Shown: one piece after another, positions 1 to 64,000 of the stretch
Position numbering within the stretch: the first letter of the stretch is position 1
Layout of the letters: every line of letters begins with the position of its first letter
Origin: Leptolyngbya sp. FACHB-261
GTDB taxonomy: Bacteria > Cyanobacteriota > Cyanobacteriia > FACHB-261
Length of the DNA stretch: 64,000 nucleotides
Direction: 5' to 3'
Assembly: GCF_014696065.1 (NCBI RefSeq)
Contig: NZ_JACJPL010000011.1
Span: 1 to 64,000 of the forward strand
Position numbers and translations under genes: made by a program
The notes under the pieces: model-generated
Told to the model about the DNA's origin: nothing
The model's database searches: none
Seen by the model: only the letters and a program-made list of their open reading frames with translations

Positions 1-52
1 TAACGGCTTCGATCGCTTTGGTGCGTAGGTCATAACTGTAAGGCGCAGGCAT
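1..52 (-). CDS. IS630-type transposase, N-terminal fragment cut by window edge
   Basis: The first 52 bases, read on the reverse strand, start with ATG and give MPAPYSYDLRTKAIEAV before the window ends. A start of the form MPxPYSxDLRxKAIxAV is typical of IS630/Tc1-family transposases, where it leads into a helix-turn-helix that binds the element's terminal repeat. Only 17 codons are visible, so it is unknown whether the rest of the gene is intact. The right end of the element should lie in the next 100 or so bases, but I could not identify a terminal repeat with only one end visible. The family call comes from memory of related proteins. Confidence 0.6.
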   Translation of the reverse strand, partial: MPAPYSYDLRTKAIEAV

Positions 53-206
53 GGGTGTATCTCAATGCTTCTCTCTCTAGAATAGCGTCCTAACGTGCGT
101 GCGTAGGGCTATATCTAATGTCGCTCCCCCTAAAGATAGAACCGAATGCTTGAGTCGGTAGATTTGGCCATTACTAGCAGTGGAGCCTAAATACGGACAG
201 CTCTAT

Positions 207-737
207 CTAAACTTCACTTTGAGACTGTTCGAAGCTCAGGAAAATCGCTGCTGCTCGCTGATAGATCGCTTCTATATCGGCTATGGCTTGCAGGTCAGCA
301 AGTTGCGCTTGATGCTTTTTTAAATCCGATTTTAGTAACTTTATTCGTTTAAATCCCTCGGCAATATAACTCTCTAGAGCCTGCTTTTGAATATCGTTTT
401 GTGCCTCAGCGAGTTCAGCTTGCTTTAAGCTCAAGTAGTCTTGTACCGCTTCTAATTGCTTAGAATGTTCCGTTAAAGAGTGTTTGAGGGACTGAATCAG
501 CTTTGTCCGCTTTTGTCGCAGGCAAGACTCCAGCAATTCCATCGCTATACTGTTAAACTCACTTTGAGTAGATTGCAGTGACTTAAGGTAGGCTGCCCTC
601 TGTGCTGTCCCTGAGGCTGTTGAACGACCGATAGAAACTAGAGGCTTCTGACGCCTCGACGTCTGCTTTGTCCTTAATTCCTTGATCATCTCCTCAATAG
701 CCTGAATTTCCCTCGTCACCAGGTTAATATCTTCCAT
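207..737 (-). CDS. Coiled-coil protein of unknown function, paralogue 1
   Basis: A 176-residue soluble protein with no signal peptide or membrane segment. Almost the whole chain is charged, helical and heptad-like, rich in K, E, Q and L, which predicts long coiled coils at about residues 3-25 and 65-165. It is clearly homologous to the next gene at 983-1480: both begin MExIxL followed by EIQAI and IKELxTKQ, and both carry LESCLxQKxTKL and a YxAEGFKR block. The pair is a tandem duplication with a divergent linker at residues 28-60. I do not recognise the family. It lies just inside an IS630-type end, so the pair could be cargo or flanking chromosome. Confidence 0.6.
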   Translation of the reverse strand: MEDINLVTREIQAIEEMIKELRTKQTSRRQKPLVSIGRSTASGTAQRAAYLKSLQSTQSEFNSIAMELLESCLRQKRTKLIQSLKHSLTEHSKQLEAVQDYLSLKQAELAEAQNDIQKQALESYIAEGFKRIKLLKSDLKKHQAQLADLQAIADIEAIYQRAAAIFLSFEQSQSEV

Positions 738-982
738 TACTTCCTAGCACTAAGCTCAGTTAGTAGTGTTGATAACTGAATCAGCTAAAGGGTTACCCCC
801 AGCTTCCCCCAGTTTTAGCACTGGTTAGAGTTAAGAGAAGAGCCTTTTTGTATTTATGTGTGAGGGAAAACCCAGTATCAGATACGCGAATATTCAGCGC
901 TTGATTTAGGCTCAGCTTACAACAACGTGCTCTGGCCTGTGGAAGCTAAGTTTTAGGATACCAGACTTCCGCCTGTCTAACT

Positions 983-1480
983 CTATCGCCACTGCTGATA
1001 ATCATCCAGCTTCACATCAATCGGAGCTTGGCAATTTAAGAGCTGTTTCTGATTTTTTCTCAGATAGAACTCTAATAACTGCGCCCGTTTGAAGCCCTCT
1101 GCTAGGTACCGTTCTAAAATCTTTCTCCGAGTTAGAACAGGCTCCTCAGCTAGCTCAACTTGCTTCAGTTTTAGGTAGTCTTTCAACGCTTTTATCTGCT
1201 CTGAGTGCTTGACCAACGAGTATTTAAGAGCTCGAGTTAGCTTCGTCTGTTTTTGCTGTAGACAAGACTCGAGAGACTCTATTGCTGAGCGTGTAGCTTC
1301 GCGCTGAGCAAATTGGTTTAAAGCATTAAAGAAGCTATCTTCTGAGGCTTCATCAGGTTCTGCTACTTCGGCCTCGGGTGACCAGGATTCTTGAACGATA
1401 ACTTGTTGCTTTGTCTTCAGTTCCTTAATTCTCTCTTGAATGGCTTGAATTTCATTTTTCAGCAGGTCTATCTCTTCCAC
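983..1480 (-). CDS. Coiled-coil protein of unknown function, paralogue 2
   Basis: A 165-residue paralogue of the gene at 207-737, on the same strand and separated by about 245 bases. It starts with GTG, preceded by an AGGGA-type ribosome site. The N-terminal MEEIDL/EIQAI helix and the C-terminal half (LESCLQQKQTKL, YLAEGFKR) are shared, while the acidic linker at about residues 28-55 is private to this copy. Heptad spacing and the absence of hydrophobic segments predict a cytoplasmic coiled-coil oligomer. The function is unknown. Conservation of both helices in both copies suggests that each is still under selection. Confidence 0.6.
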   Translation of the reverse strand: MEEIDLLKNEIQAIQERIKELKTKQQVIVQESWSPEAEVAEPDEASEDSFFNALNQFAQREATRSAIESLESCLQQKQTKLTRALKYSLVKHSEQIKALKDYLKLKQVELAEEPVLTRRKILERYLAEGFKRAQLLEFYLRKNQKQLLNCQAPIDVKLDDYQQWR

Positions 1481-1730
1481 CAGTATCCCTGAGTACTAGC
1501 CAGCAGCTTCCGCTTAATTGCGTCAGAATCACCGTAAGCTTCGAGTTTTCGGCTTTCAAGCGCCAATTGGCGTATTGTTTTGTTACAGTATTAGGTGATG
1601 AATAATACAGTAGCAGACACGGAAATCACCGTAGTCCCTACGCTTCAAAAACCAGCTGTCAACAATGGTAGGCTCAGAGGTAAGCATAAATTTTGACTAC
1701 TGCCCTACTGATTTCCACTGAGTGCTGTTG

Positions 1731-2060
1731 ATGACCTTAAAGCTCCGAAAACGTTTCTTCGCCTATCCAGTACCCCCCTTACTGGCTGTACCGGGCTCAG
1801 CTTTGAAATTAGTAAACGGAACGAGCAAACAAGCTTTTGCTAATCTATTGCCATCAGCAGAAGCCAAGATGAATTCAGTAACCGTTTACTCCTACAGTGA
1901 TAAGGGTCAATGGTTGCCAATTGTCAATGGCACTTTGAAACTAGGTATTGAGCTAAGCAATAGAACTCGACTATCAGGAGCAGAAGTTTTTGTTTTCCCT
2001 GCTGGTCTTAATCCTAATAAAGCTCAGCCTTGGTTGTCGCTAGCTAAACCCTCAAAGTAG
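1731..2060 (+). CDS. Hypothetical small protein
   Basis: A 109-residue reading frame from the ATG at 1731; a GTG nine bases upstream is the alternative. The N-terminus is basic (LKLRKRFF), followed by a mildly hydrophobic stretch that could be a poor signal sequence. The rest is a Ser/Asn/Leu-rich beta-like sequence without recognised motifs. No strong ribosome site precedes either start. It is transcribed divergently from the coiled-coil genes and convergently with the MFS gene. I do not recognise it. Length and reasonable codon use favour a real gene, but it could be a chance frame. Confidence 0.35.
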   Translation: MTLKLRKRFFAYPVPPLLAVPGSALKLVNGTSKQAFANLLPSAEAKMNSVTVYSYSDKGQWLPIVNGTLKLGIELSNRTRLSGAEVFVFPAGLNPNKAQPWLSLAKPSK

Positions 2061-2093
2061 AGAAGTCCTGTTTTCTTAGTTTCTTTAAACTAC

Positions 2094-3737
2094 TCACGAC
2101 TGCAAGTCCTGCTTAGGATGAGCATAGATCAGATGAAGCACGATAGGACTCTCCTTCCCGATATGGAACGCACGAGCCTGCTCCTCTGCTAATCGATCGG
2201 CAACTGTGACTCGTTCGTGCTGACGTAGGTGTTCTGCCCAAGACTTCACGACAAAAGTTTCGACGTGACGGCTGGGATTGGCAGGATCGCGATATAGTCC
2301 CCAGCGAATTGCCCCGTCTCGGCGGCGTGAAAGCCCGACTTGTTGCATCGCTTGCACAAACTCTTGGGAGTGCTCCGGCTCAATCTGATACTCAACTGTG
2401 ATCAACACAGGGCCATCCTCTGGCGCTAGCTCCATTACGGTAGTTGGCTCAGACCAGTGCAAAGATGGGCTCAGATCCAGGTCTTGGTTGGCATTCAAGT
2501 GCCAACGGGTGGTCGCCAAGCCTCCGACCACTAATCCCACTGCTGCATACATTAAGGCTGTAGGGCTGCCGGTTCGCTCGGCGACGATGCCCCACAGAGC
2601 ACTGCCCAGGGCAAGCCCACCCTGAAACACCAGTCCGTAAACTGCCAGAGCTCGCGCTTGCACCCAGGCTGGCACTACCGTTTGGACACTAACGGTCAAG
2701 CTCGACAGTAGTACTGGCCAGGCTAGGCCACCAACAGTCAACGCTAGATAGAGCCAAGGCAAACTGCGGATATAGGCCAGTGCCAAGGTTGCCAGAGCAA
2801 AGACCAGGGTCATGGCGATTGCAAGGCGATCCATCGACAGCCAGCGCTGAAACGTTGGCAGCAGAACTCCGCCCACGACCGCGCCTACGCCCAGACACCC
2901 TAACAAAACGCCGTACCCCAGAGCTTCCAGCCCCAGCTCTTGGCGGGCAATCAGCGGCAGTAATGCCCACAGCGCACTACCACAAGCAATGAATGCGCCC
3001 ACATGTACCAGCACTGCCTGAAGACTAGGGGCATAGTGGGTGTAGCGCAGCCCAGCCTCAATGGCTTCGCCAATGTGCTCAGGGGGTAACAGGCTGTGAG
3101 TGCGAGGGCGACGCCAAGTGTAGAGCACCACCATCACCCCTACAAAAGAAAGGGCATTCAGCAAAAACACAGCTCCTGGACCAGCTGCTGCTACCACCAA
3201 ACCGCCTATGGCTGGTCCCACAGCCCGTGACAGGCTGAAGCCTATGCTGTTTAGCGCAATTGCCTGCGACAACTGGGACCGACCTACAAGTTCGGGAGTG
3301 ATCGCTTGCCAGGCCGGACCCGTCATCGCTGCTCCCAATCCCAAGAGGAAAGTGAGCCCCAGCAGCAGCCAGGGATTGGCAATGCCCAGAAGAGTACAAA
3401 TACTTAAGGCCATAGCTGCCGCTAGCATTAACCCCTGAGTCAGCAGGAGCAAGCGACGACGATCGACAATGTCAGCTAGGGCTCCAGCTGGCAGCCCCAC
3501 TAGAAATACTGGCAAAGTAGTGGCAGTCTGCATGAGAGACACCAAGAGTGACGATGAGGTTAAGGAAGTCATTAGCCACACGCCACCCACGTTCTGCATC
3601 CAGGTGCCCAGATAGGAGGCTAAAGAAGCGAGCGATCCATAGGGCACGGAACAAAGGCTCGCGGAGGGGAGCCCACATGGACGCGCTTGAGGGTGACTTT
3701 GCTTTGGGACTGGCAACCATTCGCTAAACAGCTCCAT
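2094..3737 (-). CDS. MFS exporter (MFS_3/EntS-like) with frameshifted N-terminus
   Basis: A 12-helix major facilitator of the MFS_3 type, about 530 residues in the family. The sequence shows LGTWMQNVG, PAGALADIVDRRR and about twelve hydrophobic segments up to residue 410. A cytoplasmic C-terminal domain follows (VEYQIEPEH, RRDGAIRWGLYRDP, HLRQHERVT), typical of this family. The first 33 residues of the open frame are unlike the family. The expected start (MVAS, then PLREPLFRALWIA) lies in another frame from an ATG at 3720. The two frames join at 3627-3634, where AGCG is tandemly duplicated. Removing one copy restores LWIASLASYLGTW. The gene is either a recent frameshift mutant, a phase-variable allele, or carries a sequencing error. 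The substrate is unknown. Confidence 0.8.
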   Translation of the reverse strand: MELFSEWLPVPKQSHPQARPCGLPSASLCSVPYGSLASLASYLGTWMQNVGGVWLMTSLTSSSLLVSLMQTATTLPVFLVGLPAGALADIVDRRRLLLLTQGLMLAAAMALSICTLLGIANPWLLLGLTFLLGLGAAMTGPAWQAITPELVGRSQLSQAIALNSIGFSLSRAVGPAIGGLVVAAAGPGAVFLLNALSFVGVMVVLYTWRRPRTHSLLPPEHIGEAIEAGLRYTHYAPSLQAVLVHVGAFIACGSALWALLPLIARQELGLEALGYGVLLGCLGVGAVVGGVLLPTFQRWLSMDRLAIAMTLVFALATLALAYIRSLPWLYLALTVGGLAWPVLLSSLTVSVQTVVPAWVQARALAVYGLVFQGGLALGSALWGIVAERTGSPTALMYAAVGLVVGGLATTRWHLNANQDLDLSPSLHWSEPTTVMELAPEDGPVLITVEYQIEPEHSQEFVQAMQQVGLSRRRDGAIRWGLYRDPANPSRHVETFVVKSWAEHLRQHERVTVADRLAEEQARAFHIGKESPIVLHLIYAHPKQDLQS

Positions 3738-4082
3738 CTTTATTAGTGCGAAGTTTTCTCTATTTGTAAGGCAATGAGTTCGACTAAATTCAACTTGAAA
3801 TCGTGGCCTGATTGACTGGACTTAGAAGTCACTGCTGTTGGGACCCAGCAAACCCACCAGTTGTATGAACGGCTCGCTATCGCCGTTTTGGTCGCAGCCT
3901 GTCCAATTGGGCTGCTCCTTAACTTATCGCTCGCTGGGTTTATCTTGCCTGTTCGCAACTGGAATCAGGCTAGATACTTGGCTTGTTAACTGGTTGCCTT
4001 GGGAATGCAACACCTGCGCTTAGACTTGATGGCGATCAAATCAATCTCAGATCAAATTTATTCTTTTAAAGGAGCGTATCTG
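3738..4082. other. Gene-free stretch between MFS and peptidoglycan-binding genes
   Basis: About 345 bases with only short overlapping frames on both strands and no ribosome sites or recognisable products. It should hold the divergent promoters of the reverse-strand MFS gene and the forward peptidoglycan-binding gene. An AAAGGAG ribosome site at 4068-4074 belongs to the latter. I see no strong hairpin here. Confidence 0.4.
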
Positions 4083-4562
4083 ATGGTCAATACCGCCAGA
4101 ATAATCAGCGATCCAATCCTTCAAATTGGTTCTGCGGGGCCAAAAGTTAGGGAATTGCAAGCGCTCTTGAACTATGAATTAGGTGAGCGGCAGCAAATTG
4201 TGGCGGATGGGATTTTCGGCCTCAGCACTGAAGGTGCCCTCAGAGTTGTCCAGTATCGCTACCTTCTTGCTCAAGACGGCGTTGCGGGTTTGCAGACCTG
4301 GCATGTGCTGCGGACCCGTTCCCTGGTTCAGAAGCCTCGCTTAGCCCGAGGCAGTCAGGGCAATCTGGTGGTGAGAGTGCAGCAAGTCTTGAAGGGTGGC
4401 GGCTTTTATAGCGGCGTCATTGATGGTGAATTTGGCCTGCGCACCGAAAATGCGGTAGAAGATTTTCAAGAAAGACGCCGTTTGAAGTCTGTGGATGGCG
4501 TGGTTGGTCATGAGACCTGGCAAGCTCTGGTTGAGTTAGCCCGAATTTTGACGAGCAAATAA
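4083..4562 (+). CDS. Peptidoglycan-binding protein with two PG_binding_1 repeats
   Basis: A 159-residue protein made almost entirely of two PG_binding_1 domains. The first, about residues 12-75, runs from LQIGSAGPKVRELQALL to DGIFGLSTEGAL and LQTWHVL. The second, about 85-150, shows RGSQGNLVVRVQQVL, DGEFGLRTENAVEDFQ and ETWQAL. These three-helix modules bind cell-wall peptidoglycan. There is no catalytic domain and no clear signal peptide, so export is uncertain. The ATG at 4083 is chosen because AAAGGAG sits 8 bases upstream; the frame is open further upstream, but that part is not domain-like. It may be a wall-anchoring accessory or, in cyanobacteria, one of many orphan PG-binding proteins. 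Confidence 0.8.
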   Translation: MVNTARIISDPILQIGSAGPKVRELQALLNYELGERQQIVADGIFGLSTEGALRVVQYRYLLAQDGVAGLQTWHVLRTRSLVQKPRLARGSQGNLVVRVQQVLKGGGFYSGVIDGEFGLRTENAVEDFQERRRLKSVDGVVGHETWQALVELARILTSK

Positions 4563-5003
4563 TGGGGGATGAGCATGTTTTCTGCTAACCCTGAAACTGT
4601 TACAGGCAGCTGTTATAGGCAACCGTTACAACTACACCTAGGAACACCTTAGTTCCAGCTAACTTGCCGCTTACTGTAACACCTGAAGAAGGGCAGTAAC
4701 TAGCAGTCAAAAGTCGCGTGTAATCATCAAGCTCACACAGCCTGATGAGGAGAAATGCAAACTATGGCAGGAAACTTACTGCAGCAATGCCATGATGCTG
4801 ATTGGAGTCATTTCGGTGGTTGTAACCTATCTCAATATGTTGCTGGAAAGTAGTAGTGTTGCTGGAAGGTAGTAAATAAATGCCCAGTTGCCCAGAAGGT
4901 ATGACATTAGCTTTATATCCCTGATTCGTAACCCGTATTAGCCCCTATTTATCAGTCTTTATTCATCAGCATCTTTTTATTCTTGATCTCACGAGGTTTC
5001 CCG
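4563..5003. other. Intergenic region with a 19-bp tandem duplication
   Basis: About 440 bases with no convincing gene. A near-perfect tandem repeat of TGTTGCTGGAARGTAGTA, 19-bp period, occupies 4838-4874 with one mismatch. A 32-codon frame starts at ATG 4755 just after a GAGGAG sequence, but the spacing is too short for an ordinary ribosome site and the frame stops inside the repeat, so I do not call it. The promoter of the terminal oxidase presumably lies in the A/T-rich stretch before 4990. Confidence 0.4.
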
Positions 5004-5717
5004 ATGAAAGCTGTGATTCGATTCGTCGTCGGTGTTCTGGTATTTGTCACTGATGTCTTGTATCAGAAGCGCCCCTACCAGCGTTTCTATGTTCTGGAAA
5101 CTATCGCCCGTGTTCCTTACTTTGCCTATCTATCTGTTCTCCATCTTTACGAAACTCTGGGTTACTGGCGCAAAGCAGATTTGTTGAAAATTCACTTTGC
5201 TGAAACCTGGAACGAATTGCATCACTTGCTGATTATGGAATCACTAGGTGGGAGCCGTTATTGGGTTGACCGCTTTTTGGCGCAACACTTGGCGGTAGCA
5301 TACTACTGGTTGGTTGTACCAATCTACATACTTTTACCTCGATACGCCTACTACATGATGGAGCTGATTGAGGAGCACGCCTATCATACTTATGAGGCTC
5401 ACCTCGAAGCACATGGAGAGGAACTGAGAACTCAACCGGCTCCTCAAATTGCAATTGACTATTATCGAGATGGGGATCTCTACATGTTTGAGGAAGTTCA
5501 AACCGAGCACCGGGCTGAATTTCGTCGTCCCAAAGTAGACAATCTCTACGATGTGTTTGTCAACATTCGGGATGATGAAGGCGAACATGTGAAGACGATG
5601 ATTGCTTGTCAGGAGCCAGAAGCGCGGCTTACTTTCACAAGTCCACATACTGTTGTTGCTGTGGAGATTGTCAACTCAGAGCTTGGCTTGGAGAAGCTTC
5701 TTGAGGCCAGTTCCTGA
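5004..5717 (+). CDS. Plastid terminal oxidase-type alternative oxidase
   Basis: A 237-residue di-iron quinol oxidase that passes electrons from reduced plastoquinone to oxygen, acting at the thylakoid or cytoplasmic membrane surface as a safety valve. All four family motifs are visible: LET (Glu32), NELHH (Glu71, His74), an EEHAYHTYE block (Glu123) and RDDEGEH (Glu192, His195). They match the six iron ligands of PTOX/AOX. Hydrophobic stretches at about residues 5-18 and 97-118 suit an interfacial membrane protein. The ATG at 5004 has a GAGG seven bases upstream; an upstream TTG in frame is less likely. The gene is monocistronic here. The motifs place it nearer to plant PTOX than to mitochondrial AOX. 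Confidence 0.93.
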   Translation: MKAVIRFVVGVLVFVTDVLYQKRPYQRFYVLETIARVPYFAYLSVLHLYETLGYWRKADLLKIHFAETWNELHHLLIMESLGGSRYWVDRFLAQHLAVAYYWLVVPIYILLPRYAYYMMELIEEHAYHTYEAHLEAHGEELRTQPAPQIAIDYYRDGDLYMFEEVQTEHRAEFRRPKVDNLYDVFVNIRDDEGEHVKTMIACQEPEARLTFTSPHTVVAVEIVNSELGLEKLLEASS

Positions 5718-6061
5718 CAGCCTGAATATTGCCCCCTCTGAAACTGCTGTGCTCTACACCCTCTAGCCTCTTTTCCTAAAGGATCAGCGATGGGGATGGG
5801 GCTCAGCGTTTTCAGATTGTGCTCTCAATTGGGCTCAATGTGCTCCTGTCATCAGCTATCGTTTAGATTGTCACTCTTACCTGCGCTTAATCCAGTAGGT
5901 GCTATATCTTGGTCTTGGTCCAGCGCCTGATGCGGTAATCGACAGGGCCTCATCAAAGCAAGCTCCCTATTTTAGGCCCAATAGCATAATGAGCATGGTT
6001 TGGGCGTTGGGCTACTGTTGATGCAAATTGTGTAAATAGTTTTTGTAGGCAGGTATTAAAA
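5718..6061. other. Intergenic region before the SDR gene
   Basis: About 340 bases with no supported gene, no strong terminator and no obvious repeat. It should hold the 3' end of the oxidase transcript and the promoter of the short-chain dehydrogenase. The sequence just before 6062 (ggcaggtattaaaa) gives only a weak ribosome site. Confidence 0.4.
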
Positions 6062-6856
6062 ATGGATCTCAAGCTCACCAACAAAACCGCTTTAGTCAGT
6101 GGCTCCACTGCTGGGATTGGTTTGGCAATCGCTGCAGCCCTAGCACAAGAAGGAGCCTCAGTTTTCGTCAATGGCAGGACAAAGGAACGGGTTGCAGCTG
6201 CAGTAGAGCAAATCAAAAGCGTTAACGCCAACAGCAATGTTCAGGGGGTAGCGGCAGACCTCTCAACTCAATCTGGTGCTGAAGAACTGTTCCAGCAAGT
6301 GCCAGAAGTTGATATTCTCATTAACAACTTAGGCATTTACGAGGCCAAGCCGTTTGCAGAAATCTCTGACGAAGACTGGAACAAAATTATCGAAATCAAC
6401 TTTCTAAGCGGGGTGCGTCTGTCCCGGCGTTATCTCCCTCGTATGCTGGAGAAAAACTGGGGGCGGATCATCTTCATCTCCAGTGAATCAGGAGTAAATA
6501 TTCCTTCTGAGATGATCCACTATGGGGTCACCAAAACAGCCCAAGTAGCACTGTCTCGTGGCCTGGCAGAGTTAACGGTAGGCAGCAATGTTACGGTCAA
6601 TTCAGTCTTACCAGGCCCTACCAAATCTGAGGGGGTTGCCAGCTTTGTGCAGGATTTAGCGACGTCTCAAGGAGTGGATCAATCCCAAGTTGAGAAAGAA
6701 TTTTTCCAAACTACTAGGCCCTCTTCCTTAATCCAACGCTTTGCTTCCCCCGAGGAAGTAGCTGCATTGGTCGCTTTTATTGCCAGCCCCTTGTCCTCAG
6801 CTACGAACGGGGCAGCTCTGCGCGCCGAGGGGGGTGTTGTTCGCTCAGCCCTTTAA
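6062..6856 (+). CDS. Short-chain dehydrogenase/reductase (SDR)
   Basis: A 264-residue classical SDR that would oxidise or reduce a carbonyl or alcohol with NAD(P). The Rossmann dinucleotide motif GSTAGIG is at residues 14-20, NNLG at 88-91, and the catalytic triad is Ser141, Tyr154, Lys158 (SSES, YGVTK). NGRT at the end of the second strand suggests NADP preference through the arginine. The length matches the family. The substrate cannot be read from sequence. Some relatives are annotated as 3-oxoacyl-ACP reductases, but the loop after the active site differs from FabG. It stands alone, without operon partners. Confidence 0.9.
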   Translation: MDLKLTNKTALVSGSTAGIGLAIAAALAQEGASVFVNGRTKERVAAAVEQIKSVNANSNVQGVAADLSTQSGAEELFQQVPEVDILINNLGIYEAKPFAEISDEDWNKIIEINFLSGVRLSRRYLPRMLEKNWGRIIFISSESGVNIPSEMIHYGVTKTAQVALSRGLAELTVGSNVTVNSVLPGPTKSEGVASFVQDLATSQGVDQSQVEKEFFQTTRPSSLIQRFASPEEVAALVAFIASPLSSATNGAALRAEGGVVRSAL

Positions 6857-6940
6857 TCAAGCTTATTGAGGGCTGACTGCTAATCTTGCCCTGCCTGATG
6901 GTATGTTGGCTCATCCAACTATGACTGGAAGAGTCAAATG

Positions 6941-6974
6941 CCCTATTTTTTGATGTCCCCTATTTTTTGATATC
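6941..6974. repeat. 17-bp tandem repeat, two copies
   Basis: CCCTATTTTTTGATGTC at 6941-6957 is followed directly by CCCTATTTTTTGATATC at 6958-6974, one mismatch. It lies about 80 bases upstream of the SH3-like gene and could be a doubled regulatory site or simple slippage. Confidence 0.7.
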
Positions 6975-7053
6975 TAAGTGATGGGTGGATAATGTATAAA
7001 ATATCATCACTGCCTCTAAAAAACCCTTAATCGCCTGAGTATAAAAATCAAAA

Positions 7054-7764
7054 ATGAGTTTTAAGCAAACTTCCAGGAACGAGCAAAAGGAAACAAAGAA
7101 AAGGTTGCTTTGCTGGTCTGCTTTGACTTCGTCGGTTTCGTTATTAGCTGTCCTAGCAGTTGGCCTGCTTGCCAATCCTTCTACTGCTCAAACTAGATCT
7201 AGATCCGCTGTCCGTCCCAGAGTTGCCACTGTGCAGCGCATGGTGAATGGCGACCTCATGTGTTACGTCACGCTAGTCGATGACAGTGGGCAGACGTATC
7301 AAAGTGTAGGGGCAACGTTTGAACTCTGCGCTAATCAAAGCGCTTATTTAAACAAACGGGTCAATCTGACCTACGGGACAGTTTCAGTTAATGATTGCCA
7401 AAGTACTGAGCCCTGTGGTAGAAGCCGACGGCAAACGCTGATTACCCAAATGCAAATCATCAACAACGCCAATAGCTGCTCACGAGGAACTTCAGCCGGT
7501 TATTTGCCACCGCGCTTACAGGTTGGCCAGAGTGGGAGTTCTGTTCATGTTGGCAATCTCAATCTTCGGCAACAACCAGGTGTCCAAGGCCGAGTTGTGG
7601 GCGTTTTAGCGCCTGGTAATACCTTTAGGGTTTTAGAAGGGCCTGCCTGTGCAGGTAACTATGTCTGGTGGAAAGTTAATACGGGACGAACTCAAGGTTG
7701 GGTTGCTGAGGGCGAACCAGCTTCAGCAGTCTATTGGCTAGTTCCTGATCCCATCAGCAACTAG
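7054..7764 (+). CDS. Secreted SH3-type (SH3b) domain protein
   Basis: A 236-residue exported protein. The N-terminus has a basic start, a hydrophobic core at about residues 22-41 and a likely signal-peptidase site at STAQT. The middle, residues 55-140, has four or more cysteines (DLMCYV, FELCAN, NDCQS, EPCGR) that could form disulfides. The C-terminal 60 residues (GNLNLRQQPG, VLAPGNTFRVLEGP, YVWWKVN, GWVAEGEP) are a bacterial SH3 domain, which usually binds cell-wall peptides. No enzymatic domain is present. It is probably periplasmic or extracellular. Confidence 0.75.
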   Translation: MSFKQTSRNEQKETKKRLLCWSALTSSVSLLAVLAVGLLANPSTAQTRSRSAVRPRVATVQRMVNGDLMCYVTLVDDSGQTYQSVGATFELCANQSAYLNKRVNLTYGTVSVNDCQSTEPCGRSRRQTLITQMQIINNANSCSRGTSAGYLPPRLQVGQSGSSVHVGNLNLRQQPGVQGRVVGVLAPGNTFRVLEGPACAGNYVWWKVNTGRTQGWVAEGEPASAVYWLVPDPISN

Positions 7765-7830
7765 TCTGTCGGTAGCCTATTCTAATGCCAAGCCAGGCTT
7801 CTATCTTGCTTTAGATGATAGTGTGTCAAA

Positions 7831-7906
7831 TTTCCCTGGTCTCCTTAGTCGAGAGGCCAGGACTCAAGAGACCAGGGAAAACCCCTCAACGAAACCTTGA
7901 GGGGTT
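7831..7906. terminator. Two tandem perfect hairpins between convergent genes
   Basis: TTTCCCTGGTCTC at 7831-7843 pairs perfectly with GAGACCAGGGAAA at 7868-7880. Immediately after it, AACCCCTCAA at 7880-7889 pairs with TTGAGGGGTT at 7897-7906. They lie between the forward SH3 gene and a reverse small gene, the usual place for a bidirectional terminator. Neither hairpin is followed by a U-tract on the forward strand, so termination by the classical mechanism is uncertain. A structured 3' UTR or small RNA is the alternative. Confidence 0.55.
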
Positions 7907-7952
7907 GGTGGAGGCGTTCTTGGGCAAGTGGGTAGGTTGGCTGAACAAACCC

Positions 7953-8123
7953 TTACAGGCCAACTACGCCACGATAGTAAGCGAAAGCCAGTAGGAGAAG
8001 GACAATCACACCTAGAGAAACGCTGGCTAGATATTGAAATGAGGCACTTGCGGCACTCGGCTTGCTGTGCTGCTGAGGCGCGGATTCAACTGAGTTGGAA
8101 TTGGTTGTTTCTTCAGTTTGCAT
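7953..8123 (-). CDS. Small single-pass membrane protein
   Basis: A 56-residue protein starting from the ATG at 8123; a TTG seven codons upstream is possible. The N-terminal half is polar (MQTEETTNSNSVES and a Ser/Ala-rich stretch). The C-terminal half is one hydrophobic helix (FQYLASVSLGVIVLLLLAFAY) ending in YRGVVGL. The layout resembles small thylakoid or plasma-membrane subunits of cyanobacteria, but I do not recognise the family. The strong TM pattern and its position next to a structured terminator favour a real gene. Confidence 0.55.
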   Translation of the reverse strand: MQTEETTNSNSVESAPQQHSKPSAASASFQYLASVSLGVIVLLLLAFAYYRGVVGL

Positions 8124-8228
8124 GGTTGTTATAAGTGATCTCAATTACCCCTCAGTCTACTGAAGTAGCTCGGCTCTACATCTAACTTTGGAGTTATCAA
8201 TAGAGTAGAAAAAACTCCACCATCAGGG

Positions 8229-8558
8229 TCAGACTGAGCGTAATAGACCACTGGTTATGACTAATTTGTGCAGGCTAGAGGTCAGGCTTGGTTTAGAGAG
8301 TGGGCTGCGGGATGAGTGGGTGTAGCGTTTCTCAATCCAGGCAACGATTTCGGCCTCTGAACCAGAGGAACCTTGAAAGCCCGTTGCTGGATCCGAGACA
8401 GACCAGTAAGTCTGCTGAAACTGATTCAACTGCTGTTGAATGTGCAGCTCAGAAGAGCTGCTATTCAGTACCTCTTTAGCCAAGCGCAGCAGCCTTCGAG
8501 CCATCAACCAGATCGGCCAAACACTCTCGCTTGGCGGGGCACCTGTTTCTGGATGCAT
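8229..8558 (-). CDS. Hypothetical protein with strong ribosome site
   Basis: A 109-residue soluble protein that I do not recognise. Its ATG at 8558 is preceded by AAGGAGG at good spacing, one of the clearest ribosome sites in the window, so it is almost certainly expressed. It is helical in the first half (WLMARRLLRLAKEVL, ELHIQQQLNQFQQTYW) with a Ser/Leu-rich tail. It sits just downstream of another small reverse-strand gene (8665-8886) and may share a transcript with it. Confidence 0.6.
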   Translation of the reverse strand: MHPETGAPPSESVWPIWLMARRLLRLAKEVLNSSSSELHIQQQLNQFQQTYWSVSDPATGFQGSSGSEAEIVAWIEKRYTHSSRSPLSKPSLTSSLHKLVITSGLLRSV

Positions 8559-8664
8559 GGTGTCCTCCTTGAATCTAATGAATCAAGAAACCTGGCTCAG
8601 GGAACTCCGTCTGAGCCTAGAATCTAGTTTGCTAACAGGCTTTGTTAAACCCATTAAGCAGTGA

Positions 8665-8886
8665 TCAGACCTTAAAGGCTCTGCTGGCAAAGCAGCCTTG
8701 TTCAATAAGAATTCTTTGTTGCATTTCAGCAATTCTAGATAATAAATCCGCATGCAGATTCTGTAAGACTTCAATCTCTTCTTCGGTTTCTTCTAAATTG
8801 ATCAAAAGCGTAGCAAGAGCCCTTTGATTACCTTGGAACTGTGAAGGGCGATTTTGCAGCCAATGCTGGTAATTAGTGTGGTACAT
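8665..8886 (-). CDS. Small coiled-coil protein
   Basis: A 73-residue protein from the ATG at 8886. Residues 25-62 form one strong amphipathic helix (LATLLINLEETEEEIEVLQ, LLSRIAEMQQRI) that predicts a coiled-coil dimer. The N-terminus is aromatic and Gln/Asn-rich. No known domain is seen. About 105 bases separate it from the gene at 8229-8558 on the same strand. The function is unknown. Confidence 0.45.
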   Translation of the reverse strand: MYHTNYQHWLQNRPSQFQGNQRALATLLINLEETEEEIEVLQNLHADLLSRIAEMQQRILIEQGCFASRAFKV

Positions 8887-9301
8887 GGTCTGTCTCGAAT
8901 AAAGTGCTTACACTTGTTCCCCTCTGAAGTTGTTGAGTGACCTCAACAAGCTTCTGTTGGAATCCACCAAAGCTATCTACTGTATGTCTTTTGTATCTTG
9001 GAGTTCACGCTTTCTCTTCGACACTAGGACTGCTTGCCGACCCGCCTGCCATTAGCTGAGCCAGCTGTTGCATAACTGTCTCTAGCATTCCACCTCAGCT
9101 GATGTTGGGAAAGGCAAGAAAGGCCAGTGAGGTAGCAACTTAATCCTGAGCTTAATCCTGCTCAGGTTGTTTCTAAATGTGAGGATGGACACGTTTACGG
9201 TCCCAGTTTTTATTTTAGATTGTAAGATTAGGAGCAGCCAAGGTCCAATTTAGCCTTTCCACCTCAATTGGCTCCCAACATGTCAATTTGCTGGTGTTCT
9301 T
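8887..9301. other. Divergent intergenic region with a small palindrome
   Basis: About 415 bases between a reverse small gene and the forward STAND-WD40 gene, with no supported gene. TTGTTGAG at 8930-8937 and CTCAACAA at 8942-8949 form an 8-bp stem with a 4-base spacer, in the right place for an operator or the 5' leader of the small gene. No clear ribosome site precedes the ATG at 9302. Confidence 0.4.
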
Positions 9302-12300
9302 ATGACCTTCAAGCCTCTGTCTAAGCCTAAGCGCAGTCGTGGTGTCATCCTCACTTCTCAGGGGTGGCACAAGTTGCAGCAGGCTAAACAAGAAGCTGAG
9401 GCGGAGCACAACTGGAGCCAGCACTTCACGCTTGAGCAACTGGGGGAGCGCACAGGACTCTCGCTACACACTGTCTCCCGTATCCTCAAGCGCGAGGAAG
9501 GGGTTGATAAGCAATCACTGGAGTATTTTCTACGGGCCTTTGGCCTGGAGCTGGATAAGGGTGACTGTGCCCGTCCTGTCCCACCCTTTGAAGAACTGGC
9601 CGCTCGACAAAGTAACCCCCAGCAAGACTGGGCAGAGGCAGCGGATGTGTCTGTCTTCTATGGCCGAAGCGAAGAACTAATCCAGCTGCGTCAATGGATT
9701 TTGGAGGAACACTGCCGCTTGCTAGCCCTGCTTGGCATTGGCGGCATTGGCAAAAGCAGCCTGGTTGTGAAACTGGCCCTGCAAATTCAGCCAGAGTTCG
9801 AGGCAGTGGTTTGGCGCTCGTTGCAGAACGCCCCTCCCCTAGAAGAGCTCTTGGGAAGCGTGCTGCAATTTCTGATGCGGGTGCAGGGAGAGGACACCCT
9901 CCTACCCGAAACCTTAGATGGCAGGGTGACCAAGCTGATGGATTGCCTGCGTTCCTCTCGCTGTTTGCTGATTCTGGATAACGCCGAAACGATTCTGGGC
10001 AGTGGCAGGCAAGCAGGGCAATGGCAAGAGGGTTATGAGGGCTACGGGCAACTGCTGAAGCGAGTGGGTGAGGTGCCTCACCAAAGTTGTGTGCTGCTGA
10101 CCAGCCGAGAAAAGCCCCGCGAGATCGCCCTGCTTGAAGGCGAGCGGTTACCAGTGCGGTCGTTGCAATTAGCTGGCCTCAAGCCCGCTGATGGACGAGA
10201 GCTGTTCCGGAACAAGGGGCAATTTACCGGTTCAGAGGCCGAGTGGAACAAGCTGATTGAGCACTATGGCGGCAACCCACTAGCGCTGAAGCTGGTGGCC
10301 GCCGCAACCCACGAACTCTTTGACGGCAGAATTGCGGGGCTACTGGAGTACGCAGAGCAAGGCGTCTTGGTGGTTGAGGATATCCGGGACCTGCTGGAGC
10401 GGCAGTTTAACCGCTTGTCAGAAGTGGAGCAGGAGGTGATGTACTGGTTCGCTATAAATCGGGAGCCTATCTCTGTCGCAGAACTCAGCGAGGATGTGGT
10501 CAGCGCAACCTCAAGACGAGAACTGCTCGGTGCCGTGAACTCGCTGCTAAGGCGCTCCCTAATTGAGCAGAGTGCGGCCCGATTCAATCTTCAACCCGTG
10601 GTGATGGAATATGTCACCGAGCGGCTAGTCAAGTCGATTTGCCATGAGATTACAACCCAGAATCTAGAGCTTTTACGGACTCACGCTCTGATTAAAGCCC
10701 AGGCCAAAGACTATGTGCGCGAGATGCAAGGGCGATTGATCGTTGAGCCTGTGATGGAGTGCCTGCTTATGGCCTTGGGCAGCCACCGAGGAATTGAGGG
10801 ACGGCTGAAGGAATTGCTAGTGCAGCAGCGGGAGCAGGCTCCTCTACAACCTGGCTACGTTGGGGGTAACGTTCTCAATCTGCTAGTGGCGTTGGGCACA
10901 GACTTGAGGGGCTATGACTTCTCAAACCTCACAGTTTGGCAAGCCTCGTTGCAGGGCGTCAATTTGCCTCAAGTCAATTTCGCGCATGCGGATCTAGGCA
11001 AATCTATTTTTAAAGGGACTCTCGGTGCTGTTTTTGGGATTGCCTTCAGCCCAGACGGCGAACTGTTAGCAACGGGAGATGCTGAGGGTGGCGTCCGGGT
11101 CTGGCAAGTAGCAACGGGCAAGCCACTGTCAACCTTTGGCGAACACACAGGTTGGGTGTGGTCTGTAGCCTTTAGCCCCGATGGGCGGCTACTGGCTAGT
11201 TGTGGCGAAGACCAAACCGTGAGGCTTTGGGACGTCAGCAGTGGTCAATGTCTGCAAACCCTGCATGGGCACCAGAGTTCAGTGTGGTCTGTAGCCTTTA
11301 GCCCCGATGGTCGGACGCTAGCTAGTGGCAGCGACGAATGCTCGGTGAGCCTGTGGCAAGTCAGCAGTGGCCGTTGTCTGCGTACCCTCCAAGGCCATAC
11401 AGGTCGGGTGCTCTCAGTTGCCTTCAGCCCCGATGGCCAGACGCTGGCTAGCGGCAGTGATGAGCCCTCAGTGAAGCTCTGGGAGGTCAGTAGTGGCCGT
11501 TGTCTCAACACTCTGGAAGGACATACTGACCGAATTTGGTCAGTCACATTCAGTCCAGATGGCTCGACCTTAGCTAGTGGCAGTGCCGACGACACGATCC
11601 GCTTATGGGAAGTCACAACAGGGCAATGCCTGGGCACTCTGGAGGGGCATACTGATCGGGTACGCTCTGTTGCCTTCCACGCCGAGGGACATATCCTCGC
11701 CAGTTCCAGTGATGACCAGGCGATTAAGCTCTGGGAGGTCAGCACGGGGGAATGTTTCAGCACCCTGCGTGGGCACACCGATCCTGTCTTTTCAGTGGCT
11801 TTCAATGTCGATGGCAGCACCCTCGCCAGCGGCAGCAGTGACCAGACGGCAAGGCTCTGGGATTTCGACAGCGGTCGCTGTCTAAGAACGCTCCGAGGCT
11901 ATACCAATTCTGTCTACTCGGTTGTGTTTCATCCCGAAGGCGACAGACTGGCTAGCGGCAGCACTGATCAGACGGTGCGGCTCTGGGAAGTTGGCACCGG
12001 GCAGTGCCTAAAAACCCTGGAGGGACACAACGGCTGGGTGCTATGCGTCGCTTTTCATCCAGAGGGACATCTACTAGCCAGCAGCAGCGCCGACCAAACG
12101 ATTCGCCTGTGGGACGTGAGCAGTGGGCGCTGCCTCCACACTCTGGACGGGCACTCAGGTTGGATCCAGTCGGTCCGCTTCAGCCCGGATGGGCACTTGC
12201 TCGTCAGTGGTGGCGACGATCAAACCCTACGTTTATGGGACGTGAGTAGTGGCGAGTGTCTCAGCATCTTGAGGGGGCACAGCAATTGGGTTTGGTCGGT

Positions 12301-12979
12301 TGCCTTCAGTCCCAACGACCAGCTATTAGCAAGCGGCAGTGAGGATCAAACGATTCGTCTGTGGGACGTGAGCAGTGGCCAATGCCTGAGCACTTTGCAG
12401 GGACATGCCAGTCGAGTTCAGGCCGTTCGTTTTAGCCCCGATGGTCGCACCCTAGCTAGTAGCAGTGGCGACCAGACGATTCGTCTGTGGGACGTGAGCA
12501 GTGGCCAATGCCTGCAAGTTTTTCATGGGCATGAAAATACAGTCTGGTCTATCGCCTTTGACTCAGAAGGCCGACAGCTGGCGAGCATCAGCTTGGACCA
12601 AACGATTCGCCTCTGGGAGGTCAGCAGTGGCCAGTGCCTCAGCGTGTTAGAGAGGCTGAACAATCCAGTCCGCTCGTCCATTGCTTTCCAACCTGCCAAG
12701 CTGCAAGTGTCTCGAAAGGGTGCAAAAGTAAAGGGCGAAGATTCTAGTTCTGGAACCAGAGACGGAGCCAGCAACAGATCTACAGAACCAATGCTTGGCA
12801 GCTTACTGGTTAGTGGCAGCCACAATGGAGCGCTCAAGCTTTGGAACTCTCAGACGGGGCAGTGCCTGAAAGTGCTCAATCCTGAGCGGCCCTACACTGG
12901 CATGAATATTACTGGTGTCACGGGTCTAACAGCACTGCAGAAGGCAGCCTTAAAGACTCTGGGGGCCGTGGAAAGTTAA
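9302..12979 (+). CDS. HTH/NB-ARC STAND ATPase with 14 WD40 repeats
   Basis: A 1225-residue signal-transduction ATPase of the STAND type. Residues about 15-90 form a helix-turn-helix-like region (FTLEQLGERTGLSLHTVSRI). The NB-ARC domain starts near 125 (VFYGRSEELIQLRQW), with P-loop GIGGIGKSS at about 145-153, Walker B RCLLILDNAE near 220 and a sensor-like VLLTSREK near 262. A winged-helix region follows, then a short pentapeptide-like stretch (residues 535-570). From about 575 to 1200 there are 14 WD40 repeats (FSPDG, LASG, D-Q-T-RLWDV, GH), enough for two seven-bladed propellers. The last blade carries an insertion of about 35 polar residues. Such proteins sense a ligand through the propellers and oligomerise on ATP binding. 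The target is unknown; regulation or defence are both possible. Confidence 0.88.
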   Translation: MTFKPLSKPKRSRGVILTSQGWHKLQQAKQEAEAEHNWSQHFTLEQLGERTGLSLHTVSRILKREEGVDKQSLEYFLRAFGLELDKGDCARPVPPFEELAARQSNPQQDWAEAADVSVFYGRSEELIQLRQWILEEHCRLLALLGIGGIGKSSLVVKLALQIQPEFEAVVWRSLQNAPPLEELLGSVLQFLMRVQGEDTLLPETLDGRVTKLMDCLRSSRCLLILDNAETILGSGRQAGQWQEGYEGYGQLLKRVGEVPHQSCVLLTSREKPREIALLEGERLPVRSLQLAGLKPADGRELFRNKGQFTGSEAEWNKLIEHYGGNPLALKLVAAATHELFDGRIAGLLEYAEQGVLVVEDIRDLLERQFNRLSEVEQEVMYWFAINREPISVAELSEDVVSATSRRELLGAVNSLLRRSLIEQSAARFNLQPVVMEYVTERLVKSICHEITTQNLELLRTHALIKAQAKDYVREMQGRLIVEPVMECLLMALGSHRGIEGRLKELLVQQREQAPLQPGYVGGNVLNLLVALGTDLRGYDFSNLTVWQASLQGVNLPQVNFAHADLGKSIFKGTLGAVFGIAFSPDGELLATGDAEGGVRVWQVATGKPLSTFGEHTGWVWSVAFSPDGRLLASCGEDQTVRLWDVSSGQCLQTLHGHQSSVWSVAFSPDGRTLASGSDECSVSLWQVSSGRCLRTLQGHTGRVLSVAFSPDGQTLASGSDEPSVKLWEVSSGRCLNTLEGHTDRIWSVTFSPDGSTLASGSADDTIRLWEVTTGQCLGTLEGHTDRVRSVAFHAEGHILASSSDDQAIKLWEVSTGECFSTLRGHTDPVFSVAFNVDGSTLASGSSDQTARLWDFDSGRCLRTLRGYTNSVYSVVFHPEGDRLASGSTDQTVRLWEVGTGQCLKTLEGHNGWVLCVAFHPEGHLLASSSADQTIRLWDVSSGRCLHTLDGHSGWIQSVRFSPDGHLLVSGGDDQTLRLWDVSSGECLSILRGHSNWVWSVAFSPNDQLLASGSEDQTIRLWDVSSGQCLSTLQGHASRVQAVRFSPDGRTLASSSGDQTIRLWDVSSGQCLQVFHGHENTVWSIAFDSEGRQLASISLDQTIRLWEVSSGQCLSVLERLNNPVRSSIAFQPAKLQVSRKGAKVKGEDSSSGTRDGASNRSTEPMLGSLLVSGSHNGALKLWNSQTGQCLKVLNPERPYTGMNITGVTGLTALQKAALKTLGAVES

Positions 12980-13239
12980 ATAGTTACTTGTCAAAATATT
13001 AGGACTTGGCGGGTCTCCAGGCGAACTCGATCGACAAGGCTGGGGCTCTCGACGTAGTCGAGAAATACCCAGAGACACTTAGGGTCAACAGGCTTGAGAC
13101 CAAGAAGCTATGGCTAGCAAACTGAAACTGACCTAGCTGCTTAGCTGGTATAAACTGCGATTGCGCTACTTGCGTAGGGCAATGGGTGGGTCACAACCTG
13201 GATTAATTACCTTTTGCAAGAAATGATTAATAGAGAACA

Positions 13240-13965
13240 ATGTTTAACACTCTTATCGCTTCTCTCAACTTAGTGCTGATGGCTAGTTCTCCCACCTTGT
13301 TACCTAGGGGGACGGAGCTAGCTTCAGAGAAACAGTCCTGGCAGGTGGCTCAAACTTACTATCCTCCCGACCGTGGTGCACCACCGAGCACATCGGGAGG
13401 CGCAACTCGTAGCTCCTGCGTGAGCGGCGATAAGCCTTTAACTGCCTTGGTTGCGGCTGATAGACCTGGCCTAACTACCTTGGCCCGTCCCAGCTTCTTC
13501 CTGTATGTGCCTTCCACCCAGGCTCAAACGGCAGAGTTCGTGCTGAAAGATGACAGTGGCGATGAAGTTTACCGGACCATACTTTCCCTGCCCAGCCAGC
13601 CTGGTGTCATGAGTTTCAGCTTGCCTGCCAACAGCCCAAGTTTAGAAGTTAACAAAGATTACCGGTGGTACTTCTCGCTGATTTGCCAACCCGAAAATCG
13701 GCTGGAGGATGTTTTTGTGAGTGCCTGGGTGCGACGGGTGGTGCCTAGTCCGGCTTGGTTGGGTGAACTGAGACAGGCTGCTCCCAAGGAACGCTCAGAC
13801 CGCTATGCCCAGGCCGGTTTTTGGAGTGATGCGCTAGCCATCTTGGCGGAGCTGCGACGTACCAGCCCACAAGACTCAAGCTTGGCGGCAGCCTGGAATA
13901 GGCTTTTGCAGGCTGCCAACTTAGGAATCTTAACGGACGCGCCGCTCCTCTCAGGGCCGCGTTGA
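13240..13965 (+). CDS. DUF928 family exported protein
   Basis: A 241-residue protein of the cyanobacterial DUF928 family. It has a weak N-terminal signal-like segment, then the family blocks PPDRGAPPSTSGGATRSSC, LTALV, PSFFLYVP, a long beta-rich middle (FVLKDDSGDEVYRT), KDYRWYFSLIC and VSAWVRRV, and a helical C-terminal region (residues 180-225). Two cysteines, in RSSC and SLIC, are conserved in my memory of the family and could form a disulfide. The biochemical role is not known. It is often encoded next to ShlB-type porins, CHAT proteins and CHASE2 cyclases in cyanobacteria; here the porin and cyclase follow directly. A periplasmic accessory of that secretion system is a reasonable inference. 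Confidence 0.85.
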   Translation: MFNTLIASLNLVLMASSPTLLPRGTELASEKQSWQVAQTYYPPDRGAPPSTSGGATRSSCVSGDKPLTALVAADRPGLTTLARPSFFLYVPSTQAQTAEFVLKDDSGDEVYRTILSLPSQPGVMSFSLPANSPSLEVNKDYRWYFSLICQPENRLEDVFVSAWVRRVVPSPAWLGELRQAAPKERSDRYAQAGFWSDALAILAELRRTSPQDSSLAAAWNRLLQAANLGILTDAPLLSGPR

Positions 13966-14013
13966 TACCAAAGTTGGTACGAAAGCAGATTGAAGGATCA
14001 GCAAACCAAACTG

Positions 14014-14132
14014 TTATACCAACTCACTTTTTAAGCGCTATACATTGACCCCTCCCGACCTCCCCTTAGCAAGGGGAGGTGCCATAGGCGGTGGGGTTTG
14101 ATTAGTAGCGCTCATTTAGAAAATTGGTATTA
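14014..14132. mobile_element. MITE-like foldback element
   Basis: A 119-bp segment bounded by imperfect inverted repeats: 14014-14040 and 14106-14132 match at about 19 of 27 positions, with the cores TACCAA/TTGGTA and AGCGCT shared. Inside is a second, perfect hairpin, ACCTCCCCTT (14058-14067) with AAGGGGAGGT (14071-14080) and a 3-base loop. Short non-coding foldback units of this shape recur in cyanobacterial genomes. A related mini-palindrome TACCAA-AG-TTGGTA lies at 13967-13980, just past the DUF928 stop codon. No transposase is present, so mobility is inferred from shape alone. Confidence 0.5.
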
Positions 14133-14311
14133 GGACTAGTAGGTGTGCCTAGCAGGGGCACTGAATTTGTCTTGAATACCTGACTTTAGCGAGCCTTTTG
14201 GCTCCTCAGTGCGGAGGAGGGGACCCAACCCGTGTTTAATTGGGTTTTACCTGCGCTGTTGCCACCCAAGCGTGGGCTCTAGTGGACTTCAGAGGAGGTT
14301 GATAACCTGTC

Positions 14312-16105
14312 ATGCACTGCCCCCGTGCCTGCAGCCTAGCTCGGTCTTGGCTCTTGATTAGTGTCGGCGCTCTAGCTGGGTCTCTGCTGTCCGAACCCGC
14401 ATACGCGCAACGTCCTCCTCAATTGGATCTGCCCCAACCTCAGGAACGTCCTCGTCAATTCAATCTGCCTCGACCTCAGGACGTTTTTCCGGCTCCGGCT
14501 CCGGCTTTGCCCGAGCCACCCCCGCCTGAACCCCTACCCCCACCTGCCGAACTACTGCCGCTCCAGCCTGGTGCACCGGAATTGTCTGAGCCACCTTCTG
14601 GTCCTGTGCCCGAGAGGATTGTGGTTCGTGAGATTCGCGTGGTTGGCAGTACCGTCTTCAGTGCTGAGCAGTTGGCTGCGATCACTGCTCCCTTTACCAA
14701 TCGCCCCATTGCATTTTCGGAGTTGCTGCAAGCCCGCTCTGCAATCACCCAGTTTTACATTGACCAAGGCTACATCACCTCTGGCGCTTACATTCCGGCG
14801 GAGCAAATGATCCGCGATGGTGTGGTGACCATACAGGTGATTGAGGGCAGCGTTGAATCAATCACCGTCAGTGGTACGACCCGCCTGAACCCAAACTATG
14901 TCCGCAGCCGCCTGGCTCTCGCTGCTAAAGCTCCCCTCAACCGCAACCGCTTGCTTGAGGCCTTGCAGGTCTTGCAACTGGACCCCCTAATTGCCAACCT
15001 ATCAGCGGAATTATCTGCCAGTACGCGCCCAGGCAACAACTTACTAGAAGTTCGGGTGAGCGAGGCCGACTCGTTCAATACTCAATTCGGGGTGGATAAT
15101 GGCCGCTCACCGAGTGTGGGCACGCTCCGAGGCCGCGTTCAGTTTGATGAAGGCAATCTACTGGGCTTGGGGGACAGGATCAGTGCTGCTTACACGCTGA
15201 CTGAAGGCAGCGATGCGGTGGATGTTAGCTACACGCTGCCCCTTAGCCCTCGCAACACAACTTTCAGCCTGCGCTACAGCCATGGCGACAACGATGTGAT
15301 CGAGGAGCCTTTCAATGCGCTGGGGATAATTTCCCGTTTTGACGTCTACGAGTTCAGCCTGCGCCATCCAATTCTGCAGACTCCGACTGAGGAAGTTGCA
15401 CTGGGCATCACAGCCTCGCGGCAGGAGACTGCCACTGAAGTTTCGCTGAATGACATTGGTCCCTTCCCGATCTCGCCGGGGGCCGACGAGAAGGGACGCA
15501 CACGGGTTTCGGCCTTGCGCTTCTTTCAGGAGTGGACCCAGCGTAGTAGCCGGTATGTGTTGGCGTTTCGTTCGCAGTTTAGTCTTGGCTTGGATGTGCT
15601 GGATGCAACGATCCGGCCAGACCCGCCTGACAGCCGTTTCTTTTCCTGGCGTGGGCAGGGGCAGTGGGTGCGCCTGCTGGCACCAGATACGCTACTTTTA
15701 CTGCGCGGCGACTTACAATTCGCAGGTCGGACGCTGGTGCCCTTGGAGCAGTTTGGCCTTGGGGGCCAGGACAGCGTGCGGGGCTATCGCCAAGATGAGT
15801 TGCTGACCGATAATGGCCTATTTGCTTCAGCGGAAGTGCGGTTGCCCGTGCTACGGGTACCAGAGATTGAAGGTCTTTTGCAGGTGGCGCCGTTTGTGGA
15901 TGTGGGGACAGGTTGGAACCTCTCCGGTCAACCCAATCCAGAGCAGCAAACACTGGTCTCGGTCGGTCTAGGCCTGCGCTGGCAGATGGGCGATCGCCTG
16001 ACCGCTCGCTTTGACTGGGGAATTCCTTTGATCTCAGTAGATTCGCCAAACCGAACGCTGCAAGAACAGGGGCTTTACTTCTCGCTCAACTGGAGTCCCT
16101 TCTAG
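14312..16105 (+). CDS. ShlB/FhaC-type two-partner secretion porin (TpsB)
   Basis: A 597-residue outer-membrane protein of the ShlB/FhaC/HecB family, which exports a large TpsA partner. The order is: signal peptide with cleavage near AYAQ (residue 33); a Pro-rich linker to about 95; POTRA domains at about 105-255 (RIVVREIRVVGSTVF, ITQFYIDQGYITSGAYIP, GVVTIQVIEG, VSGTTRLN); then a 16-strand barrel ending in aromatic strands and a terminal Phe. The VRGY motif (DSVRGYRQDE) near residue 490 is the loop-6 signature. AGAGGAGG lies 13 bases before the ATG. No TpsA gene lies nearby. It follows a DUF928 gene and precedes a CHASE2 cyclase. Confidence 0.92.
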   Translation: MHCPRACSLARSWLLISVGALAGSLLSEPAYAQRPPQLDLPQPQERPRQFNLPRPQDVFPAPAPALPEPPPPEPLPPPAELLPLQPGAPELSEPPSGPVPERIVVREIRVVGSTVFSAEQLAAITAPFTNRPIAFSELLQARSAITQFYIDQGYITSGAYIPAEQMIRDGVVTIQVIEGSVESITVSGTTRLNPNYVRSRLALAAKAPLNRNRLLEALQVLQLDPLIANLSAELSASTRPGNNLLEVRVSEADSFNTQFGVDNGRSPSVGTLRGRVQFDEGNLLGLGDRISAAYTLTEGSDAVDVSYTLPLSPRNTTFSLRYSHGDNDVIEEPFNALGIISRFDVYEFSLRHPILQTPTEEVALGITASRQETATEVSLNDIGPFPISPGADEKGRTRVSALRFFQEWTQRSSRYVLAFRSQFSLGLDVLDATIRPDPPDSRFFSWRGQGQWVRLLAPDTLLLLRGDLQFAGRTLVPLEQFGLGGQDSVRGYRQDELLTDNGLFASAEVRLPVLRVPEIEGLLQVAPFVDVGTGWNLSGQPNPEQQTLVSVGLGLRWQMGDRLTARFDWGIPLISVDSPNRTLQEQGLYFSLNWSPF

Positions 16106-16745
16106 CAAATGCTTCGGATGTTGGTTGCTTTATAGGATTTGTTTATGCCTATCTCTGAAAGCCTCAAACACTTCTTATGCATGCTTGTTCAATCAGCCCG
16201 AAGTGTTGGCCCAAAGTGAGCAAGCTTCGACACTTAGTGTCGAAGCTTGCTCAGAGCGCTGAATTCTTCGGCCTCTGTACAAGTCAGTAGACACCTGTAC
16301 AGACTCAACCAGTTTAGCTTTGGCCTTCGTCAGCTCTGGTATTGGTATTGCGGGCACTCCCCAATAAACTTTCTTATTTAGAACTAAGAGGGTCTCCGCT
16401 TTTAGAAGGCAGCTTTAGAAGGCCGCAGCTGTTGAGGCGATGACATCCAGAAATCCGGCTCCTAACCAAGATTGTTGAGGCTGTGCTGTCTCCGCATCCT
16501 CAGGCATTGGCAGTGCCCTTGCAACCCTGCAGTTGGTGAATGATAATGATCAGTCAGCGGCAGCCCTGATGGCTGGTCCTATCAGATATTGGCCTAGCCA
16601 GACACGAAGGCTGAGGCCCGGTGCCGTGTTCTACTGGCATTGCTCCAAACCGCCAGTACAGCCAGCCCTATTATTGGGCTTATCGGGCGCTGTCTATTCT
16701 GCTGGGAAATTAGCTCTAAGATTCTAGAACTTCACGACAACGCCA
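16106..16745. other. Long gene-poor region between porin and cyclase
   Basis: About 640 bases. Apart from the strong hairpin at 16217-16253 I see only short frames. On the reverse strand a roughly 30-codon frame starting at MPEDAETAQPQQ ends near 16430 (GAGFLDVIASTAAAF then stop). It has no ribosome site and could be a decayed gene end. In cyanobacteria this position often holds a CHAT protein or a TpsA-type adhesin, so this may be the scar of a lost gene, but I cannot show homology. Confidence 0.35.
16217..16253. repeat. Perfect 17-bp hairpin with 3-base loop
   Basis: TGAGCAAGCTTCGACAC at 16217-16233 is followed by TTA and then its exact reverse complement at 16237-16253. There is no U-tract on either side. 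It is about 110 bases downstream of the porin stop codon. The stem is stable enough to act as a transcript 3' end protector or terminator, or as a protein-binding palindrome. Confidence 0.75.
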
Positions 16746-19013
16746 ATGTGGGCAAAGCTAAGACAGAAAGCCTGGCGATGGCGGGGAGTCTGGGTTGTGG
16801 CTCCCAGTATGGCAGGGCTGCTAATTGCGCTACGCCTAACCGGCTGGCTCCAGTTTTGGGAATTGGCTGCCTTCGACCAATTCTTCCGCTGGCGTCCTCC
16901 GGAACTGCCTGATCCTCAGATTGTGATTGTAGGAATCGATGAGGCTGACCTACAAAAAATCAGGCATTGGCCTGTTTCCGATGAGGTGCTAGCTCAGCTG
17001 CTGGAAAAACTGAAGCAACAAAAACCGAGTGTGATTGGTTTAGATCTCTACCGAGATTTGCCGGTTAATCCAGGGCATCAGAAGTTAGTAAAAGTGTTCG
17101 CCTCAACGCCAAATTTAATTGGCGTTGAGAAAGTTGTTGGCGGGACTCGTCGAGAAGTCACAGCAGTTGCAGCGCCGCGAGAGTTGGCAGAGCGCGGTCA
17201 AGTCAGCGCTGCCGATATGGTAGTTGATGCTGATGGCAAAGTGCGTCGGGGCTTGCTGTATCTGACTAAAAAAGATCAAACCATTGCCACTGGTTTGGGC
17301 CTGAGATTGGCCCAGATTTATCTAGAAACAAAAAATGTCAGGCCACGTCCAGCAGCGACAAATCCACAGCATTTACAGTTGGGTGAAGCTGTGTTTGTGC
17401 CCTTTGCTGCCGATGATGGCGGTTATGTTCGCACGAGTGCTGAAGGCTATCAAATTTTGCTCAATTTGCGCGGGCCGCGCCGGAGTTTTCGCACAGTCTC
17501 AATGAGCGATGTCCTGGAGGATCGAGTCCCACCCAATCTATTTCGAGGTCGCATCGTTTTAGTGGGCACGGTTGCAGAGAGCCTTAGGGATGTTGCGCAA
17601 ACGTCTTATACCAGCCCCTTGACCGGTTCTCCTCGGATGATGGACGGTGTGGAGGTCCATGCCAATCTAGCCAGTCAGTTGGTCAATTCTGCCTTAGGCC
17701 AGCGACCCTTGATGAGAACTTGGCATGAGCCTTTGGAGTGGCTTTGGATTTTGGGCTGGTCGATTTTTGGCGCCGCTCTAAGTTGGCAATGGCGTTTAGC
17801 TAGAAACAGAAGCACATCCCTGCAACTAGCCAAAACAGCAGTTGGTATTTTGATTGCAGAGGGTAGTCTGTTGGGGGGTGGCTATTTAGCTTTTTTGCAG
17901 GGTTGGTGGTTGCCGGTGATACCGCCAGCAATTGCTTTGGTCGGCTCGGCAACCATTGCCATTGGCTTAATGGCAAGAACTGCTGCTGAAGTTCGCAAAA
18001 CTTTTGGCCGCTATTTGTCAGACGAAGTCGTTGCTACCCTACTAGAAGCTCCTGAAGGCTGGAGCCTTGGTGGTGAACGCAAAAAGGTCACGATTCTGAT
18101 GTCTGACTTGAGGGGCTTTTCCTCTCTGGCAGAACGCTTGCCGCCGGAGCAGGTCGTCGCCATGCTCAACATCTATTTGGAGAGCATGGTGGATGTGATC
18201 ATGCATTACAACGGCATTATCGACGAGATCATTGGCGATGGAATTTTAGTCATTTTTGGTGCGCCGACCCAGCGTGAAGATGATGCTGCTAGAGCGGTTG
18301 CTTGTGCGGTTGCAATGCAATTAGCGATCGACAAAGTGAATACTCAGAATGAAAAATTGAAGCTGCCCAAAGTAGAAATGGGCATTGGCATCAATACTGG
18401 CGAAGTCGTGGTAGGTAATATCGGCTCGCAAAAGCGAGCTAAATATGCGGTCGTAGGCAGTTGTGTGAATCTCACAGCTCGCATTGAGGCCTATACGGTT
18501 GGCGGTCAAATTCTGCTCTCAGAATTTACCTTCCAAGAGATCGCGCCACTCTTAACCATCAATCAATCGATGCAGGTCGAACCTAAAGGCTCAACTGGGC
18601 CAATTACGGTCTATGACTTGGGTGGCATTGGTGGCAAATACAACCTTTTTCTGCCCTCCTTGACAGAGACGCTCTGCACCTTACCGCAGAAGTTTCCCAT
18701 CCAATACACGGTTCTCGAAGAAAAACGGCTCTTAGGAGCTGTAGTCAACGCCTACGTAACTGAGTTGTCAATTCGAGGGGCCAAAATCAACTCGGCTCAG
18801 AGCATTCATACTTTGAGCGATCTCAAAATCAACTTGCTGCTTGGATTAGATGGTGAGGAAGTCGGCAATATCTACGCCAAAGTTATTTGTCAATCAACTG
18901 ATGACAACGGTTTTTACGTTCGCTTTACGGCCATACCCCCACGAGAAGCAGCCGTTTTAAGCAATTTGATCGTGAACGGGTTGCCCAAAGGACCATCTTC
19001 CCCTGTTGCCTGA
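16746..19013 (+). CDS. CHASE2-domain class III nucleotidyl cyclase with PilZ-like tail
   Basis: A 755-residue membrane sensor. An N-terminal TM helix (residues 18-35) is followed by an extracytoplasmic CHASE2 domain (about 45-320, IVIVGIDEADL, VIGLDLYRD, GRIVLVGT). Three TM helices follow (about 328-420), then a class III cyclase domain (about 445-625). The two metal-binding aspartates are in MSDLRGF and IGDGILVIFG, and VNLTAR supplies the Asn and Arg. The substrate-selecting positions read Glu (DEIIGD) and Ala (KYAVVG), not the Lys/Asp or Lys/Thr of typical adenylate cyclases. The last 110 residues resemble a PilZ-like fold (VTELSIRGAKI) without the full c-di-GMP motif. It probably makes cAMP, but cGMP is possible. 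It responds to an unknown external signal. Confidence 0.9.
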   Translation: MWAKLRQKAWRWRGVWVVAPSMAGLLIALRLTGWLQFWELAAFDQFFRWRPPELPDPQIVIVGIDEADLQKIRHWPVSDEVLAQLLEKLKQQKPSVIGLDLYRDLPVNPGHQKLVKVFASTPNLIGVEKVVGGTRREVTAVAAPRELAERGQVSAADMVVDADGKVRRGLLYLTKKDQTIATGLGLRLAQIYLETKNVRPRPAATNPQHLQLGEAVFVPFAADDGGYVRTSAEGYQILLNLRGPRRSFRTVSMSDVLEDRVPPNLFRGRIVLVGTVAESLRDVAQTSYTSPLTGSPRMMDGVEVHANLASQLVNSALGQRPLMRTWHEPLEWLWILGWSIFGAALSWQWRLARNRSTSLQLAKTAVGILIAEGSLLGGGYLAFLQGWWLPVIPPAIALVGSATIAIGLMARTAAEVRKTFGRYLSDEVVATLLEAPEGWSLGGERKKVTILMSDLRGFSSLAERLPPEQVVAMLNIYLESMVDVIMHYNGIIDEIIGDGILVIFGAPTQREDDAARAVACAVAMQLAIDKVNTQNEKLKLPKVEMGIGINTGEVVVGNIGSQKRAKYAVVGSCVNLTARIEAYTVGGQILLSEFTFQEIAPLLTINQSMQVEPKGSTGPITVYDLGGIGGKYNLFLPSLTETLCTLPQKFPIQYTVLEEKRLLGAVVNAYVTELSIRGAKINSAQSIHTLSDLKINLLLGLDGEEVGNIYAKVICQSTDDNGFYVRFTAIPPREAAVLSNLIVNGLPKGPSSPVA

Positions 19014-19036
19014 GCTCACGACTCGCTTCATGCTTG

Positions 19037-19064
19037 TTTGTCTCATGCTTTTTGTCTCATGCTT
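19037..19064. repeat. 14-bp perfect tandem repeat
   Basis: TTTGTCTCATGCTT occurs twice in direct succession (19037-19050 and 19051-19064), with a third degenerate half-copy just upstream. The second copy overlaps the stop codon of the reverse-strand transaldolase gene in a short convergent gap. Confidence 0.7.
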
Positions 19065-20211
19065 ATTGAAGGCGGCGCAGTTGCCGCTTTTGCTCTACTG
19101 TTCTCAACAATTGCTCAAAGGCTGTAGTTGATTGCTGTATCCCCTGCAAGAGCAATTGATCAGCAATCGCCTCTAGCGAAAGCCCCAACTGCTCTACTTG
19201 CGCTAAAGTTTGTTGCGCAATTTCTAAATTGGTGTTTAGGCCAGCTTCGAATTGCTCACCGTTGCAACCTTCATGGATAGCAGCGGCAGATAGAGTAACT
19301 ACTGTGCCTGAACCTAGGAGGGATTCCAGGTAAAACCACCGGCGAGCTTGATTGTTATCAAGGCCAATGTCAGCCCAAAGTAAACGCTGGGGTTGGCCAC
19401 CCAAAGTAGCCAGATTCTGCCAACGGGCACTCTGATGCAGGGCCTGATAGCGCTGATAAATGACCTTAGCCTGAGCTGTTGCGACCTGACCCAACAGACT
19501 CGACAGCAGCTCCTGCTCTTGGGGCTCGCTAGCCTGATCGAGTCGAGTTCTCAGCAGGGTGTCAACGCTTTCATCTAGACGACCCACCGAGAAACTGACA
19601 ACACTAGCGACCTTGCTAAGGTCACCGCCCTGCATGGCGAATAACTCCAATCCCCTTAGATAAGCCTGGGCAACCTGCTCATAGACCTGCGGCGAAAATA
19701 GCAGCGTCACATTAACATTCATGCCTTGGCCAACCAGTAACTCCAGAACTGAGAGCGTGGCTGGCGTGGCTGGAATTTTGAGCATTAAGTTAGACCAGCC
19801 TACGGTCTGCCACAATCGCTGGGCCTCACTGAGAGTCCTTTGGGCATCGAACATGCACTCAGGAGACAAATCCAGGTTGACGTAGCCATCGTAGCGATGG
19901 GTCTGATCGTGGACGACCTTGAGCAAATCAGCTGCCATTTGCGCATCTCGAATCACGATGTATTCGTAGAGCGCACGCACATCCAAGTCAGGATGGCGCT
20001 CCATGGCTCGAAAGTCCTGATCGTAATGAGGACTGTCAAGGCCTTGCTCTAAGCCGGTGAAGTTTAGAAGTAGCCCTTGCAGATCGTGCTGGGCAACAAG
20101 CTGCGGCAACCGGCCCCTGATAATCGAGCCGCGTTCAAACCCGTCGAGCCAAACCGACTGTCCGTGACGGCGGAGATGGCTTAGAAGGCACATGGGTTCA
20201 GTAGAAAGCAT
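19063..20211 (-). CDS. Divergent transaldolase
   Basis: A transaldolase of the long (about 370-residue) type, which moves dihydroxyacetone units between sugar phosphates in the pentose phosphate pathway. Recognisable blocks are HGQSVWLDGFERGSI, YDGYVNLDLSP, NLMLKIPATPATL with the Schiff-base Lys, NVNVTLLFSPQVYEQV, SVVSFSVGRLDE and QRLLWADIG. Two active-site features are altered. The normal TSNPT loop reads LLNFT, and the Glu of the usual IEV-SP block is Asp (NLDLSP). The open frame extends to a TTG at 20265; I prefer the ATG at 20211, with 20193 as an alternative. Activity on the usual substrates is uncertain. It is convergent with the cyclase gene. Confidence 0.75.
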   Translation of the reverse strand: MLSTEPMCLLSHLRRHGQSVWLDGFERGSIIRGRLPQLVAQHDLQGLLLNFTGLEQGLDSPHYDQDFRAMERHPDLDVRALYEYIVIRDAQMAADLLKVVHDQTHRYDGYVNLDLSPECMFDAQRTLSEAQRLWQTVGWSNLMLKIPATPATLSVLELLVGQGMNVNVTLLFSPQVYEQVAQAYLRGLELFAMQGGDLSKVASVVSFSVGRLDESVDTLLRTRLDQASEPQEQELLSSLLGQVATAQAKVIYQRYQALHQSARWQNLATLGGQPQRLLWADIGLDNNQARRWFYLESLLGSGTVVTLSAAAIHEGCNGEQFEAGLNTNLEIAQQTLAQVEQLGLSLEAIADQLLLQGIQQSTTAFEQLLRTVEQKRQLRRLQ

Positions 20212-20876
20212 TAGAAGAGACCAGGCAACTTGGGCCTTGGTGATTGAGGGAGATGATAGAGGCAATTGCAGCGAAAGTCGGCTAACAGATAGCGGCTAAG
20301 CCAATAGAATCGGCTCAGGCCCGCAGTCCAGTACATAGGCCAGCCCATAGCCCAGCCCAGCAATGGATGTTTAGGCATCACCACAGTGCTCCTCTTAAGT
20401 CAAACCAGACGTTATGCATTACTCGTAGGCAGATGATGCCGGTTGTGTATTAGAACTGATAGTTCTTGAGGTAAGCCTCAGGTTTTAAAGTCTTTAATGA
20501 AGGGTTAAAAAAAAGGATTTGCGCAAACCCACGCCAACAATTACTTTTAGTTTTCCATCCCAAACTGGTCTTGAACAGGCAACATCAACCCAAACCATTG
20601 CAACTTAAGCGTTGCTGTGTACTCGCCAGAAAGGTTTTAGAAATCTAGGCTCAGCGTTTCCAGGTTCACTTACGAAGGCAGGCCAGAGGTTGGTTCAGTT
20701 CTGCAAAAAGGGTTGAACACTAGCTCATTCATGGCTAGGTGTGGAGTATTCAGCGACAGAAACAGCTTGCGCAATCTGTGCTAAGTTCGCTACGGCAGGA
20801 CTGGGGAGAGTCGCTACTCTCGCTTGAGGCTCAAGCCAAATCCTGGCTACTTATTGGACTCGGCTGCAAAATCTGT
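20212..20876. other. Divergent intergenic region, transaldolase to cation transporter
   Basis: About 600 bases without a supported gene once the most likely starts are used. It contains an A-run followed by GGATTTGCGCAAACCC, a near-palindrome around TTTGCGCAAA (about 20515-20530). Open frame continues upstream of the transporter to 20739, but that part has no domain similarity. A zinc-responsive operator would be expected here; I did not find a clear one. Confidence 0.35.
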
Positions 20877-21542
20877 ATGACTTCCTGCTCCTCCGGTTGC
20901 CACCACGATCACGCTTCTCTGTCTAAACCTCGTCCTCAGCTCTGGCTCACTCTGTTGCTGGTTGCCGGGTTTAGCCTGACTGAACTGGTGGGAGGCTGGT
21001 TTGCTCACAGTCTGTCGCTGATGGCGGATGCTGGGCATCTAGCGACGGATGCGCTGTCCGTTGGCACAGTGATGTTGGTGTTGTGGTTGCATAGGAGCAG
21101 TCAGCATCACAGTTCAGGCTCTCTTCTGCTAGAGAACCGCATTGCGCTGCTGAGTGGAGTGGTCTTGCTGGGACTATCTCTGGCTATTGGTTTAGGCGCG
21201 TTGGCGAAACTGACAGGCTACTTGCCTGCTGAGCCTATTGCCAGTTTGCCGACGTTGGTGCTGGCTGGCTTGGGTCTGCTGGTGTGTCTGCTGAATCTGG
21301 TGCTGTTGCATCCCCACAGCCATGACAGTTTGGGCTTGCGCAGTGTGTTTCTGCATATTCTGATGGACGCTCTGACTTCATTGGGGGTCTTGGTGGCAGC
21401 AGTGCTGGTTTGGACGTTGGATTGGCAGTGGGCGGACAGCGTGATGGGCCTGATGATTGGTGCCCTGATGTTGCCCACTGCCTGTTCGTTGGTTTGGCAG
21501 AGTTGGCGAACCCTGAAGCCCTACGCGATGGTTGAGTCTTAG
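20877..21542 (+). CDS. Cation diffusion facilitator (zinc/cadmium type)
   Basis: A 221-residue CDF antiporter that exports divalent metal, most likely zinc, across the plasma membrane. There are six TM helices. The intramembrane metal site is visible as two HxxxD motifs: HLATD (His54, Asp58) in TM2 and HILMD in TM5. The N-terminus is Cys/His-rich (SCSSGCHHDH) and the TM2-TM3 loop holds QHH, both suited to metal capture. The protein ends right after TM6, so it lacks the usual C-terminal cytoplasmic dimer domain and belongs to the short CDF group. The ATG at 20877 is chosen because the family starts just before the His-rich segment. Confidence 0.85.
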   Translation: MTSCSSGCHHDHASLSKPRPQLWLTLLLVAGFSLTELVGGWFAHSLSLMADAGHLATDALSVGTVMLVLWLHRSSQHHSSGSLLLENRIALLSGVVLLGLSLAIGLGALAKLTGYLPAEPIASLPTLVLAGLGLLVCLLNLVLLHPHSHDSLGLRSVFLHILMDALTSLGVLVAAVLVWTLDWQWADSVMGLMIGALMLPTACSLVWQSWRTLKPYAMVES

Positions 21543-21570
21543 GAGCTTTTTACGCGATCTCCGATGCTAG

Positions 21571-21897
21571 TTAAACATTTGGCTTGCCAACTTGCTGCCG
21601 CAAAGCTGCCTGAATGAGGCCAGCCGAAAGGTTATAGAGAAACTGTGGAGGACGGCCTATTGCGGTTGGCACCTCTAGCTTTTCTAAACGTTGGCTGGCT
21701 TCGAGATTGAGCATCATTTGGCGGATGGTGAGTTCTTCTAGGCCGGAGTCTCGCACCAGTAGAGACATGGGAATGTTGGCGCGACGGCTACGCGACTCGG
21801 TGTAGTTGGCAATCACTAACAAGATCATTTTGGGCGGCGCAGGCAAACAAACCTCACGGGAAATGTAATCCCAGAGGGCAAGGCGAATTTTGCTCAT
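21571..21897 (-). CDS. Small helix-turn-helix-like protein
   Basis: About 108 residues from the ATG at 21897; a TTG at 21963 would add 22 residues. The centre (KMILLVIANYTESRSRRANIP, SLLVRDSGLEELTIRQMMLNLE) has the spacing of a winged helix-turn-helix of the replisome-organiser/HTH_36 type, followed by a basic wing-like GRPPQFLYNL. It probably binds DNA. The role is unknown and there is no partner gene. A GGGGACGAT-type repeat lies immediately upstream in the longer frame. Confidence 0.45.
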   Translation of the reverse strand: MSKIRLALWDYISREVCLPAPPKMILLVIANYTESRSRRANIPMSLLVRDSGLEELTIRQMMLNLEASQRLEKLEVPTAIGRPPQFLYNLSAGLIQAALRQQVGKPNV

Positions 21898-22289
21898 GGT
21901 TTGGCTAATTTTTGGGATGGGATTTAGGGGGACGATAGTGAATCGTCCCCGTCCTTCGAGCAAAGCCCCCCGTGCCGTTGTAGCGAGACCTGGAGCTAAA
22001 ATAACTCAGCTTCCAGACTGGCTGGTTCAGTTTGGGAGTTAGTCACCTGGAAGGCCATACGACTTCCAGGTGGCGTTATATCACCGAATTGGGATGAAGA
22101 TACCGCACCTGCCCGTGCAGGTCAAGATGTCTCACATAAAACTTTCTCCTTTGAGTGTTATGTCAAGCTTTCGGTGCAAACCTATACGTTTTTACACATC
22201 AGCGTTACCCATCCACTTGTTGACCCACCTGTCGAATTAGTAATCATGTGGGTACTCTTGTGTTTGGCCAGTTATGCACGGAGAGCAAT
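21898..22289. other. Gene-free stretch with two perfect hairpins
   Basis: About 390 bases between divergent genes. CACCTGGAAG at 22044-22053 pairs with CTTCCAGGTG at 22063-22072, and ACCTGC at 22107-22112 pairs with GCAGGT at 22117-22122. Both stems share the ACCTG core, so they may be related operator-like palindromes or alternative leader structures. The ribosome site of the nuclease gene (GGAGAG, 22280-22285) is at the right end. Confidence 0.5.
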
Positions 22290-23456
22290 ATGGGATTCAC
22301 CGAGGACGTTGCAAAGCTTTCTGAACAAGTCCACAAGCGTTCAGAACAAGTTGTTGGTGAAGAGAGTACCAAGATGGCACTCATCATCCCTTTTCTAAGT
22401 ACTTTAGGCTACGACGTGTATGATCCTACGGAGGTTATGCCTGAATATATTGCAGATTTTGCTGTTAAAAAAGCAGGGCAATTTGAAAAGGTAGATTACG
22501 CCTTGTCTATTAGTGGCACTGTCGTCATGTTAGTGGAAGCCAAAGCCCGTGGGCAAAAGGCTGAGGCGCATGATGGACAACTAAGCCGCTATTTTAACGG
22601 TCTTCCTGCAACAAAGGTTGCTATCGTCACCAATGGTGTTGAATATCGTTTCTTCACCGACTTGCGTGACAAAAATATTATGGATAAAGAGCCGTTCTTT
22701 GGTTTTAATATACTGAACTACAGCTCAAAAGATATTGAAAGCTTAAAGCTTTTTCACCACGACAACTTTGACGCTGAGACTATCGGCAGGCAAGCTGAGG
22801 AGATGGTTTATGTCGAGAGCATGACAGAACTTGTGGGGAATCAGCTGCGCTCTCCCTCGGAATCATTTATGCGTTTTCTTCTTGGCGAGCTTGGTATTGA
22901 AGGTCGAATTACTACTAAAGTTCTCGGAAAATTCGAGCCTATCATCAAAAAGTCAATCCAAAGTAGCCTGGTAGCAATGATGACTCGCTCGATTAGCCAG
23001 GAGATAGCTCACCCTGTCGAGTTAGACAAGCCTGCTCATCATGCAATGCTAGAAGAGATAGCAGAAGAGGAAATAGAGCCAACATCGGATGGCCCGCAAG
23101 TAGAGACAACGGCAGAGGAACTTGAAGCCTTTGAGAAGGTTAAAGCAGTTGCTCTAACTTCTAAGGCGTATAACCTAGAAGTTAAACATAAGGATGTTGT
23201 TTCTTACTTTGGTGTCAATGTCGGAAAATCTAGCTGGTGGTTCTTGAGATTTTATCTGTCACCTAAGAAAAAGAGCTTTATTACTCGCTTGTCTTTAGAT
23301 GAAGTCAAATCTTTAGCTCCAGATGCTGAAGTCCAAGAAGTGTCAGCTTCACTAGGCGACGCAGTATCCAAGGTAATAATCTCCTCTATCGACGATTTAG
23401 ATGTGCTTGCGCCACTAATTCTTAAATGCTACGAGACAGAAGCCTCCAGACACTAG
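22290..23456 (+). CDS. Stand-alone type I restriction HsdR-N-like nuclease
   Basis: A 388-residue protein whose N-terminal 190 residues match the HsdR N-terminal (HSDR_N_2) endonuclease fold. Visible features are EESTKMALIIPFLSTLGYDV, YIADFAVKK, and the PD-(D/E)xK core KVDYALSISG followed by VMLVEAKA, then a conserved TNGVEYRFFTDL strand. There is no helicase domain and no methylase or specificity gene nearby, so this is not a complete restriction system. The C-terminal 150 residues include an acidic linker and an alpha/beta domain (KDVVSYFGVNVGKSSWWFLRFYLS) of unknown role. The ATG at 22290 has GGAGAG upstream. The gene is AT-richer than its neighbours, suggesting transfer. It could cut foreign DNA, or act as a nuclease effector. 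Confidence 0.78.
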   Translation: MGFTEDVAKLSEQVHKRSEQVVGEESTKMALIIPFLSTLGYDVYDPTEVMPEYIADFAVKKAGQFEKVDYALSISGTVVMLVEAKARGQKAEAHDGQLSRYFNGLPATKVAIVTNGVEYRFFTDLRDKNIMDKEPFFGFNILNYSSKDIESLKLFHHDNFDAETIGRQAEEMVYVESMTELVGNQLRSPSESFMRFLLGELGIEGRITTKVLGKFEPIIKKSIQSSLVAMMTRSISQEIAHPVELDKPAHHAMLEEIAEEEIEPTSDGPQVETTAEELEAFEKVKAVALTSKAYNLEVKHKDVVSYFGVNVGKSSWWFLRFYLSPKKKSFITRLSLDEVKSLAPDAEVQEVSASLGDAVSKVIISSIDDLDVLAPLILKCYETEASRH

Positions 23457-23709
23457 TTTTTATGGAAGGAGTATAACTAGAGCAATACAACGGCTCATCA
23501 TTTAGCCATCGTCCTTCTGTGATCTGATGAAGACCAGCGCCTCCTTGTGAGCTTGTCTAAATTCATCGGTGTCATACAGTTCTAAACTCATGGCAACGCT
23601 GGCGGAGAGGCTGGCAAAAACGTAAGGAAAGTCCTAGAGGCAAGAAAAAGGGGAAAAGGTCGAGTAACTCTGCATTCCCCTTTTCTCAGTTCAACAGCTT
23701 GTGCTTTAC

Positions 23710-24078
23710 TTAAGCACTGACCGCTTTTGAACGAATAGGGCGCTTGCGGTCAGACTTCTTCTTCAAACCCACGGCTTGGGCCTGATCGCTATCTGAACCG
23801 AACTGTCCCCGCACCACTTCTTTCATGGCTAACACAGCATTATGGAAGTTCCATTCAGCTAGACGAGCAGCATCCGCAGATGCTCGATACATCGCCTGCT
23901 TTTCGGTTTCCGCTTGCTGTTGGGTAATCATTGCCTGATAAGCTGCCTGCAATGCTTCTGCCGTTGCCTCAGCTCGGGTCGTTGTATATATTGGGATAGC
24001 ACCAAGACCGTTAAGTGCATCAATGTCTAGGCTGATAAGCTGAGGAGACAGACGACGGTTGGTATTTTGTGGAAACAT
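23710..24078 (-). CDS. Hypothetical Ala/Gln-rich helical protein
   Basis: A 122-residue protein from the ATG at 24078; the frame extends 20 codons further without homology. Residues 35-95 form a long Ala/Gln/Glu-rich helix (EATAEALQAAYQAMITQQQ, MYRASADAARLAEWNFHNA). The C-terminus is very basic (LKKKSDRKRPIRSK), which suggests nucleic-acid binding. I do not recognise the family. It lies between the nuclease and the STAND pair. Confidence 0.45.
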   Translation of the reverse strand: MFPQNTNRRLSPQLISLDIDALNGLGAIPIYTTTRAEATAEALQAAYQAMITQQQAETEKQAMYRASADAARLAEWNFHNAVLAMKEVVRGQFGSDSDQAQAVGLKKKSDRKRPIRSKAVSA

Positions 24079-24797
24079 GATGAATGCTTGAGAATTAGAC
24101 GACTCTGTTAAAGTGCCCCCAATCAGTGAGAACAACACATGTCTGCTCCCAGTTTTATTAGAACAGTCTAGGCAGTGGTCTTCTACTCAATCATTGATGC
24201 CAGGTGCTACTAGATAGGAGAACGTTCCACTGTTAATGGATCAAGCTGCACTCCGTAATTACCGCAATCATATCATTAGCAGATGAGCTGGCATTGACAA
24301 TGATCGCCCCTGCATTGTCAATGTGTCGAGCTGCATTCAGTAGTTTCCGCAGTGACATTGCGAATGCACAGGGCTACAGAATTAATGTGTGTGTAAGAAT
24401 AGTGTTGCATCCAGCCATTGAGTCTGGTGTATTCAACGCTCAGGCCTCAAGCTGGTAGGACTGTTTTTAAGCTTGGGTAGGTTAGAGAAATGGTGGAGAT
24501 ACCAGTGGATGTATGGATGCCAACTTAGTGATTTGTTATTTAAATAAACTGGTTTAAATAGATGGAGAGGATTGCGATGGAGGGGTTGTAGCTTCCTAGA
24601 TAAGCATTGAAGCCTGTACGCTAGTTCTTGAATCTGGTTCGTGAGAATCAAAATCAGACATAGTGACGGAACTTACCCTGAGTTCCATCTTGATCAGAAC
24701 GACCAACGCAAGACAGGGACGTTTGTCTGCAAATCAGAGTTGATGGCGTAGGATGGCAGGCAGGCATGCCGATCCCAGACGCTAACATAGGCTAGAC
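24079..24797. other. Gene-free stretch with palindrome and dispersed repeat
   Basis: About 720 bases upstream of the STAND pair. It contains a perfect 11-bp inverted repeat (24292-24323) and two related direct segments, agctgca.tc.gta.tt.ccgca, at about 24244 and 24328. A reverse 72-codon frame at 24433-24651 has no ribosome site or domain and is not called. The promoter of the STAND operon should be in the right half. Confidence 0.45.
24292..24323. repeat. Perfect 11-bp inverted repeat
   Basis: CATTGACAATG at 24292-24302 is repeated in inverted orientation as CATTGTCAATG at 24313-24323 with a 10-base spacer, so the centres are about two helical turns apart. This geometry suits a dimeric regulator. 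Each arm is itself near-palindromic around ATTG/CAAT. It is about 475 bases upstream of the STAND ATPase. Confidence 0.65.
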
Positions 24798-26117
24798 ATG
24801 GAGATTAACCTGCAAAGATTTTTTGATGCCTGCGATCCTAGCCGGACCCTAGCAGTCGGTAAATCAGAGGACCGACAGTACTACATTGACTTTGCCTCAG
24901 TGCGGGGCGGCAAGATAATTGATGCGCTGAAGCGAACCATCACCCGCCTATCGCCGGACCGTCCAACCTGCCAGCTTTTCACTGGGCATATCGGCTGTGG
25001 TAAGTCTACTGAGTTGCGTCGATTGGAAGCAGAGTTGAAGGACCAAGGATTCTATGTGGTCTACTTTGAGTCCACACAGGATCTGGATATGGCCGATGTA
25101 GATGTGACTGACATCTTATTAGCGATTGCTCGTCAGGTCGCATCAAACTTAGAGACCGTTGGTATCCGGCTCAAGCCAAGATACTTCGTGAATCTGTTCA
25201 ACGAGATTGCCGACTTTTTGCAAACCCCTGTTGATTTTAAGTGGGAGGGAGAGTTCTCTTTGCCGTTCGGGCTCGGCAAACTTACTGCTGAGACGAAAGA
25301 TAGCCCACAATTGCGCAGTCGTCTACGACAATTGTTGGAACCCCGCACCAACGGTATTTTGGACGCCATCAACAAAGAGCTGCTGGGCGTGGCAACTTTG
25401 GAGCTGAAGGAGCGAGGCCACACGGGGTTAGTGGTCATTATCGACAACCTAGACCGGGTGGATCCTCGACCCAAACATTCAGGGCGCTTGCAGCCAGAGT
25501 ATCTGTTTGTAGACCGGGGGGAACAGTTGCGAAAGCTGAACTGCCATGTGGTTTATACAATTCCATTAGCTCTGATTTTCTCAAATGAAGCACAGATGCT
25601 GACGAATCGGTTGGGAGGTGGTGTAGCTCCTAAAGTTTTGCCAATGGTGCCGGTACAGGAACGTAGTGGCAAAACTGTTGAGGAGGGCATGAGGCTACTG
25701 CATCAGATGGTTTTAGCTAGAGCTTTTCCAGAGGCAACTTCAGCTCAGCGGCTGGGGGAAATCCACCAGATTTTTCATGAAGCCGCAACGCTAGATCGCC
25801 TCTGCTGTGTAAGTGGGGGTCATGTGCGTACGCTAATGGGGTTGCTATACCGGTGTTTACAAGAGGAAGATCCACCGCTATCCCGTAGCTGTCTAGAGCG
25901 AGTAGTCCGTGAACATCGAGATGCGTTAGCAATGGCGATCACAGAATCGGAGTGGGAGATGCTGAAGCGCGTGGTGCAGCAGCAGACAGTCAGCGGGGAG
26001 CAAGGACACGAGATTTTGCTGCGCAGTCTGTTTGTATTTGAGTATCCGGGAGAGGAGGGACGCTGGTTTGGTGTCAACCCGGCATTAGCAGAGACGGACA
26101 AGTACCGAGCTTGGTAG
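24798..26117 (+). CDS. AAA/STAND-type ATPase, first gene of a two-gene module
   Basis: A 439-residue P-loop ATPase. The Walker A motif GHIGCGKST is at residues 63-71, after FASVRGGKIIDALKRTITRL. Walker B GLVVIIDNLDRV lies near residue 211. A polar sensor (HVVYTIPLAL) and a helical lid with SGGHVRTLMGLLYRCLQ follow. The C-terminal 80 residues form a winged-helix-like segment (ALAMAITESEWEMLKRVVQ, LLRSLFVFEY). No membrane segment or effector domain is seen. It is followed 18 bp later by a nSTAND/WD40 giant on the same strand, so the two are co-transcribed. From memory, this exact pairing recurs in filamentous cyanobacteria, but no function has been assigned. Confidence 0.82.
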   Translation: MEINLQRFFDACDPSRTLAVGKSEDRQYYIDFASVRGGKIIDALKRTITRLSPDRPTCQLFTGHIGCGKSTELRRLEAELKDQGFYVVYFESTQDLDMADVDVTDILLAIARQVASNLETVGIRLKPRYFVNLFNEIADFLQTPVDFKWEGEFSLPFGLGKLTAETKDSPQLRSRLRQLLEPRTNGILDAINKELLGVATLELKERGHTGLVVIIDNLDRVDPRPKHSGRLQPEYLFVDRGEQLRKLNCHVVYTIPLALIFSNEAQMLTNRLGGGVAPKVLPMVPVQERSGKTVEEGMRLLHQMVLARAFPEATSAQRLGEIHQIFHEAATLDRLCCVSGGHVRTLMGLLYRCLQEEDPPLSRSCLERVVREHRDALAMAITESEWEMLKRVVQQQTVSGEQGHEILLRSLFVFEYPGEEGRWFGVNPALAETDKYRAW

Positions 26118-26135
26118 ATGTGAGAGGCTCCAAGA

Positions 26136-29100
26136 ATGGCAAACTCTAAAGGACGTGAGACAAAGGCTACTGCTAAAGAAATTGCCCAACGTAACGAGCA
26201 AGCCCTAGCAACTTTAGCCCGGACAATTAGTAGGCTTTGGGGGCGACGTTTTTCGTTGATTCTGGTCCGATGTAATTATGCTTGTCTACGGTCGCAACTA
26301 ATACAGCAGTTGCAGACTATACTGCCTGCTCCTATTCCTGAATTTGTAGTGCCAGATTCAGCGAAGACTCTATACACCAGTCTTAAAGCTAAATTCGATC
26401 AGAGCCAGCCTCCAGCTTTGATGGTTTCTGGTCTGGAGTCAGTGAGAGCTCTAGATGATTTACTGACTTCAACTAATTTAGTTCGAGAGGAGTTTCGTAC
26501 CAATTTTAAATTTCCTCTTGTGCTTTGGGTAGATGATCAGGTGCTGAGCAAGCTGGCAAGACTAGCGACCGATTTCAACAATTGGGGAGGGGTACCTCTG
26601 CGCTTTGAATGGGAGCCAGAAGAGTTGATTCACTCTTTGAAACAGAGAGTAGATGAGCTGTTTGTAACAGTCCTAAATCAATCGTTAGGGGGGATTGTAG
26701 ACGATTTAATCCTGAGACTTGGAAAGGGCAATGACCATCGTTGGGAACTGGAGCTAGCTCTAGCTGACTTGAAGAGCTATGGGCTGACGCCAGAACCAAG
26801 TTTGGAGGCCAGTCTGGAATTTTTTCTAGGGCGAGATGATCATGCCAAGGACCAAGTAGACTCAGCTCTGGATCATTATCAGAATAGCCTAAGCTTTTGG
26901 CAGCAGAGTAACGATCTAGAACGTCAGGGCTGTTTGCTACTCCATTTAGGCTTATGCTGGCGTTTGAGGGCAATTCAGAGGCAGTCTAAAACTGACCGGG
27001 ATCTCCAATGTGCTAGGGATTACCTGCAAGACTGCCTGGAGAAATTTCAACAAGTCCAACGGCTAGATTTAGTGGCACGATTCATTCCAGCTCTTGGAGA
27101 AGTGCTGCAAAAACTTAACCAATGGGATGACTTAGAAATACTCGCTCACAAGGCTCTAGCCCTACATCGAACTTATTCTGATCCATTGAGACTTGCCTTC
27201 GATTATGGGCTTCTGTCAGCGGTGGCTTTGGATCGGAAAGACTGGTATAAAGCTAAGCAAAACGCGGAAATTGCACTTGATACTTTGGCAAGTACTAAGT
27301 GCAGTGTTGCACCTAAGACGCAGGAGCCCAGCTTGAACTGGGTGAAGCATTATCATCGAGGACTTTACTTGCTGCTGCTGGCACAGGCGCAAAAGCATCT
27401 GGGTCAGGTCCAGGAGGCAAGGCAGAACCTAGAAGTGGCTAGAGCTGAGAGCGACCTCCAGTATGACCCTCAGTATTATTTGCAAATCCTGGACGAATTG
27501 CGACAACTTTACTTTGCTCAGAAACATTACCTAGAAGCCTTCGAGATCAAGAGGGAGCAGCGCTCGATTGAGCAGCAGTATGGTTTGCAAGCATTTGTAG
27601 GAGCGGGGCGTCTTCAGCCCCAACGACAGGCCCGTTCGTTGTTGAATCAGGTTAAAGGTCAAGAGATAGCACCTAAGGAAATCTCAGCTCTTGGCCGACA
27701 GCAGGACGTAGACCGCCTGATTGAGCGAATTAGCCGAGACGACTGCAAGTTAACAGTTATTCATGGCCCATCGGGAGTAGGTAAAAGCTCTGTAATCGAG
27801 GCTGGATTGATTCCTGCGTTGGAGCAGAGAGAAGTGAGTATTGCTGCTGCCTCACCAGTTCTGCTTCGAGCCTATACTGATTGGGTTAGAGCATTAGCCA
27901 AGGCCTTGGGGGAGACCCTCCAATATAAAGGCGTTACTCTCGACTTGGTTCCTGAGTCAACTATTCAGATTCTGGAGCAACTGCGTAAAAACGAGAGCCG
28001 AAAATTGTTAATAGTTCTGATTTTCGATCAGTTTGAGGAGTTCTTTTTTATTAATCAGGATCAGGAGGCAAGGCAAACTTTTTTTGAGTTTCTAGGTGAT
28101 TGTCTAAATTTGCTTTACGTAAAAGTGGTTCTGTGTCTACGGGAAGATTATCTACATCACCTACTAGAATTTGAACGCTTTACTGAGCTGGGAATTATCA
28201 ATAACGATGTGCTGAGCCGGAGCAATCGCTACTACCTGGGCAACTTCACACCTGTTGATGCAGAGCAGGTCATAAAAAGCCTTACAGAGCGAGCAGGATT
28301 TCGACTAGAGCCTGTACTTATTCAAACGCTTGTGACAGATCTCGCTAAAGAGTTAGGAGAGGTACGGCCAATCGAGTTGCAATTAGTGGGAGTGCAGCTC
28401 CAAGTTAAGGACATCACCACGCTGGCTCGGTACCAAGAGTGTGGCTCGAAAGAGGAATTGGTCAAGAGCTATTTAGCAGGAGTAATTGAGGATTGTGGGC
28501 CTGAGAATCAACAGGCAGCTGAGCTAGTTCTGTATTTGCTGACGAATGAACGAGGAACCCGACCTCTTAAAACACGGGCTGAGTTAGAAGCAGACCTACC
28601 ACCAGTTGCTGAGCAATTAGATCTCATCCTGAAAATTTTAGTAAAATCGGGCTTAGTATTTCAGGTGCCTGGCCTTTCTGATGACTGTTATCAGTTAGCT
28701 CATGATTATCTGGTGTCTTTGATTTGTCAACGACAAGAGGCAGGACTTCTATATGAACTATCAGCAATAAAAGAGAAACAGCAGTTCACTGAGGAACAGC
28801 TCAATCACACATTGAAACAGTTAGAGCAGTCCTTGTATCAAGAGCAGAGACAACGAAAGCGAGCAGAAGCTGCCGAGCTTGAAGTGTTGTGTTCACTAGC
28901 TCAGGCTCTACTATTATCTCATGATCAGCTTGGGGCATTGCTATCTAGTATAAAGGCCTATAAGCAACTCAAGGAGACGGACGTACATTCCATCATTCGA
29001 GCAAAGGTGTTGGATGTACTACAACAAGTGGTCAATGAAATCCAAGAGAGAAATCGTCTAGAGGCGCATACTAACTGGATTAATAATGTAAAATTCAGCC

Positions 29101-30884
29101 CCACCGGTCAGATCGTTGCCTCTGCTAGTGGTGATAAGACTATCAAACTCTGGGGCCTTGATGGCACTTTAATACGCACCCTTCAAGGACATGATGCCGG
29201 TGTTTTTAGCGTAAGTTTCAGCCCGGATGGCCTAACTATTGCTTCTGCTAGTTTAGATAAGACTATCAAACTCTGGGGCCTTGATGGCACTTTAATACGC
29301 ACCCTTCAAGGACATGATGCCGGTGTTTTTAGCGTAAGTTTCAGCCCGGATGGCCTAACTATTGCTTCTGCTAGTTTAGATAAGACTATCAAACTCTGGA
29401 GTCTTGATGGCACTTTAATACGCACCCTCCAAGGACATACAGATGGAGTCAGTTGGGCTGTTTTTAGTCCAGATGGCAAGACTATCGCCTCCGCTAGTGC
29501 TGATACAACTGTGAGACTTTGGAGCCTTGATGGTACTTTGCTGCGTACTATTCCAGCCCACGAACTTGAGCTTATGGCTGTCTGTTTCAGTCCGGATGGT
29601 CGAACTATTGTCTCTGCCAGCTCGGACAAAACTATCAAGATCTGGAGCCTTGATGGCGCTCTACTACGTACTATTCAGGGGCATAATGCTGGAATCTGGG
29701 GCGTGAGTTTTAGTCCAGATGGTCAAACCATTGCTTCTGCTAGTTTTGACAAAACCATCAAGATCTGGAGCCTCGATGGCACTCTCTTACACACCCTTCA
29801 AGGACATACAGATGGAGTCAGTTGGGCTGTTTTTAGTCCAGATGGCAAGACTATCGCCTCCGCTAGCGGCGATAAAACCATTAAACTCTGGAGCCTAAAT
29901 GTTGATTTTCTTAAAACCCTTCAAGGGCACAGCGCTGGAGTTTGGAGTGTAGGTTTTAGCAATGATGGTCAGGTACTTGCCTCATCTAGTTTTGATAAGA
30001 CCGTGAAGCTCTGGAGCTTTAATGGCGTCTCACTCGCTACTTTAAGAGGGCACGGTGGTTGGATCAACAGTGTCAGTTTTAGCCCAGACAGTAAAACTAT
30101 TGCCTCCGCTAGTATAGATCAGACTATTCGGCTCTGGAGCCGGGACGGTATTTTATTGAACACCCTACGAGGGCACAGTGATTGGGTCAGTAGCGTGAGT
30201 TTTAGTCCGGATGGTCAAACTATTGCTTCTGCTAGTTTAGATAAAACTATAAAGCTCTGGAACTGCGATGGTGTTTTATCGCAGACTCTTTATGGTCATG
30301 AAGATAGAGTTAGGTATGTTAGTTTTAGTCCAGACAGTAAGGCCATTGTTTCATGTGGTGATGATAAAACCATTAAGCTCTGGAATCACGACGGTTCTCT
30401 GTTACTTACACTTCAAGGTCACGATGATTGGGTGAATAGTGTGAGTTTTAGCCCGGATGGACAAACTATCGCTTCAGCTAGTGAGGATAAGACTATAAGG
30501 CTATGGAGCTGTGATGGAATTCTGTTGTATAAACTTCAAGGCCACACTGCTAGGGTCTCAAGTGTCGCTTTCAGCCCAGATGGTAAAATCATTGCTTCTG
30601 CCAGCAGTGACAAAACCGTCAAACTGTGGGGATGTGATGGCAAATTACTTCAAACATTTAAAGGACACAGCTCCGGAGTTACCAGTGTCACCTTTAGCCC
30701 GGACGGTAGAACATTAGCTTCAGCTAGTAGTGATTCCACAATAATTTTATGGAACTTAGGCTCTTGGAACTCAGACATTGATGCTCTATGGTGCCGAGGT
30801 TGTAGTTGGTTACGCGATTACTTGAGAACGAATCCCAACGTCACCCTTGAGGATTGCCAACTCTGCGAGAGTATTGGAACCTAG
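26136..30884 (+). CDS. TPR/nSTAND ATPase with 14 WD40 repeats, second gene of the module
   Basis: A 1582-residue protein. Residues about 15-175 look like a second NTPase fold whose P-loop is lost (FSLILVRCNYACLRSQL, PALMVSGLESV, FPLVLWVDDQVL). Residues about 215-470 are TPR-like helices. A nSTAND1 ATPase follows at about 515-870: EISALGRQQDVDRLIERI, P-loop HGPSGVGKSS (about 545-553), Walker B LIVLIFDQFEEF (about 625) and LREDYLHHLL. A coiled coil spans about 880-920. Fourteen WD40 repeats of 41 residues run from about 976 to 1545, giving two propellers, and a Cys-containing tail (WCRGCSWLRDYL) ends the chain. Several blades are almost identical, two of them perfectly at DNA level. The propellers probably sense a ligand and the partner ATPase may gate it. 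Confidence 0.85.
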   Translation: MANSKGRETKATAKEIAQRNEQALATLARTISRLWGRRFSLILVRCNYACLRSQLIQQLQTILPAPIPEFVVPDSAKTLYTSLKAKFDQSQPPALMVSGLESVRALDDLLTSTNLVREEFRTNFKFPLVLWVDDQVLSKLARLATDFNNWGGVPLRFEWEPEELIHSLKQRVDELFVTVLNQSLGGIVDDLILRLGKGNDHRWELELALADLKSYGLTPEPSLEASLEFFLGRDDHAKDQVDSALDHYQNSLSFWQQSNDLERQGCLLLHLGLCWRLRAIQRQSKTDRDLQCARDYLQDCLEKFQQVQRLDLVARFIPALGEVLQKLNQWDDLEILAHKALALHRTYSDPLRLAFDYGLLSAVALDRKDWYKAKQNAEIALDTLASTKCSVAPKTQEPSLNWVKHYHRGLYLLLLAQAQKHLGQVQEARQNLEVARAESDLQYDPQYYLQILDELRQLYFAQKHYLEAFEIKREQRSIEQQYGLQAFVGAGRLQPQRQARSLLNQVKGQEIAPKEISALGRQQDVDRLIERISRDDCKLTVIHGPSGVGKSSVIEAGLIPALEQREVSIAAASPVLLRAYTDWVRALAKALGETLQYKGVTLDLVPESTIQILEQLRKNESRKLLIVLIFDQFEEFFFINQDQEARQTFFEFLGDCLNLLYVKVVLCLREDYLHHLLEFERFTELGIINNDVLSRSNRYYLGNFTPVDAEQVIKSLTERAGFRLEPVLIQTLVTDLAKELGEVRPIELQLVGVQLQVKDITTLARYQECGSKEELVKSYLAGVIEDCGPENQQAAELVLYLLTNERGTRPLKTRAELEADLPPVAEQLDLILKILVKSGLVFQVPGLSDDCYQLAHDYLVSLICQRQEAGLLYELSAIKEKQQFTEEQLNHTLKQLEQSLYQEQRQRKRAEAAELEVLCSLAQALLLSHDQLGALLSSIKAYKQLKETDVHSIIRAKVLDVLQQVVNEIQERNRLEAHTNWINNVKFSPTGQIVASASGDKTIKLWGLDGTLIRTLQGHDAGVFSVSFSPDGLTIASASLDKTIKLWGLDGTLIRTLQGHDAGVFSVSFSPDGLTIASASLDKTIKLWSLDGTLIRTLQGHTDGVSWAVFSPDGKTIASASADTTVRLWSLDGTLLRTIPAHELELMAVCFSPDGRTIVSASSDKTIKIWSLDGALLRTIQGHNAGIWGVSFSPDGQTIASASFDKTIKIWSLDGTLLHTLQGHTDGVSWAVFSPDGKTIASASGDKTIKLWSLNVDFLKTLQGHSAGVWSVGFSNDGQVLASSSFDKTVKLWSFNGVSLATLRGHGGWINSVSFSPDSKTIASASIDQTIRLWSRDGILLNTLRGHSDWVSSVSFSPDGQTIASASLDKTIKLWNCDGVLSQTLYGHEDRVRYVSFSPDSKAIVSCGDDKTIKLWNHDGSLLLTLQGHDDWVNSVSFSPDGQTIASASEDKTIRLWSCDGILLYKLQGHTARVSSVAFSPDGKIIASASSDKTVKLWGCDGKLLQTFKGHSSGVTSVTFSPDGRTLASASSDSTIILWNLGSWNSDIDALWCRGCSWLRDYLRTNPNVTLEDCQLCESIGT
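29133..29378 (+). repeat. Perfect 123-bp tandem duplication inside the WD40 region
   Basis: Bases 29133-29255 and 29256-29378 are identical, and the next 21 bases continue the match. One unit encodes exactly one 41-residue blade. A second exact match of 67 bases joins 29431-29497 and 29800-29866, three blades apart. Perfect identity at synonymous positions shows very recent duplication or gene conversion. Confidence 0.9.
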
Positions 30885-31348
30885 TATCACTCTAAGTGGC
30901 TGTAAAAAATTGCTAAGCAGCACTCAAAAAACCTTTGGTCGAACCTAAAACTTTCAAGCAGAACTCTAAGTAGCATAGATTTTCATCTCTACCTGTCAGT
31001 TCTTCGGCCACGCAAAACCTTCCGTGTTGTGATGTGTTGGGAGCAGTGCAATTGAGTCATAGTCCATACTAAATCAAGTTGAACCGTAGCGGTGCCAGGT
31101 TCTATTTGCAATTGATCTTTAACTAGATGAGTGTTGCTGGACACATGGCGGTTGGACATTGAGCAGGAAGAAATATATCACTATCACGGCTAGCCTGCAA
31201 TCCTATTCTCACAACCCAAAAAACTAGCTGCTCCGGAGCTACAAACTTCATGGGTACAGCCAAATCTTGACCTAAGCTTTATTCAAATAATTCTGCCAAT
31301 CTCTATTATCTATTAGAACAATGTGAGTTGAGAGTTGGAAAGAATTTC
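30885..31348. other. Gene-free stretch after the STAND module
   Basis: About 460 AT-rich bases without a supported gene or a strong terminator. GGAAAG at 31337-31342 is the ribosome site of the next gene. No repeat of note was seen. Confidence 0.4.
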
Positions 31349-32710
31349 ATGAAGCTACTTCATGTCAAAAAAGTAATTGTTGCTGACAAAGTCAGGCTGG
31401 CTGGCACCGTAAAGCTAGAATCTTCTGAACAAGAAATAGAACTTTATTTCGAATATCCTGAAAGATTTGCAAACTTCGTAAATGAAAGCGCTGATGCTTT
31501 TGTTCCTGCTTTGCTGCTACCAGCAATGAGCAAGGGTGAAAATCTAGAAATTGCAGGGTCAATCTCCGAGAAACTCTTTCGGAATTTAGAAATCATACAA
31601 AACATATTTCATCAGTGGTATCCCTCCCACCTCAAGAAAGTTCTAGTTCATGCCGAGTCACTCACGAAACTAGAAAAGAACTCTAGTCAGAAAGTGGGCT
31701 CATTTTTCTCCCTAGGCGTAGACTCTTTCTACACTTTGCTAAAGCATGTAAATGCTAAAAATAATTCTGGCCCTGCTCTTTCTCATTTAATCTATATGAA
31801 AGGTCTAGAGCGACCTTTGCATGTATATAAGCATGGCCAAGAGCAGGAGGTGATTTCAAGAGTCACGGATGTCGCTAATCAAACAGGAACAGATTGTATT
31901 GTCGGTGAGACCAATATCCGTGATCATTTTCGGCTATCTTGGGGGCCTCATTATCATGGTGCCGGTTTAGCTTCAGTTGCCCTTTCCTTGTCCGCCGGTT
32001 TGGAGTCAGTTCTAATTCCATCAACGGATTTCTATAAGAATATTTTCCCTTGGGGCACTAGTCCGTTGCTTGACCATCTGTGGTCAACCGAAAAAACGAA
32101 CGTCGTGCATGACGGTTCAGAGGCACAAAGGTCTGAGAAAATTATCTACTCCTTGGCCAAAGCGCCTCTAGCTATGAAACATCTAAGGGTGTGTACCAAC
32201 AACGCAGGCGGGATGAATAATTGCGGCACCTGTCCGAAATGTGTGAGAACGATGCTGCCTTTAGTGATTTCTGGAGATTTAGACAAAGCAACAACCTTTC
32301 CAGACAGGCTGCCTAGTAACTGGACAAGAATTGTGCAAATCAACGAGGCCCATGATCTGCCTCATGCCGAAGTGTTTTTGCAGCTCGCCAAAGACTTCAA
32401 TGCTGACAAAAAGCTCATCAAGGCCCTTGAAGACAAGATAGAAAACGGCAGAGCCGCCCTATTCTGCAAAGGCAGAAATTTTGCTGCAATACAAGCTTCA
32501 GTATTTCATTTCTATCTGATCAAACAAACCATCGATCTGATCAAGCATCCCCTCAAAAATACTTTGAAACGTATGTCAGTATTGGAGGCAGGACAGCGGT
32601 CACGCCTACGCCAGTCTTTAAGAGCGATGCTCAGCCTCGGTAAACGCGGGCCAAGTCGTCAACTTGAAGAACCTGCCATGCCTTCAGAGCCCACAACCAG
32701 AGAAGCTTGA
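31349..32710 (+). CDS. QueC-like PP-loop ATPase of unknown substrate
   Basis: A 453-residue protein with the features of a PP-loop (N-type ATP pyrophosphatase) enzyme. An all-beta N-terminal domain (residues 1-100) is followed by the nucleotide motif FFSLGVDSFYTLL, equivalent to SGGxDS, near residue 120. A long alpha/beta core comes next. A zinc-binding-like cluster, CTNNAGGMNNCGTCPKCVRTM, lies near residues 285-305 and resembles the four-cysteine site of 7-cyano-7-deazaguanine synthase (QueC). The C-terminal 130 residues are helical and basic. It is too long and divergent to be QueC itself. It probably adenylates a carboxylate or amide of an unknown metabolite. The next gene is a glycosyltransferase on the opposite strand, which hints at glycan chemistry. 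Start chosen from GGAAAG upstream. Confidence 0.65.
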   Translation: MKLLHVKKVIVADKVRLAGTVKLESSEQEIELYFEYPERFANFVNESADAFVPALLLPAMSKGENLEIAGSISEKLFRNLEIIQNIFHQWYPSHLKKVLVHAESLTKLEKNSSQKVGSFFSLGVDSFYTLLKHVNAKNNSGPALSHLIYMKGLERPLHVYKHGQEQEVISRVTDVANQTGTDCIVGETNIRDHFRLSWGPHYHGAGLASVALSLSAGLESVLIPSTDFYKNIFPWGTSPLLDHLWSTEKTNVVHDGSEAQRSEKIIYSLAKAPLAMKHLRVCTNNAGGMNNCGTCPKCVRTMLPLVISGDLDKATTFPDRLPSNWTRIVQINEAHDLPHAEVFLQLAKDFNADKKLIKALEDKIENGRAALFCKGRNFAAIQASVFHFYLIKQTIDLIKHPLKNTLKRMSVLEAGQRSRLRQSLRAMLSLGKRGPSRQLEEPAMPSEPTTREA

Positions 32711-32740
32711 TCGCCTCATTGGGTCATTGTTTGCCAGACG

Positions 32741-34429
32741 CTATCCTCGCTCCCTTACCAATTTCCAGAGTGGTCGGTCAGGCATATTAAAACCAGGTTT
32801 TAGATCAGTGGCGTGCTCGTAGATAAGCTCTGATCTAAAGCCTTGTGCTGCTTCGAGCCTCTGTCGTAACTCCTCAGAAGGCTTGAAGAGGAATATCTCA
32901 TTGAAGCCAGCAGGAATTTGAGGAGCTTCGTTGGGCTCAAACAGCAATTGAAACTGTACGTCCGGCTTAAGCAAATGGGCAAGAGGCATCATATAGTTTC
33001 CGAGGGTGCCTGCTTTGGCTGTCGCTCGAAAAATTACAAGGGGGCGATCAACCTTGTTAATAATGCGACTGATTGAGTAGGTGTCATAGTTGTGAATTTT
33101 GGTCCACCAGGTCTCTGCTGGAGAACTCACTGCACAAGACAAAACGCCAACCGAGAATAGAACAACCAGGCCGATCTGCCACGACTTCTGCTGCCACCTC
33201 TTGCCAGAACTGAGCTTGATTTGCGTAGCAATGCAGTAGGCAACAGCCAACTCGATGCCTAGCAGGCAAGGAATGAAATACCGAGTCATGCCCGAGCGCT
33301 GTCCCCCTGAAACCAAATCTGGCAGGATTAAAGCTAACGCTGTAACTCCTATTAGGGCCAAAATAAATAACCAGGCTCGTTTGGGCGCTCCGCGGCAGAG
33401 AAAGTAGATTGAATAGCTAACTAAAATTACGATTGGAACAATCAAATAAAGCAGAGGATCACGAAAGTTTAGAAGATAGCGACAATGGCGGCTATCTACA
33501 GGGAAACACCAGCCCCGATCCCAGTCGAAGAAGATACGGCTAAGGCTAAGCATCCAAGATTTAACCATCGCCTCTAGACTGGCTGGTGTATAGGCCCAAG
33601 ATGTCATTCCCTTGATGCTAGAGCGGTTGGAGAAAGCCACCAAAACCCAGGGAAGAAATGCTAAGGCTCCCACCAATGATGCAAGAATATAAGCGGTCAC
33701 CGTTTTAGTTAAACGAAAACCTTCTAGAGCCAATACATAGATCCCGTGGCTCAAGCTAACCAGTACTGAAAAGAGAAACGAATAAAGCCCTAAGGCCATC
33801 GCTATTGCATACATTCCCCAGCTGAGTTTAGTTTGAAGTCGTATTGCTCGTAGTAAGGCAACACTAGACAGTAAAGTTGTGACTGTCCACAAACTGTAGG
33901 GGCGAGCTTCCTGAGCGTATAGTACATGGAAAGGCGAAATGGCTAACAGGCCCACAGCTACCCATGCCACTGCTGGGGAGTCAAACAATTCTCGACACAG
34001 CCAATAAATGCAGGGAAAAGCCAGTAAGCTAATCAGCGCTGACAGGCTTCTGGTTGCCGTTACGGAATTGCCAAACCACTGTGTCCACAGCCGAATCAGC
34101 ACGAAATAAAGTGGTGTATGCTGAGGTTCTTCAATTGCTAGTCCTCTCAGCGTATCAACCATTCCTTTTTCAGGATTAAGACGTTGATACTTCAATAAAT
34201 CTTCGGTGCTAACCTCGCGCTTGTCGCGTAATTCTTGGATAACTTCTGGTTCCGTATAACCAGCAATTCTTAAGGAGGTAAAGTTCTCGTCAATCCAGTA
34301 AACTTTCCGATCGAGATGCACAAATCGGAAGAAGATACCCAAGATTAACAAGATAATGACTAGCAGTTGCAGTTGCTTTGATACAGGTTTCGATACAGGC
34401 TGCCTACTCTTGGTCGATAGATCTAGCAT
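32741..34429 (-). CDS. GT39/PMT-type membrane glycosyltransferase
   Basis: A 562-residue polytopic enzyme of the GT-C fold (PMT/ArnT-like), which transfers a sugar from a polyprenyl-phosphate donor outside the membrane. After TM1 (LLVIILLILGIFF) comes the catalytic acidic motif YWIDENFT (Asp-Glu), a loop with HTPLYFVLIRLW, then some eleven TM helices to about residue 440. A periplasmic C-terminal domain of about 120 residues follows. RPYSLWTV and HVLYAQEARPY are typical of this family. The ATG at 34429 is preferred to a GTG three codons upstream. It is convergent with the PP-loop gene. The acceptor is unknown. Confidence 0.83.
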   Translation of the reverse strand: MLDLSTKSRQPVSKPVSKQLQLLVIILLILGIFFRFVHLDRKVYWIDENFTSLRIAGYTEPEVIQELRDKREVSTEDLLKYQRLNPEKGMVDTLRGLAIEEPQHTPLYFVLIRLWTQWFGNSVTATRSLSALISLLAFPCIYWLCRELFDSPAVAWVAVGLLAISPFHVLYAQEARPYSLWTVTTLLSSVALLRAIRLQTKLSWGMYAIAMALGLYSFLFSVLVSLSHGIYVLALEGFRLTKTVTAYILASLVGALAFLPWVLVAFSNRSSIKGMTSWAYTPASLEAMVKSWMLSLSRIFFDWDRGWCFPVDSRHCRYLLNFRDPLLYLIVPIVILVSYSIYFLCRGAPKRAWLFILALIGVTALALILPDLVSGGQRSGMTRYFIPCLLGIELAVAYCIATQIKLSSGKRWQQKSWQIGLVVLFSVGVLSCAVSSPAETWWTKIHNYDTYSISRIINKVDRPLVIFRATAKAGTLGNYMMPLAHLLKPDVQFQLLFEPNEAPQIPAGFNEIFLFKPSEELRQRLEAAQGFRSELIYEHATDLKPGFNMPDRPLWKLVRERG

Positions 34430-34534
34430 GACTATCACTGGCTATACGGTATCGAGCATCCTTCGGATACCCATCATTACTACCAGAAACCTTCTGGAAT
34501 GACTGCTAGATCACAAAACGAAATATGAGCGCAG

Positions 34535-34560
34535 CAAAAAGCCCCCAGGTGGGGGCTTCG
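34535..34560 (-). terminator. Rho-independent terminator of transketolase
   Basis: AGCCCCC at 34540-34546 and GGGGGCT at 34551-34557 form a 7-bp GC stem with an AGGT loop. On the reverse strand it is followed by a run of U (A-run at 34536-34540). It lies about 25 bases past the transketolase stop codon, the expected place. Confidence 0.9.
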
Positions 34561-34582
34561 AATTTTGCCTTGAGACTAGAAC

Positions 34583-36577
34583 CTAGCCAAGCACTTTCTT
34601 AGCAGTGGCAACCACGTTATCAACGGTGAAGCCGAACTTCTCCATGCAGATAGAGCCGGGAGCCGAAGCGCCGAAGGTGTCGATGCTGACGTTTGCCCCT
34701 TCATCACCTGTGTACTTGGCCCAACCGAAGCTAGAGGCCGCTTCCACCGAAACCCGCTTCTTGACGTTGGGAGGTAGCACCGAGTCACGGTACTCCTTGG
34801 GTTGATCTTCAAACAGTTCCCATGAGGGCAGTGAAACCACACGGACTTTCTTGCCTTCGCCCTTGAGTGCTTCGGCAGCCTTAACGGTGATCTCCAGCTC
34901 AGAGCCAGTCGCGATCAGAATCAGCTCGGGATTGGCCTCGTCCACCACGATGTAGCCACCCTTGAGGGTGTTTTCCACCGAGGTTCCTGCAATGTTGGCT
35001 ACCTTTTGACGGGTGAGAGCCAAGAGAGTCGGGCGCTTAGGATTGGTCAGAGCCACGTGGTAGGCTCCGACGACTTCATTAGCGTCGGCAGGACGAAGCA
35101 CTACCAGGTTCGGAATCGCCCGCAGTGAAGCGATGTGCTCGATCGGTTGGTGCGTCGGACCATCTTCACCCTGACCAATCGAGTCATGGGTCATGATGTA
35201 GAGCACGCGGACCTGAGACAGAGCCGACAGGCGGATTGCCGCCCGCATGTAATCGCTGAACACCAGGAAGGTAGCACCGTAAGGAATCGTGCCGCCATGC
35301 AGCGCCATGCCATTGAGCACCGCGCCCATACCGTGCTCGCGCACACCGTAGCGGAAGTTGCGACCGTCGTAGCTGCCAGGCTGGAAGTCCTCAATGCCCT
35401 TGAGGTAGGTCATGTTGGAGTGGGCCAAGTCTGCCGAGCCGCCTAACAGTTCAGGCACCGCGGGAGCCAAAGCGTTGAGGCAGAAGCCAGAGAGGTTACG
35501 CGTAGCATCCGCCTTCTCAGTCACCGGCTTGAGGGCTTCTTCCCAACCTGAGGGCAGCTCACCTGCTAGAACGCGCTTGTACTCAGCAGCTAGTTCTGGA
35601 TATTCAGCCGCATAAGCGTCAAACCGCTTTTGCCACTCAGCTTCTGCATTGGCGCCACGCTCGACTGCTTTGCCGAAGTAGTTCTTGACATCTTCAGGCA
35701 CATAAAAAGTGGGCTCTTCGGGCCAGCCCAGATTTTGCTTGGCAGCGGGCACTTCGGTCTTGCCCAGAGGCGAACCGTGGATCCCAGACGTACCAGCTTT
35801 GTTAGGGGCACCGTAACCAATCGTGGTCGTAACAATGACCAACGAGGGCTTATCAGTGATCGACTTGGCTTCGTCGATTGCCTTCTGGATGCCCGCTAGA
35901 TCTTCGTTGCCATCTGCAACCCGACTCACATGCCAACCGTAGGCTTCGTAGCGCTTGCCTACATCTTCGGTGAAGGCCAGATCGGTGCTGCCATCGATTG
36001 AAATATGGTTGTCGTCGTAGAGCATGATCAGCTTGCCGAGCTTTAAGTGCCCAGCCAGCGAAGCTGCTTCCGACGCCACACCTTCCATGTTGCAGCCATC
36101 GCCCAGGATGACATAGGTGTAGTGATCGACAATGCTATGGCCAGGCTTGTTGAAGCGGGCCGCGAGATGAGCTTCCGCAATGGCAAGGCCCACGCCATTG
36201 CCCACACCTTGGCCCAAGGGACCTGTGGTGACTTCGACCCCAAGCGTTTCAAAGTTTTCTGGGTGACCGGGTGTCTTGGACTTCCACTGCCGGAATTGCT
36301 TGAGGTCGTCCAGGCTTAGGTCGTAGCCTGCCAAGTGCAGCAGCGCATACTGAAGCATCGAACCGTGGCCTGCCGATAAGACAAAGCGGTCGCGGTCAGA
36401 CCATTTTGGATTGTGAGGGTTGAACTTTAGGAACTTATCCCAGAGGACAAAGGCCATGGGTGCAGCACCCATCGGCAATCCCGGGTGACCGGAGTTTGCT
36501 TTCTCTACTGCATCGACAGCTAAGAACCGAATGGTATTGATGCAAAGCTGTTCAAGGGATTGGGTTGCTACAGCCAT
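34583..36577 (-). CDS. tkt: Transketolase
   Basis: A 664-residue thiamine-diphosphate enzyme that moves two-carbon ketol units in the Calvin cycle and the pentose phosphate pathway. It shows the transketolase N-terminus [13 protein letters not shown], the cofactor-contacting [12 protein letters not shown], the TPP motif [13 protein letters not shown] ending near [11 protein letters not shown], and the second-domain signature [15 protein letters not shown]. It finishes with [14 protein letters not shown] in the C-terminal domain. Full length, no insertions. It is monocistronic with its own terminator and diverges from NAD kinase. Composition is GC-rich, typical of the core genome. Confidence 0.98.
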
Positions 36578-36822
36578 AGTTCCTTAGGGTTATTCGGGTG
36601 AGCGAGCTTTATCCGTTGCGGAGAGGTCAGGATCTGGGGCCGCAAGGCACGCATTTTCAGTGTAGTACCGAGCGTTACCCCCGAGTCGGTGCTCATCAAG
36701 ATTTTTGACTAGGCAGTTTCTTCGCTACTCAGTTTGGGCTTCCTATCGCTTCTGCCCGCTCGGACCTTAATCAATGTTATGTTTCTCAATACCCTGATCT
36801 TCCCTCCTATAGGGTTTGCAAT

Positions 36823-37740
36823 GTGCCGAAGGCAGGCATCATCTACAACGACTCCAAGCCGAGCGCCGAGCGCGCCACGCAGGAGCTAATCACCTGGCTC
36901 TCAGATTTGGGCTGGGAGGTTCGGACGACCACTGGGTGGGGTGGCATCTTGGGCTACGCTCGACCGGAGAGCCCAGTTTGCCACACGCCGATCGAAAGCC
37001 TTGTGCCCCCAGGCTTCGATGACGGCTTAGCCTTCGCGATCGCGCTAGGTGGCGACGGTACTGTGCTGTCCGCCTTCCGCCAGGTCGCTCCCTGCAAGCT
37101 GCCGGTGCTGGCGATCAACACTGGCCACATGGGTTTCTTGACCGAAACCTATCTACCGCACTTGCAGGAGGCGATCAAAGAAGTCCTCGAAAACCGTTAC
37201 ATCGTCGAGCAACGCACGATGATGTCAGTGCGTCTGTACCGCGATGACACACTGCTCTGGGAGGCACTGTCGCTCAATGAGATGGTGCTGCACCGGGAGC
37301 CGTTGACCAGTATGTGCCACTTTGAGGTGGCAATTGGCTCCCATGCCCCGGTTGATATTGCTGCTGATGGCGTCATTATCTCGACACCCACCGGCTCTAC
37401 GGCCTATGCACTCTCGGCAGGGGGGCCTGTGATCACTCCGGGTATTCCGGTCATGCAGTTAGTGCCCATCTGTCCACACTCGCTGGCCTCGCGTTCGTTG
37501 GTCTTTGCCAATACCGAGACGGTGAAGATTTACCCGGCTAACCGACATCGGCTAGTTATGGTAGTTGATGGTAACGGTGGCTGTTATGTGCTGCCGAATG
37601 ACCGGATTGAGATTGCGCAGTCTCCTTATCCTGCCTGCTTTATCCGACTCCAAAAACCTGAGTTCTTCCGAGTACTTCGCGAGAAATTGGGCTGGGGTTT
37701 GCCCCACATCTCGAAGCCGACCTCGGTAGAACTGCCCTGA
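36823..37740 (+). CDS. nadK: NAD(+) kinase
   Basis: A 305-residue kinase that makes NADP from NAD and ATP in the cytoplasm. Signature blocks are [12 protein letters not shown] (GGDGT at about 76-80), [10 protein letters not shown], the NE/D-containing [10 protein letters not shown], and [15 protein letters not shown]. The start is GTG at 36823, giving [13 protein letters not shown]; an overlapping ATG two bases upstream is in another frame. The intergenic space of about 245 bases to transketolase holds the divergent promoters. Cyanobacteria usually have two NAD kinases, and this looks like the longer type. Confidence 0.96.
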
Positions 37741-37750
37741 GGCTGCCTCC

Positions 37751-37810
37751 ACTGGCTCATAGATTGGTTCGCAGACTGGCCCGTGGACTGGCTCACAGAC
37801 TGGTCCACAG
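37751..37810. repeat. 12-bp minisatellite, five units
   Basis: Five successive degenerate units of the pattern ACTGGYYCRYAG (starting at 37751, 37763, 37775, 37787 and 37799) lie just past the NAD kinase stop codon. The unit length is a multiple of three, so it reads open in several frames (for example CEPV and SQS repeats on the reverse strand), which explains the spurious frames there. Confidence 0.75.
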
Positions 37811-37940
37811 GGCACTGCTGTAACAAAGACAACAGGGTTGCACCGAATATCTCTTGCCAGTTTTGCCGGATCTGGATGGGCGGATGCTGTGGATCAGCAT
37901 AGAACTTTCCCCTGAGCTGGGGTTTAGGAGAACTTAATCT

Positions 37941-38804
37941 ATGCACCGCTGGATGGTCCGGCTGGGCTTCCCCTTGGCGATTCTAGTGGGTCTGGAACTC
38001 TCCGTCGGCGCCGTGCCTCAGGCCGCTTCGCCTGCTGCTGACTTGGTAGATCAGGCTGTGGTCCAACTGCAACAGGGGCAACCCGTTCAGGCTGAGGCAC
38101 TGCTCAATCAGGCGATTCGTCAACTGGGGCAGCAGGGGGACCCTCAGCTAGAGGCAGCGGCACAATTTCTTCTAGGACGGACTTACCTGGAGATGGAGCG
38201 CTATCAAGAAGCGCTCACCGTTCACCAGCAGGCGTTAAACCTTGCCGCCAATCTGAACAACCCCCTGCTACGCGGTGCCATCCTTACCAGTACTGCGCAG
38301 ACTTATGCCCTGTTAGGACAGTATGCTCAAGCGATCAATACATATCAGCAAGCGCTTCAGCTCGCCCGCCAGTTAAAAGACCGGGCCTGGGAAGGAACGC
38401 TGCTAAACAACCTGGGCTTCATCTACAAAGAAACTAATCAGCTCAATGAAGCCTTGCGCTATTTTCAGCAAGGTCTGGCGATTGGGCGGGCCTTGGGCGA
38501 TCTCGATCAGGTCGGCACCTGCCTCAATTGCATTGGCCTTGCCTACATGGGTCTGGGAAATTACACCGAAGCCCTGGATTATTACCAGCAGGCCCTAGCA
38601 CAGGCGCGCAGCCGCAATAATTTGACTGACCAGGTTGGCATCTTGTCTAACATTGGTGCAACTCAACGCGCTTTGAACAACCTGCCCGCAGCTCTGACTG
38701 CCTTTGCCCAGGCGTTGCGTTTGGCTGAGCAGCTTGGCGACTCGGAACAGGCACAAGTTCTGCGCAATGAAATCATTTTGCTGCGGAGGGATCTCCCTGG
38801 GTGA
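37941..38804 (+). CDS. Exported TPR-repeat protein
   Basis: A 287-residue protein with a signal peptide (hydrophobic core at residues 9-24, cleavage near AVPQAASPA). About six tetratricopeptide repeats of roughly 40 residues follow, for example YQEALTVHQQALNLAANL, YAQAINTYQQALQLARQL, LNEALRYFQQGLAIGRAL and YTEALDYYQQALAQARSR. TPR arrays bind peptide partners. There is no catalytic domain. A TAGGAGA sequence lies upstream of the ATG. The next gene, a protease with signal peptide, is on the same strand about 80 bases away, so the two may work together in the periplasm. Confidence 0.85.
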   Translation: MHRWMVRLGFPLAILVGLELSVGAVPQAASPAADLVDQAVVQLQQGQPVQAEALLNQAIRQLGQQGDPQLEAAAQFLLGRTYLEMERYQEALTVHQQALNLAANLNNPLLRGAILTSTAQTYALLGQYAQAINTYQQALQLARQLKDRAWEGTLLNNLGFIYKETNQLNEALRYFQQGLAIGRALGDLDQVGTCLNCIGLAYMGLGNYTEALDYYQQALAQARSRNNLTDQVGILSNIGATQRALNNLPAALTAFAQALRLAEQLGDSEQAQVLRNEIILLRRDLPG

Positions 38805-38887
38805 GCTGTCTTTGTGCTGTGCGCTACTTCTGCACCAGGGGAATTCTGAATAGATTCTGACAACCTTGAAAGCTTGGCGACTCCCCT

Positions 38888-40168
38888 ATGCCTGATGAGA
38901 ACAAACTGAAGATTTGGAGTGTGTTGGTTGCCTTAGTGTTCCTACTGCTGGCTCCGCTGGCTGCCTATGGGGAGACGTTTAGTTCGACTGCGATTGCGGT
39001 TCGTGCTCCCAGTACCAAAATCAGCGTTACGCGGATTCGCTCTGGGCTATTACCTGGAATAGTGGTCGGGGGCCACTATCAGGGGTTATTTCGAGGCTTA
39101 AATGAGCGCTACACCGCTGCCGGACGCCTGGACGAGTCGTTGGAAGCCGCGTTCCGGCGTGAGCTAGAAGATGAGTTGGTTCAAGCCGGTTATGCTGTGG
39201 CCGGCGCCCACGGTCATTCTGTGTTTGCCGACCAAGTTTCAACCGATGATATCCCGGCCCGTTTTCTATTAGGTGGCACGATCACTGACGTTCAGTTCAA
39301 CTCGTATAGCTCCTGGTTTGCTAGCAATACGGAAGACCAGAGAACCATTCGTTGGGAAGTGCTCGACCGTGAAACCAATCGAGTAATTGCCAATCGAGAA
39401 ACAGTCGGTAAAGCTAAGGTTTCTGGCGTTGATAATCCGGCCGCTACCTACGAAGCAGTTCGCAATAGTTTCAAAGCTTTCTTAGCGGAGGCAGCCCTAG
39501 AAACAGCTCTGAAACAAGCGTCAGAACAGTGGCAAACAGTGAGTTCAGAAGTGAACGTTGCCTACAATATTAGGCCTTCTACCTGTGCTGATACAGCACT
39601 GACTATTGAGCAAATTGCGGGCCGTTCAATTCCATCGATTGTGGGAATTCGCACCCCAGAGGTCAGAGGCAGCGGCTTTTTTATTGATTCCTCCGGCTTA
39701 CTGCTCACCAATCACCATGTGGTTGGTTCATCCTTTTCAGTTCAGGTCGATCTTTACGACGGCTCTACGCAAAGTGCCCAAGTGGTTGCAGTCGATCCGC
39801 GCACCGATGTTGCTTTGCTCAAGCTAAAGGGTGAGGCCAGCAATCTTAGAAGCTTGCCTATCTGCACTGAAACGTCAGTCAAGGTGGGAGAAGATGTGGT
39901 TGCCATTGGCCATCCTCTCGCGTTTTCTAATACGGTGACCCGAGGTATCGTCAGTGGCATTCGCACCCTTGAGCAGCGCGATTTGATTCAAACCGATGTT
40001 GCGATTAATCCCGGCAATAGTGGCGGTCCTTTGCTCAATAAACAAGGTGCTGTGATTGGTATTGTCACGGAAAAAGTCGCAGGTCGTGGTGTTGAGGGTC
40101 TGGGTTTTGCCTTGCCGATTGCAGAATCGCTTCAGAAACTTAGCGTCAGCATTCAGAAAACGAGCTGA
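38888..40168 (+). CDS. Trypsin-like serine protease with an N-terminal accessory domain
   Basis: A 426-residue exported protease. A signal anchor (residues 10-29) is followed by a 200-residue domain at about 35-215 (SSTAIAVRAPSTKISV, LEDELVQAGYAVAG, FLLGGTITDVQFN, IRWEVLDRETNRVIA), which looks like the CsgG/FlgO-type fold of envelope lipoproteins. From about 240 comes a HtrA-like trypsin domain: GSGFFIDSSGLLLTNHHVV (His near 276), PRTDVALLKL (Asp near 306) and NPGNSGGPLL (Ser near 377). There is no PDZ domain, unlike HtrA/Deg. The combination is unusual; the first domain may target or multimerise the protease. It is probably periplasmic. Confidence 0.85.
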   Translation: MPDENKLKIWSVLVALVFLLLAPLAAYGETFSSTAIAVRAPSTKISVTRIRSGLLPGIVVGGHYQGLFRGLNERYTAAGRLDESLEAAFRRELEDELVQAGYAVAGAHGHSVFADQVSTDDIPARFLLGGTITDVQFNSYSSWFASNTEDQRTIRWEVLDRETNRVIANRETVGKAKVSGVDNPAATYEAVRNSFKAFLAEAALETALKQASEQWQTVSSEVNVAYNIRPSTCADTALTIEQIAGRSIPSIVGIRTPEVRGSGFFIDSSGLLLTNHHVVGSSFSVQVDLYDGSTQSAQVVAVDPRTDVALLKLKGEASNLRSLPICTETSVKVGEDVVAIGHPLAFSNTVTRGIVSGIRTLEQRDLIQTDVAINPGNSGGPLLNKQGAVIGIVTEKVAGRGVEGLGFALPIAESLQKLSVSIQKTS

Positions 40169-40285
40169 GCGAGACCTAGGCTGGTGAATATTAGCAAACC
40201 GGCCTAATTCGCGCTTTAGGTTGATGCTTTGCAGGAATACGACCTCCTACACTGCCTTTCATCAGAAGGGAAGCCAGGAGGCAGT

Positions 40286-40768
40286 GTGATTGACCGATGG
40301 GTGATTGGCGGTATAACCGCAGCGATTCTGATTGGTGGTGGTGGCGTGAGTTCCCTGCTAATCCCCAAAGATCACTTCCGCTGGTTTATGCAGCTGCGCC
40401 GCCCACGCTGGCTAGTTTTTGAGCCTTTGATTCCCTTTATTTGGACCCTGATTTTTGTCTGCGGCGCGATCTCCGCCATGCTCGTTTGGGAGCAGGATCG
40501 GAACTTAACCGAGAAAATGCTGCTCATGGCGCTTTACTTCCTGGTCGCGGCCCTGACGATTAGCTTCAACCCAGTTGTGGTTGGCCTCAAAAGTCTGCAG
40601 GGCGGTTTAATCGTCGGCGGAGCCGCGACCGTGCTGGTTTGGTTGCTGACCCTGCTGGTCTGGCGGATTTCGGGAGTAGCGGCTTTACTCCTGGTGCCCT
40701 ATGTGATTTGGGGACCGATCGGCACCTATGTCACTGGGGAATTGCAAAAGCTGAATCCACGGGATTGA
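40286..40768 (+). CDS. TspO/MBR family protein
   Basis: A 160-residue membrane protein of the TspO/benzodiazepine-receptor type, which binds tetrapyrroles and affects their export or degradation. Five TM helices are visible. LRRPRW after TM1 and the WTLIF and FNPVVVG blocks fit, though the family W/N-rich motifs are partly degenerate. The GTG at 40286 is chosen because AGGAGG lies just upstream; the open frame from a TTG further upstream adds 19 polar residues. It is convergent with the AEC permease gene. Confidence 0.7.
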   Translation: MIDRWVIGGITAAILIGGGGVSSLLIPKDHFRWFMQLRRPRWLVFEPLIPFIWTLIFVCGAISAMLVWEQDRNLTEKMLLMALYFLVAALTISFNPVVVGLKSLQGGLIVGGAATVLVWLLTLLVWRISGVAALLLVPYVIWGPIGTYVTGELQKLNPRD

Positions 40769-40829
40769 CTTAAGCCAACTTATAAACTGGCTTATAAGAA
40801 ATCCTTGACTGAGTTAGGATGAGCGAAAT

Positions 40830-41849
40830 TTAGCGAAATAGGCTTAACCAGACGGGAATCATCACTAAAACACCAGCAGTGCTCAGGGCAATGCTACCCG
40901 CCGTTAGCTCCCGGTCCAGGTTGTATTCTTCAGCCAAAATCAAGCTAGCAAAAGCGGTTGGCATCCCCGACATCAGGACTAGCGCTAGACAAACTTCCAT
41001 CGGCAACCCCCAAACTCGTAGAGCTAAACCGGTCAGTCCTGGTAGCACAACCACCTTAAACATTGCTGGCAAGAGGGCGATGCGCAAGCCTTTGAGTCCA
41101 GGTAGTTGGCTCAAGCGCATGCCAGTCAGCAAAAAAGCAGCGGGGATGATCAGCCCGACCGAGGCATGCAGACCAGACTCAATGATTTCAGGAAAAATCC
41201 AGGTGCGGCTAAGCCAGCCAAATGTAAACGCCCACAGCGAAGGGACAGTCAGCACATCCCGTAGTTGCCACCACCAATGACCACCGGTCCGAGGCCGACC
41301 AAAGTAGCTGGAGATAAACACGCCCATACCATAGCTGCCGATGACGTTGTGAGTCACGCTATAGAGCACCAGCCAGCCTAAATAAGGGTCAGCAACCAGC
41401 GAAGGCGCGATGCCCAAGCCAACAAAGCCGGTATTGCCCAGAATTGAAGATAGGACTAAGCTGCCCCGCCTTGCAGCTGCACTCGGTTCAGTTTGAGGGG
41501 AGTCTAGCTGGAGCGGGTTTAGGCTCAAGGTCAGGTCTTGATGCTCCAACCGATTTGGAGTTGGGGGAGATAACCATTTGGGGGCCAGACGGCCAACCAT
41601 CTGTAAGCCCAGTAACACCAAGCCCAAACCCAGCAACAGCACTCCAACCGTAATTAATGGTGGTAACCAGATGCTGCCTGAGAAGTCGGTCTGACGGGCC
41701 AACGCTAAGATTTGCAGAGGTACGCCCACCCAATACAGGCCACGGCCTAGCAGGCGAGGAAGTTGAGCTGGCAGCAGGCGAAGCAGCAAAAGCCCTAGCC
41801 CCATCCACAGGAGCAGGGGCGCATAGGCATTGAGTAGTGTTTCAGCCAA
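40830..41849 (-). CDS. AEC family permease (auxin efflux carrier-like)
   Basis: A 339-residue membrane transporter with about ten TM helices in two bundles joined by a polar loop (residues 90-130). Typical blocks are SILGNTGFVGLGIAPSLV in the first half and LVLMSGMPTAFASLILAEEYN in the second, where the kinked TM helices of each repeat carry Gly/Pro. Bacterial AEC proteins export or import small organic acids and other metabolites. The substrate is unknown. The frame starts at the ATG MAETLLNAY. Confidence 0.87.
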   Translation of the reverse strand: MAETLLNAYAPLLLWMGLGLLLLRLLPAQLPRLLGRGLYWVGVPLQILALARQTDFSGSIWLPPLITVGVLLLGLGLVLLGLQMVGRLAPKWLSPPTPNRLEHQDLTLSLNPLQLDSPQTEPSAAARRGSLVLSSILGNTGFVGLGIAPSLVADPYLGWLVLYSVTHNVIGSYGMGVFISSYFGRPRTGGHWWWQLRDVLTVPSLWAFTFGWLSRTWIFPEIIESGLHASVGLIIPAAFLLTGMRLSQLPGLKGLRIALLPAMFKVVVLPGLTGLALRVWGLPMEVCLALVLMSGMPTAFASLILAEEYNLDRELTAGSIALSTAGVLVMIPVWLSLFR

Positions 41850-41928
41850 GGGTGGGACGGCAGTAGAGCCAACCCCACCAATCTACCTGGATTTAGCGGG
41901 AAATTAAGACAGGGGCTAAGCGCTGATG

Positions 41929-43005
41929 TCAGCTCTGCGTAACGGGTGGGCTGCTCAGCTTGCCATTCCGCTCTGCCCGTTCAGCGATCACCTGACGATA
42001 GGCCGCCTCGTAGCCATCTACCATGCTGCGAACACAGAAGCGAGACAAGACATGCTCTCTACAAGTGCTTCGGCTTAGGCGGCTGGTCGGCTCAATCAGG
42101 TCCACCATTTCCTGCGGGTCGTTCACCAAGAAGCCTGTTTTGCCATGAGCAATAACCTCTGGAGCGGAACCCATACGCATTGCCAATACGGGTGTGCCGC
42201 AGGCCATTGATTCCACCATGACTAGGCCGAATGGTTCGCGCCAGGTAATCGTGAATAGGGTTGCCAAAGCACCGCCCAGCAACTCGGCTTTTTCTTGATG
42301 CGTGACTTCACCCAAATAAGTAATTTGCTTGCCGTCAATTAAGGGGTGAATGACATCGTGATAGTAATCGCGATCGACTGCATCCACCTTGCCTGCCATT
42401 AGTAAGGGTAAGCCTGCTTCTCTAGCTACCTGAATGGCTAGGTGAGGACCTTTCTCAGGCGAAATGCGTCCAACAAAAGCTAGGTAAGGTGGGTTTTGGG
42501 GCGCAGCTCGGAATGGATAAGCATCAGGATCAATGCCGTTATAAACCGTACTAATGTAGTTCAGACCTAGGCGTGGCTCTCGCTGTGCCTCGCTAATAGT
42601 CAGAAAAGCTTGGTGTGAGAATTGCTTGAATAAGCGTTCGCCATCGGGTGTAAAAACACCGTGCAAAGTATGCACAGTAGGCGTGTTTACAAACTCCGCG
42701 AGCTGCATTGCGGCATAGCCAACATGGCTGTGAATCACATCGAATTCACTCGCTTGTCCATAGGCCCGCGACAACTGCATCATCTCGTAAACGCTGTATT
42801 CCTTTACTTCAGGATCCAAGCGTAAGGCGCGGGGATGGACCGAACAAAGTTGGGCACGGGTGGCTGAATCCCCCGAGGCGAAGAGGGTAACTTCATGGCC
42901 ACGACGCACTAGTTCATCAGTTAGCAGGCCTACCACAAGCTCGACACCTCCATAACCTGGGGGAGGGACACGCTCCCATAGAGGCGCAATCTGGGCAATC
43001 CGCAT
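41929..43005 (-). CDS. GT4 family glycosyltransferase
   Basis: A 358-residue cytoplasmic GT-B glycosyltransferase. The N-terminal acceptor half shows IAPLWERVPPPGYGGVELVV and HEVTLFASGDS. The C-terminal donor half shows VGRISPEKGPHLAI and EPFGLVMVESMACGTPVLA, where the two glutamates form the ExxxxxxxE motif of the family. It is of the sort that makes glycolipids or extracellular polysaccharide. AAAGGAGA precedes the ATG. It is monocistronic. Confidence 0.92.
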   Translation of the reverse strand: MRIAQIAPLWERVPPPGYGGVELVVGLLTDELVRRGHEVTLFASGDSATRAQLCSVHPRALRLDPEVKEYSVYEMMQLSRAYGQASEFDVIHSHVGYAAMQLAEFVNTPTVHTLHGVFTPDGERLFKQFSHQAFLTISEAQREPRLGLNYISTVYNGIDPDAYPFRAAPQNPPYLAFVGRISPEKGPHLAIQVAREAGLPLLMAGKVDAVDRDYYHDVIHPLIDGKQITYLGEVTHQEKAELLGGALATLFTITWREPFGLVMVESMACGTPVLAMRMGSAPEVIAHGKTGFLVNDPQEMVDLIEPTSRLSRSTCREHVLSRFCVRSMVDGYEAAYRQVIAERAERNGKLSSPPVTQS

Positions 43006-43337
43006 ACTTGAATCTCCTTTACTGATCCTGAAAGTTAGCGAATGAACTCAGCTGTTCAAACACTCAACCCTCAGAGGTGAAAAACCAATAAGTGTGGTGA
43101 TAGTAAAGAAAATATTAAGATGACGCCTCTGACTAGAGACAGAAATTAAGTCAAAGCTGAAAGAGGATCTTGGAGTTGGATTTTGGCAGCAAGGTCTTGC
43201 GGCGTTCTGCCATTCCGAAGCTTCAAAGAGACTGAGTTTATTTGTCTCCAGCTTTTACCTATTTATTTGCCCGTTTATTTGCCCATTTAAGCCCAACTTG
43301 CTTGAACGGGTTAATCTAACAGGTTGATTTGACGGGC
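43006..43337. other. Intergenic region with a short direct repeat
   Basis: About 330 bases between the GT4 gene and the SUI1 gene, both on the reverse strand, with no supported gene. TTTATTTGCCC occurs twice at about 43262 and 43274, with a third looser copy (TTTAAGCCC) close by. It lies between the SUI1 stop codon and the GT4 promoter region. Confidence 0.4.
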
Positions 43338-43712
43338 TCAACCGCCTGATAGCTTAGCTTTGTAGCCTTGAGCAGTTAGAAATTGCAAGACTTTTGGCCG
43401 GTGGTCGCCCTGGATTTCTAGCTCAGGCCCTTTCTCACTTTGCTTAAGCGTGCCCCCTGTTCCACATTGAGCTTTTAGTTGTTTGAGCAGTTTTTCTAGT
43501 GTTTCTGGTTTGCTAACGAAGCCTGTCACTAGCGTCACTGTTTTGCCACCTCGCCCCTTACGGCTGGCTTCAATACGCAGGTTTTGTTGATTGGGGGGTA
43601 GTTCGGGTGTCGGTCTGGCTTGGGCTGCCTCGTTTTGATAGTGATTGGATTCGCTGTAGACAACGCGCTCCCCGGCAGCGTTGCGTTGATCCCGTTTGTC
43701 ACTGCGGGCCAT
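43338..43712 (-). CDS. SUI1/eIF1-like translation initiation factor (YciH type)
   Basis: A 124-residue protein whose last 80 residues form the SUI1/eIF1 domain: NLRIEASRKGRGGKTVTLV, FVSKPETLEKLLKQLKAQCGTGGTL, ELEIQGDHRPKVLQFLTAQGYKAKL. Bacterial members (YciH) act at the small ribosomal subunit to proofread start codons. The N-terminal 40 residues are polar and disordered. It lies about 40 bases downstream of the beta-helix lipoprotein gene on the same strand and may belong to the Tic22-prmC transcript. Confidence 0.9.
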   Translation of the reverse strand: MARSDKRDQRNAAGERVVYSESNHYQNEAAQARPTPELPPNQQNLRIEASRKGRGGKTVTLVTGFVSKPETLEKLLKQLKAQCGTGGTLKQSEKGPELEIQGDHRPKVLQFLTAQGYKAKLSGG

Positions 43713-43751
43713 ATCCTTTCTTCCTGATCGCGTTCTCTCAGTTTACGAGCT

Positions 43752-45239
43752 TTAATTGACGGGACCTTGCACCTTGAGTCCACTCAATTCAGTACCGTCC
43801 ATGCTTAGAGCAGTGCCGGTATTGTTGTTGAGGTCGTACTGACCGTTTTGACTCAGCCGATTTTGTTGCAGCTGTGGCTGAGCACTATTGGTGACAACAA
43901 TGCCATCCCGCTCGTTGTCAGCGACTGTATTCTGACTCAAGCTCGGCTGAGCTTCCCCAGAAATCACAACGCCATCCCGGTTTTTCAAAATCTGATTGTT
44001 GATCAGCTTGGGAGCGGCTTGATCACCAATCGCAACCCCAAAACCTGTATTGCGCACCAGATTACCTGTCATTAAGCCGCCGCTATCACGGGTAAAGGAG
44101 ACCCCATTGCCACCATTGTCTTCAAAGGTGTTGGACTTCAAGGTTGGGGTCGCGTTGCCAGAGACAAACACCCCTTCGCGGTGGCTACCGGTGAAGGTAT
44201 TGCGTTCCAAGACTGGCGAGCCTGTTTCCACCCAGACTGCTGAACCTCGTGTATTAGGGTTGCTTAGGGTAACTCCCAGAAGCTTGGACCCCTCAACGGC
44301 TAGCACGGTGATATTTTGCCTAGCCCAGGTGGGACTTAAGAATCGACCGCCACCCGTGATCACAAAGCCCTTGCCTCGAAACGCCTCATCCCCACGCAAA
44401 GTCACGCCGGATTTGAGCTGTAGGGGAAACATCTCACCGGTGTCGGGGCTGTAGGTACCTGGTGCAAGCTGGATCGTCGTTCCTGCCTTGGCCTGACCGA
44501 GCGCCTGAGTAATTGTTTTTAAAGGCTGTTGCTCTGTGCCATCTCCCTGATCGCTGCCGTTCGAGATATCAACATAGAGAGTGCTTGGCTGAGCATTTGG
44601 GGCATCGGCACGGCTTCGGGATGAATTCGTGCGGCTGTTATCGTTATTGGGCCCAGAATTATCTGGCCCAGTATTGTTGCCGTCATCGTTGCCTTGATTG
44701 GTGTCATCAGGGCTCGTTCCAGCGATATCTCCAGCTGCAGGTGACTCTAAAGCTAGAATCCGATCCAGACTATAACGAGCTTGAACGGTTTCTGCGGCTC
44801 GCAGGGATTTGGCAGCTTGACGATAAGTCCGAGCATCAGTGCTGAGTTCTCCATCGGTACAGCTCAGCCGGTAATCTACACTGCGCTGTAAGCTGGGAGG
44901 CTCATGTTGCTCCTGAGCTCGGAGCTCCTGATCCATAACCTCGGCAGAAGGGCGGGGTGGTAGTTCGGGCCACCAAACTCCCTCGTCATCAGGGCCTGTA
45001 ACAGCACCCTGCGGTCGTTCCGCATTGCGGTTCAACAGGCTGATACGGGCGAAATCTTCTGTTCGAGAGGCGTTCTGTTTACCGCTGTTACGGTCGGTGT
45101 AGTACTCCACTCGCCAGGTATAGGTCGCCAAAGCCGTTGCTGCGTCACAAGTGGTTGTGCTGGTGAGTTCCCCTCTAGGCGTGCAACTTGCCAACAGGAT
45201 CCAGATCCAGCCAGCAGTACAGGCAATCTCTCGTCGCAT
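43752..45239 (-). CDS. Lipoprotein with right-handed beta-helix (DUF1565-type)
   Basis: A 495-residue lipoprotein. The N-terminus has a hydrophobic stretch and lipobox (WILLASC, Cys near residue 19). Residues 20-180 form an unknown domain. A low-complexity Asp/Asn/Gly/Ser linker lies at about 180-220. From 225 to 490 a parallel beta-helix follows, starting with LYVDISNGSDQGDGTEQQPLKT, the usual DUF1565 entry, and continuing with repeated N-x-x-NG/DG steps (LERNTFTGSHREGVFVSG, NTFEDNGGNGVSF, LSQNTVADNERDGIVV). Such helices bind or cut polysaccharide. The ATG at 45239 overlaps the prmC stop codon (TGATG), so it is translationally coupled. Confidence 0.82.
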   Translation of the reverse strand: MRREIACTAGWIWILLASCTPRGELTSTTTCDAATALATYTWRVEYYTDRNSGKQNASRTEDFARISLLNRNAERPQGAVTGPDDEGVWWPELPPRPSAEVMDQELRAQEQHEPPSLQRSVDYRLSCTDGELSTDARTYRQAAKSLRAAETVQARYSLDRILALESPAAGDIAGTSPDDTNQGNDDGNNTGPDNSGPNNDNSRTNSSRSRADAPNAQPSTLYVDISNGSDQGDGTEQQPLKTITQALGQAKAGTTIQLAPGTYSPDTGEMFPLQLKSGVTLRGDEAFRGKGFVITGGGRFLSPTWARQNITVLAVEGSKLLGVTLSNPNTRGSAVWVETGSPVLERNTFTGSHREGVFVSGNATPTLKSNTFEDNGGNGVSFTRDSGGLMTGNLVRNTGFGVAIGDQAAPKLINNQILKNRDGVVISGEAQPSLSQNTVADNERDGIVVTNSAQPQLQQNRLSQNGQYDLNNNTGTALSMDGTELSGLKVQGPVN

Positions 45240-46132
45240 CAATGAGCCTCCCACCGCGAATGACAGCACACAGCCCCCACAAAACGCTCAATGCCTGCCA
45301 AGTCCGGGTAAGTCTGAATGTCTGTGTAACACCTACTGGCCGCTAACTGCTGGGCAACACTGGCCGCTTGATCTGCCATCACTTCCACTAGCCAATGCCC
45401 ACCCGGTCGCAAATATGACGGTGCCTCCTGTACGAGCTGCCTGAAGGCAGATAAGCCATCGGGTCCGCCGTCAAGCGCTAGATGAGGTTCGTGCTGACGT
45501 ACTTCCGGTTCCAGTTGCAGAACTTCGGCAGCGGGAATGTAGGGAGGATTCGACATCATGCCGTCTAAAGGCTTGTTCAACCTGCTCAAAGGCTCAAACC
45601 AATTGCCCTGGTAGAACTGCACCTGCTGTTCCACCGTAGAGCCTAGTCGTTTGGCGTTCTCTTGGGCTATAGCGAGAGCAACCTCACTAATATCTGTGGC
45701 AACCAGCTTTAGCCCCAGTTGTAAGCGGGCGAGACCGAGCGCAATCGCCCCACTGCCGGTGCCTAAATCAGCCCAGGTTTCGCCGCTGTGGGCGCGAGCG
45801 GCAGCTAAATCGACAAGCAGCTCCGTCTCTGGTCGTGGAATCAGCACCGCTGGAGTTACTCGTAGCTCAAAATCCCGCCAAGACACGCGTCCAACTAAAT
45901 ACTGAACAGGAATCCGCTCCTGTAGACGCCGCTGCCAGAGGTGGTCGAACTCTGACGACGACAGATGCTGGAGCGAGGGTCGCAACCTCAGGCTCAACCG
46001 ATCCAAGCCAGCTAGTTCCCGAAGCAACCAGTCCAGCTCGGCAGTGGGGATACCCAATGCCCTAGCTTGCTGCTGGGCTTGGTCATACCATTGCCAGAAG
46101 TCCTGAGTCTGAGGCTGCGCTTGGCTGCTCAA
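45239..46132 (-). CDS. prmC: Release-factor glutamine methyltransferase PrmC
   Basis: A 297-residue SAM-dependent enzyme that methylates the Gln of the GGQ loop of release factors RF1 and RF2. The SAM motif is DLGTGSGAIALGLAR and the catalytic NPPY is in MMSNPPYIPAAEV. The family hallmark YLVGRVSWRDFELRV and VLIPRPETELLVDLA precede it. The N-terminal helical domain spans residues 1-80. The start codon is TTG overlapping the TGA of the upstream Tic22 gene (TTGA). It is in the middle of a three-gene overlapping operon. Confidence 0.94.
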   Translation of the reverse strand: MSSQAQPQTQDFWQWYDQAQQQARALGIPTAELDWLLRELAGLDRLSLRLRPSLQHLSSSEFDHLWQRRLQERIPVQYLVGRVSWRDFELRVTPAVLIPRPETELLVDLAAARAHSGETWADLGTGSGAIALGLARLQLGLKLVATDISEVALAIAQENAKRLGSTVEQQVQFYQGNWFEPLSRLNKPLDGMMSNPPYIPAAEVLQLEPEVRQHEPHLALDGGPDGLSAFRQLVQEAPSYLRPGGHWLVEVMADQAASVAQQLAASRCYTDIQTYPDLAGIERFVGAVCCHSRWEAH

Positions 46133-47298
46133 GGCGTAGCAGGACGGGGCTGAGTGGGTTGTTGAGCAGGCTGCTGACCTGAAGGCCGAGCTGGTTGGGC
46201 CTGGTTAGGACGGGCCGGTTGAGCCTGGTTAGGACGAGCTTGTCCTGCCCCTTGGGCAGGTTGAGCCGGACGCTGGCCCGATTGTCCCTGGCCCTGCCCT
46301 GGCGTCCCTTGCAGCGAACGAACTGATTCCAATGCCTGGCGGGAGGGCACAAAGGAAATCCGGCTTGATTCTGCCGCAGCATTGCGGTCTAGCATCGAAC
46401 CGATCACGCGGCTCAAGCTGGTGACCTCTATTTCCGCAGCGGTTGCCAGGTCTGGTTGTTGCTGGCGCAGGCGCTCCAGTAGGGCCTGCGCATCTTGCCG
46501 GTCGAAGAAGAAGGGAATGACTTCCCGTCCGTCTTGCTGAAGGGTGAGCAAGCCCTGATTGTTCTGGCGGCCTCCAACTAGATAAAACAGCGGCACGCCA
46601 GGAAACTGTTCGACTTGCTGACCGTCAGTGCGCAGAATTGTCAGTGCCGATTGCACGTTTTCTTCACGGGGCCAGAACTGGAAGACCAGATCGGGTTGCC
46701 CTGCTTGAGCCTGGTTACCAGGCCGTTGGGCATTTCCTTGAGCGTTGCCTTGGTTACGTGCAGGACGCTGAGCATTGGCTTGACCTGCGTTGCCGGGGCG
46801 CTGAGCATTAGCCTGACCCTGCTGGGGCGGATTTTGCTGATTTTGCTGACGGATGATTTGCAATGCCCGACTCATCGAAATCGGCTGAATCTTGGCCTGG
46901 TTGCCGATGGTCGGATTGTTGCTACGAATCTGGGTCAGCGCCGTCTGAGCATCCTGATAGCTCAAGAAGAAAGTGGCAATCTGAGCGCCATTGGCGACCT
47001 GCGGGGAGGATGCGGTGATCGGTGCGCCGTTATTGTCGGTCACGGTAAACACCGGCACCACTTCAAAGCGCTGCAATACCTGGGTCTCGCTTAGAGGTTG
47101 TCCGGCCTGTTGAGGCGTCTGTGCCGGGCGCTGCTGAGAGTTGTTCGGCGCTGGGCGCTGCTGATTGTTTTGGGCCGGACGGGGAGCTTGCGCAGGCTGT
47201 GAATTCTGCGCCTGAGCTTCTCCCACCCCTGACAGGCCGAGGATCAAACCTCCTACCAGTCCTACGACGGTACCGGACCGAATGAATGTTCGGGACAC
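46129..47298 (-). CDS. Tic22-like periplasmic protein with PAQ-rich inserts
   Basis: A 389-residue exported protein homologous to chloroplast Tic22, which in cyanobacteria is a periplasmic chaperone for outer-membrane biogenesis. A signal peptide (cleavage near EAQAQ, residue 31) leads into a Gln/Pro-rich stretch. Then come two copies of the Tic22 fold, VVPVFTVTDNNGAPI with FFLSYQDAQTALTQI, and VPLFYLVGG with PFFFDRQDAQALLERL. Between them and at the C-terminus lie low-complexity Gln/Ala/Pro/Arg segments (QANAQRPG and NQAQPARP repeats). These are unusual in length. It is the first gene of the Tic22-prmC-lipoprotein operon. Confidence 0.87.
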   Translation of the reverse strand: MSRTFIRSGTVVGLVGGLILGLSGVGEAQAQNSQPAQAPRPAQNNQQRPAPNNSQQRPAQTPQQAGQPLSETQVLQRFEVVPVFTVTDNNGAPITASSPQVANGAQIATFFLSYQDAQTALTQIRSNNPTIGNQAKIQPISMSRALQIIRQQNQQNPPQQGQANAQRPGNAGQANAQRPARNQGNAQGNAQRPGNQAQAGQPDLVFQFWPREENVQSALTILRTDGQQVEQFPGVPLFYLVGGRQNNQGLLTLQQDGREVIPFFFDRQDAQALLERLRQQQPDLATAAEIEVTSLSRVIGSMLDRNAAAESSRISFVPSRQALESVRSLQGTPGQGQGQSGQRPAQPAQGAGQARPNQAQPARPNQAQPARPSGQQPAQQPTQPRPATP

Positions 47299-47473
47299 AG
47301 CAAACTCTCCTGCGATCTGACCTGAAAGGCGTATGCTCTTGACTATACTGTCAGTCTGAACTGAGGAAATCCCCCAGAACTGGTTACTCCCGACGTAGAG
47401 GCTGAGACATACGTTCCCTGCTGCTTTTAGTGCAGTTTAGTTAGTGCAATTTAGTGCAACTTTTCTCTGTGCA

Positions 47474-48124
47474 ATGATGAATCGCTGGTCTCACTGGGGC
47501 TACTGGCTGCGCCAAAGGGTGCTGAATTTAACCCCAGGGTTAGTCTTGTTGATAACAATTCAGTCTGCGTTAGCCCAGCCTCAGGCTAGGCCTACGCCAT
47601 CGCCTAGTCCTACTCCGGTCCAATCCCCTGCAACGCTATCCCCCGCTACTCCAGCCGGTGCGGTTTATCAGGTGATTGTCACCCAGACTTCCGATACTGC
47701 TCTGCGTACAGCTCAGGGGCTGGATAGTTCTGCCTACCGGGGCAGTTATCAAGGCCAACCAGTAATTTTCGCAGGCGTTTACCGAGACTTGAGCAACGCT
47801 TCGCAACAGACCTCTCGCTTAGCACGGTCCGGTCTGAGCCCCCTGGTCATTCGTCGCCAACCGGCTAGTTTTCGAGTAGCCGTGCTGGTACCCGATACCC
47901 AAACGGTAGGCGAATTACGAGCTAATCTGCGTCGGGTCCAAGGTCTAGTACCCGATGCCTACCTCGACACTTTCCAGGAGCAGTCTGTAATTGTGGCTGG
48001 CCAGTTCCGTGAGGCGGCTGGAGCTAATACGCTCGCCAGTCGGCTGCAAGCTTTGGGGTATTCGCCCTTGTTGATCACGGTTCCAGAAGCAGAAACAGTA
48101 CTGCTCCCATCACAAGCCAACTAG
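47474..48124 (+). CDS. Exported SPOR-like repeat protein
   Basis: A 216-residue protein with a signal peptide (hydrophobic core around LVLLITIQSALAQ) and a Pro/Thr/Ser linker. Two imperfect repeats of about 75 residues follow (YQVIVTQTSDTALRTAQGL, PVIFAGVYRDLSNASQQ; FRVAVLVPDTQTVGELRANL, SVIVAGQFREAAGANTLA). The pattern VIVAGxFRxxxxAxxLxxxLxxxGxxPL is that of SPOR domains, which bind denuded peptidoglycan. The start at ATG 47474 avoids the longer N-terminus that spoils the signal peptide. It diverges from the Tic22 operon and is convergent with secF. Confidence 0.65.
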   Translation: MMNRWSHWGYWLRQRVLNLTPGLVLLITIQSALAQPQARPTPSPSPTPVQSPATLSPATPAGAVYQVIVTQTSDTALRTAQGLDSSAYRGSYQGQPVIFAGVYRDLSNASQQTSRLARSGLSPLVIRRQPASFRVAVLVPDTQTVGELRANLRRVQGLVPDAYLDTFQEQSVIVAGQFREAAGANTLASRLQALGYSPLLITVPEAETVLLPSQAN

Positions 48125-48162
48125 GGGCAGGCAGGACTTAGTGCCCATAACTCTACCTGCCC
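48125..48162. terminator. Weak hairpin between convergent genes
   Basis: GGGCAGG at 48125-48131 pairs with CCTGCCC at 48156-48162 across a 24-base loop between the SPOR-like gene and secF. The loop is long and there is no U-tract, so terminator function is only suggested. Confidence 0.35.
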
Positions 48163-48195
48163 AATTTGCCCTTGCTAGGGTAGCCGGGGCCAAGC

Positions 48196-49170
48196 CTAGC
48201 TAGCGGGTTGGTCACTGGGCTCTGAGCCTACCGAAGCTGTGGGCGTACCATCTTGTCGTTCACGCCACCAAGCTACCAGGGTACTGGCAATGAAGATGCT
48301 GGAGTAAGCCCCACATAGAAAGCCAAGGATCAAAGCCAGCGCAAAATCTTTGAGCGTTGGCCCCCCCAGGAAATAGATGGCAATCAGGGGTAAGGTCGCA
48401 GCCAGCGAGGTGTTAATCGAGCGAGCCAGGGTTTGGTTCACCGATTCATCTGTAATTTGCCCAAAGGACTTGTTGGTACTACTAGGCAGCGTTAAGTTCT
48501 CGCGGATGCGATCGTAGATCACGACCGTGTCATTCACGGAGAAACCGACAATCGTGAGCAACGCCACGATAAATAAGCTATCGACCTCCTTACTGAACAC
48601 GAGCCCCAGGAATGCAAACAGGCCAGTGGTAATCAGTACATCGTGCAAAAGCGCAACGATGGCAAAAAAGGCGTAGTCAAACTGAAAGCGCAGACTCAGG
48701 TAAACGATGATGCCCGCAAACGACAGGATCAAAGCCAGCAATCCCTGTGTCAACAATTGGCTGCCTAACAAAGGACCCACTACTTCAATCTGAGATTGAG
48801 CAGGGTCAAATTCGCCAACGGCTTGCTGTAACTTTTGTTGAACCTCCTGACGCTTCTCTAAGCTAAGCGGTGGGGTACGCACCAATACGCCTCGGTTATC
48901 GCTACCAGTGAGCTGAATGATGCTGCTGCCATAGCCTTCAGCTTCCATGACCTCACGCACTTTGGTGATATCAATAGGGTCACCACAGTTACCCGGTTGA
49001 GCACATTTAAGCTCTAGTTGCAGGCGCGTACCGCCTGTGAAGTCAATACCGGGACGTAGGGGTGCACCGAATTGGGTCCAACTGACAATGTTGGCAATCA
49101 AACCCAGCACGGTCAGGATGGCAGACACAGTCCACCAAATATTTCGATTCTTGATGACCTGAATGCTCAT
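48196..49170 (-). CDS. secF: Protein translocase subunit SecF
   Basis: A 324-residue membrane subunit that works with SecD to pull proteins through SecYEG with the proton-motive force. Six TM helices surround a periplasmic domain. Diagnostic sequences are GIDFTGGTRLQLE, LLHDVLITTGLFA and FSVNDTVVIYDRIRENL. The ATG overlaps the secD stop codon by four bases (ATGA), so the pair is translationally coupled. Normal length. Confidence 0.97.
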   Translation of the reverse strand: MSIQVIKNRNIWWTVSAILTVLGLIANIVSWTQFGAPLRPGIDFTGGTRLQLELKCAQPGNCGDPIDITKVREVMEAEGYGSSIIQLTGSDNRGVLVRTPPLSLEKRQEVQQKLQQAVGEFDPAQSQIEVVGPLLGSQLLTQGLLALILSFAGIIVYLSLRFQFDYAFFAIVALLHDVLITTGLFAFLGLVFSKEVDSLFIVALLTIVGFSVNDTVVIYDRIRENLTLPSSTNKSFGQITDESVNQTLARSINTSLAATLPLIAIYFLGGPTLKDFALALILGFLCGAYSSIFIASTLVAWWRERQDGTPTASVGSEPSDQPAS

Positions 49171-50582
49171 GCGGCTCCTCCTCCGGTGCTGCTAGCTGGC
49201 TTGCCCTTAGGGACTCCAAATAGTTCAGGCTTGCGTAGTTCTGGTAGGGTCAGTGCAGTCAGCAGAAATGTGCGGCTACAGGTGAGCGCTGTGAACATGC
49301 TCACACCGATGCCCAAACCCAGCGTCAGGGCGAAACCTTTAACTAAGCCTGCGCCGAGCCAGAACAAGGCTGCACAGGCAATCAAGGTAGTGACGTTACC
49401 GTCCAGAATGCTGGAAAAGGCGCGGGAAAATCCTGCTTCGACTGAGCGATAGAGCGTTTTGCCAGCTCGTAGCTCCTCTTTCATGCGCTCAAAAATCAGC
49501 ACGTTAGCGTCTACCGCCATACCAATGCTGAGAATAAATCCAGCAATGCCCGGTAGTGTGAGTGTGACTCCCAGCAGCACAAAGATGGCAAAGGTCATCA
49601 GGGCGTAAATCACTAGAGCCAAGTCGGCAATCAGGCCGGGCAGCTTGTAATAGGCCACCATAAAGATCAACACCAAGGTCAGGCCGCCAATGCCTGCCCA
49701 GAGGCTGGCCCGAATACTGTCTGCTCCCAGCGTTGCTCCGACTGTGCGGTTTTCTACTACTTGAACTGGCACCGGCAGCGACCCCGCCCGGAGTTGAATC
49801 GACAAAGCGGCGGCTTCTTCAGTGGTAAAGCGACCGTTGATCTCAGCTCGTCCTCCGCTAATGCCAGTAGTGGCATACTGAGCGTCAACGATGGGGTAGC
49901 TGATCGGCTGGTTGTCTAGAAAAATGCCAATGGAGCGGCCTGTGCCTGCAATCTCTTTGGTGAGTTGGGCAAATTTTTGACCGCCTTCTGCGTCGAACTC
50001 AATCGCAACGCTCCAAGTCTGACCTTGGCTCGGTGCTACTGCTCTAGCTCCGGTCAAATTCTTACCACTCAGGCCAATCGACTCGAATAGGTTCAGGAAA
50101 GACTCACCGTTCTTCTGAAGGGCTTCTCGGTTCTCTTGAATTGCCGTCTCGTTCTTGCTGGCCCGTAGGCTCTCCTGCTGAGCTTGAAGCTCGGCACGAA
50201 TTTGAGCTAAGGCTCGAAACTCGGCTTCAGTACCAGGTTTCTGGCGACGGAATTCTAGCTGGGCTGTACCGCCCAAAACCCGCTCAGCCTCATCTGGGTC
50301 CTTGACGCCCGGCAATTGGACGAGCAATTGATCGTTGCCACTGAGCTGGATCGACGCTTCAGTGACCCCAAGCCCGTTAACCCGTTGCTCCATTACCGAC
50401 TTCACCCCCTCCATCACTTCTGGGGTGAGTTTTGGCACCTGCGGCGTGGTCCTGGCCTGAAGCGTGATTTGAGAACCACCCTGAAGGTCTAGCCCTAACC
50501 GAATCGGTAGCCGTGCAATGATTGCCACTGACCCAATCAAAATGGCCAGGATCAGGGCGATCAGCCACCGTTGCTTGCCCAT
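49167..50582 (-). CDS. secD: Protein translocase subunit SecD
   Basis: A 471-residue partner of SecF. It has TM1 followed by RLGLDLQGGSQI, a large periplasmic P1 domain (about 35-290), then five TM helices with MAVDANVLIFERMKEEL, the second SecD signature. Full length. It is first of the two-gene operon. The divergent 425-base region upstream is shared with the Nramp gene. Confidence 0.97.
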   Translation of the reverse strand: MGKQRWLIALILAILIGSVAIIARLPIRLGLDLQGGSQITLQARTTPQVPKLTPEVMEGVKSVMEQRVNGLGVTEASIQLSGNDQLLVQLPGVKDPDEAERVLGGTAQLEFRRQKPGTEAEFRALAQIRAELQAQQESLRASKNETAIQENREALQKNGESFLNLFESIGLSGKNLTGARAVAPSQGQTWSVAIEFDAEGGQKFAQLTKEIAGTGRSIGIFLDNQPISYPIVDAQYATTGISGGRAEINGRFTTEEAAALSIQLRAGSLPVPVQVVENRTVGATLGADSIRASLWAGIGGLTLVLIFMVAYYKLPGLIADLALVIYALMTFAIFVLLGVTLTLPGIAGFILSIGMAVDANVLIFERMKEELRAGKTLYRSVEAGFSRAFSSILDGNVTTLIACAALFWLGAGLVKGFALTLGLGIGVSMFTALTCSRTFLLTALTLPELRKPELFGVPKGKPASSTGGGAA

Positions 50583-51007
50583 AATTACAACCGACCTACG
50601 CTCTAAAATTTTTTAAGGATCGCAACTGGCTATCATAACTCACCCTCTGAGGTGTAAGGTGCTGCCTCTACAACGGAGCCAGGCCGTTTGAGGCTGCTCG
50701 AAATATCTCTCCAACCAAAGTCAAGAGCGCTTTCATTCAGTGCTGACAAGACAACGCTGCTCGCTTCTCAGGCTTGGCTCTTCAGTGACTGCGAGTTAGT
50801 TGCTTGACTTGCCAGTGATGCGCAGAGCCGCAATTTTTCCAAAGGGCTATCAACTGAAAGCCAATCTCAGCTACTAACGAATCAGCCGAATCATCGCAGT
50901 CAAAACCACAAATAAGCAAAACTTAAATTCTCTCTAACAGCAGGTGGCAAATAACTACTCGTGATTAAATTATGAAAGAAATATGAAAGCGTGTTTTGGA
51001 GCTTTAA
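50583..51007. other. Divergent promoter region secD / Mn transporter
   Basis: About 425 bases between reverse secD and forward mntH without a gene. The right side is AT-rich (50890-51000) and ends with TTGGAG, the ribosome site of mntH. I see no clear MntR or Fur-type palindrome. The region should hold the promoters of both genes. Confidence 0.45.
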
Positions 51008-52324
51008 ATGTCCCGTCCGCCCTATGAGCCCAGCCTGCCTGAGGTCTACCGCAGCATCACAGTTCCTACAGGCAACAACTTCTGGCGAAAGCTCCTGGCC
51101 TACGCTGGACCGGGCTATCTAGTGTCAGTGGGCTATATGGATCCGGGCAACTGGGCTACAGATATCGCTGGAGGCTCCCGTTTTGGCTACACCCTGCTGT
51201 CGGTCATTCTGCTGTCGAACTTGATGGCAGTCTTATTGCAATCCCTCTGCGTGCGGCTAGGTGTGGCAACGGGGCGTGACCTCGCGCAAGCTTGCCGAGA
51301 TGCCTTTAGCCCCCGGGTTAGCTTTTTCCTATGGGTAATCTGTGAAATTGCAATTGCCGCCTGTGATTTAGCAGAACTATTAGGCAGTGCGATTGCACTG
51401 CAATTACTGTTTGGTCTACCGCTTGTCCTAGGTGTTTGTATTACGGCCCTAGATGTTATTGCTTTATTATTTCTACAAAATAAGGGCTTCCGCTATGTGG
51501 AAGCACTAATTGTGATGTTGGTCGTGACTATAGGTGTTTGCTTTGCAGCCCAATTGTTTTTTTCGCGGCCCAATTTAGGAGCAGTCTTAGCGGGCTATAT
51601 TCCCAGGCAAGAGATTTTGCAGAATCCAGAAATGCTGTACATCGCAATGGGGATTCTGGGCGCAACAGTTATGCCTCACAATCTCTACTTGCACTCTTCG
51701 ATTGTACAAACTCGTGCTTGGCAGCCCACTCAACAAAAACGTTGGGAAGCAATTCATTTTGGCACCCTAGACTCAACTGTCGCGCTCTCTTTAGCTCTAT
51801 TTATTAACTCAGCGATTTTAATTGTTTCTGCCGCAGCCTTTCACTTCTCTGGCTATCGCGATGTGGCAGATATTCAGGAGGCTTACCAGTTGCTCTCACC
51901 CCTACTCGGTGTGGGAGTTGCTAGCACACTGTTCGGTTTAGCCTTGCTCGCCTCTGGACAAAGCTCAACCTTGACCGCAACTCTAGCGGGTCAAATCGTG
52001 ATGGAAGGCTTTGTCAATTTGCGTCTGCCGGCCTGGTTGCGGCGTCTGACTACACGCTTGGTCGCTATTATTCCTGCTTTAGTAGTGATTTTAATCTGGG
52101 GTGAAAAGAGTACTGGTAGCCTCTTAGTTTTTAGTCAGGTGATCCTGAGTTTACAACTGTCGTTCGCGGTCATTCCTCTGGTTATGTTTACCAGTGACCA
52201 AGAATTGATGGGTGAGTTTGTCAATCCAATTTGGCTAAAAGCTCTAGCTTGGCTCGTTGCGCTTGTCATTGCATTGCTCAATATTTGGTTGCTCTTGCAA
52301 ACGGTCCTGGGTTGGTTCTCATAG
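51008..52324 (+). CDS. mntH: Nramp-family Mn(II)/Fe(II) transporter MntH
   Basis: A 438-residue proton-coupled importer of manganese, possibly iron, in the plasma membrane. Eleven TM helices are visible. The metal-site motif DPGN is at residues 45-48 (MDPGNWATD) in TM1, and the TM6 motif MPHNLYLHS is at about 222-230. Both contain the residues that coordinate the ion in Nramp structures. Manganese is the likelier substrate because a manganese catalase gene follows within 1 kb. Ribosome site TTGGAG precedes the ATG. Confidence 0.94.
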
Positions 52325-52345
52325 GTGACATATCCTCATAAATGA

Positions 52346-52384
52346 CACAGCGCCTGCCTCTAACAGACTGAGATAGGCGCTGTG
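52346..52384. terminator. Hairpin downstream of mntH
   Basis: CACAGCGCCT at 52346-52355 pairs perfectly with AGGCGCTGTG at 52375-52384, with a 19-base loop, about 20 bases past the mntH stop codon. A short mixed T-rich stretch follows. It is likely a terminator or 3' structure. Confidence 0.55.
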
Positions 52385-52568
52385 AAATGTTTCGATAGTT
52401 CTTTCAACTTGGCTAGCTGGCTGAGTTGATATTTCCTATTCTCGACCGTCTACTCTTGACTCTGGGCATCAACTGGGGGGTCAGCTTGGCCAGGTTCATC
52501 CACGTGCATATTGAAACCTAGTCCATAGTCGGCGCATCCTTGGCCTGATGGACTGTAGCTTCGCGTGC

Positions 52569-52853
52569 TCATGTGGGAGCCTCGTTACCACTGCCACGAG
52601 TTGTGCTTCGGGGAGTATGTTGGTCTGCTGGATCTGTTTGGTTGGGACTCGTTAATTGAGTCACTGCAGCTTTTTTATCTGTTTCATTTATTTTGAGATC
52701 TTCTAATGCTCGGCTAAATTTGCTTTCGCTTAAATATAAACGAATACACTCCTTCAGGTCATAGAGTTTGTGCTCACAGCATCGCTCTTTTGACAAAGAA
52801 ATTAAGGCCAAGAAATTACCCTGTTCCCTTAACTGAATCTTCTTCAAACTCAA
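52569..52853 (-). CDS. Hypothetical small protein
   Basis: A 94-residue frame that opens with TTG and lacks a good ribosome site. The sequence is helical and charged in the first half (LALISLSKERCCEHKLYDLKE), with a Thr/Pro-rich tail (SPNQTDPADQHTPRS). No recognised domain. It lies between mntH and the manganese catalase on the opposite strand. It could be a decayed gene. Confidence 0.3.
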   Translation of the reverse strand: MSLKKIQLREQGNFLALISLSKERCCEHKLYDLKECIRLYLSESKFSRALEDLKINETDKKAAVTQLTSPNQTDPADQHTPRSTTRGSGNEAPT

Positions 52854-53079
52854 ACGAGAGCAACCCAGTATATCTGCTTACCGTGCACGCATTCTTGCAG
52901 CTCGAACCTAAGTGTCTACAGGTCTTTTCTTATACTGCCAACCGGTGTGGCTAGGTTACTCCGTTTCTTAATGGATTAACCCCTCGTTGGGTGTAGTTGA
53001 CATGTGGTACTTGTGGCTGATTCAAGGCAGAATTTCGATTGTTACCAAAGGGGAAGAGCTGTCAACTCGAAGAAACAAA

Positions 53080-53955
53080 ATGTTTTATCACAACAAGCGC
53101 TTACAGTATTTCACTAAGCCAGACCAGCCAGATCCCATCTACGCCAAGAAAATTCAAGAACTGATCGGTGGCCCGTTCGGTGAAATGACTGTGATGATGC
53201 AGTATCTATTCCAGGGATGGAACTGTCGAGGACCTGCGAAGTATCGAGACATGCTGCTCGACATTGGTACCGAAGAGATTGGCCACGTTGAGATGTTGGC
53301 GACTATGATCGCGCACCTACTGGACAATGCTCCGATCAAAATGCAAGAAGATGGTTCTAAGGACCCAATTGTGGGGGCCGTTATGGGGGGCATCAATCCC
53401 CGTGATGTGATCGCTGCTAGCATGAATCCTCAGCACGCGATTGTTTCCGGCCTAGGCGCAACTCCTAACGATAGCGTGGGCTACCCCTGGAACGGTCGTT
53501 ACATTATCGCTAGTGGTAACTTGCTAGCCGATTTCCGCTCAAACTTACACGCGGAATCGCAGGGCCGTTTGCAAGCCGTACGTATGTACGAAATGTCAGA
53601 CGACCCAGGCGTGAAAGATACGCTCAGCTACATGATTGCTCGGGACACAATGCACCAGAACCAGTGGCTAGCCGCTATTGAAGATTTGGAATCTTCCGGT
53701 CTGGAAACGACCCCTGTACCCAGCTCCTTCCCACAAGAACTCGAGAAGTCTGAGGCCGCCTACCAGTTCTGGAACCTCTCTGAAGGTGAGGAAAGCGCAG
53801 AGGGACGTTGGGCTAAAGGCAAGTCTATGGACGGCAAGGGCGAATTCGAGTATCTCGCTAAGCCCGAACCCCTGGGACCGGAGCCCCATCCTCCCCTGGG
53901 CGACCCGCGTCTGCATGGTACGACTAAGGCACAAGTTCCTCCGATTGAGAAGTAG
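53080..53955 (+). CDS. Manganese catalase
   Basis: A 291-residue non-haem dimanganese catalase that splits hydrogen peroxide. From the ATG at 53080 the metal ligands fall at Glu35, Glu66 and His69, matching the positions in the Lactobacillus plantarum enzyme. The remaining Glu and His are in LHAESQGR (Glu159) and RDTMHQNQW (His192). This numbering supports the start; the open frame runs 31 codons further upstream without homology. The C-terminal 60 residues are an extended tail. It has its own terminator and follows mntH, so manganese supply and use sit side by side. Confidence 0.96.
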   Translation: MFYHNKRLQYFTKPDQPDPIYAKKIQELIGGPFGEMTVMMQYLFQGWNCRGPAKYRDMLLDIGTEEIGHVEMLATMIAHLLDNAPIKMQEDGSKDPIVGAVMGGINPRDVIAASMNPQHAIVSGLGATPNDSVGYPWNGRYIIASGNLLADFRSNLHAESQGRLQAVRMYEMSDDPGVKDTLSYMIARDTMHQNQWLAAIEDLESSGLETTPVPSSFPQELEKSEAAYQFWNLSEGEESAEGRWAKGKSMDGKGEFEYLAKPEPLGPEPHPPLGDPRLHGTTKAQVPPIEK

Positions 53956-54021
53956 TAACCAGTCAGTAGCGCCAGCTAATGGTCAGCTAAGACTCGCTTA
54001 AGCAAGCTTACTCAATCACTA

Positions 54022-54060
54022 GGGGATGGGGGCGTATTCAAAAAGCCCCCACCCTTTTTT
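54022..54060 (+). terminator. Rho-independent terminator of Mn catalase
   Basis: TGGGGGC at 54027-54033 pairs with GCCCCCA at 54045-54051, extended by outer G/C pairs with a bulge, and TTTTTT follows at 54055-54060. It is a classic terminator about 70 bases after the stop codon, in the gap before the convergent cellulose-synthase-like gene. Confidence 0.9.
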
Positions 54061-54104
54061 GTTTTTAGGGTGTTTTTTGGAAGGGTGTTCCTTGAGAAAT
54101 TGAC

Positions 54105-56399
54105 CTAGGTTTTCGCCACTGACATCACCGAGAGTCGCCAGCGATGTTGGCCGGTCAGTGTATAGGGCAAGAGCAAGCTACGCAATAGCAAAAATAGAGA
54201 CTGAAGTTCACCAGGAGTGTGGCGATGTTGCCATTGCCCTGGACGGCAGAAGAGGAATTCAACTAGCTTGCGGTGTTGCACGACAGACAGTGGCAGAAAA
54301 TGGACCGAAATAATCGGGTAGGTGTCCGATTCGCTGTCGTCCATCCAGTCCTCCCGAATCGCATCTAAACGCGTAACTACAGCTTGCAGCGTTAAGGCTT
54401 CTTCCATGATTTCCAGCGTCACTGGTTGCTCTGGCTGCTGTTGCATCCATTGTTTGATTGCCGGTCGAGATCCCGCTTGCGAAAGCACGATTTGCGCCCC
54501 CGATTCCGATAGGTTCTCGGTGTGTCCCCAAAAAACCTCGCTTCCCAAGCTGAACTTCACGGTGCGGCGCAAGTTGAAGCGCTCATAGCGATCGCGTTTA
54601 GGAACATCCAGCATTACCAGCAGAGCCACGCCTAGCGCAAGTAGGTTGTAACTGCTCCAAATCCAGCCTAATCCCAGCCCTTTGATATCACCCGTGTCAT
54701 ACAGCTGCCACTGCAACATGCACTGGCCTAAATTAACCCATAGGCTAACTGCCGTTAAGCCAAAGAGGACCAACAGAGGCGAGGCTAGCTTGAAGTTAAA
54801 ATTCAACCGTTCGCTCTGGGTGCCCTTGGGTGTCACCTTAAAGCCTTTGCCAAACGGGTTCAGCAGGGTCTGAAAAATGGTCAGGCATAGCGGAAAGGAC
54901 AGCACTAGGTCGTAAACATCTGAGAGTACTAGCGAACGGCTACGTCCATTCAGCCAGCCGAAAGCCATGAGATTCACCAAATAGTAGGGCACTAGATAAT
55001 CCAGCACGCCCTCAAAGCTGGCCCGCACTGGAATTACCCCCAGAAACGAGTACAGCAGAGGAGCTAGCAAGAAGCCTATCCGTGACAGACTGGTGAACCA
55101 GTGAAAAATGCCTGAGAAATGAGCCAGCCGTTGCAGAGGCCGTAAACCTGGCATTGTCAGCGGATTGTCTTGGATAAAGAATGCCTGAAGTGTTCCCTGT
55201 GCCCAGCGGAGGCGTTGGGTGGCGTAAGCAGCCATGTCGTCGGGTGCAGCCCCCGCGCTCAGCTTTTCATCGAGGTAGACCAGTCGATAGCCCTTAGAAG
55301 ACAGACGGACTGCTGTGAAGTAATCTTCGCTGAGCGACTCAGTGGCAAATTGACCGCCAGCTGCCTCCAAGGCGCTCCGCCGCATGACGAAAGACGTGCC
55401 TGCACACACGACACTGTCAGTCCCATCGCGTACCGGTTCAATTTGCCGGTAGAACACCTCTTGCTCCGGAGTCAGAATATCCTCTAAGCCCAAGTTGCGC
55501 GCCACGGGGTCAGCTGAATAGAAGCTCTGAGGTGTCTGAACCAACGCCACTTTTGGATCTTGAAAGAAACCGACAGTCCGGGTCAAGAAGTTGCGGGTCG
55601 GGACGAAATCAGCATCAAAGCAGACAATCAGCTCGCCCTCAGTCTGGGCAATTGCATGGTTGAGATTGCCTGCTTTAGCGTGTTGATGGTCCAGACGGGC
55701 CATGTACTCGCAGCCTAATTCCTTAGCCAAGGCTTGTATCTCTGAGCGATTGGTGTCGTCCAGTAGATAAATCTGGTGGTTTGAGTAGTCAAGCGCCTGG
55801 CAACCAATAATGGTGCGTCGCAGAATAAATTCCGGCTCGTTATAGGTGGGAATCAGAATATCAACGCTGGGTGTGAAGAGCCCTTCTTCTACAGCTAGAG
55901 CACAGGTGTCAGCCTCGCGACGACGATCGCGTGTACTCAGCAGTAGTAACCACTGCAAACCGCCATTGGCAATCACCAGTAACTCTAGGATCAGCAGGCT
56001 GAGGCTGACAGTGGCATTCAGAGAATTACTGAGATTGAGCGTAGTGAAGCGCCAGCCTACGTAGCGAACTAAGAGCACCAGCAACACACCCACTACGAGC
56101 CAGCGTGACCATACCCTTGGTTGGTACATGGTCTTGATCACGATGAACACCAGCAAGGGCAATACAACTGCAGGTAAGCTCAGAGCCCAAAGAATGCGTT
56201 CTAGGCTCTGTAGCCACCAAGGTTTAGACTCCAGCATCGCACCCAGGCCATTCATCACCTGGGGCATCTCACGGATACTTTCCAACCAAACTAGAATGCC
56301 TAAACCTGCCAGTAGAACTGTTGCCAGCATCAGTAACAATCCCCGGCGTAGCCGTCTGCCTCGAAGAGCTTGAAGTTCGGACCCCTGGATACCTGTCAT
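54105..56399 (-). CDS. Cellulose-synthase-like GT2 enzyme with PilZ domain
   Basis: A 764-residue membrane glucan synthase of the BcsA type. Four N-terminal TM helices precede the GT2 domain, which shows PSVDILIPTYNEPEF, LLDDTNR, the DAD metal motif (CFDADFVPTRNF), the acceptor-base LSEDYF and QRLRWAQG, equivalent to QxxRW. Several TM helices then lead to a PilZ domain with RFNLRR (RxxxR) and NLSESGAQI (NxSxxG), which bind c-di-GMP and switch synthesis on. The ATG at 56399 has AGAAGG just upstream; an upstream GTG is possible. No BcsB partner lies nearby. It resembles the XcsA/Tll0007 enzymes of other cyanobacteria. Cellulose or another beta-glucan is the likely product. Confidence 0.9.
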   Translation of the reverse strand: MTGIQGSELQALRGRRLRRGLLLMLATVLLAGLGILVWLESIREMPQVMNGLGAMLESKPWWLQSLERILWALSLPAVVLPLLVFIVIKTMYQPRVWSRWLVVGVLLVLLVRYVGWRFTTLNLSNSLNATVSLSLLILELLVIANGGLQWLLLLSTRDRRREADTCALAVEEGLFTPSVDILIPTYNEPEFILRRTIIGCQALDYSNHQIYLLDDTNRSEIQALAKELGCEYMARLDHQHAKAGNLNHAIAQTEGELIVCFDADFVPTRNFLTRTVGFFQDPKVALVQTPQSFYSADPVARNLGLEDILTPEQEVFYRQIEPVRDGTDSVVCAGTSFVMRRSALEAAGGQFATESLSEDYFTAVRLSSKGYRLVYLDEKLSAGAAPDDMAAYATQRLRWAQGTLQAFFIQDNPLTMPGLRPLQRLAHFSGIFHWFTSLSRIGFLLAPLLYSFLGVIPVRASFEGVLDYLVPYYLVNLMAFGWLNGRSRSLVLSDVYDLVLSFPLCLTIFQTLLNPFGKGFKVTPKGTQSERLNFNFKLASPLLVLFGLTAVSLWVNLGQCMLQWQLYDTGDIKGLGLGWIWSSYNLLALGVALLVMLDVPKRDRYERFNLRRTVKFSLGSEVFWGHTENLSESGAQIVLSQAGSRPAIKQWMQQQPEQPVTLEIMEEALTLQAVVTRLDAIREDWMDDSESDTYPIISVHFLPLSVVQHRKLVEFLFCRPGQWQHRHTPGELQSLFLLLRSLLLPYTLTGQHRWRLSVMSVAKT

Positions 56400-56721
56400 C
56401 TTGCCTTCTGCCAGTTTCGTGCCAATTTTGTTTGTCCTCAGGAAGCTGCCCTTGCCACTCTGCACTTGTGTACGGCTCCGTGGCTACTGTAGTGCCCCTG
56501 GAGATTAAGCCTAGAGGGTCAACGGCGGTGTAACTCTGAAAACTAATTACGATCGACCAACTTCAGACAGCTAATTTCGAGCAACCGATTTCGAGCCAGC
56601 GAGTTGGGGTAACAGTATTGAGGAAAATGATTTGAAGCAAATGCATTGAGGCAAACGAACTGGAGAACAACGGGAACACTAGTAACTGGTCTACCTGTGC
56701 TACCGTCTTTCCCTAGCTTCT
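56400..56721. other. Divergent intergenic region before radC
   Basis: About 320 bases without a gene between the reverse cellulose-synthase-like gene and forward radC. ATTTCGAGC recurs at about 56574 and 56588. No clear operator or terminator was seen. Both promoters should lie here. Confidence 0.4.
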
Positions 56722-57453
56722 ATGAGTTACTCTCTGCGGATTACCGACTTGCCTGAAAGCGAACGCCCCCGCGAACGCTTGTTAGCGCAGGGAACTGCCA
56801 GTCTAACTAGTGCAGAGTTGCTAGCTCTACTTTTGGGAACGGGGCAAGGGCCGGGCAAACTCTCGGCGGTAGGGCTGGGGCAATACATTCTGCAAGAGCT
56901 AGGTCAACATCAGCGCGACCCTCTAGCTGTTCTGCGCAACGTTTCTCCACAAGAACTAATGCAGATTCCAGGTATCGGCCCCGCTAAAGCTACAACGATC
57001 CTGGCAGCTGTAGAACTGGGCAAAAGAGCTTTTCAAACTAAACCCTTGGAGCGAACCGTCGTTGACGACCCAGCGGTAGCCGCTGCGGCGCTAGGGGCCG
57101 AGTTGATGTGGCAGGAACAAGAGCGCTTCGCCGTTTTGCTGCTAGATGTCAAACACCGGCTGTTGGGAACGCAGGTGATTACGATCGGTACGGCCACAGA
57201 AACGCTGGCTCATCCACGCGATATTTTTCGAGAGGTCATTCGTCAAGGGGCAACTCGTGCCATCGTTGCGCATAACCATCCCTCAGGCAATCTTGACCCC
57301 AGTGAAGAGGATTTAGCTCTGACTCGACAGCTACTAGTCGGGGCTCAGTTTCTGGGGCTCCCGTTGTTGGACCATCTAATTTTGGGGAATGGCGACTATT
57401 GCAGTTTGCGCAGTAATACCTTGCTGTGGCAGGAGTATCCCCAAGGGGATTAG
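56722..57453 (+). CDS. radC: RadC family JAB-domain protein
   Basis: A 243-residue protein with an N-terminal helix-hairpin-helix part ([29 protein letters not shown]) and a C-terminal JAB/MPN metalloprotease-like domain. The JAMM signature is complete: [14 protein letters not shown] from about residue 184. The name comes from a historical link to DNA repair; the true role is unsettled. The length matches the family. A hairpin overlaps the stop codon. Confidence 0.95.
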
Positions 57454-57460
57454 ATACTCC
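57432..57460 (+). terminator. Hairpin overlapping the radC stop codon
   Basis: GGAGTATC at 57432-57439 pairs with GATACTCC at 57453-57460, with an inner ATCCCC/GGGGAT alternative stem. The right arm begins at the last base of the TAG stop codon. No U-tract follows, so a role in mRNA end processing is as likely as termination. Confidence 0.5.
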
Positions 57461-57477
57461 CGCCAGAGCCACTTAAA

Positions 57478-57651
57478 CTAGTGAGCAGGAATGCCGTTAG
57501 GTCGTTGCAGCAGTTGCTCAAGTGAGTGCCTGCGATCTGACTGTAAACCTACTGAAGGCATCTCTTCATGGCAACGAGAGCAGAACCAATAGGCGTGCCC
57601 ACCCCGAATGTGCCGGAGTAAAACATTGGAGCAGTAAAGGCACTGAGTCAT
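57478..57651 (-). CDS. 57-residue zinc-ribbon protein
   Basis: A short reverse-strand gene. It begins MTQCLYC and carries two CxxC knuckles, C4-LY-C7 and C24-SR-C27, spaced by 16 residues in which RGGHAYWF sits. Such a four-cysteine arrangement predicts one structural zinc. The rest is a basic Leu/Gln-rich tail (SLEQLLQR). It is convergent with radC and begins about 235 bases from the aldo/keto reductase start. Small zinc ribbons of this sort are widespread in cyanobacteria and usually bind nucleic acid or protein. No strong ribosome site is visible. Confidence 0.6.
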   Translation of the reverse strand: MTQCLYCSNVLLRHIRGGHAYWFCSRCHEEMPSVGLQSDRRHSLEQLLQRPNGIPAH

Positions 57652-57885
57652 GGCTGTTTACCAATCGAAAGGGTGTTGAAAACGGGGGTATCTGAGGAGC
57701 ACAGAACTAACGATAGGAGAGCTGTCCCTCAGCTTTAAATCGCATATTCACGCAATTTCTGGGTAGAACTCCCCAGGCGAATGTTAAGTTTAAAGTAATA
57801 GTTTGGATCCGAAACTACACGCACTAGTCGGTATTTTCGCCGCCGTAAAGTAGCGCACAGACTCAGAAAAATTTTTAAGGTATAT

Positions 57886-58833
57886 ATGATCTCTCTAGGA
57901 CCAAATGGGCCAACTGTAACTCCGCTAGGTATTGGTACTTGGGCTTGGGGTGATCGCCTATTCTGGAGCTACAGCAATGACTATGGCGCAACGGAAGTTC
58001 AGGCAGCTTTTGAAGCGGCATTAGCAGCAGGTGTGACTCTGTTTGACACTGCCGAGATTTACGGCATGGGGGAGTCGGAGCGCCTGCTCGGGCAGTTTAG
58101 CCGGGATGCCAAAGTGCCTATCCAGATCGCTACCAAGTATGGTCCTCTGCCTTGGCGCTGGTCGGCTGAGTCAGTCGCTGAGGCCTTGACCGCTAGTTTG
58201 AACCGTTTGGGAACCGATCGGGTCACGCTTTACCAAGTTCATTGGCCGTTTAACTTTTTCATGAGTCAAGAGACGCTTTGCAGTGCCCTAGCCGATGAGG
58301 TCAAGCGTGGTCGTATTGAAGCTGTGGGAGTCAGTAATTACTCTGCGGCTCAAATGACCGAAGCTTATAATTTGCTGGCCAGCCGAGGCGTGCCACTGGC
58401 GGTGAACCAGGTGCGCTACTCGTTGTTGAACCGTCAAATTGAGACCAATGGCATTCTAGAGACGGCTCGACGTTTAGGCGTTACGATTTTGGCTTACAGC
58501 CCTTTGGCTCAGGGTTTGCTAACTGGTAAGTACAGTCCTGATAGTTTGACTACACCTACTGGAGCCCGTCGCTTTGATCAGCGCTTCCAGCGTAGTGGTC
58601 TAGAACAGATTGAGCCTGTGCTGTCATTGTTACGTCAGTTTGGCGAGATGCACAGTCGTACCCCAGCGCAGGTGGCCCTAAACTGGCTGATTGCTCAGGG
58701 TAGTGTAATTCCAATTCCGGGAGCTAAAGATGCTGAGCAGGCGCGTGCAAATGCAGGCACTTTGGGTTGGTCCCTCGACGAAAGCGAGGTCGCAAAACTG
58801 GAGCAACTAAGCCGTCCCTGGTTGCACTCTTAA
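57886..58833 (+). CDS. Aldo/keto reductase
   Basis: A 315-residue NADPH-dependent carbonyl reductase with a TIM-barrel fold. The catalytic tetrad is Asp54, Tyr59 (FDTAEIYG), Lys84 (ATKYG) and His119 (QVHWP). GVSNYS, QVRYSLLNR and SVIPIPGAKDAEQA supply cofactor contacts typical of the YajO/Tas-like group. The substrate is unknown; detoxification of aldehydes is common. A strong ATG start follows an AT-rich leader. Confidence 0.93.
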   Translation: MISLGPNGPTVTPLGIGTWAWGDRLFWSYSNDYGATEVQAAFEAALAAGVTLFDTAEIYGMGESERLLGQFSRDAKVPIQIATKYGPLPWRWSAESVAEALTASLNRLGTDRVTLYQVHWPFNFFMSQETLCSALADEVKRGRIEAVGVSNYSAAQMTEAYNLLASRGVPLAVNQVRYSLLNRQIETNGILETARRLGVTILAYSPLAQGLLTGKYSPDSLTTPTGARRFDQRFQRSGLEQIEPVLSLLRQFGEMHSRTPAQVALNWLIAQGSVIPIPGAKDAEQARANAGTLGWSLDESEVAKLEQLSRPWLHS

Positions 58834-59050
58834 GAGCGGTGTAAGTGTGACAAGTTATGGCTTTTAGTTAGTCGATACCCGTGCAAAAAGTGATCCTTAA
58901 TGCATAATGCATCTGAATGCCAACTGTGCCTCAATATCGTTTACCTACCTGCTCCCTGGTCGACCTTTTGCCTAACTTTTTGCTTGATTTTTGCTTGAGT
59001 GTTAGACGTAAAACTGTCGTTCTTTAGGAATTTTTTCAGAAGTGTGCTGC

Positions 59051-59845
59051 CTAGTTCGCTTTATCTTTGGTACTGATCTTATAAGCAGTACGAAGGATTT
59101 GCCCTGCCAAAATTGCAGCCCCAAAACCATTGTCAATGTTCATAACACCAACACCAGCAGCGCAAGAGTTAAGCATGGTAAGCAAGGCGGCTAAGCCATT
59201 AAAGCTGGCACCATAACCGACGCTAGTTGGTACAGCGATCACGGGGCAATCGGCCATACCCGCTACCACACTGGCCAAAGCTCCTTCCATGCCGGCTACC
59301 ACAACCAGTACTTGCGCTTCAGCAATGACTTGATGCTGGCTTAAGAGCCGATGTAGACCAGCAACGCCCACATCCCAAAGGCGTTGAGCCTGGAAACCAC
59401 ACAGTTCTACGGTGACTGCTGCTTCCTCCGCAACCGCTAGATCGGCAGTCCCTGCGCAGAGCAGGGTTACTGTACCCGGTCGCTGAGGCGGCGTAGTGGA
59501 TTGAAGCGAGCAGATGCGAGCCGTCGGGTAGTAGATCAGATCAGGAATCGCTCGCTCCAGTTCGCAAAAAACAGCCGGTTCAATGCGAGTTGCCATAACG
59601 ACGGCATGTTTGCCTCGCATTGCTTTAAAAATGCTGATTAGCTGTGCTGATGTTTTACCCGGCCCCCAGATCACCTCAGGGAAGCCGTTGCGCAGGCACC
59701 GATGATGATCTAAGCGTGCAAAATTGTCGACTACCTCGAACGGTAGGTGACGTAATTTCTCTAATGCAGTTTGAGGGTTGACTTGTCCTGCTGCAACAGC
59801 TTCTAGTAGGTCTTGAAGAGCTTCAGGATCGAGAGAATCAGACAA
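59051..59845 (-). CDS. larB: LarB, pyridinium-dicarboxylate synthase
   Basis: A 264-residue protein of the LarB family, related to PurE, which makes the first intermediate of the nickel-pincer nucleotide from nicotinic acid adenine dinucleotide and CO2. Residues 1-80 form the LarB-specific region (VDNFARLDHHRCLRNGFPEVIWG, GKT). The PurE-like core follows (LLCAGTADLAVAEEAAVT, RLWDVGVAGLHRLL, VVVAGMEGALASVVAGM, PVIAVPTSVGYGASFNGLAALLTMLNSCAAG). LarC and LarE are not in the window. Many cyanobacteria keep larB apart from the other genes. It is convergent with the aldo/keto reductase. Confidence 0.92.
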   Translation of the reverse strand: MSDSLDPEALQDLLEAVAAGQVNPQTALEKLRHLPFEVVDNFARLDHHRCLRNGFPEVIWGPGKTSAQLISIFKAMRGKHAVVMATRIEPAVFCELERAIPDLIYYPTARICSLQSTTPPQRPGTVTLLCAGTADLAVAEEAAVTVELCGFQAQRLWDVGVAGLHRLLSQHQVIAEAQVLVVVAGMEGALASVVAGMADCPVIAVPTSVGYGASFNGLAALLTMLNSCAAGVGVMNIDNGFGAAILAGQILRTAYKISTKDKAN

Positions 59846-60046
59846 GGGATGGGTTGGACTAACATCATCTCTACGCTAACGCAAAAGTGCTGTCCCTCTG
59901 TATCGTCAACTGTTCAGACGAACGTGTATTGAAGACCATTGGCTTTAACAAAGCAGCAGATTATCCAGTGAAGTGGCATAGGCGAGATCCGCAGTGGAAC
60001 TGCTTGGCACTCATAATTCGGTTATCGCTCTGGTCACTCAAACCCC

Positions 60047-63000
60047 ATGTCCTTCGCCGATCAGCGCCTACTCCAGATCGAGCTCAATATTGATGCCTCA
60101 CAACCGGCCCTGTTAGCAGGTTTGGAGACGTGGTTGCATTTGGGGCTTCTATCGGAGCGTCAAGTGAAAGATCTAGGGCGGCAAAGCTTAACCTGCTTGC
60201 TACCGGAGCTGGCAACCGAAGGGCTAGGTGTGGCCCAGCGTTCGCCGGTGAGTGCTGCCAGTTCTCAGAACTTGAACATAGACAGCCCTGTCGTGCAGTT
60301 AGAATCTGGCACCCCCCCTACTTCGGCACAAGCTTCAGGCAGGGACAGGACAACGTCTAGGCGCAGACCAACCGTCCAAGGTCTGAGCCTACTTGGGCAA
60401 TTGGTTCAGCCCTTAATGGCGGAATTAAGCGTTGTCTGGCTACTGTTTTTGGGTGTCTTTTTAGTCGTTGTTTCTTCAGCCATTCTTGCTGCCAGTTTAT
60501 GGCAAGAATTTTCAGCGCAAGGGCAATATTTGATTCTATTGACCTATACGTTAGCCTTCTGGCTGGCTGGCGTTTGGGCAGGAAGCCGAAGCAGCCTGCG
60601 GGCAACAGCCTATATGGTTCAGTTGGCTACTTTGCTGATTATTCCTGTTAATTTCTGGGTAATCGATGGTTTTGGTCTATGGCGTAGTGCCACTGGCTTG
60701 CTCATTGCGCTACCGGCTGCTCTAGCGCTGACTGCGGCCACATTTTTTTTACTAAAGCCAACTAGCTCCTCGTTTCAAGTAGGTCGTTCTCAGGCAAATT
60801 CTCGCCTTCTCTTGCTCAACGTCATAGCCCTCAGCTGGTTGCACTGGGGTTGGGGCTGGGCTGAGTTTGCTTTGGTCGCGACCTATCTGGGCAGTGTGGG
60901 AACCGCACTTGCTCTCTTCTGGCAGGATCGCAATTTCCAAGGGCAAACAGCTCAACCTACGGACCCGCAGGAATCGGCTCAGCTGAGGAGTCAGGCACGC
61001 CTGCCTTTAGGAGTGATAGCGGCCGCGGGAGCCACGCTTTTGCTGATCGCGCGCGCGCTCCTAGTTGCCCAGGTTCCGATACAGCAATTAGGCCTGGCTT
61101 TTGGAATTTGTGGCTGGCTAGCCTATTGGCTAGCTCGACGTGAACCTCAGCAAGAACCTGCCACTTGGGCCGGTGCGGTGCTATTGCTGGTAGGTTGGTC
61201 TGTTTCTGTAGCTGCGACGTTTTCGGGGCAAGCTCTAGCTGTGAGTGGTTTGGGGCTTTGGCTGTTGCTGGAGCGTTTGCGTCGTTACTGGCGCAGTCTA
61301 GAGCTCATCGCAATTGTGTTAGTCGGCTTGCAAGCCTTCTGGCTGTTGGGACGGCTCCTGCCCGTGCCGGTGCGTGAAGTCTGGCTCAACTTCTGGACGC
61401 AGCTAGCCGGTCCAGCCTTCATGCCTTGGGCACTAGCTGGTGTCGTCTTGTTCCCCTATTTGCTGCTGGTACTGCTGCTGGCTACCCGTCTACGCCGTTG
61501 GCAACAGTCTGAGCTGGCTGCTCAGGCTGAGTTAGTGGCGTTAACTTTAGGCTTTGGCTTGACGTTGTTGAGCCTTGCCAATCCCCTGTTGCGCTCGCTC
61601 AATTTGCTGTTGTCTGGTCTAACGCTCGCAGTAATGGTGCGTAGGCGTGCTAGTGCCTCCATAGGGCTGATTTACTTGACCCACCTCACTCTGGGGGCAG
61701 CGCTGTTTTCTAGTGTTGCCTGGCAACAGCCCAACTTAGGGGTAAGGTCCTGGACTGGACTGGTGCTGCTGGGAGTAGTTGGTGAGTGGCTGTTTAGTGC
61801 AGGTCTAGATCGGCCTGTCTGGCGCCGCAGCGCCTGGCATATAGGCTTGGGTTTGGCGGCACTCAGTTATGTGCTTTTGCTGGTCGAGCCCAATAGCAAT
61901 TGGCGCTTGAGCTGGCTGGTTGTTCCGATCACCTTGACCGTTATTGCGCAGCGTCGATCGTTTCCGCAGCCTGCTTTAGCTTCAGGATTGAGCGTAGTTG
62001 CCTTGTTAGTTTTGCAACCTTTAACGCTAACTCTTGCCAGTTCTCGTCTGGTTAGCTTAGCGACAGCTGTTGGTTTGATGCTGCTCAATACCCGTCAGCT
62101 ACGGCAGCTAGCCATGGCATCTATCACAGTTGGCTTCGCCTTGGCTTTGGCAGCAAGCGTGGTTGAGCAAGTGCTGCCTGAGGCCCTTATGACAATTGGC
62201 TTTTGGTCTAACCTTGCTGCTTTTGCACTTCTGCCACTGTGGTTTTTGCGTCAGACTTTGGCAAGACGCACCACAACTCTGGCTCATATTTATGCACAGT
62301 CAACTGATGACTGGGGCATGGCCTTGGCTGTAGTCAACCTGTTGGTTTTGGCTCTGCATTCTTTGAGTTTCGCCTTGGGTTTTGCTCCGCTTAGTGGGAT
62401 GCAATGGTCCTGGATTACAGCCGCAATCTGGCTGAGCTTGGGCACCATTTATCGCAATTGGCAGCAGCCTAGCAATTTGGGTTTCTATGGTACTGCCTGG
62501 GCGTTAGAAGTTCTAGTGGCAGGATTGGCGACGCAAACTGACTCCGTGGTAACTCATTGGACAATTGCTAATTTAGGGTTGGCATTACTGACTCAAGTTG
62601 CGGGAGACTGGCGGCTTCGACAAACTGACCAAGAGCGCTATACCAGCTGGAACCTTATTCCTGTCACTTATGCGATTCTGGGGCTAGTGGGTGCTCATAG
62701 TAGCTTCACAGCCTTAACTGGGCTATATACGTTCACAGCTACTCTAATAGGGTTGGCAGTAAGCCGTCGTCAAGCAAGTTTCAAACCCTGGGCCTATCTA
62801 TCATTATTTGGAATTACGATTGCAGCCTACGAACTGCTGATCTATCAACTCATCCAAGCCCGGACAGGCAGTTGGGGCGATGGGCTGTTAATGCTGGCTA
62901 TTTTGGCAACTGCTTTTGCCTTGGTAGAGAACTTGCTAGCTCCAACACTAGCAACTTATCTGCGCCTCTCTCAACAAGGGCTGGGTAGACTAGCCCACTT

Positions 63001-63943
63001 GCATTGGCTGGGGGGCAGTGGTCTCATTCTTTTAGCATTGCTCGATACTAATTCCGGCAGCCGTTGGCTTAGTGTCGGAGTGGTCACTCTGCTGGCTCTC
63101 TACGCCATTTTTCAGGGTCGTAGACGGGATGGTTGGGTTTATGCAGGCATTGGTGAAGCAGTCATCGCCGTTGCCCATAGCCTTGATCTGCTTCTACCTG
63201 ACTCACAGCTTTTGGTTGCTTGGGGTGCAGCACTGACTTGCCCTCTTGCCTTGATGTTGTATTACCTGCCCTGGCAAGCTTGGGGTTGGTCTTTACGACC
63301 CTGGCGTCGATCTGCTTATGCGTTCCCAGCTATTGTGGTGTGGCTGACAGCTTGGGGAATTAACTTACAAAGCTTGCTAATTGTCGCTGCTTTTTATGCT
63401 TGGTGTGCCAGGACTTCAGCGCAAATTCGTCTTAGCTATTTCAGTGTTTTTCTCGCAGATTGGGCACTCGTTCGTCTTTTTCAGTTACAGGGGTGGCAAG
63501 AGCCTTTATGGTATGCGGCGATTGTAGGTGGCTCACTTCTGTACATTGCTCAAATCGAACCGCAGTTGCAACCACAAAGTGAGCGGGATAAACGCCACAT
63601 TCTACGCTCCCTAGCTACCGGTTTAATCTGTGTTGTTGCTTTCTACCAATCTCAAGCTGACTTCGGTTTAGGGCTCTTGGCTTTGGGACTGAGTTTAGGA
63701 TTTATCCTAGCCGGTTTGACGCTGCGCATCCGGGCTTTTTTATATGTTGGAACTGTCGCTTTTGTGCTGAAAGTTCTACATCAGCTCTGGTTGTTTGTTC
63801 AGAGTGAGGCTTTTTTGCTTTGGGCAATGGGTATCTTGCTAGGATTGGCTCTAATCTGGTTGGCTGCTAACTTTGAGGCTCGCCGTACCCAAATGACTCT
63901 GCTGCTGCGCAATTGGTTGGCTGAGTTAGAGGCATGGCAATGA
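60047..63943 (+). CDS. Giant polytopic membrane protein of unknown function
   Basis: A 1298-residue protein. Residues 1-115 are soluble, with a helical start (LLQIELNIDASQPALLAGLETWLHLG, SERQVKDL) and a Ser/Pro-rich linker. From about 130 to 1280 there are roughly thirty hydrophobic segments rich in Leu, Ala and Trp, interrupted only by short basic loops (for example RRRASAS, RRQASFK, RDKRH). No transporter, channel or enzyme motif is recognised. Proteins of this kind, with DUF2157-like N-termini, occur in many cyanobacteria. The repeated Leu/Ala/Trp helices point to internal duplication. It is not in an operon here. Confidence 0.8.
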   Translation: MSFADQRLLQIELNIDASQPALLAGLETWLHLGLLSERQVKDLGRQSLTCLLPELATEGLGVAQRSPVSAASSQNLNIDSPVVQLESGTPPTSAQASGRDRTTSRRRPTVQGLSLLGQLVQPLMAELSVVWLLFLGVFLVVVSSAILAASLWQEFSAQGQYLILLTYTLAFWLAGVWAGSRSSLRATAYMVQLATLLIIPVNFWVIDGFGLWRSATGLLIALPAALALTAATFFLLKPTSSSFQVGRSQANSRLLLLNVIALSWLHWGWGWAEFALVATYLGSVGTALALFWQDRNFQGQTAQPTDPQESAQLRSQARLPLGVIAAAGATLLLIARALLVAQVPIQQLGLAFGICGWLAYWLARREPQQEPATWAGAVLLLVGWSVSVAATFSGQALAVSGLGLWLLLERLRRYWRSLELIAIVLVGLQAFWLLGRLLPVPVREVWLNFWTQLAGPAFMPWALAGVVLFPYLLLVLLLATRLRRWQQSELAAQAELVALTLGFGLTLLSLANPLLRSLNLLLSGLTLAVMVRRRASASIGLIYLTHLTLGAALFSSVAWQQPNLGVRSWTGLVLLGVVGEWLFSAGLDRPVWRRSAWHIGLGLAALSYVLLLVEPNSNWRLSWLVVPITLTVIAQRRSFPQPALASGLSVVALLVLQPLTLTLASSRLVSLATAVGLMLLNTRQLRQLAMASITVGFALALAASVVEQVLPEALMTIGFWSNLAAFALLPLWFLRQTLARRTTTLAHIYAQSTDDWGMALAVVNLLVLALHSLSFALGFAPLSGMQWSWITAAIWLSLGTIYRNWQQPSNLGFYGTAWALEVLVAGLATQTDSVVTHWTIANLGLALLTQVAGDWRLRQTDQERYTSWNLIPVTYAILGLVGAHSSFTALTGLYTFTATLIGLAVSRRQASFKPWAYLSLFGITIAAYELLIYQLIQARTGSWGDGLLMLAILATAFALVENLLAPTLATYLRLSQQGLGRLAHLHWLGGSGLILLALLDTNSGSRWLSVGVVTLLALYAIFQGRRRDGWVYAGIGEAVIAVAHSLDLLLPDSQLLVAWGAALTCPLALMLYYLPWQAWGWSLRPWRRSAYAFPAIVVWLTAWGINLQSLLIVAAFYAWCARTSAQIRLSYFSVFLADWALVRLFQLQGWQEPLWYAAIVGGSLLYIAQIEPQLQPQSERDKRHILRSLATGLICVVAFYQSQADFGLGLLALGLSLGFILAGLTLRIRAFLYVGTVAFVLKVLHQLWLFVQSEAFLLWAMGILLGLALIWLAANFEARRTQMTLLLRNWLAELEAWQ

Positions 63944-64000
63944 AGTGGAACAAGCTGCGGTTTAAAGCCTTGAGTTAAAGCTTGAGGTTAATCCTGCATA
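63944..64000. other. Window end, no gene
   Basis: The last 57 bases follow the stop codon of the polytopic gene. They contain TTGAGTTAAAGCTTGAGGTTAA with a short TTGAG repeat and nothing else that I can support. Confidence 0.4.

Follow-up and report, generated by a model that had tools for sequence, protein, structure and literature searches.

Bacterial STAND immunity has usually been described in terms of single proteins, and in plants the NRC network is reportedly composed of sensor-helper NLR pairs. Several other described systems are related to the locus studied here, as far as the available parts of the respective publications show. In Nostoc, the WRAP operon comprises two STAND genes, Npun_R6612 and a TIR-STAND partner (Dunin-Horkawicz 2014, cited in PMC9218822). 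The iSTAND MoxR-vWA ternary conflict systems are switches built of several NTPases that occur in multicellular bacteria and have exchangeable effectors (Kaur 2020, PMC7159879), nSTAND1 NTPases were named in PMC8195603, and the antiviral Avs and bNACHT proteins combine a STAND ATPase with a repeat sensor (PMC10907252). For the gene pair analyzed here, no paper was found in the open-licence literature, in agreement with the initial annotation of this DNA, which knew of no described function. A literature search for SAV_2336 also gave nothing.

The locus is contained in a window of 64,000 nucleotides, the whole stretch analyzed, from Leptolyngbya sp. FACHB-261. It consists of two genes on the plus strand, P1 and P2, which are separated by 18 bp in the ORF list. 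The following features were assigned:

24798..26117, + strand: P1, AAA/STAND-type ATPase, 439 aa (ORF, Pfam, predicted structure, fold matches)
24984..25010, + strand: P1 Walker A GHIGCGKST, residues 63-71 (sequence; conservation in 44 rows)
25944..26090, + strand: C-terminal part of P1, similar to a winged helix, residues 383-431 (secondary-structure elements of the model)
26136..30884, + strand: P2, putative sensor/switch protein, 1582 aa, with the order N1, TPR, nSTAND1, coiled coil, 14 WD40, tail (ORF, Pfam, model)
26172..26678, + strand: N1, alpha/beta domain without a P-loop, residues 13-181, where P1 is proposed to dock (model; pairing with P1)
26730..27620, + strand: TPR-like helical hairpins, residues 199-495 (model; TPR structures head the fold list)
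27675..28733, + strand: nSTAND1 ATPase and winged helix, residues 514-866, P-loop GPSGVGKSS (PF20703, 139.6 bits; model)
28740..28916, + strand: long helix or coiled coil, residues 869-927 (model)
29040..30755, + strand: 14 WD40 blades (Pfam, 14 stretches; comparison with 2YMU)
30786..30881, + strand: Cys-containing tail GCSWLRDYL...C (loose tail pattern in relatives)

The predicted structure of P1 (pLDDT 87.7) is that of a minimal nucleotide-binding module with a P-loop core, a lid, and a C-terminal winged helix. The residues G63, G66, G68, K69, and S70 were invariant in all 44 aligned rows, and the strict GHxGCGKS pattern was present in 41 of the 44 P1s. In a Pfam scan, ATPase_2, AAA_16, AAA_22, and nSTAND_NTPase5 matched weakly, below their own cut-offs; KAP_NTPase (PF07693) reached 21.8 bits at a cut-off of 20, and other AAA families scored higher, yet below their own cut-offs. 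No effector domain, TIR included, was detected in P1 by Pfam. A fold search with the model retrieved TnsC (7mbw_A; Z 15.4, rmsd 4.0, 285 aligned), Orc1/Cdc6 (2qby_B; Z 14.6, rmsd 5.7, 271 aligned), PABY2304 (2qen; Z 14.6, rmsd 4.9, 306 aligned), the NOD of NRC4 (9cc9_G; Z 13.7, rmsd 4.9, 279 aligned), and CED-4 (2a5y_C; Z 13.4, rmsd 5.3, 286 aligned). No single family stood out in this search, and STAND and Orc/TnsC-type AAA+ ATPases were inseparable by score.

In the model of P2 residues 1-965 (pLDDT 82), residues 13-181 form an alpha/beta domain and residues 199-481 helical hairpins; these are followed by an NTPase with a winged helix (514-866) and by a long helix (869-927). nSTAND1 (PF20703) matched residues 520-860 with 139.6 bits, compared with a curated cut-off of 27.1, and its P-loop was kept in 25 of 25 aligned P2s. 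Judged by their motifs, P1 and the nSTAND1 domain would both be active ATPases. In contrast, GxxxxGK[ST] was absent from the first 200 residues of all 25 aligned P2s, and N1 had no match in Pfam or NCBIfam at E 0.1. N1 may be a dead NTPase fold according to the order of strands and helices in the model; the fold comparison, made with the P2 N-terminus as a whole, barely reached residues 1-159. The propeller part aligned with the two-propeller WRAP structure 2YMU with 729 bits over 572 residues, and by this comparison the 14 blades probably form two seven-bladed propellers. A loosely defined tail pattern was present in 34 of the 41 P2 ORFs that are complete; a similar tail was found in L302, the homologue that represents the WRAP-type pair and whose identity with the published LC607_02335 is putative. 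Pfam detected no effector domain in the N-terminal 510 residues of P2. Together, these results bear out the initial annotation for the two-gene layout, the Walker A motif of P1, the TPR helices, the intact nSTAND ATPase, the coiled coil, and the two propellers; of its P-loop-less NTPase fold, the lack of a P-loop stands and the fold itself is tentative.

Next, the distribution of the two genes was quantified. A strong P1 (E below 1e-100) was found in 69 of the cyanobacterial genomes sampled, and all 69 also had P2; P1 was followed by P2 in 56 of 80 named loci. In 13 of these 80 P2 was absent despite at least 2.5 kb downstream of P1, and 10 end too early to judge. P1 preceded P2 in all seven plasmid loci, and it was located upstream in 30 of 30 loci that were the best matches to the P2 N-terminus of L215. 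As the initial annotation had stated for other cyanobacteria, the pair recurs as a conserved module, here in distant genera, and because of this conservation across genomes it is not due to chance. The two genes almost always share a genome and are mostly neighbours, contrary to the refuting case named by the initial annotation, in which they would rarely occur together. The linkage is not obligatory, because P1 occurs without P2 in the 13 loci mentioned, no P1 was found in the flank of 6 of 30 P2 loci in one P2 search sample, and among 15 longer P2 stretches, of which six had been chosen for that reason, 8 had no P1 nearby. The genes overlapped by 4 bp in 10 of 47 measured pairs. Genomes contained 1 to 6 P1 matches, and that of Leptolyngbya sp. 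FACHB-261 carries two P1-P2 pairs. Distances of P1 and nSTAND were correlated (Mantel r 0.83, n=31, 0/5000 permutations), a value confounded by common species history, and several pairs branched at corresponding positions in the trees of P1 and of N1. A third conserved gene was rejected as part of the module, as each neighbour family was limited to 5 or fewer of 41 loci, several of the contigs being short.

A new observation made here is that P1 and N1 go together. In 4 of 4 loci two P1 genes were accompanied by two N1 copies, a rule that stems from four loci (three of them TIR-bearing) and perhaps two events, uncorrected for ancestry, with L215 and L249 retrieved by a search directed at one of its two halves. 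Among the loci with one P1, two N1 copies were found in 2 of 56, and one of these, L082, comprised two P2s with one N1 each; L076 contained one P1 plus an extra free N1 ORF. A distant P1 family with 33-40% identity was found in 41 genomes, and in all 30 loci examined an N1-like ORF was located beside P1, and nSTAND was absent from the available flank. Comparison of N1 with this ORF by hhalign yielded 97.8-98.3%, versus 0.3% for controls. Conversely, an nSTAND-like WD40 protein without N1 (L304) had no P1 within its 15 kb. Against the pairing, an adaptor-fused P1 (L218) had no N1 within 16 kb. The comparison of related loci suggests that N1 is the place where P1 docks on P2.

The variants of the module indicated which parts are exchangeable. 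The sensor end of P2 could be WD40, CHASE2 (L088 and L090), or nothing recognisable. In three loci the second P1 gene carried a C-terminal TIR domain; these P1s have long branches, which the tree program flagged. TIR was absent from the four scanned loci of the distant P1 family, and the TIR-less state is therefore probably not a loss. The view that neither protein contains an effector thus applies to the window copy and not to all of its relatives. In L218, P1 was fused to an adaptor that is also present on a TIR protein, and this fusion was located inside an iSTAND-AAA-vWA operon, with an AAA gene and a vWA gene beside it. The initial annotation had considered the Cys-containing tail as output. 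Because of the TIR-bearing second P1 genes, the occurrence of P1 in the latter operon, and the presence of the tail in the WRAP-type protein, output via P1 is more likely.

L080 was rejected as a clean gene fusion, as the end of P1 was missing, N1 had no match, and two WD40 stretches were present; it may be an in-frame deletion. Gaps of more than 250 bp between P1 and P2 were found in 23 cases. Remnants of a P1-TIR/N1 cassette were rejected as their origin, since the 22 gaps besides that of L108 itself showed no similarity to the L108 cassette. Short tandem repeats were seen in the gaps of L081 and L088 (four gaps viewed).

The initial annotation had raised a place near defence genes. The chromosomal neighbours recognised by eye looked like housekeeping genes, and this part of the two-gene STAND module reading was not supported, in contrast to the module itself, in which two ATPases have a P-loop and one domain lacks it. 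The exception was two Acaryochloris plasmids, one with NACHT, HicAB, and recombinase genes nearby and the other with TIR, NB-ARC, and CHAT. The P2 N-terminus was present in 194 of 217 genomes of one family, which is broader than expected for a phage-defence system. This near-universality and the apparently housekeeping surroundings disfavour a patchy defence island. A viral origin was rejected, as neither phages nor viral contigs (one scan) matched the module. No Avs-named family was among the PADLOC matches of P1 or P2, the Avs content of that library being uncertain.

We propose that P1 and P2 form a two-protein STAND switch that, by analogy, follows the logic of sensor-helper NLR pairs, with P1 docking on N1; we give this proposal about even chances. 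P2 would be the sensor, and its C-terminal domain would hold the nSTAND1 ATPase off until a ligand frees it and ATP exchange clusters P2. P1, a minimal NOD-like ATPase without sensor or effector, would act as helper. It would dock on the P-loop-less N1, each N1 copy taking one type of P1, and be pushed into an active assembly. The output would be P1 itself or, in some loci, the TIR of a second P1 docked on a second N1. We infer this docking, the sensing, the order of events, and the output from the patterns described above.

A non-immune explanation is that the pair is a conserved stress or development relay, in which P2 would respond to a cue from the envelope or the cytoplasm, and P1, as a regulatory ATPase or a chaperone, would act on clients of cell physiology. 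The near-universal P2 N-terminus, the housekeeping-like and non-recurring neighbours, and the lack of phage and viral matches agree with it, as do the replacement of WD40 by CHASE2, a sensor domain, in two loci, a linker with a membrane-helix-like segment in 37 of 51 P2s (crude hydropathy cut), and the distant P1 family without sensor or nSTAND, which had common neighbours by eye in 3 of 4 loci viewed. However, TIR-bearing variants, the company of the plasmid copies, P1 in an iSTAND-AAA-vWA operon, the varying number of P1 matches per genome, and nearly identical WD40 blades in one plasmid P2 point away from it, and we regard it as possible and rather doubtful.

Two further explanations appear improbable. 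If the pair were related to the WRAP/TIR operon but had lost its effector and survived only as a sensor remnant, the common linker, propeller, and tail and the lack of an effector in the window copy would be accounted for. But the ATPase parts differ, the P-loops of P1 and nSTAND1 have been kept, and the TIR-less state is probably not derived. Equally improbable is that P1 is a nucleic-acid-acting AAA+ ATPase of the Orc/Cdc6 or TnsC type that P2 loads, e.g. onto invading DNA. TnsC and Orc1/Cdc6 are among the top fold matches and a winged helix is present, yet the STAND-type PABY2304, NRC4, and CED-4 score so closely that the fold does not decide, and the fusions with TIR and with the adaptor suggest a signalling role.

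If the sensor-helper switch is correct, sensing and output are split between two proteins, and bacteria would have their own equivalent of sensor-helper NLR pairs; N1 copy number would track the number of helper ATPases, and the wiring of pairs would be testable with small proteins. More tentatively, and with less than even confidence, the loci may represent a so far undescribed bacterial sensor-helper NLR-like network. In it, N1 would be a dedicated docking platform, each helper type (plain P1, P1-TIR, AAA/TPR-P1) would have its own N1 on the sensor, and effectors would be plugged in through the addition of one helper gene together with one docking domain. The P1-N1 unit, which exists without the STAND-WD40 sensor, would probably be older, and P1 would also be wired into a MoxR-vWA-type conflict operon. 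N1 lacks a Pfam or NCBIfam match in spite of its near-universal occurrence, as part of the P2 N-terminus, in one family.

The nearest known system is the Nostoc WRAP/TIR two-STAND operon, which has the sensor cassette in common with P1-P2 and different ATPases. As far as the available parts of the publications describe the known systems, the WRAP operon also has two adjacent STAND-type cyanobacterial genes, a downstream protein that ends in 14 WD40 blades, a linker, propeller, and tail homologous to those of P2, and TIR in some members, as in the P1-P2 group. However, both L302 proteins are AAA_35 (402.7 and 125.9 bits) and had no match to the P1, N1, TPR, or nSTAND models, whereas the P2 of the window is nSTAND1 and no AAA_35-type pair is present. 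Furthermore, the WRAP TIR is N-terminal on the partner, whereas here it is C-terminal on an extra P1 and absent from the window pair. The MoxR-vWA systems are likewise multi-NTPase switches, and the adaptor-fused P1 of L218 lies inside an iSTAND-AAA-vWA operon; in contrast, no AAA or vWA gene was among the three scanned window neighbours, and the nSTAND1 P-loop of P2 is intact. With the nSTAND1 NTPases P2 shares a central PF20703 domain with an intact P-loop, whereas neither the N1-TPR front nor the P1 partner appears in the available description in PMC8195603. Like Avs and bNACHT proteins, P2 couples a STAND ATPase to a repeat sensor, but by Pfam it lacks an N-terminal effector domain, and its partner ATPase is separate. 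The plant sensor-helper NLR pairs, which belong to other sequence families and share no operon with P1-P2, are comparable by analogy only; they resemble it in the proposed division between sensor and helper and in the fold of P1, which is similar to the NRC4 NOD (Z 13.7).

The module comprises two genes on the same strand of the window, separated by 18 bp:

24798-26117, same strand as P2: P1, an ORF of 439 aa
26136-30884, same strand as P1: P2, an ORF of 1582 aa

In Pfam, P1 yielded only weak AAA/STAND-type matches, and P2 matched nSTAND1 (139.6 bits) and 14 WD40 stretches. PADLOC and NCBIfam assigned P1 to no specific family, and their matches for P2 were all either weak or driven by repeats. 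In the AlphaFold model of P1 (pLDDT 87.7), a P-loop core is joined by a helical lid and, at the C-terminus, by a winged-helix-like part. In the fold comparison, the top solved relative was TnsC (7mbw_A; Z 15.4, rmsd 4.0, 285 aligned residues), together with PABY2304 (2qen; Z 14.6, rmsd 4.9, 306 aligned), Orc1/Cdc6 (2qby_B; Z 14.6, rmsd 5.7, 271 aligned), NRC4 (9cc9_G; Z 13.7, rmsd 4.9, 279 aligned), and CED-4 (2a5y_C; Z 13.4, rmsd 5.3, 286 aligned). Because all five were among the best relatives, the modelled fold places P1 as an AAA+/STAND module and no further. For P2, residues 1-965 were modelled (pLDDT 82) and comprised N1, TPR-like hairpins, the nSTAND1 ATPase with a winged helix, and a long helix. 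N1 (residues 13-181) was modelled as an alpha/beta domain without a P-loop and had no match in Pfam or NCBIfam at E 0.1; the fold matches of P2 spanned residues 160-786. The P2 blades are about 59% identical (12 of 14 captured). An ORF at 22248-23456, lying 1.3 kb upstream of P1, matched type I restriction HSDR_N (43.9 bits) and, weakly, mad2 (22.2 bits), and a second nSTAND1 match (33.7 bits) lies at 9638-10108 in an open frame of 1241 aa.

Of 386 cyanobacterial genomes, 82 had P1 and 73 had the P2 N-terminus at E 1e-10, and each of the 69 genomes whose P1 scored E below 1e-100 also had P2. Four P2 genomes had no P1 at that level (three had a weak match, G282 none), and 10 more had a weak P1 alone and no P2. 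Copy numbers per genome are lower bounds, because few candidates were scored in each; the window's genome carries a second pair on a different contig, its P1 being 66% and the N-terminal part of its P2 49% identical. The P2 N-terminus occurred in 194 of 217 genomes of the family (f7) of G024, which includes loci L253 and L249, from Nostoc and Calothrix, and was taken as Nostocaceae. Phages gave no match, nor did viral contigs in one scan.

Among the 80 named loci, which are the best of 123, 56 had P2 sequence after P1 on the same strand within 3 kb, counting the L080 fusion and L108. P2 lay on the opposite strand in one, the contig ended too soon in 10, and P2 was absent in 13 despite at least 2.5 kb downstream of P1; in nine of these 13, the next gene was, by eye, shikimate dehydrogenase-like. 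Viewed from P2, P1 was upstream in 30/30 loci returned as best matches to the P2 N-terminus of L215 and in 24/30 loci from the P2 N-terminus search of the 386 genomes. Fifteen longer P2 stretches were fetched, six chosen for an absent P1 and nine for diversity; P1 adjoined P2 in six, none was nearby in eight, and one ended too early. Nine plasmid records had a P1 match, and P1 was followed by N1 and nSTAND in 7/7 above 52% identity, two at about 25% being outside the count. The 47 measured gaps included 11 overlaps (10 of 4 bp), 3 of 1-50 bp, 14 of 51-300 bp, and 19 above 300 bp. Long gaps of the Nostoc loci L081, L084, L085, L088, L090, L099, and L115 are alike in shifted registers, and the two printed, L081 and L088, contain tandem repeats of about 21 bp.

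Next to adjacency stands a relation between copy numbers. With our own profiles, the 80 named loci plus L214, L215, L249, L250, L251, L254, L255, and L256 were scanned; the count excludes L218, L252 (at a contig end, without P1), and L253 (whose record is that of L108). An nSTAND match was found in 60 of the 88, and 52 of these 60 had P1, N1, and nSTAND once each. All four two-P1 loci (L102, L108, L215, L249) had two N1. The other four were L076 (one P1, an extra free N1 ORF), L080 (one P1, no N1 match), L082 (two P2s, each with a single N1, and one P1 seen), and L255 (one P1, split nSTAND match). The free N1-type ORF of L076 (15645-16049) lies about 1 kb downstream of P2. At L082, the P2 at 3548-6244 (N1 and nSTAND matches) has no P1 match in 3.5 kb upstream, and a normal pair follows from 10001. 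Fisher's test gave 1e-5 with L082 counted per P2 and about 3e-5 by hand for raw locus counts, both ignoring ancestry. L102 and L108 came in without selection; a TIR-bearing P1 led to L215 and a double N1 to L249, so each of the latter two tests one half of the rule that N1 number follows P1 number.

In trees with SH-aLRT as the only support, the three TIR-bearing P1s formed one group (99), their long branches being flagged by the tree tool, and the extra P1 of L102 sat outside it. Of the N1 copies in the three TIR loci, the outer ones grouped with four single-N1 rows (7 rows, 83) and the inner ones belonged to a 30-row group (89); the two from L102 shared a 6-row group (95). These positions make two gains of the second P1/N1 likely. 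The extra N1 of L108 is a small ORF of its own between the TIR gene and P2. Pairings common to both trees include the window row with L075, L102 with L254, L078 with L079, and L255 with L256; for other rows, neighbours differed or lacked resolution.

A second P1 family, 33-40% identical to the first, was present in 41/386 genomes (E 1.4e-84 or better). At L312, L313, L314, and L315, N1-TPR proteins flank its P1, joined at two of these loci by an N1-only protein of 199-210 aa; none of the four loci had an nSTAND match or WD40 pattern. In profile comparisons, the N1 of this family matched the N1 profile with 97.8-98.3% probability (E 1e-12 to 2e-14, reckoned for a single comparison), against 0.3% for the P1, nSTAND, and TPR control profiles. 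An N1-like ORF lay on the P1 strand in 30/30 loci returned (30 of the 41 genomes), each locus's best at E 4e-8 or better against 0.91 for the top shuffled decoy, and nSTAND was found in 0/30 within 1.5-kb flanks. With N1 beside P1 and no nSTAND, the P1-N1 unit is thus independent of the STAND sensor. L304, which has nSTAND-like (58 bits) and WD40 matches and lacks N1, had no P1 within its 15 kb. Taken together, the comparisons make a strong case for P1 and N1 as partners; P1 would dock on N1, P2 would sense, and output would run via P1 or a TIR domain.

Judged from domain content, the C-terminal end of P2 is swappable: many copies, that of the window included, end in WD40, and those of L088 (226 bits) and L090 (226.9 bits) in CHASE2. 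Pfam found no WD40 in P2 of L076, L102, L215, or the Calothrix plasmid, although the record of the latter labels P2 a WD-40 protein. The P2 of pNsp_c has 14 blades with a median identity of 95%. A membrane-helix-like linker was called in 37 of 51 P2s with a crude hydropathy cut, below which the window P2 and the second P2 of its genome fell. Cyanobacterial metacaspases are also described with 14-WD40 arrays and CHASE2 (PMC2853523).

Two readings of the function, a conflict system such as phage defence and a physiological role such as a stress relay, are candidates. The former is favoured by TIR-bearing P1s, an adaptor fusion, and Acaryochloris plasmid neighbours, which speak against a stress relay. 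TIR_2 lies at the C-terminal side of the second P1 in L108 (106.8 bits), L215 (110.1 bits), and Calothrix sp. NIES-4101 plasmid4 (116.3 bits). Across the window's genome, TIR_2 matched 23 times at E 0.001, and no match among the places listed adjoins either pair. At L218, where no N1 matched, a P1 (62% identical) is fused behind a 242-aa front and comes after iSTAND (74.7 bits), AAA (AAA_5, 41.8 bits; probably MoxR-type), and vWA_CoxE (48.6 bits) genes. This front belongs to no recognised family. Over 180 residues it shares 34% identity (E 3e-13) with the front of the L317 TIR protein, which adjoins vWA_CoxE, AAA_5, and caspase genes. At this one locus, P1 occupies the place that a TIR protein has in a comparable operon; iSTAND-MoxR-vWA operons are described as predicted conflict systems (PMC7159879). 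The run at L317:6661-12441 (G060) is operon-like, with caspase, EAD10-like, AAA, vWA, and adaptor-TIR genes. Two tyrosine recombinases bracket the pair on Acaryochloris plasmid pREC1, where HicAB and NACHT genes are near, and on pMB06 it stands beside TIR, NB-ARC, and CHAT genes. The former plasmid (L306, A. marina MBIC10699) is typed as conjugative; on the latter (L309:10308-16390), P2 is annotated as two overlapping reading frames and may be a broken propeller gene. The nearest such genes on Nostoc plasmids were TnpB and DUF499 (L307), CHAT-TPR (L308), and a DNA cytosine methyltransferase (L310), and none was recognised at L311. A stress relay is favoured by near-universality in the f7 family and housekeeping surroundings, which count against a conflict role: chromosomal neighbours recognised by eye were housekeeping genes, and no neighbour family was common to more than 5 of 41 loci.

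nSTAND1 is reported from other conflict systems (PMC8195603, PMC10907252). The closest known design is the WRAP/TIR operon of Nostoc, in which WRAP is described as terminating a STAND protein that is coupled to a TIR-STAND gene (PMC9218822, citing Dunin-Horkawicz 2014). The P2 propeller part aligns with the two-propeller WRAP structure 2YMU across 572 residues. The genome of L088 also carries a likely WRAP-type pair, L302. Its ATPases are AAA_35-based and its proteins have no match to the P1/P2 models, which places the P1-P2 pair outside WRAP/TIR. However, the L302 linker matches that of P2 (34% over about 107 residues, E 4e-17), as do its propeller and tail. With different ATPases and matching linker, propeller, and tail, the P1-P2 pair is a design parallel to WRAP/TIR, with the sensor cassette in common.

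Follow-up and report, generated by a model that had tools for sequence, protein, structure and literature searches.

An undescribed QueC-superfamily branch with genomic linkage to polysaccharide pyruvyl transferases

Introduction

What does a QueC-like PP-loop enzyme do when no queuosine gene accompanies it? The question is raised by a gene at positions 31349..32710 (+ strand) of the first 64,000 nucleotides of contig NZ_JACJPL010000011.1, the whole stretch that we analysed and call the window. It comes from the 6.9 Mb genome of Leptolyngbya sp. FACHB-261, which the kinship of the matches marks as cyanobacterial. QueC itself takes a carboxylate to an amide and on to a nitrile in an ATP-dependent reaction with ammonia (PMC13329287). 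Members of the QueC family have recently been found to carry out an unexpected reaction, the deazaguanylation of proteins, in CBASS, and the same has been proposed for Qat defence. An earlier note made by a model from the sequence alone placed the window protein outside the queuosine pathway and thought a novel substrate plausible, with defence relatives of QueC and an adjoining membrane glycosyltransferase as its pointers.

Results

The window gene encodes a distant relative of QueC

The gene starts with the ATG at 31349 and, with the stop codon counted in its end, encodes 453 amino acids. A second copy lies on another contig of the same genome (70% identity over residues 1–415), and genome G360, which holds the closest relative from another genome, has a homologue 68% identical to the window protein. 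For the window gene, the second copy and the homologues in G360 and G511, dN was 0.21–0.37 and dS was at least 1.7 or saturated; the window gene is therefore under purifying selection. A chance open reading frame can be discounted because of the two close homologues and a dN of ~ 0.21 set against such dS values.

The window protein had no meaningful match among the Pfam, NCBIfam or PADLOC models. The Pfam QueC model (PF06508) did not match it and matched 7/23 relatives weakly (best, 0.0032), and a PDB sequence search gave no match with the protein and only weak PP-loop matches with the profile. The likeness to QueC that the earlier note had seen emerged from hhalign comparison with cyanobacterial QueC, which aligned the region from the PP-loop to the Cys4 cluster with a probability of 90 and an E-value of 1.4e-6. 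In this alignment K264 falls on the invariant K172 of the cyanobacterial QueC and all four cysteines are paired.

The PP-loop reads SLGVDS instead of SGGxDS, as the earlier note had said (residues 121–126, 31709..31726, +), and belongs to a family consensus S-x-G-x-D-S. It is followed by G152 (31802..31804, +), T188-N189 of a [TS]N family motif (31910..31915, +), R261-x-x-K264 (32129..32140, +) and the four-cysteine cluster that the note had likened to that of QueC, C282-x9-C292-x2-C295-x2-C298 (NCGxCxKC; 32192..32242, +). Among 64 aligned sequences G123, G152, N291 and the four cysteines are invariant, D125, N189, K264 and K297 are each found in 63, and S121 and R261 in 60. The second loop position is variable (G, L, S, A, C or R among relatives), so that SGGxDS is found in 40/75 family proteins and S-x-G-x-D-[STA] in 71/75; the SLGVDS form is inherited within the four-member clade of the window protein. 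All 75 proteins have the cysteine cluster, with a variable first spacing that in the window protein is C(x)9CxxCxxC compared with C(x)8CxxCxxC in QueC, the two clusters being aligned. The putative catalytic skeleton, made up of SxGxDS, N189, R261, K264 and the four cysteines, is retained and near-invariant. The Cys4 site is predicted to hold zinc, carried over from QueC and QatC.

What distinguishes the family from QueC is the loss, in essentially all members, of the motifs that recognise the 7-deazaguanine. Three substrate motifs have been defined by Libby et al (PMC13329287). YxQxHxxE and VPxRN occur in none of the 75 family proteins and YPDC in two of them, as YxDC, whereas all three were present in 10/10 cyanobacterial QueC sequences. 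The family also differs from QueC in two extra regions and in a gene context of polysaccharide biosynthesis, while sharing its PP-loop Rossmann domain, the Cys4 cluster column for column and the lysine K264/K172. The window genome has its own QueC on contig C16, with QueD-family genes on C16 and C23 and no que gene near 31349–32710, so the placement outside the queuosine pathway held. Because the fold and profile are QueC-like, the substrate motifs are missing and the genome has its own QueC elsewhere, the window protein is a member of the QueC superfamily whose substrate is probably a different one. It is a distant relative rather than a QueC proper, which agrees with the novel substrate that the earlier note had thought plausible. 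The family, undescribed and unnamed, is a widespread QueC-superfamily branch and, judged by its residues, apparently catalytically intact.

Predicted structure and comparison with known PP-loop families

An AlphaFold2 model of the full protein from a 15-sequence input had an overall pLDDT of 84. The N-terminal domain (residues 1–106, 31349..31666, +) is predicted as beta-beta-beta-alpha-alpha-beta-alpha-beta with a pLDDT of ~ 95 (94.6 for the domain alone), and a Foldseek search of the PDB with this domain gave no convincing fold match (best E-value, 0.073). A Rossmann/PP-loop domain at ~ 116–310 follows, and the protein ends in a helical tail (residues 330–453, 32336..32707, +) whose sequence varies among relatives, with helices at 336–349 and 354–429, disorder at 432–453 and a pLDDT of ~ 68–90 in the C-terminal region. 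With the full model, Foldseek returned Cap9 from the PDB (9nto; probability 0.96, TM 0.62 normalised to Cap9), YcfA, and phage 7-cyano-7-deazaguanine synthases from the viral set (probability 0.99–1.00), all of them without an E-value below 0.001. The structure comparison that the earlier note had proposed thus points to a QueC-type core.

The N-terminal domain and the tail had been described in the earlier note as not occurring in QueC. They are indeed absent from canonical QueC, but QatC, too, is extended at both ends, by an alpha/beta part at the N-terminus and by three helices at the C-terminus (PMC13279940). QatC, from the qatABCD defence system (cluster 2 of PMC13329287), resembles the window protein further in its length of ~ 450 residues, its QueC core and its Cys4 cluster, and neither has the QueC substrate motifs. 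It differs in its zinc motif, which is C(x)19C in QatC and C(x)9C in the window protein. The QatC profile did not match the window protein and matched one relative at 0.071. An apparent homology of the N-domains to that of QatC in the full-length profile alignment was gone when the N-domains alone were compared, their score being no better than that of column-shuffled controls. Cap9 of type IV CBASS is the best plausible Foldseek match; in contrast to the family, Cap9 is minimal in size (~ 185 residues), retains the QueC motifs and has a CD-NTase as the target of its modification (PMC13329287).

The WbpG-type N-sugar amidotransferases, which form cluster 5 of PMC13329287, are PP-loop enzymes of surface polysaccharide biosynthesis, the setting presumed for the family; their cysteine motif, CxxC(x)6CxC, has another order along the sequence (PMC13329287), and the window protein had no NCBIfam match. 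Asparagine-synthetase-type enzymes (PF00733) share the ATP-dependent amidation of a carboxylate that we propose for the family, and an apparently glutaminase-dead relative of theirs neighbours the family gene in five loci, whereas the family itself lacks a glutaminase domain, and neither PF00733 nor GATase_7 matched the window protein or its relatives. DUF6395 (PF19932) looks like a further PP-loop family, one without a described function. It matched 12/23 relatives weakly (best, 2.5e-4; 20.7–23.1 bits against a cut-off of 25) and did not match the window protein; a cyanobacterial member at 1408–2700 of locus L077 has an SNGNDS loop and a cysteine cluster. A literature search found no paper on DUF6395.

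The family is sparse and spread over at least seven phyla

By tblastn and profile searches the family was found in at least seven phyla. It was present in 17/386 genomes sampled across the Cyanobacteriota and 18/390 sampled in the class, and in 7/299 Pseudomonadota genomes, one of these being the known-positive centre genome of the sample. Copies in Bacillota lie on Priestia plasmids, where they are annotated as “hypothetical protein”; the other phyla are Planctomycetota, Acidobacteriota, Spirochaetota and Verrucomicrobiota. Several genomes hold two to four copies. Such a sparse spread with multiple copies is what an accessory gene subject to lateral exchange would be expected to show. Phage records gave no match, and a scan of genome contigs with the single protein found nothing. 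The genome search succeeded with subgroup alignment A2, whose loci were sampled from one linkage-rich clade.

Family genes lie next to polysaccharide pyruvyl transferase genes

Which genes accompany the family? A gene of the polysaccharide pyruvyl transferase type (PF04230) was at most three genes away in 26/69 loci and directly adjacent in 18; Pfam confirmed representatives of these genes. After removal of near-identical loci, 25 such genes remained at distances of 1–3, in 24/65 loci, and there were none at distances of 4–8 (Fisher p 2.4e-9). GT2 and GT4 glycosyltransferases were evenly spread in the same loci (p 0.20 and 0.16), so the link is specific and not merely a by-product of polysaccharide clusters. 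PF04230 was also the most frequent Pfam family when same-strand genes up to two positions away were counted (20/126). These figures take mechanical open reading frames as the genes of unannotated loci, and the pyruvyl transferase labels come in part from an iterated HMM, with Pfam confirming 20 among the 126 neighbours scanned on the same strand. The linkage is present in most deep clades of the family tree, where it requires at least 13 changes, and the linked transferases fall into at least three distinct subfamilies. The earlier note had named linkage with glycosyltransferase or polysaccharide genes as support for its reading. That linkage is strong, with the pyruvyl transferase and not the neighbour it had named as the partner.

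The closest case is G360, in which the pyruvyl transferase gene lies 33 nt upstream on the same strand (E-value, 1.3e-35). A pyruvyl transferase 59% identical to it is encoded in the window genome on contig C1, amid glycosyltransferase-like genes and elsewhere than either QueC-like copy, both of which are unlinked to a pyruvyl transferase. In the less biased samples the link was found in ~ 11/33 loci of the cyanobacterial phylum and in 0/11 Pseudomonadota loci, and most loci had no pyruvyl transferase within reach. Pragia has the family gene and no PF04230 gene anywhere in its genome. From this and the Pseudomonadota loci it follows that the transferase is not obligatory and that a pyruvate ketal is not the sole or universal substrate. 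UDP-sugar dehydrogenase genes were considered as an alternative source of the carboxylate and set aside, as they are neighbours in three loci only; Pragia has a UDP-glucose dehydrogenase gene nearby.

Other neighbours and the surroundings of the window gene

A gene for an asparagine-synthetase-like protein of ~ 600 residues directly precedes the family gene, overlapping it or nearly so, in five loci (L051, 8160–9959; L038, 7680–9485; L140, 10078–11880; L141, 6531–8327; L144, 1452–3274, where the protein is in two pieces). In four of the five, the pyruvyl transferase gene stands before it. The asparagine-synthetase-like protein keeps SGGxDS and starts with MANF instead of MC, from which its glutaminase site appears to be lost. 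Lacking the glutaminase cysteine, it is a second possible new amide ligase. Other loci have genes for TupA-like or sugar-transfer ATP-grasp (ATPgrasp_ST) proteins, GNAT proteins, sugar flippases, sulfotransferases and O-antigen ligases.

The window copy does not lie inside a polysaccharide cluster. The neighbours scanned there encode a PMT_2 membrane glycosyltransferase, a transketolase, a NAD kinase, an AAA ATPase and an nSTAND1-WD40 protein. The glycosyltransferase gene does adjoin the QueC-like gene, as the earlier note had observed (32741..34438, −; PF13231, E-value 1.9e-13), but it is convergent with it and was rejected as a conserved partner, since it recurs only at two other loci of one lineage (L152 and L153). 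Just upstream, on the same strand as the QueC-like gene, 24798–30884 encodes the AAA ATPase and then the large nSTAND1-WD40 protein. A second WD40 protein is encoded at 9302–12979, and a NACHT-pentapeptide gene lies near the second copy in this genome. The AAA ATPase has a weak KAP match (1.2e-4). With respect to qat partners, the scanned window neighbours include no TatD-like gene and no KAP match beyond this weak one; QatB has no Pfam model.

A possible role in amidation of acidic sugars

PF04230 enzymes add an acidic pyruvate group, and with it a carboxylate, to sugars. The adjacency to such a gene in many bacteria makes an ATP-driven modification of an acidic group on a cell-surface glycan, and not of a tRNA base, the probable activity. 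We tentatively propose that the family works in the biosynthesis of extracellular polysaccharide (or of a glycolipid or glycopeptide) and that it could well be an ATP-dependent, carboxylate-activating enzyme that forms an amide on an acidic sugar. The SxGxDS loop would bind ATP as in QueC, the carboxylate would be adenylated in a QueC-like manner, and ammonia or another amine would then attack it to give the amide. The family protein has no glutaminase domain, so free ammonia would be used, as in QueC. In the most speculative step, the carboxylate would belong to an acidic sugar unit, namely to a pyruvate ketal put there by the linked transferase or to a uronic acid. Since the commonest conserved neighbour adds a carboxylate to sugars and other neighbours in several loci form amides (the TupA-like, sugar-transfer ATP-grasp and asparagine-synthetase-like proteins), the most economical reading is that an acidic sugar is amidated. 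Counted against the proposal are the departure of SLGVDS from SGGxDS, the unlinked window copy and the many loci without a PF04230 link.

The same surroundings could accommodate other chemistry, in which a sulfur donor, an amino acid or an amine attacks (yielding a thiocarboxylate, a WbpG-like amidine or a peptidyl decoration) or an amide is taken to a nitrile as in the second step of QueC. PP-loop enzymes do employ several nucleophiles, some loci hint at amino-acid ligation through their TupA-like ATP-grasp, ATPgrasp_ST and GNAT neighbours, and the adjoining asparagine-synthetase-like protein could form the amide first. However, the four conserved cysteines have the zinc arrangement of QueC and not the three-cysteine iron-sulfur pattern of LarE (PMC13329287), and the motif of WbpG-type enzymes is a different one (PMC13329287); we regard such chemistry as possible but somewhat unlikely. 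It is improbable that the family couples a small carboxylated compound to a partner protein in the manner of QatC or Cap9, possibly in defence. The order of N-terminal extension, QueC core and C-terminal helices is that of QatC (PMC13279940), and the nSTAND1-WD40 gene in the window and the NACHT-pentapeptide gene near the second copy would fit. Yet the window protein has no PADLOC match, a single relative matches QatC at 0.071, homology of the N-domains is undetectable in the profile test with shuffled controls, a gap of ~ 460 bp separates the STAND gene from the window gene, and the neighbourhoods are those of polysaccharide genes and not of qatABD or a CD-NTase. The defence link drawn in the earlier note accordingly found no backing, with polysaccharide genes dominating the Pfam matches of the neighbours.

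Loss of catalysis or a regulatory function, in the SLGVDS subgroup if not more widely, would explain why the second loop position varies among G, L, S, A, C and R and why one relative from a small-genome lineage has SRGISS. This is rather improbable given the strong purifying selection and the near-invariance of G123, D125, N189, K264 and the Cys4 cluster throughout the family, the SLGVDS clade included. An ordinary QueC or other 7-deazaguanine enzyme, to which the fold and the Cys4 cluster would be suited, is very hard to reconcile with the absence of all three substrate motifs, the true QueC elsewhere in the genome and the lack of que neighbours.

It is possible, though somewhat unlikely, that the QueC scaffold has here another major use beside nucleobase synthesis and protein conjugation, in which a pyruvate ketal or uronic acid of bacterial surface polysaccharide has its carboxylate converted to the amide, or on to the nitrile, at the expense of ATP. 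We know of no QueC-made sugar decoration described so far. A literature search found no paper that joins a PP-loop protein with a pyruvyltransferase. The 2026 survey of PF06508, whose clusters cover 98.5% of the members, makes no mention of pyruvyl transferases or polysaccharide (PMC13329287). A branch tied to pyruvyl transferase would mean a glycan-modification role for the QueC scaffold and an unrecognised change to acidic surface sugars, for which the compact two-gene operon of family gene and pyruvyl transferase offers a test case.

Fusions, tandem copies and a small plasmid record

In a small-genome lineage from another class of the cyanobacterial phylum, family members carry a fused D-alanyl-D-alanine carboxypeptidase-like domain (L045, 9430–11292, PF00768 at 1.8e-22; L046, 8292–10154; L047, 9980–11848; L050, 2834–4705). 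By eye, the catalytic serine of SxxK seems to be missing from the fused domain, and a gene for a matrixin-like metalloprotease follows in three of these four loci. A divergent pyruvyl transferase gene adjoins the L048 copy of this lineage (1.8e-12), and none was found beside the L045–L047 copies. A Paracoccus protein (L005) that by eye suggested a fusion to pyruvyl transferase was rejected, since Pfam gave an E-value of only 0.21 and hhalign nothing. The Priestia record NZ_CP130479.1 (L006) is 2.6 kb long and listed as a circular plasmid; its two annotated genes are a truncated and an intact family copy, it has no annotated replication gene and is perhaps only part of a larger plasmid, fragmented in assembly. 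Three tandem family copies occur in two related cyanobacteria (L152, 7457–11520; L153, 6869–10633), where they adjoin a TMEM260/PMT-like glycosyltransferase gene and a GUN4-like gene.
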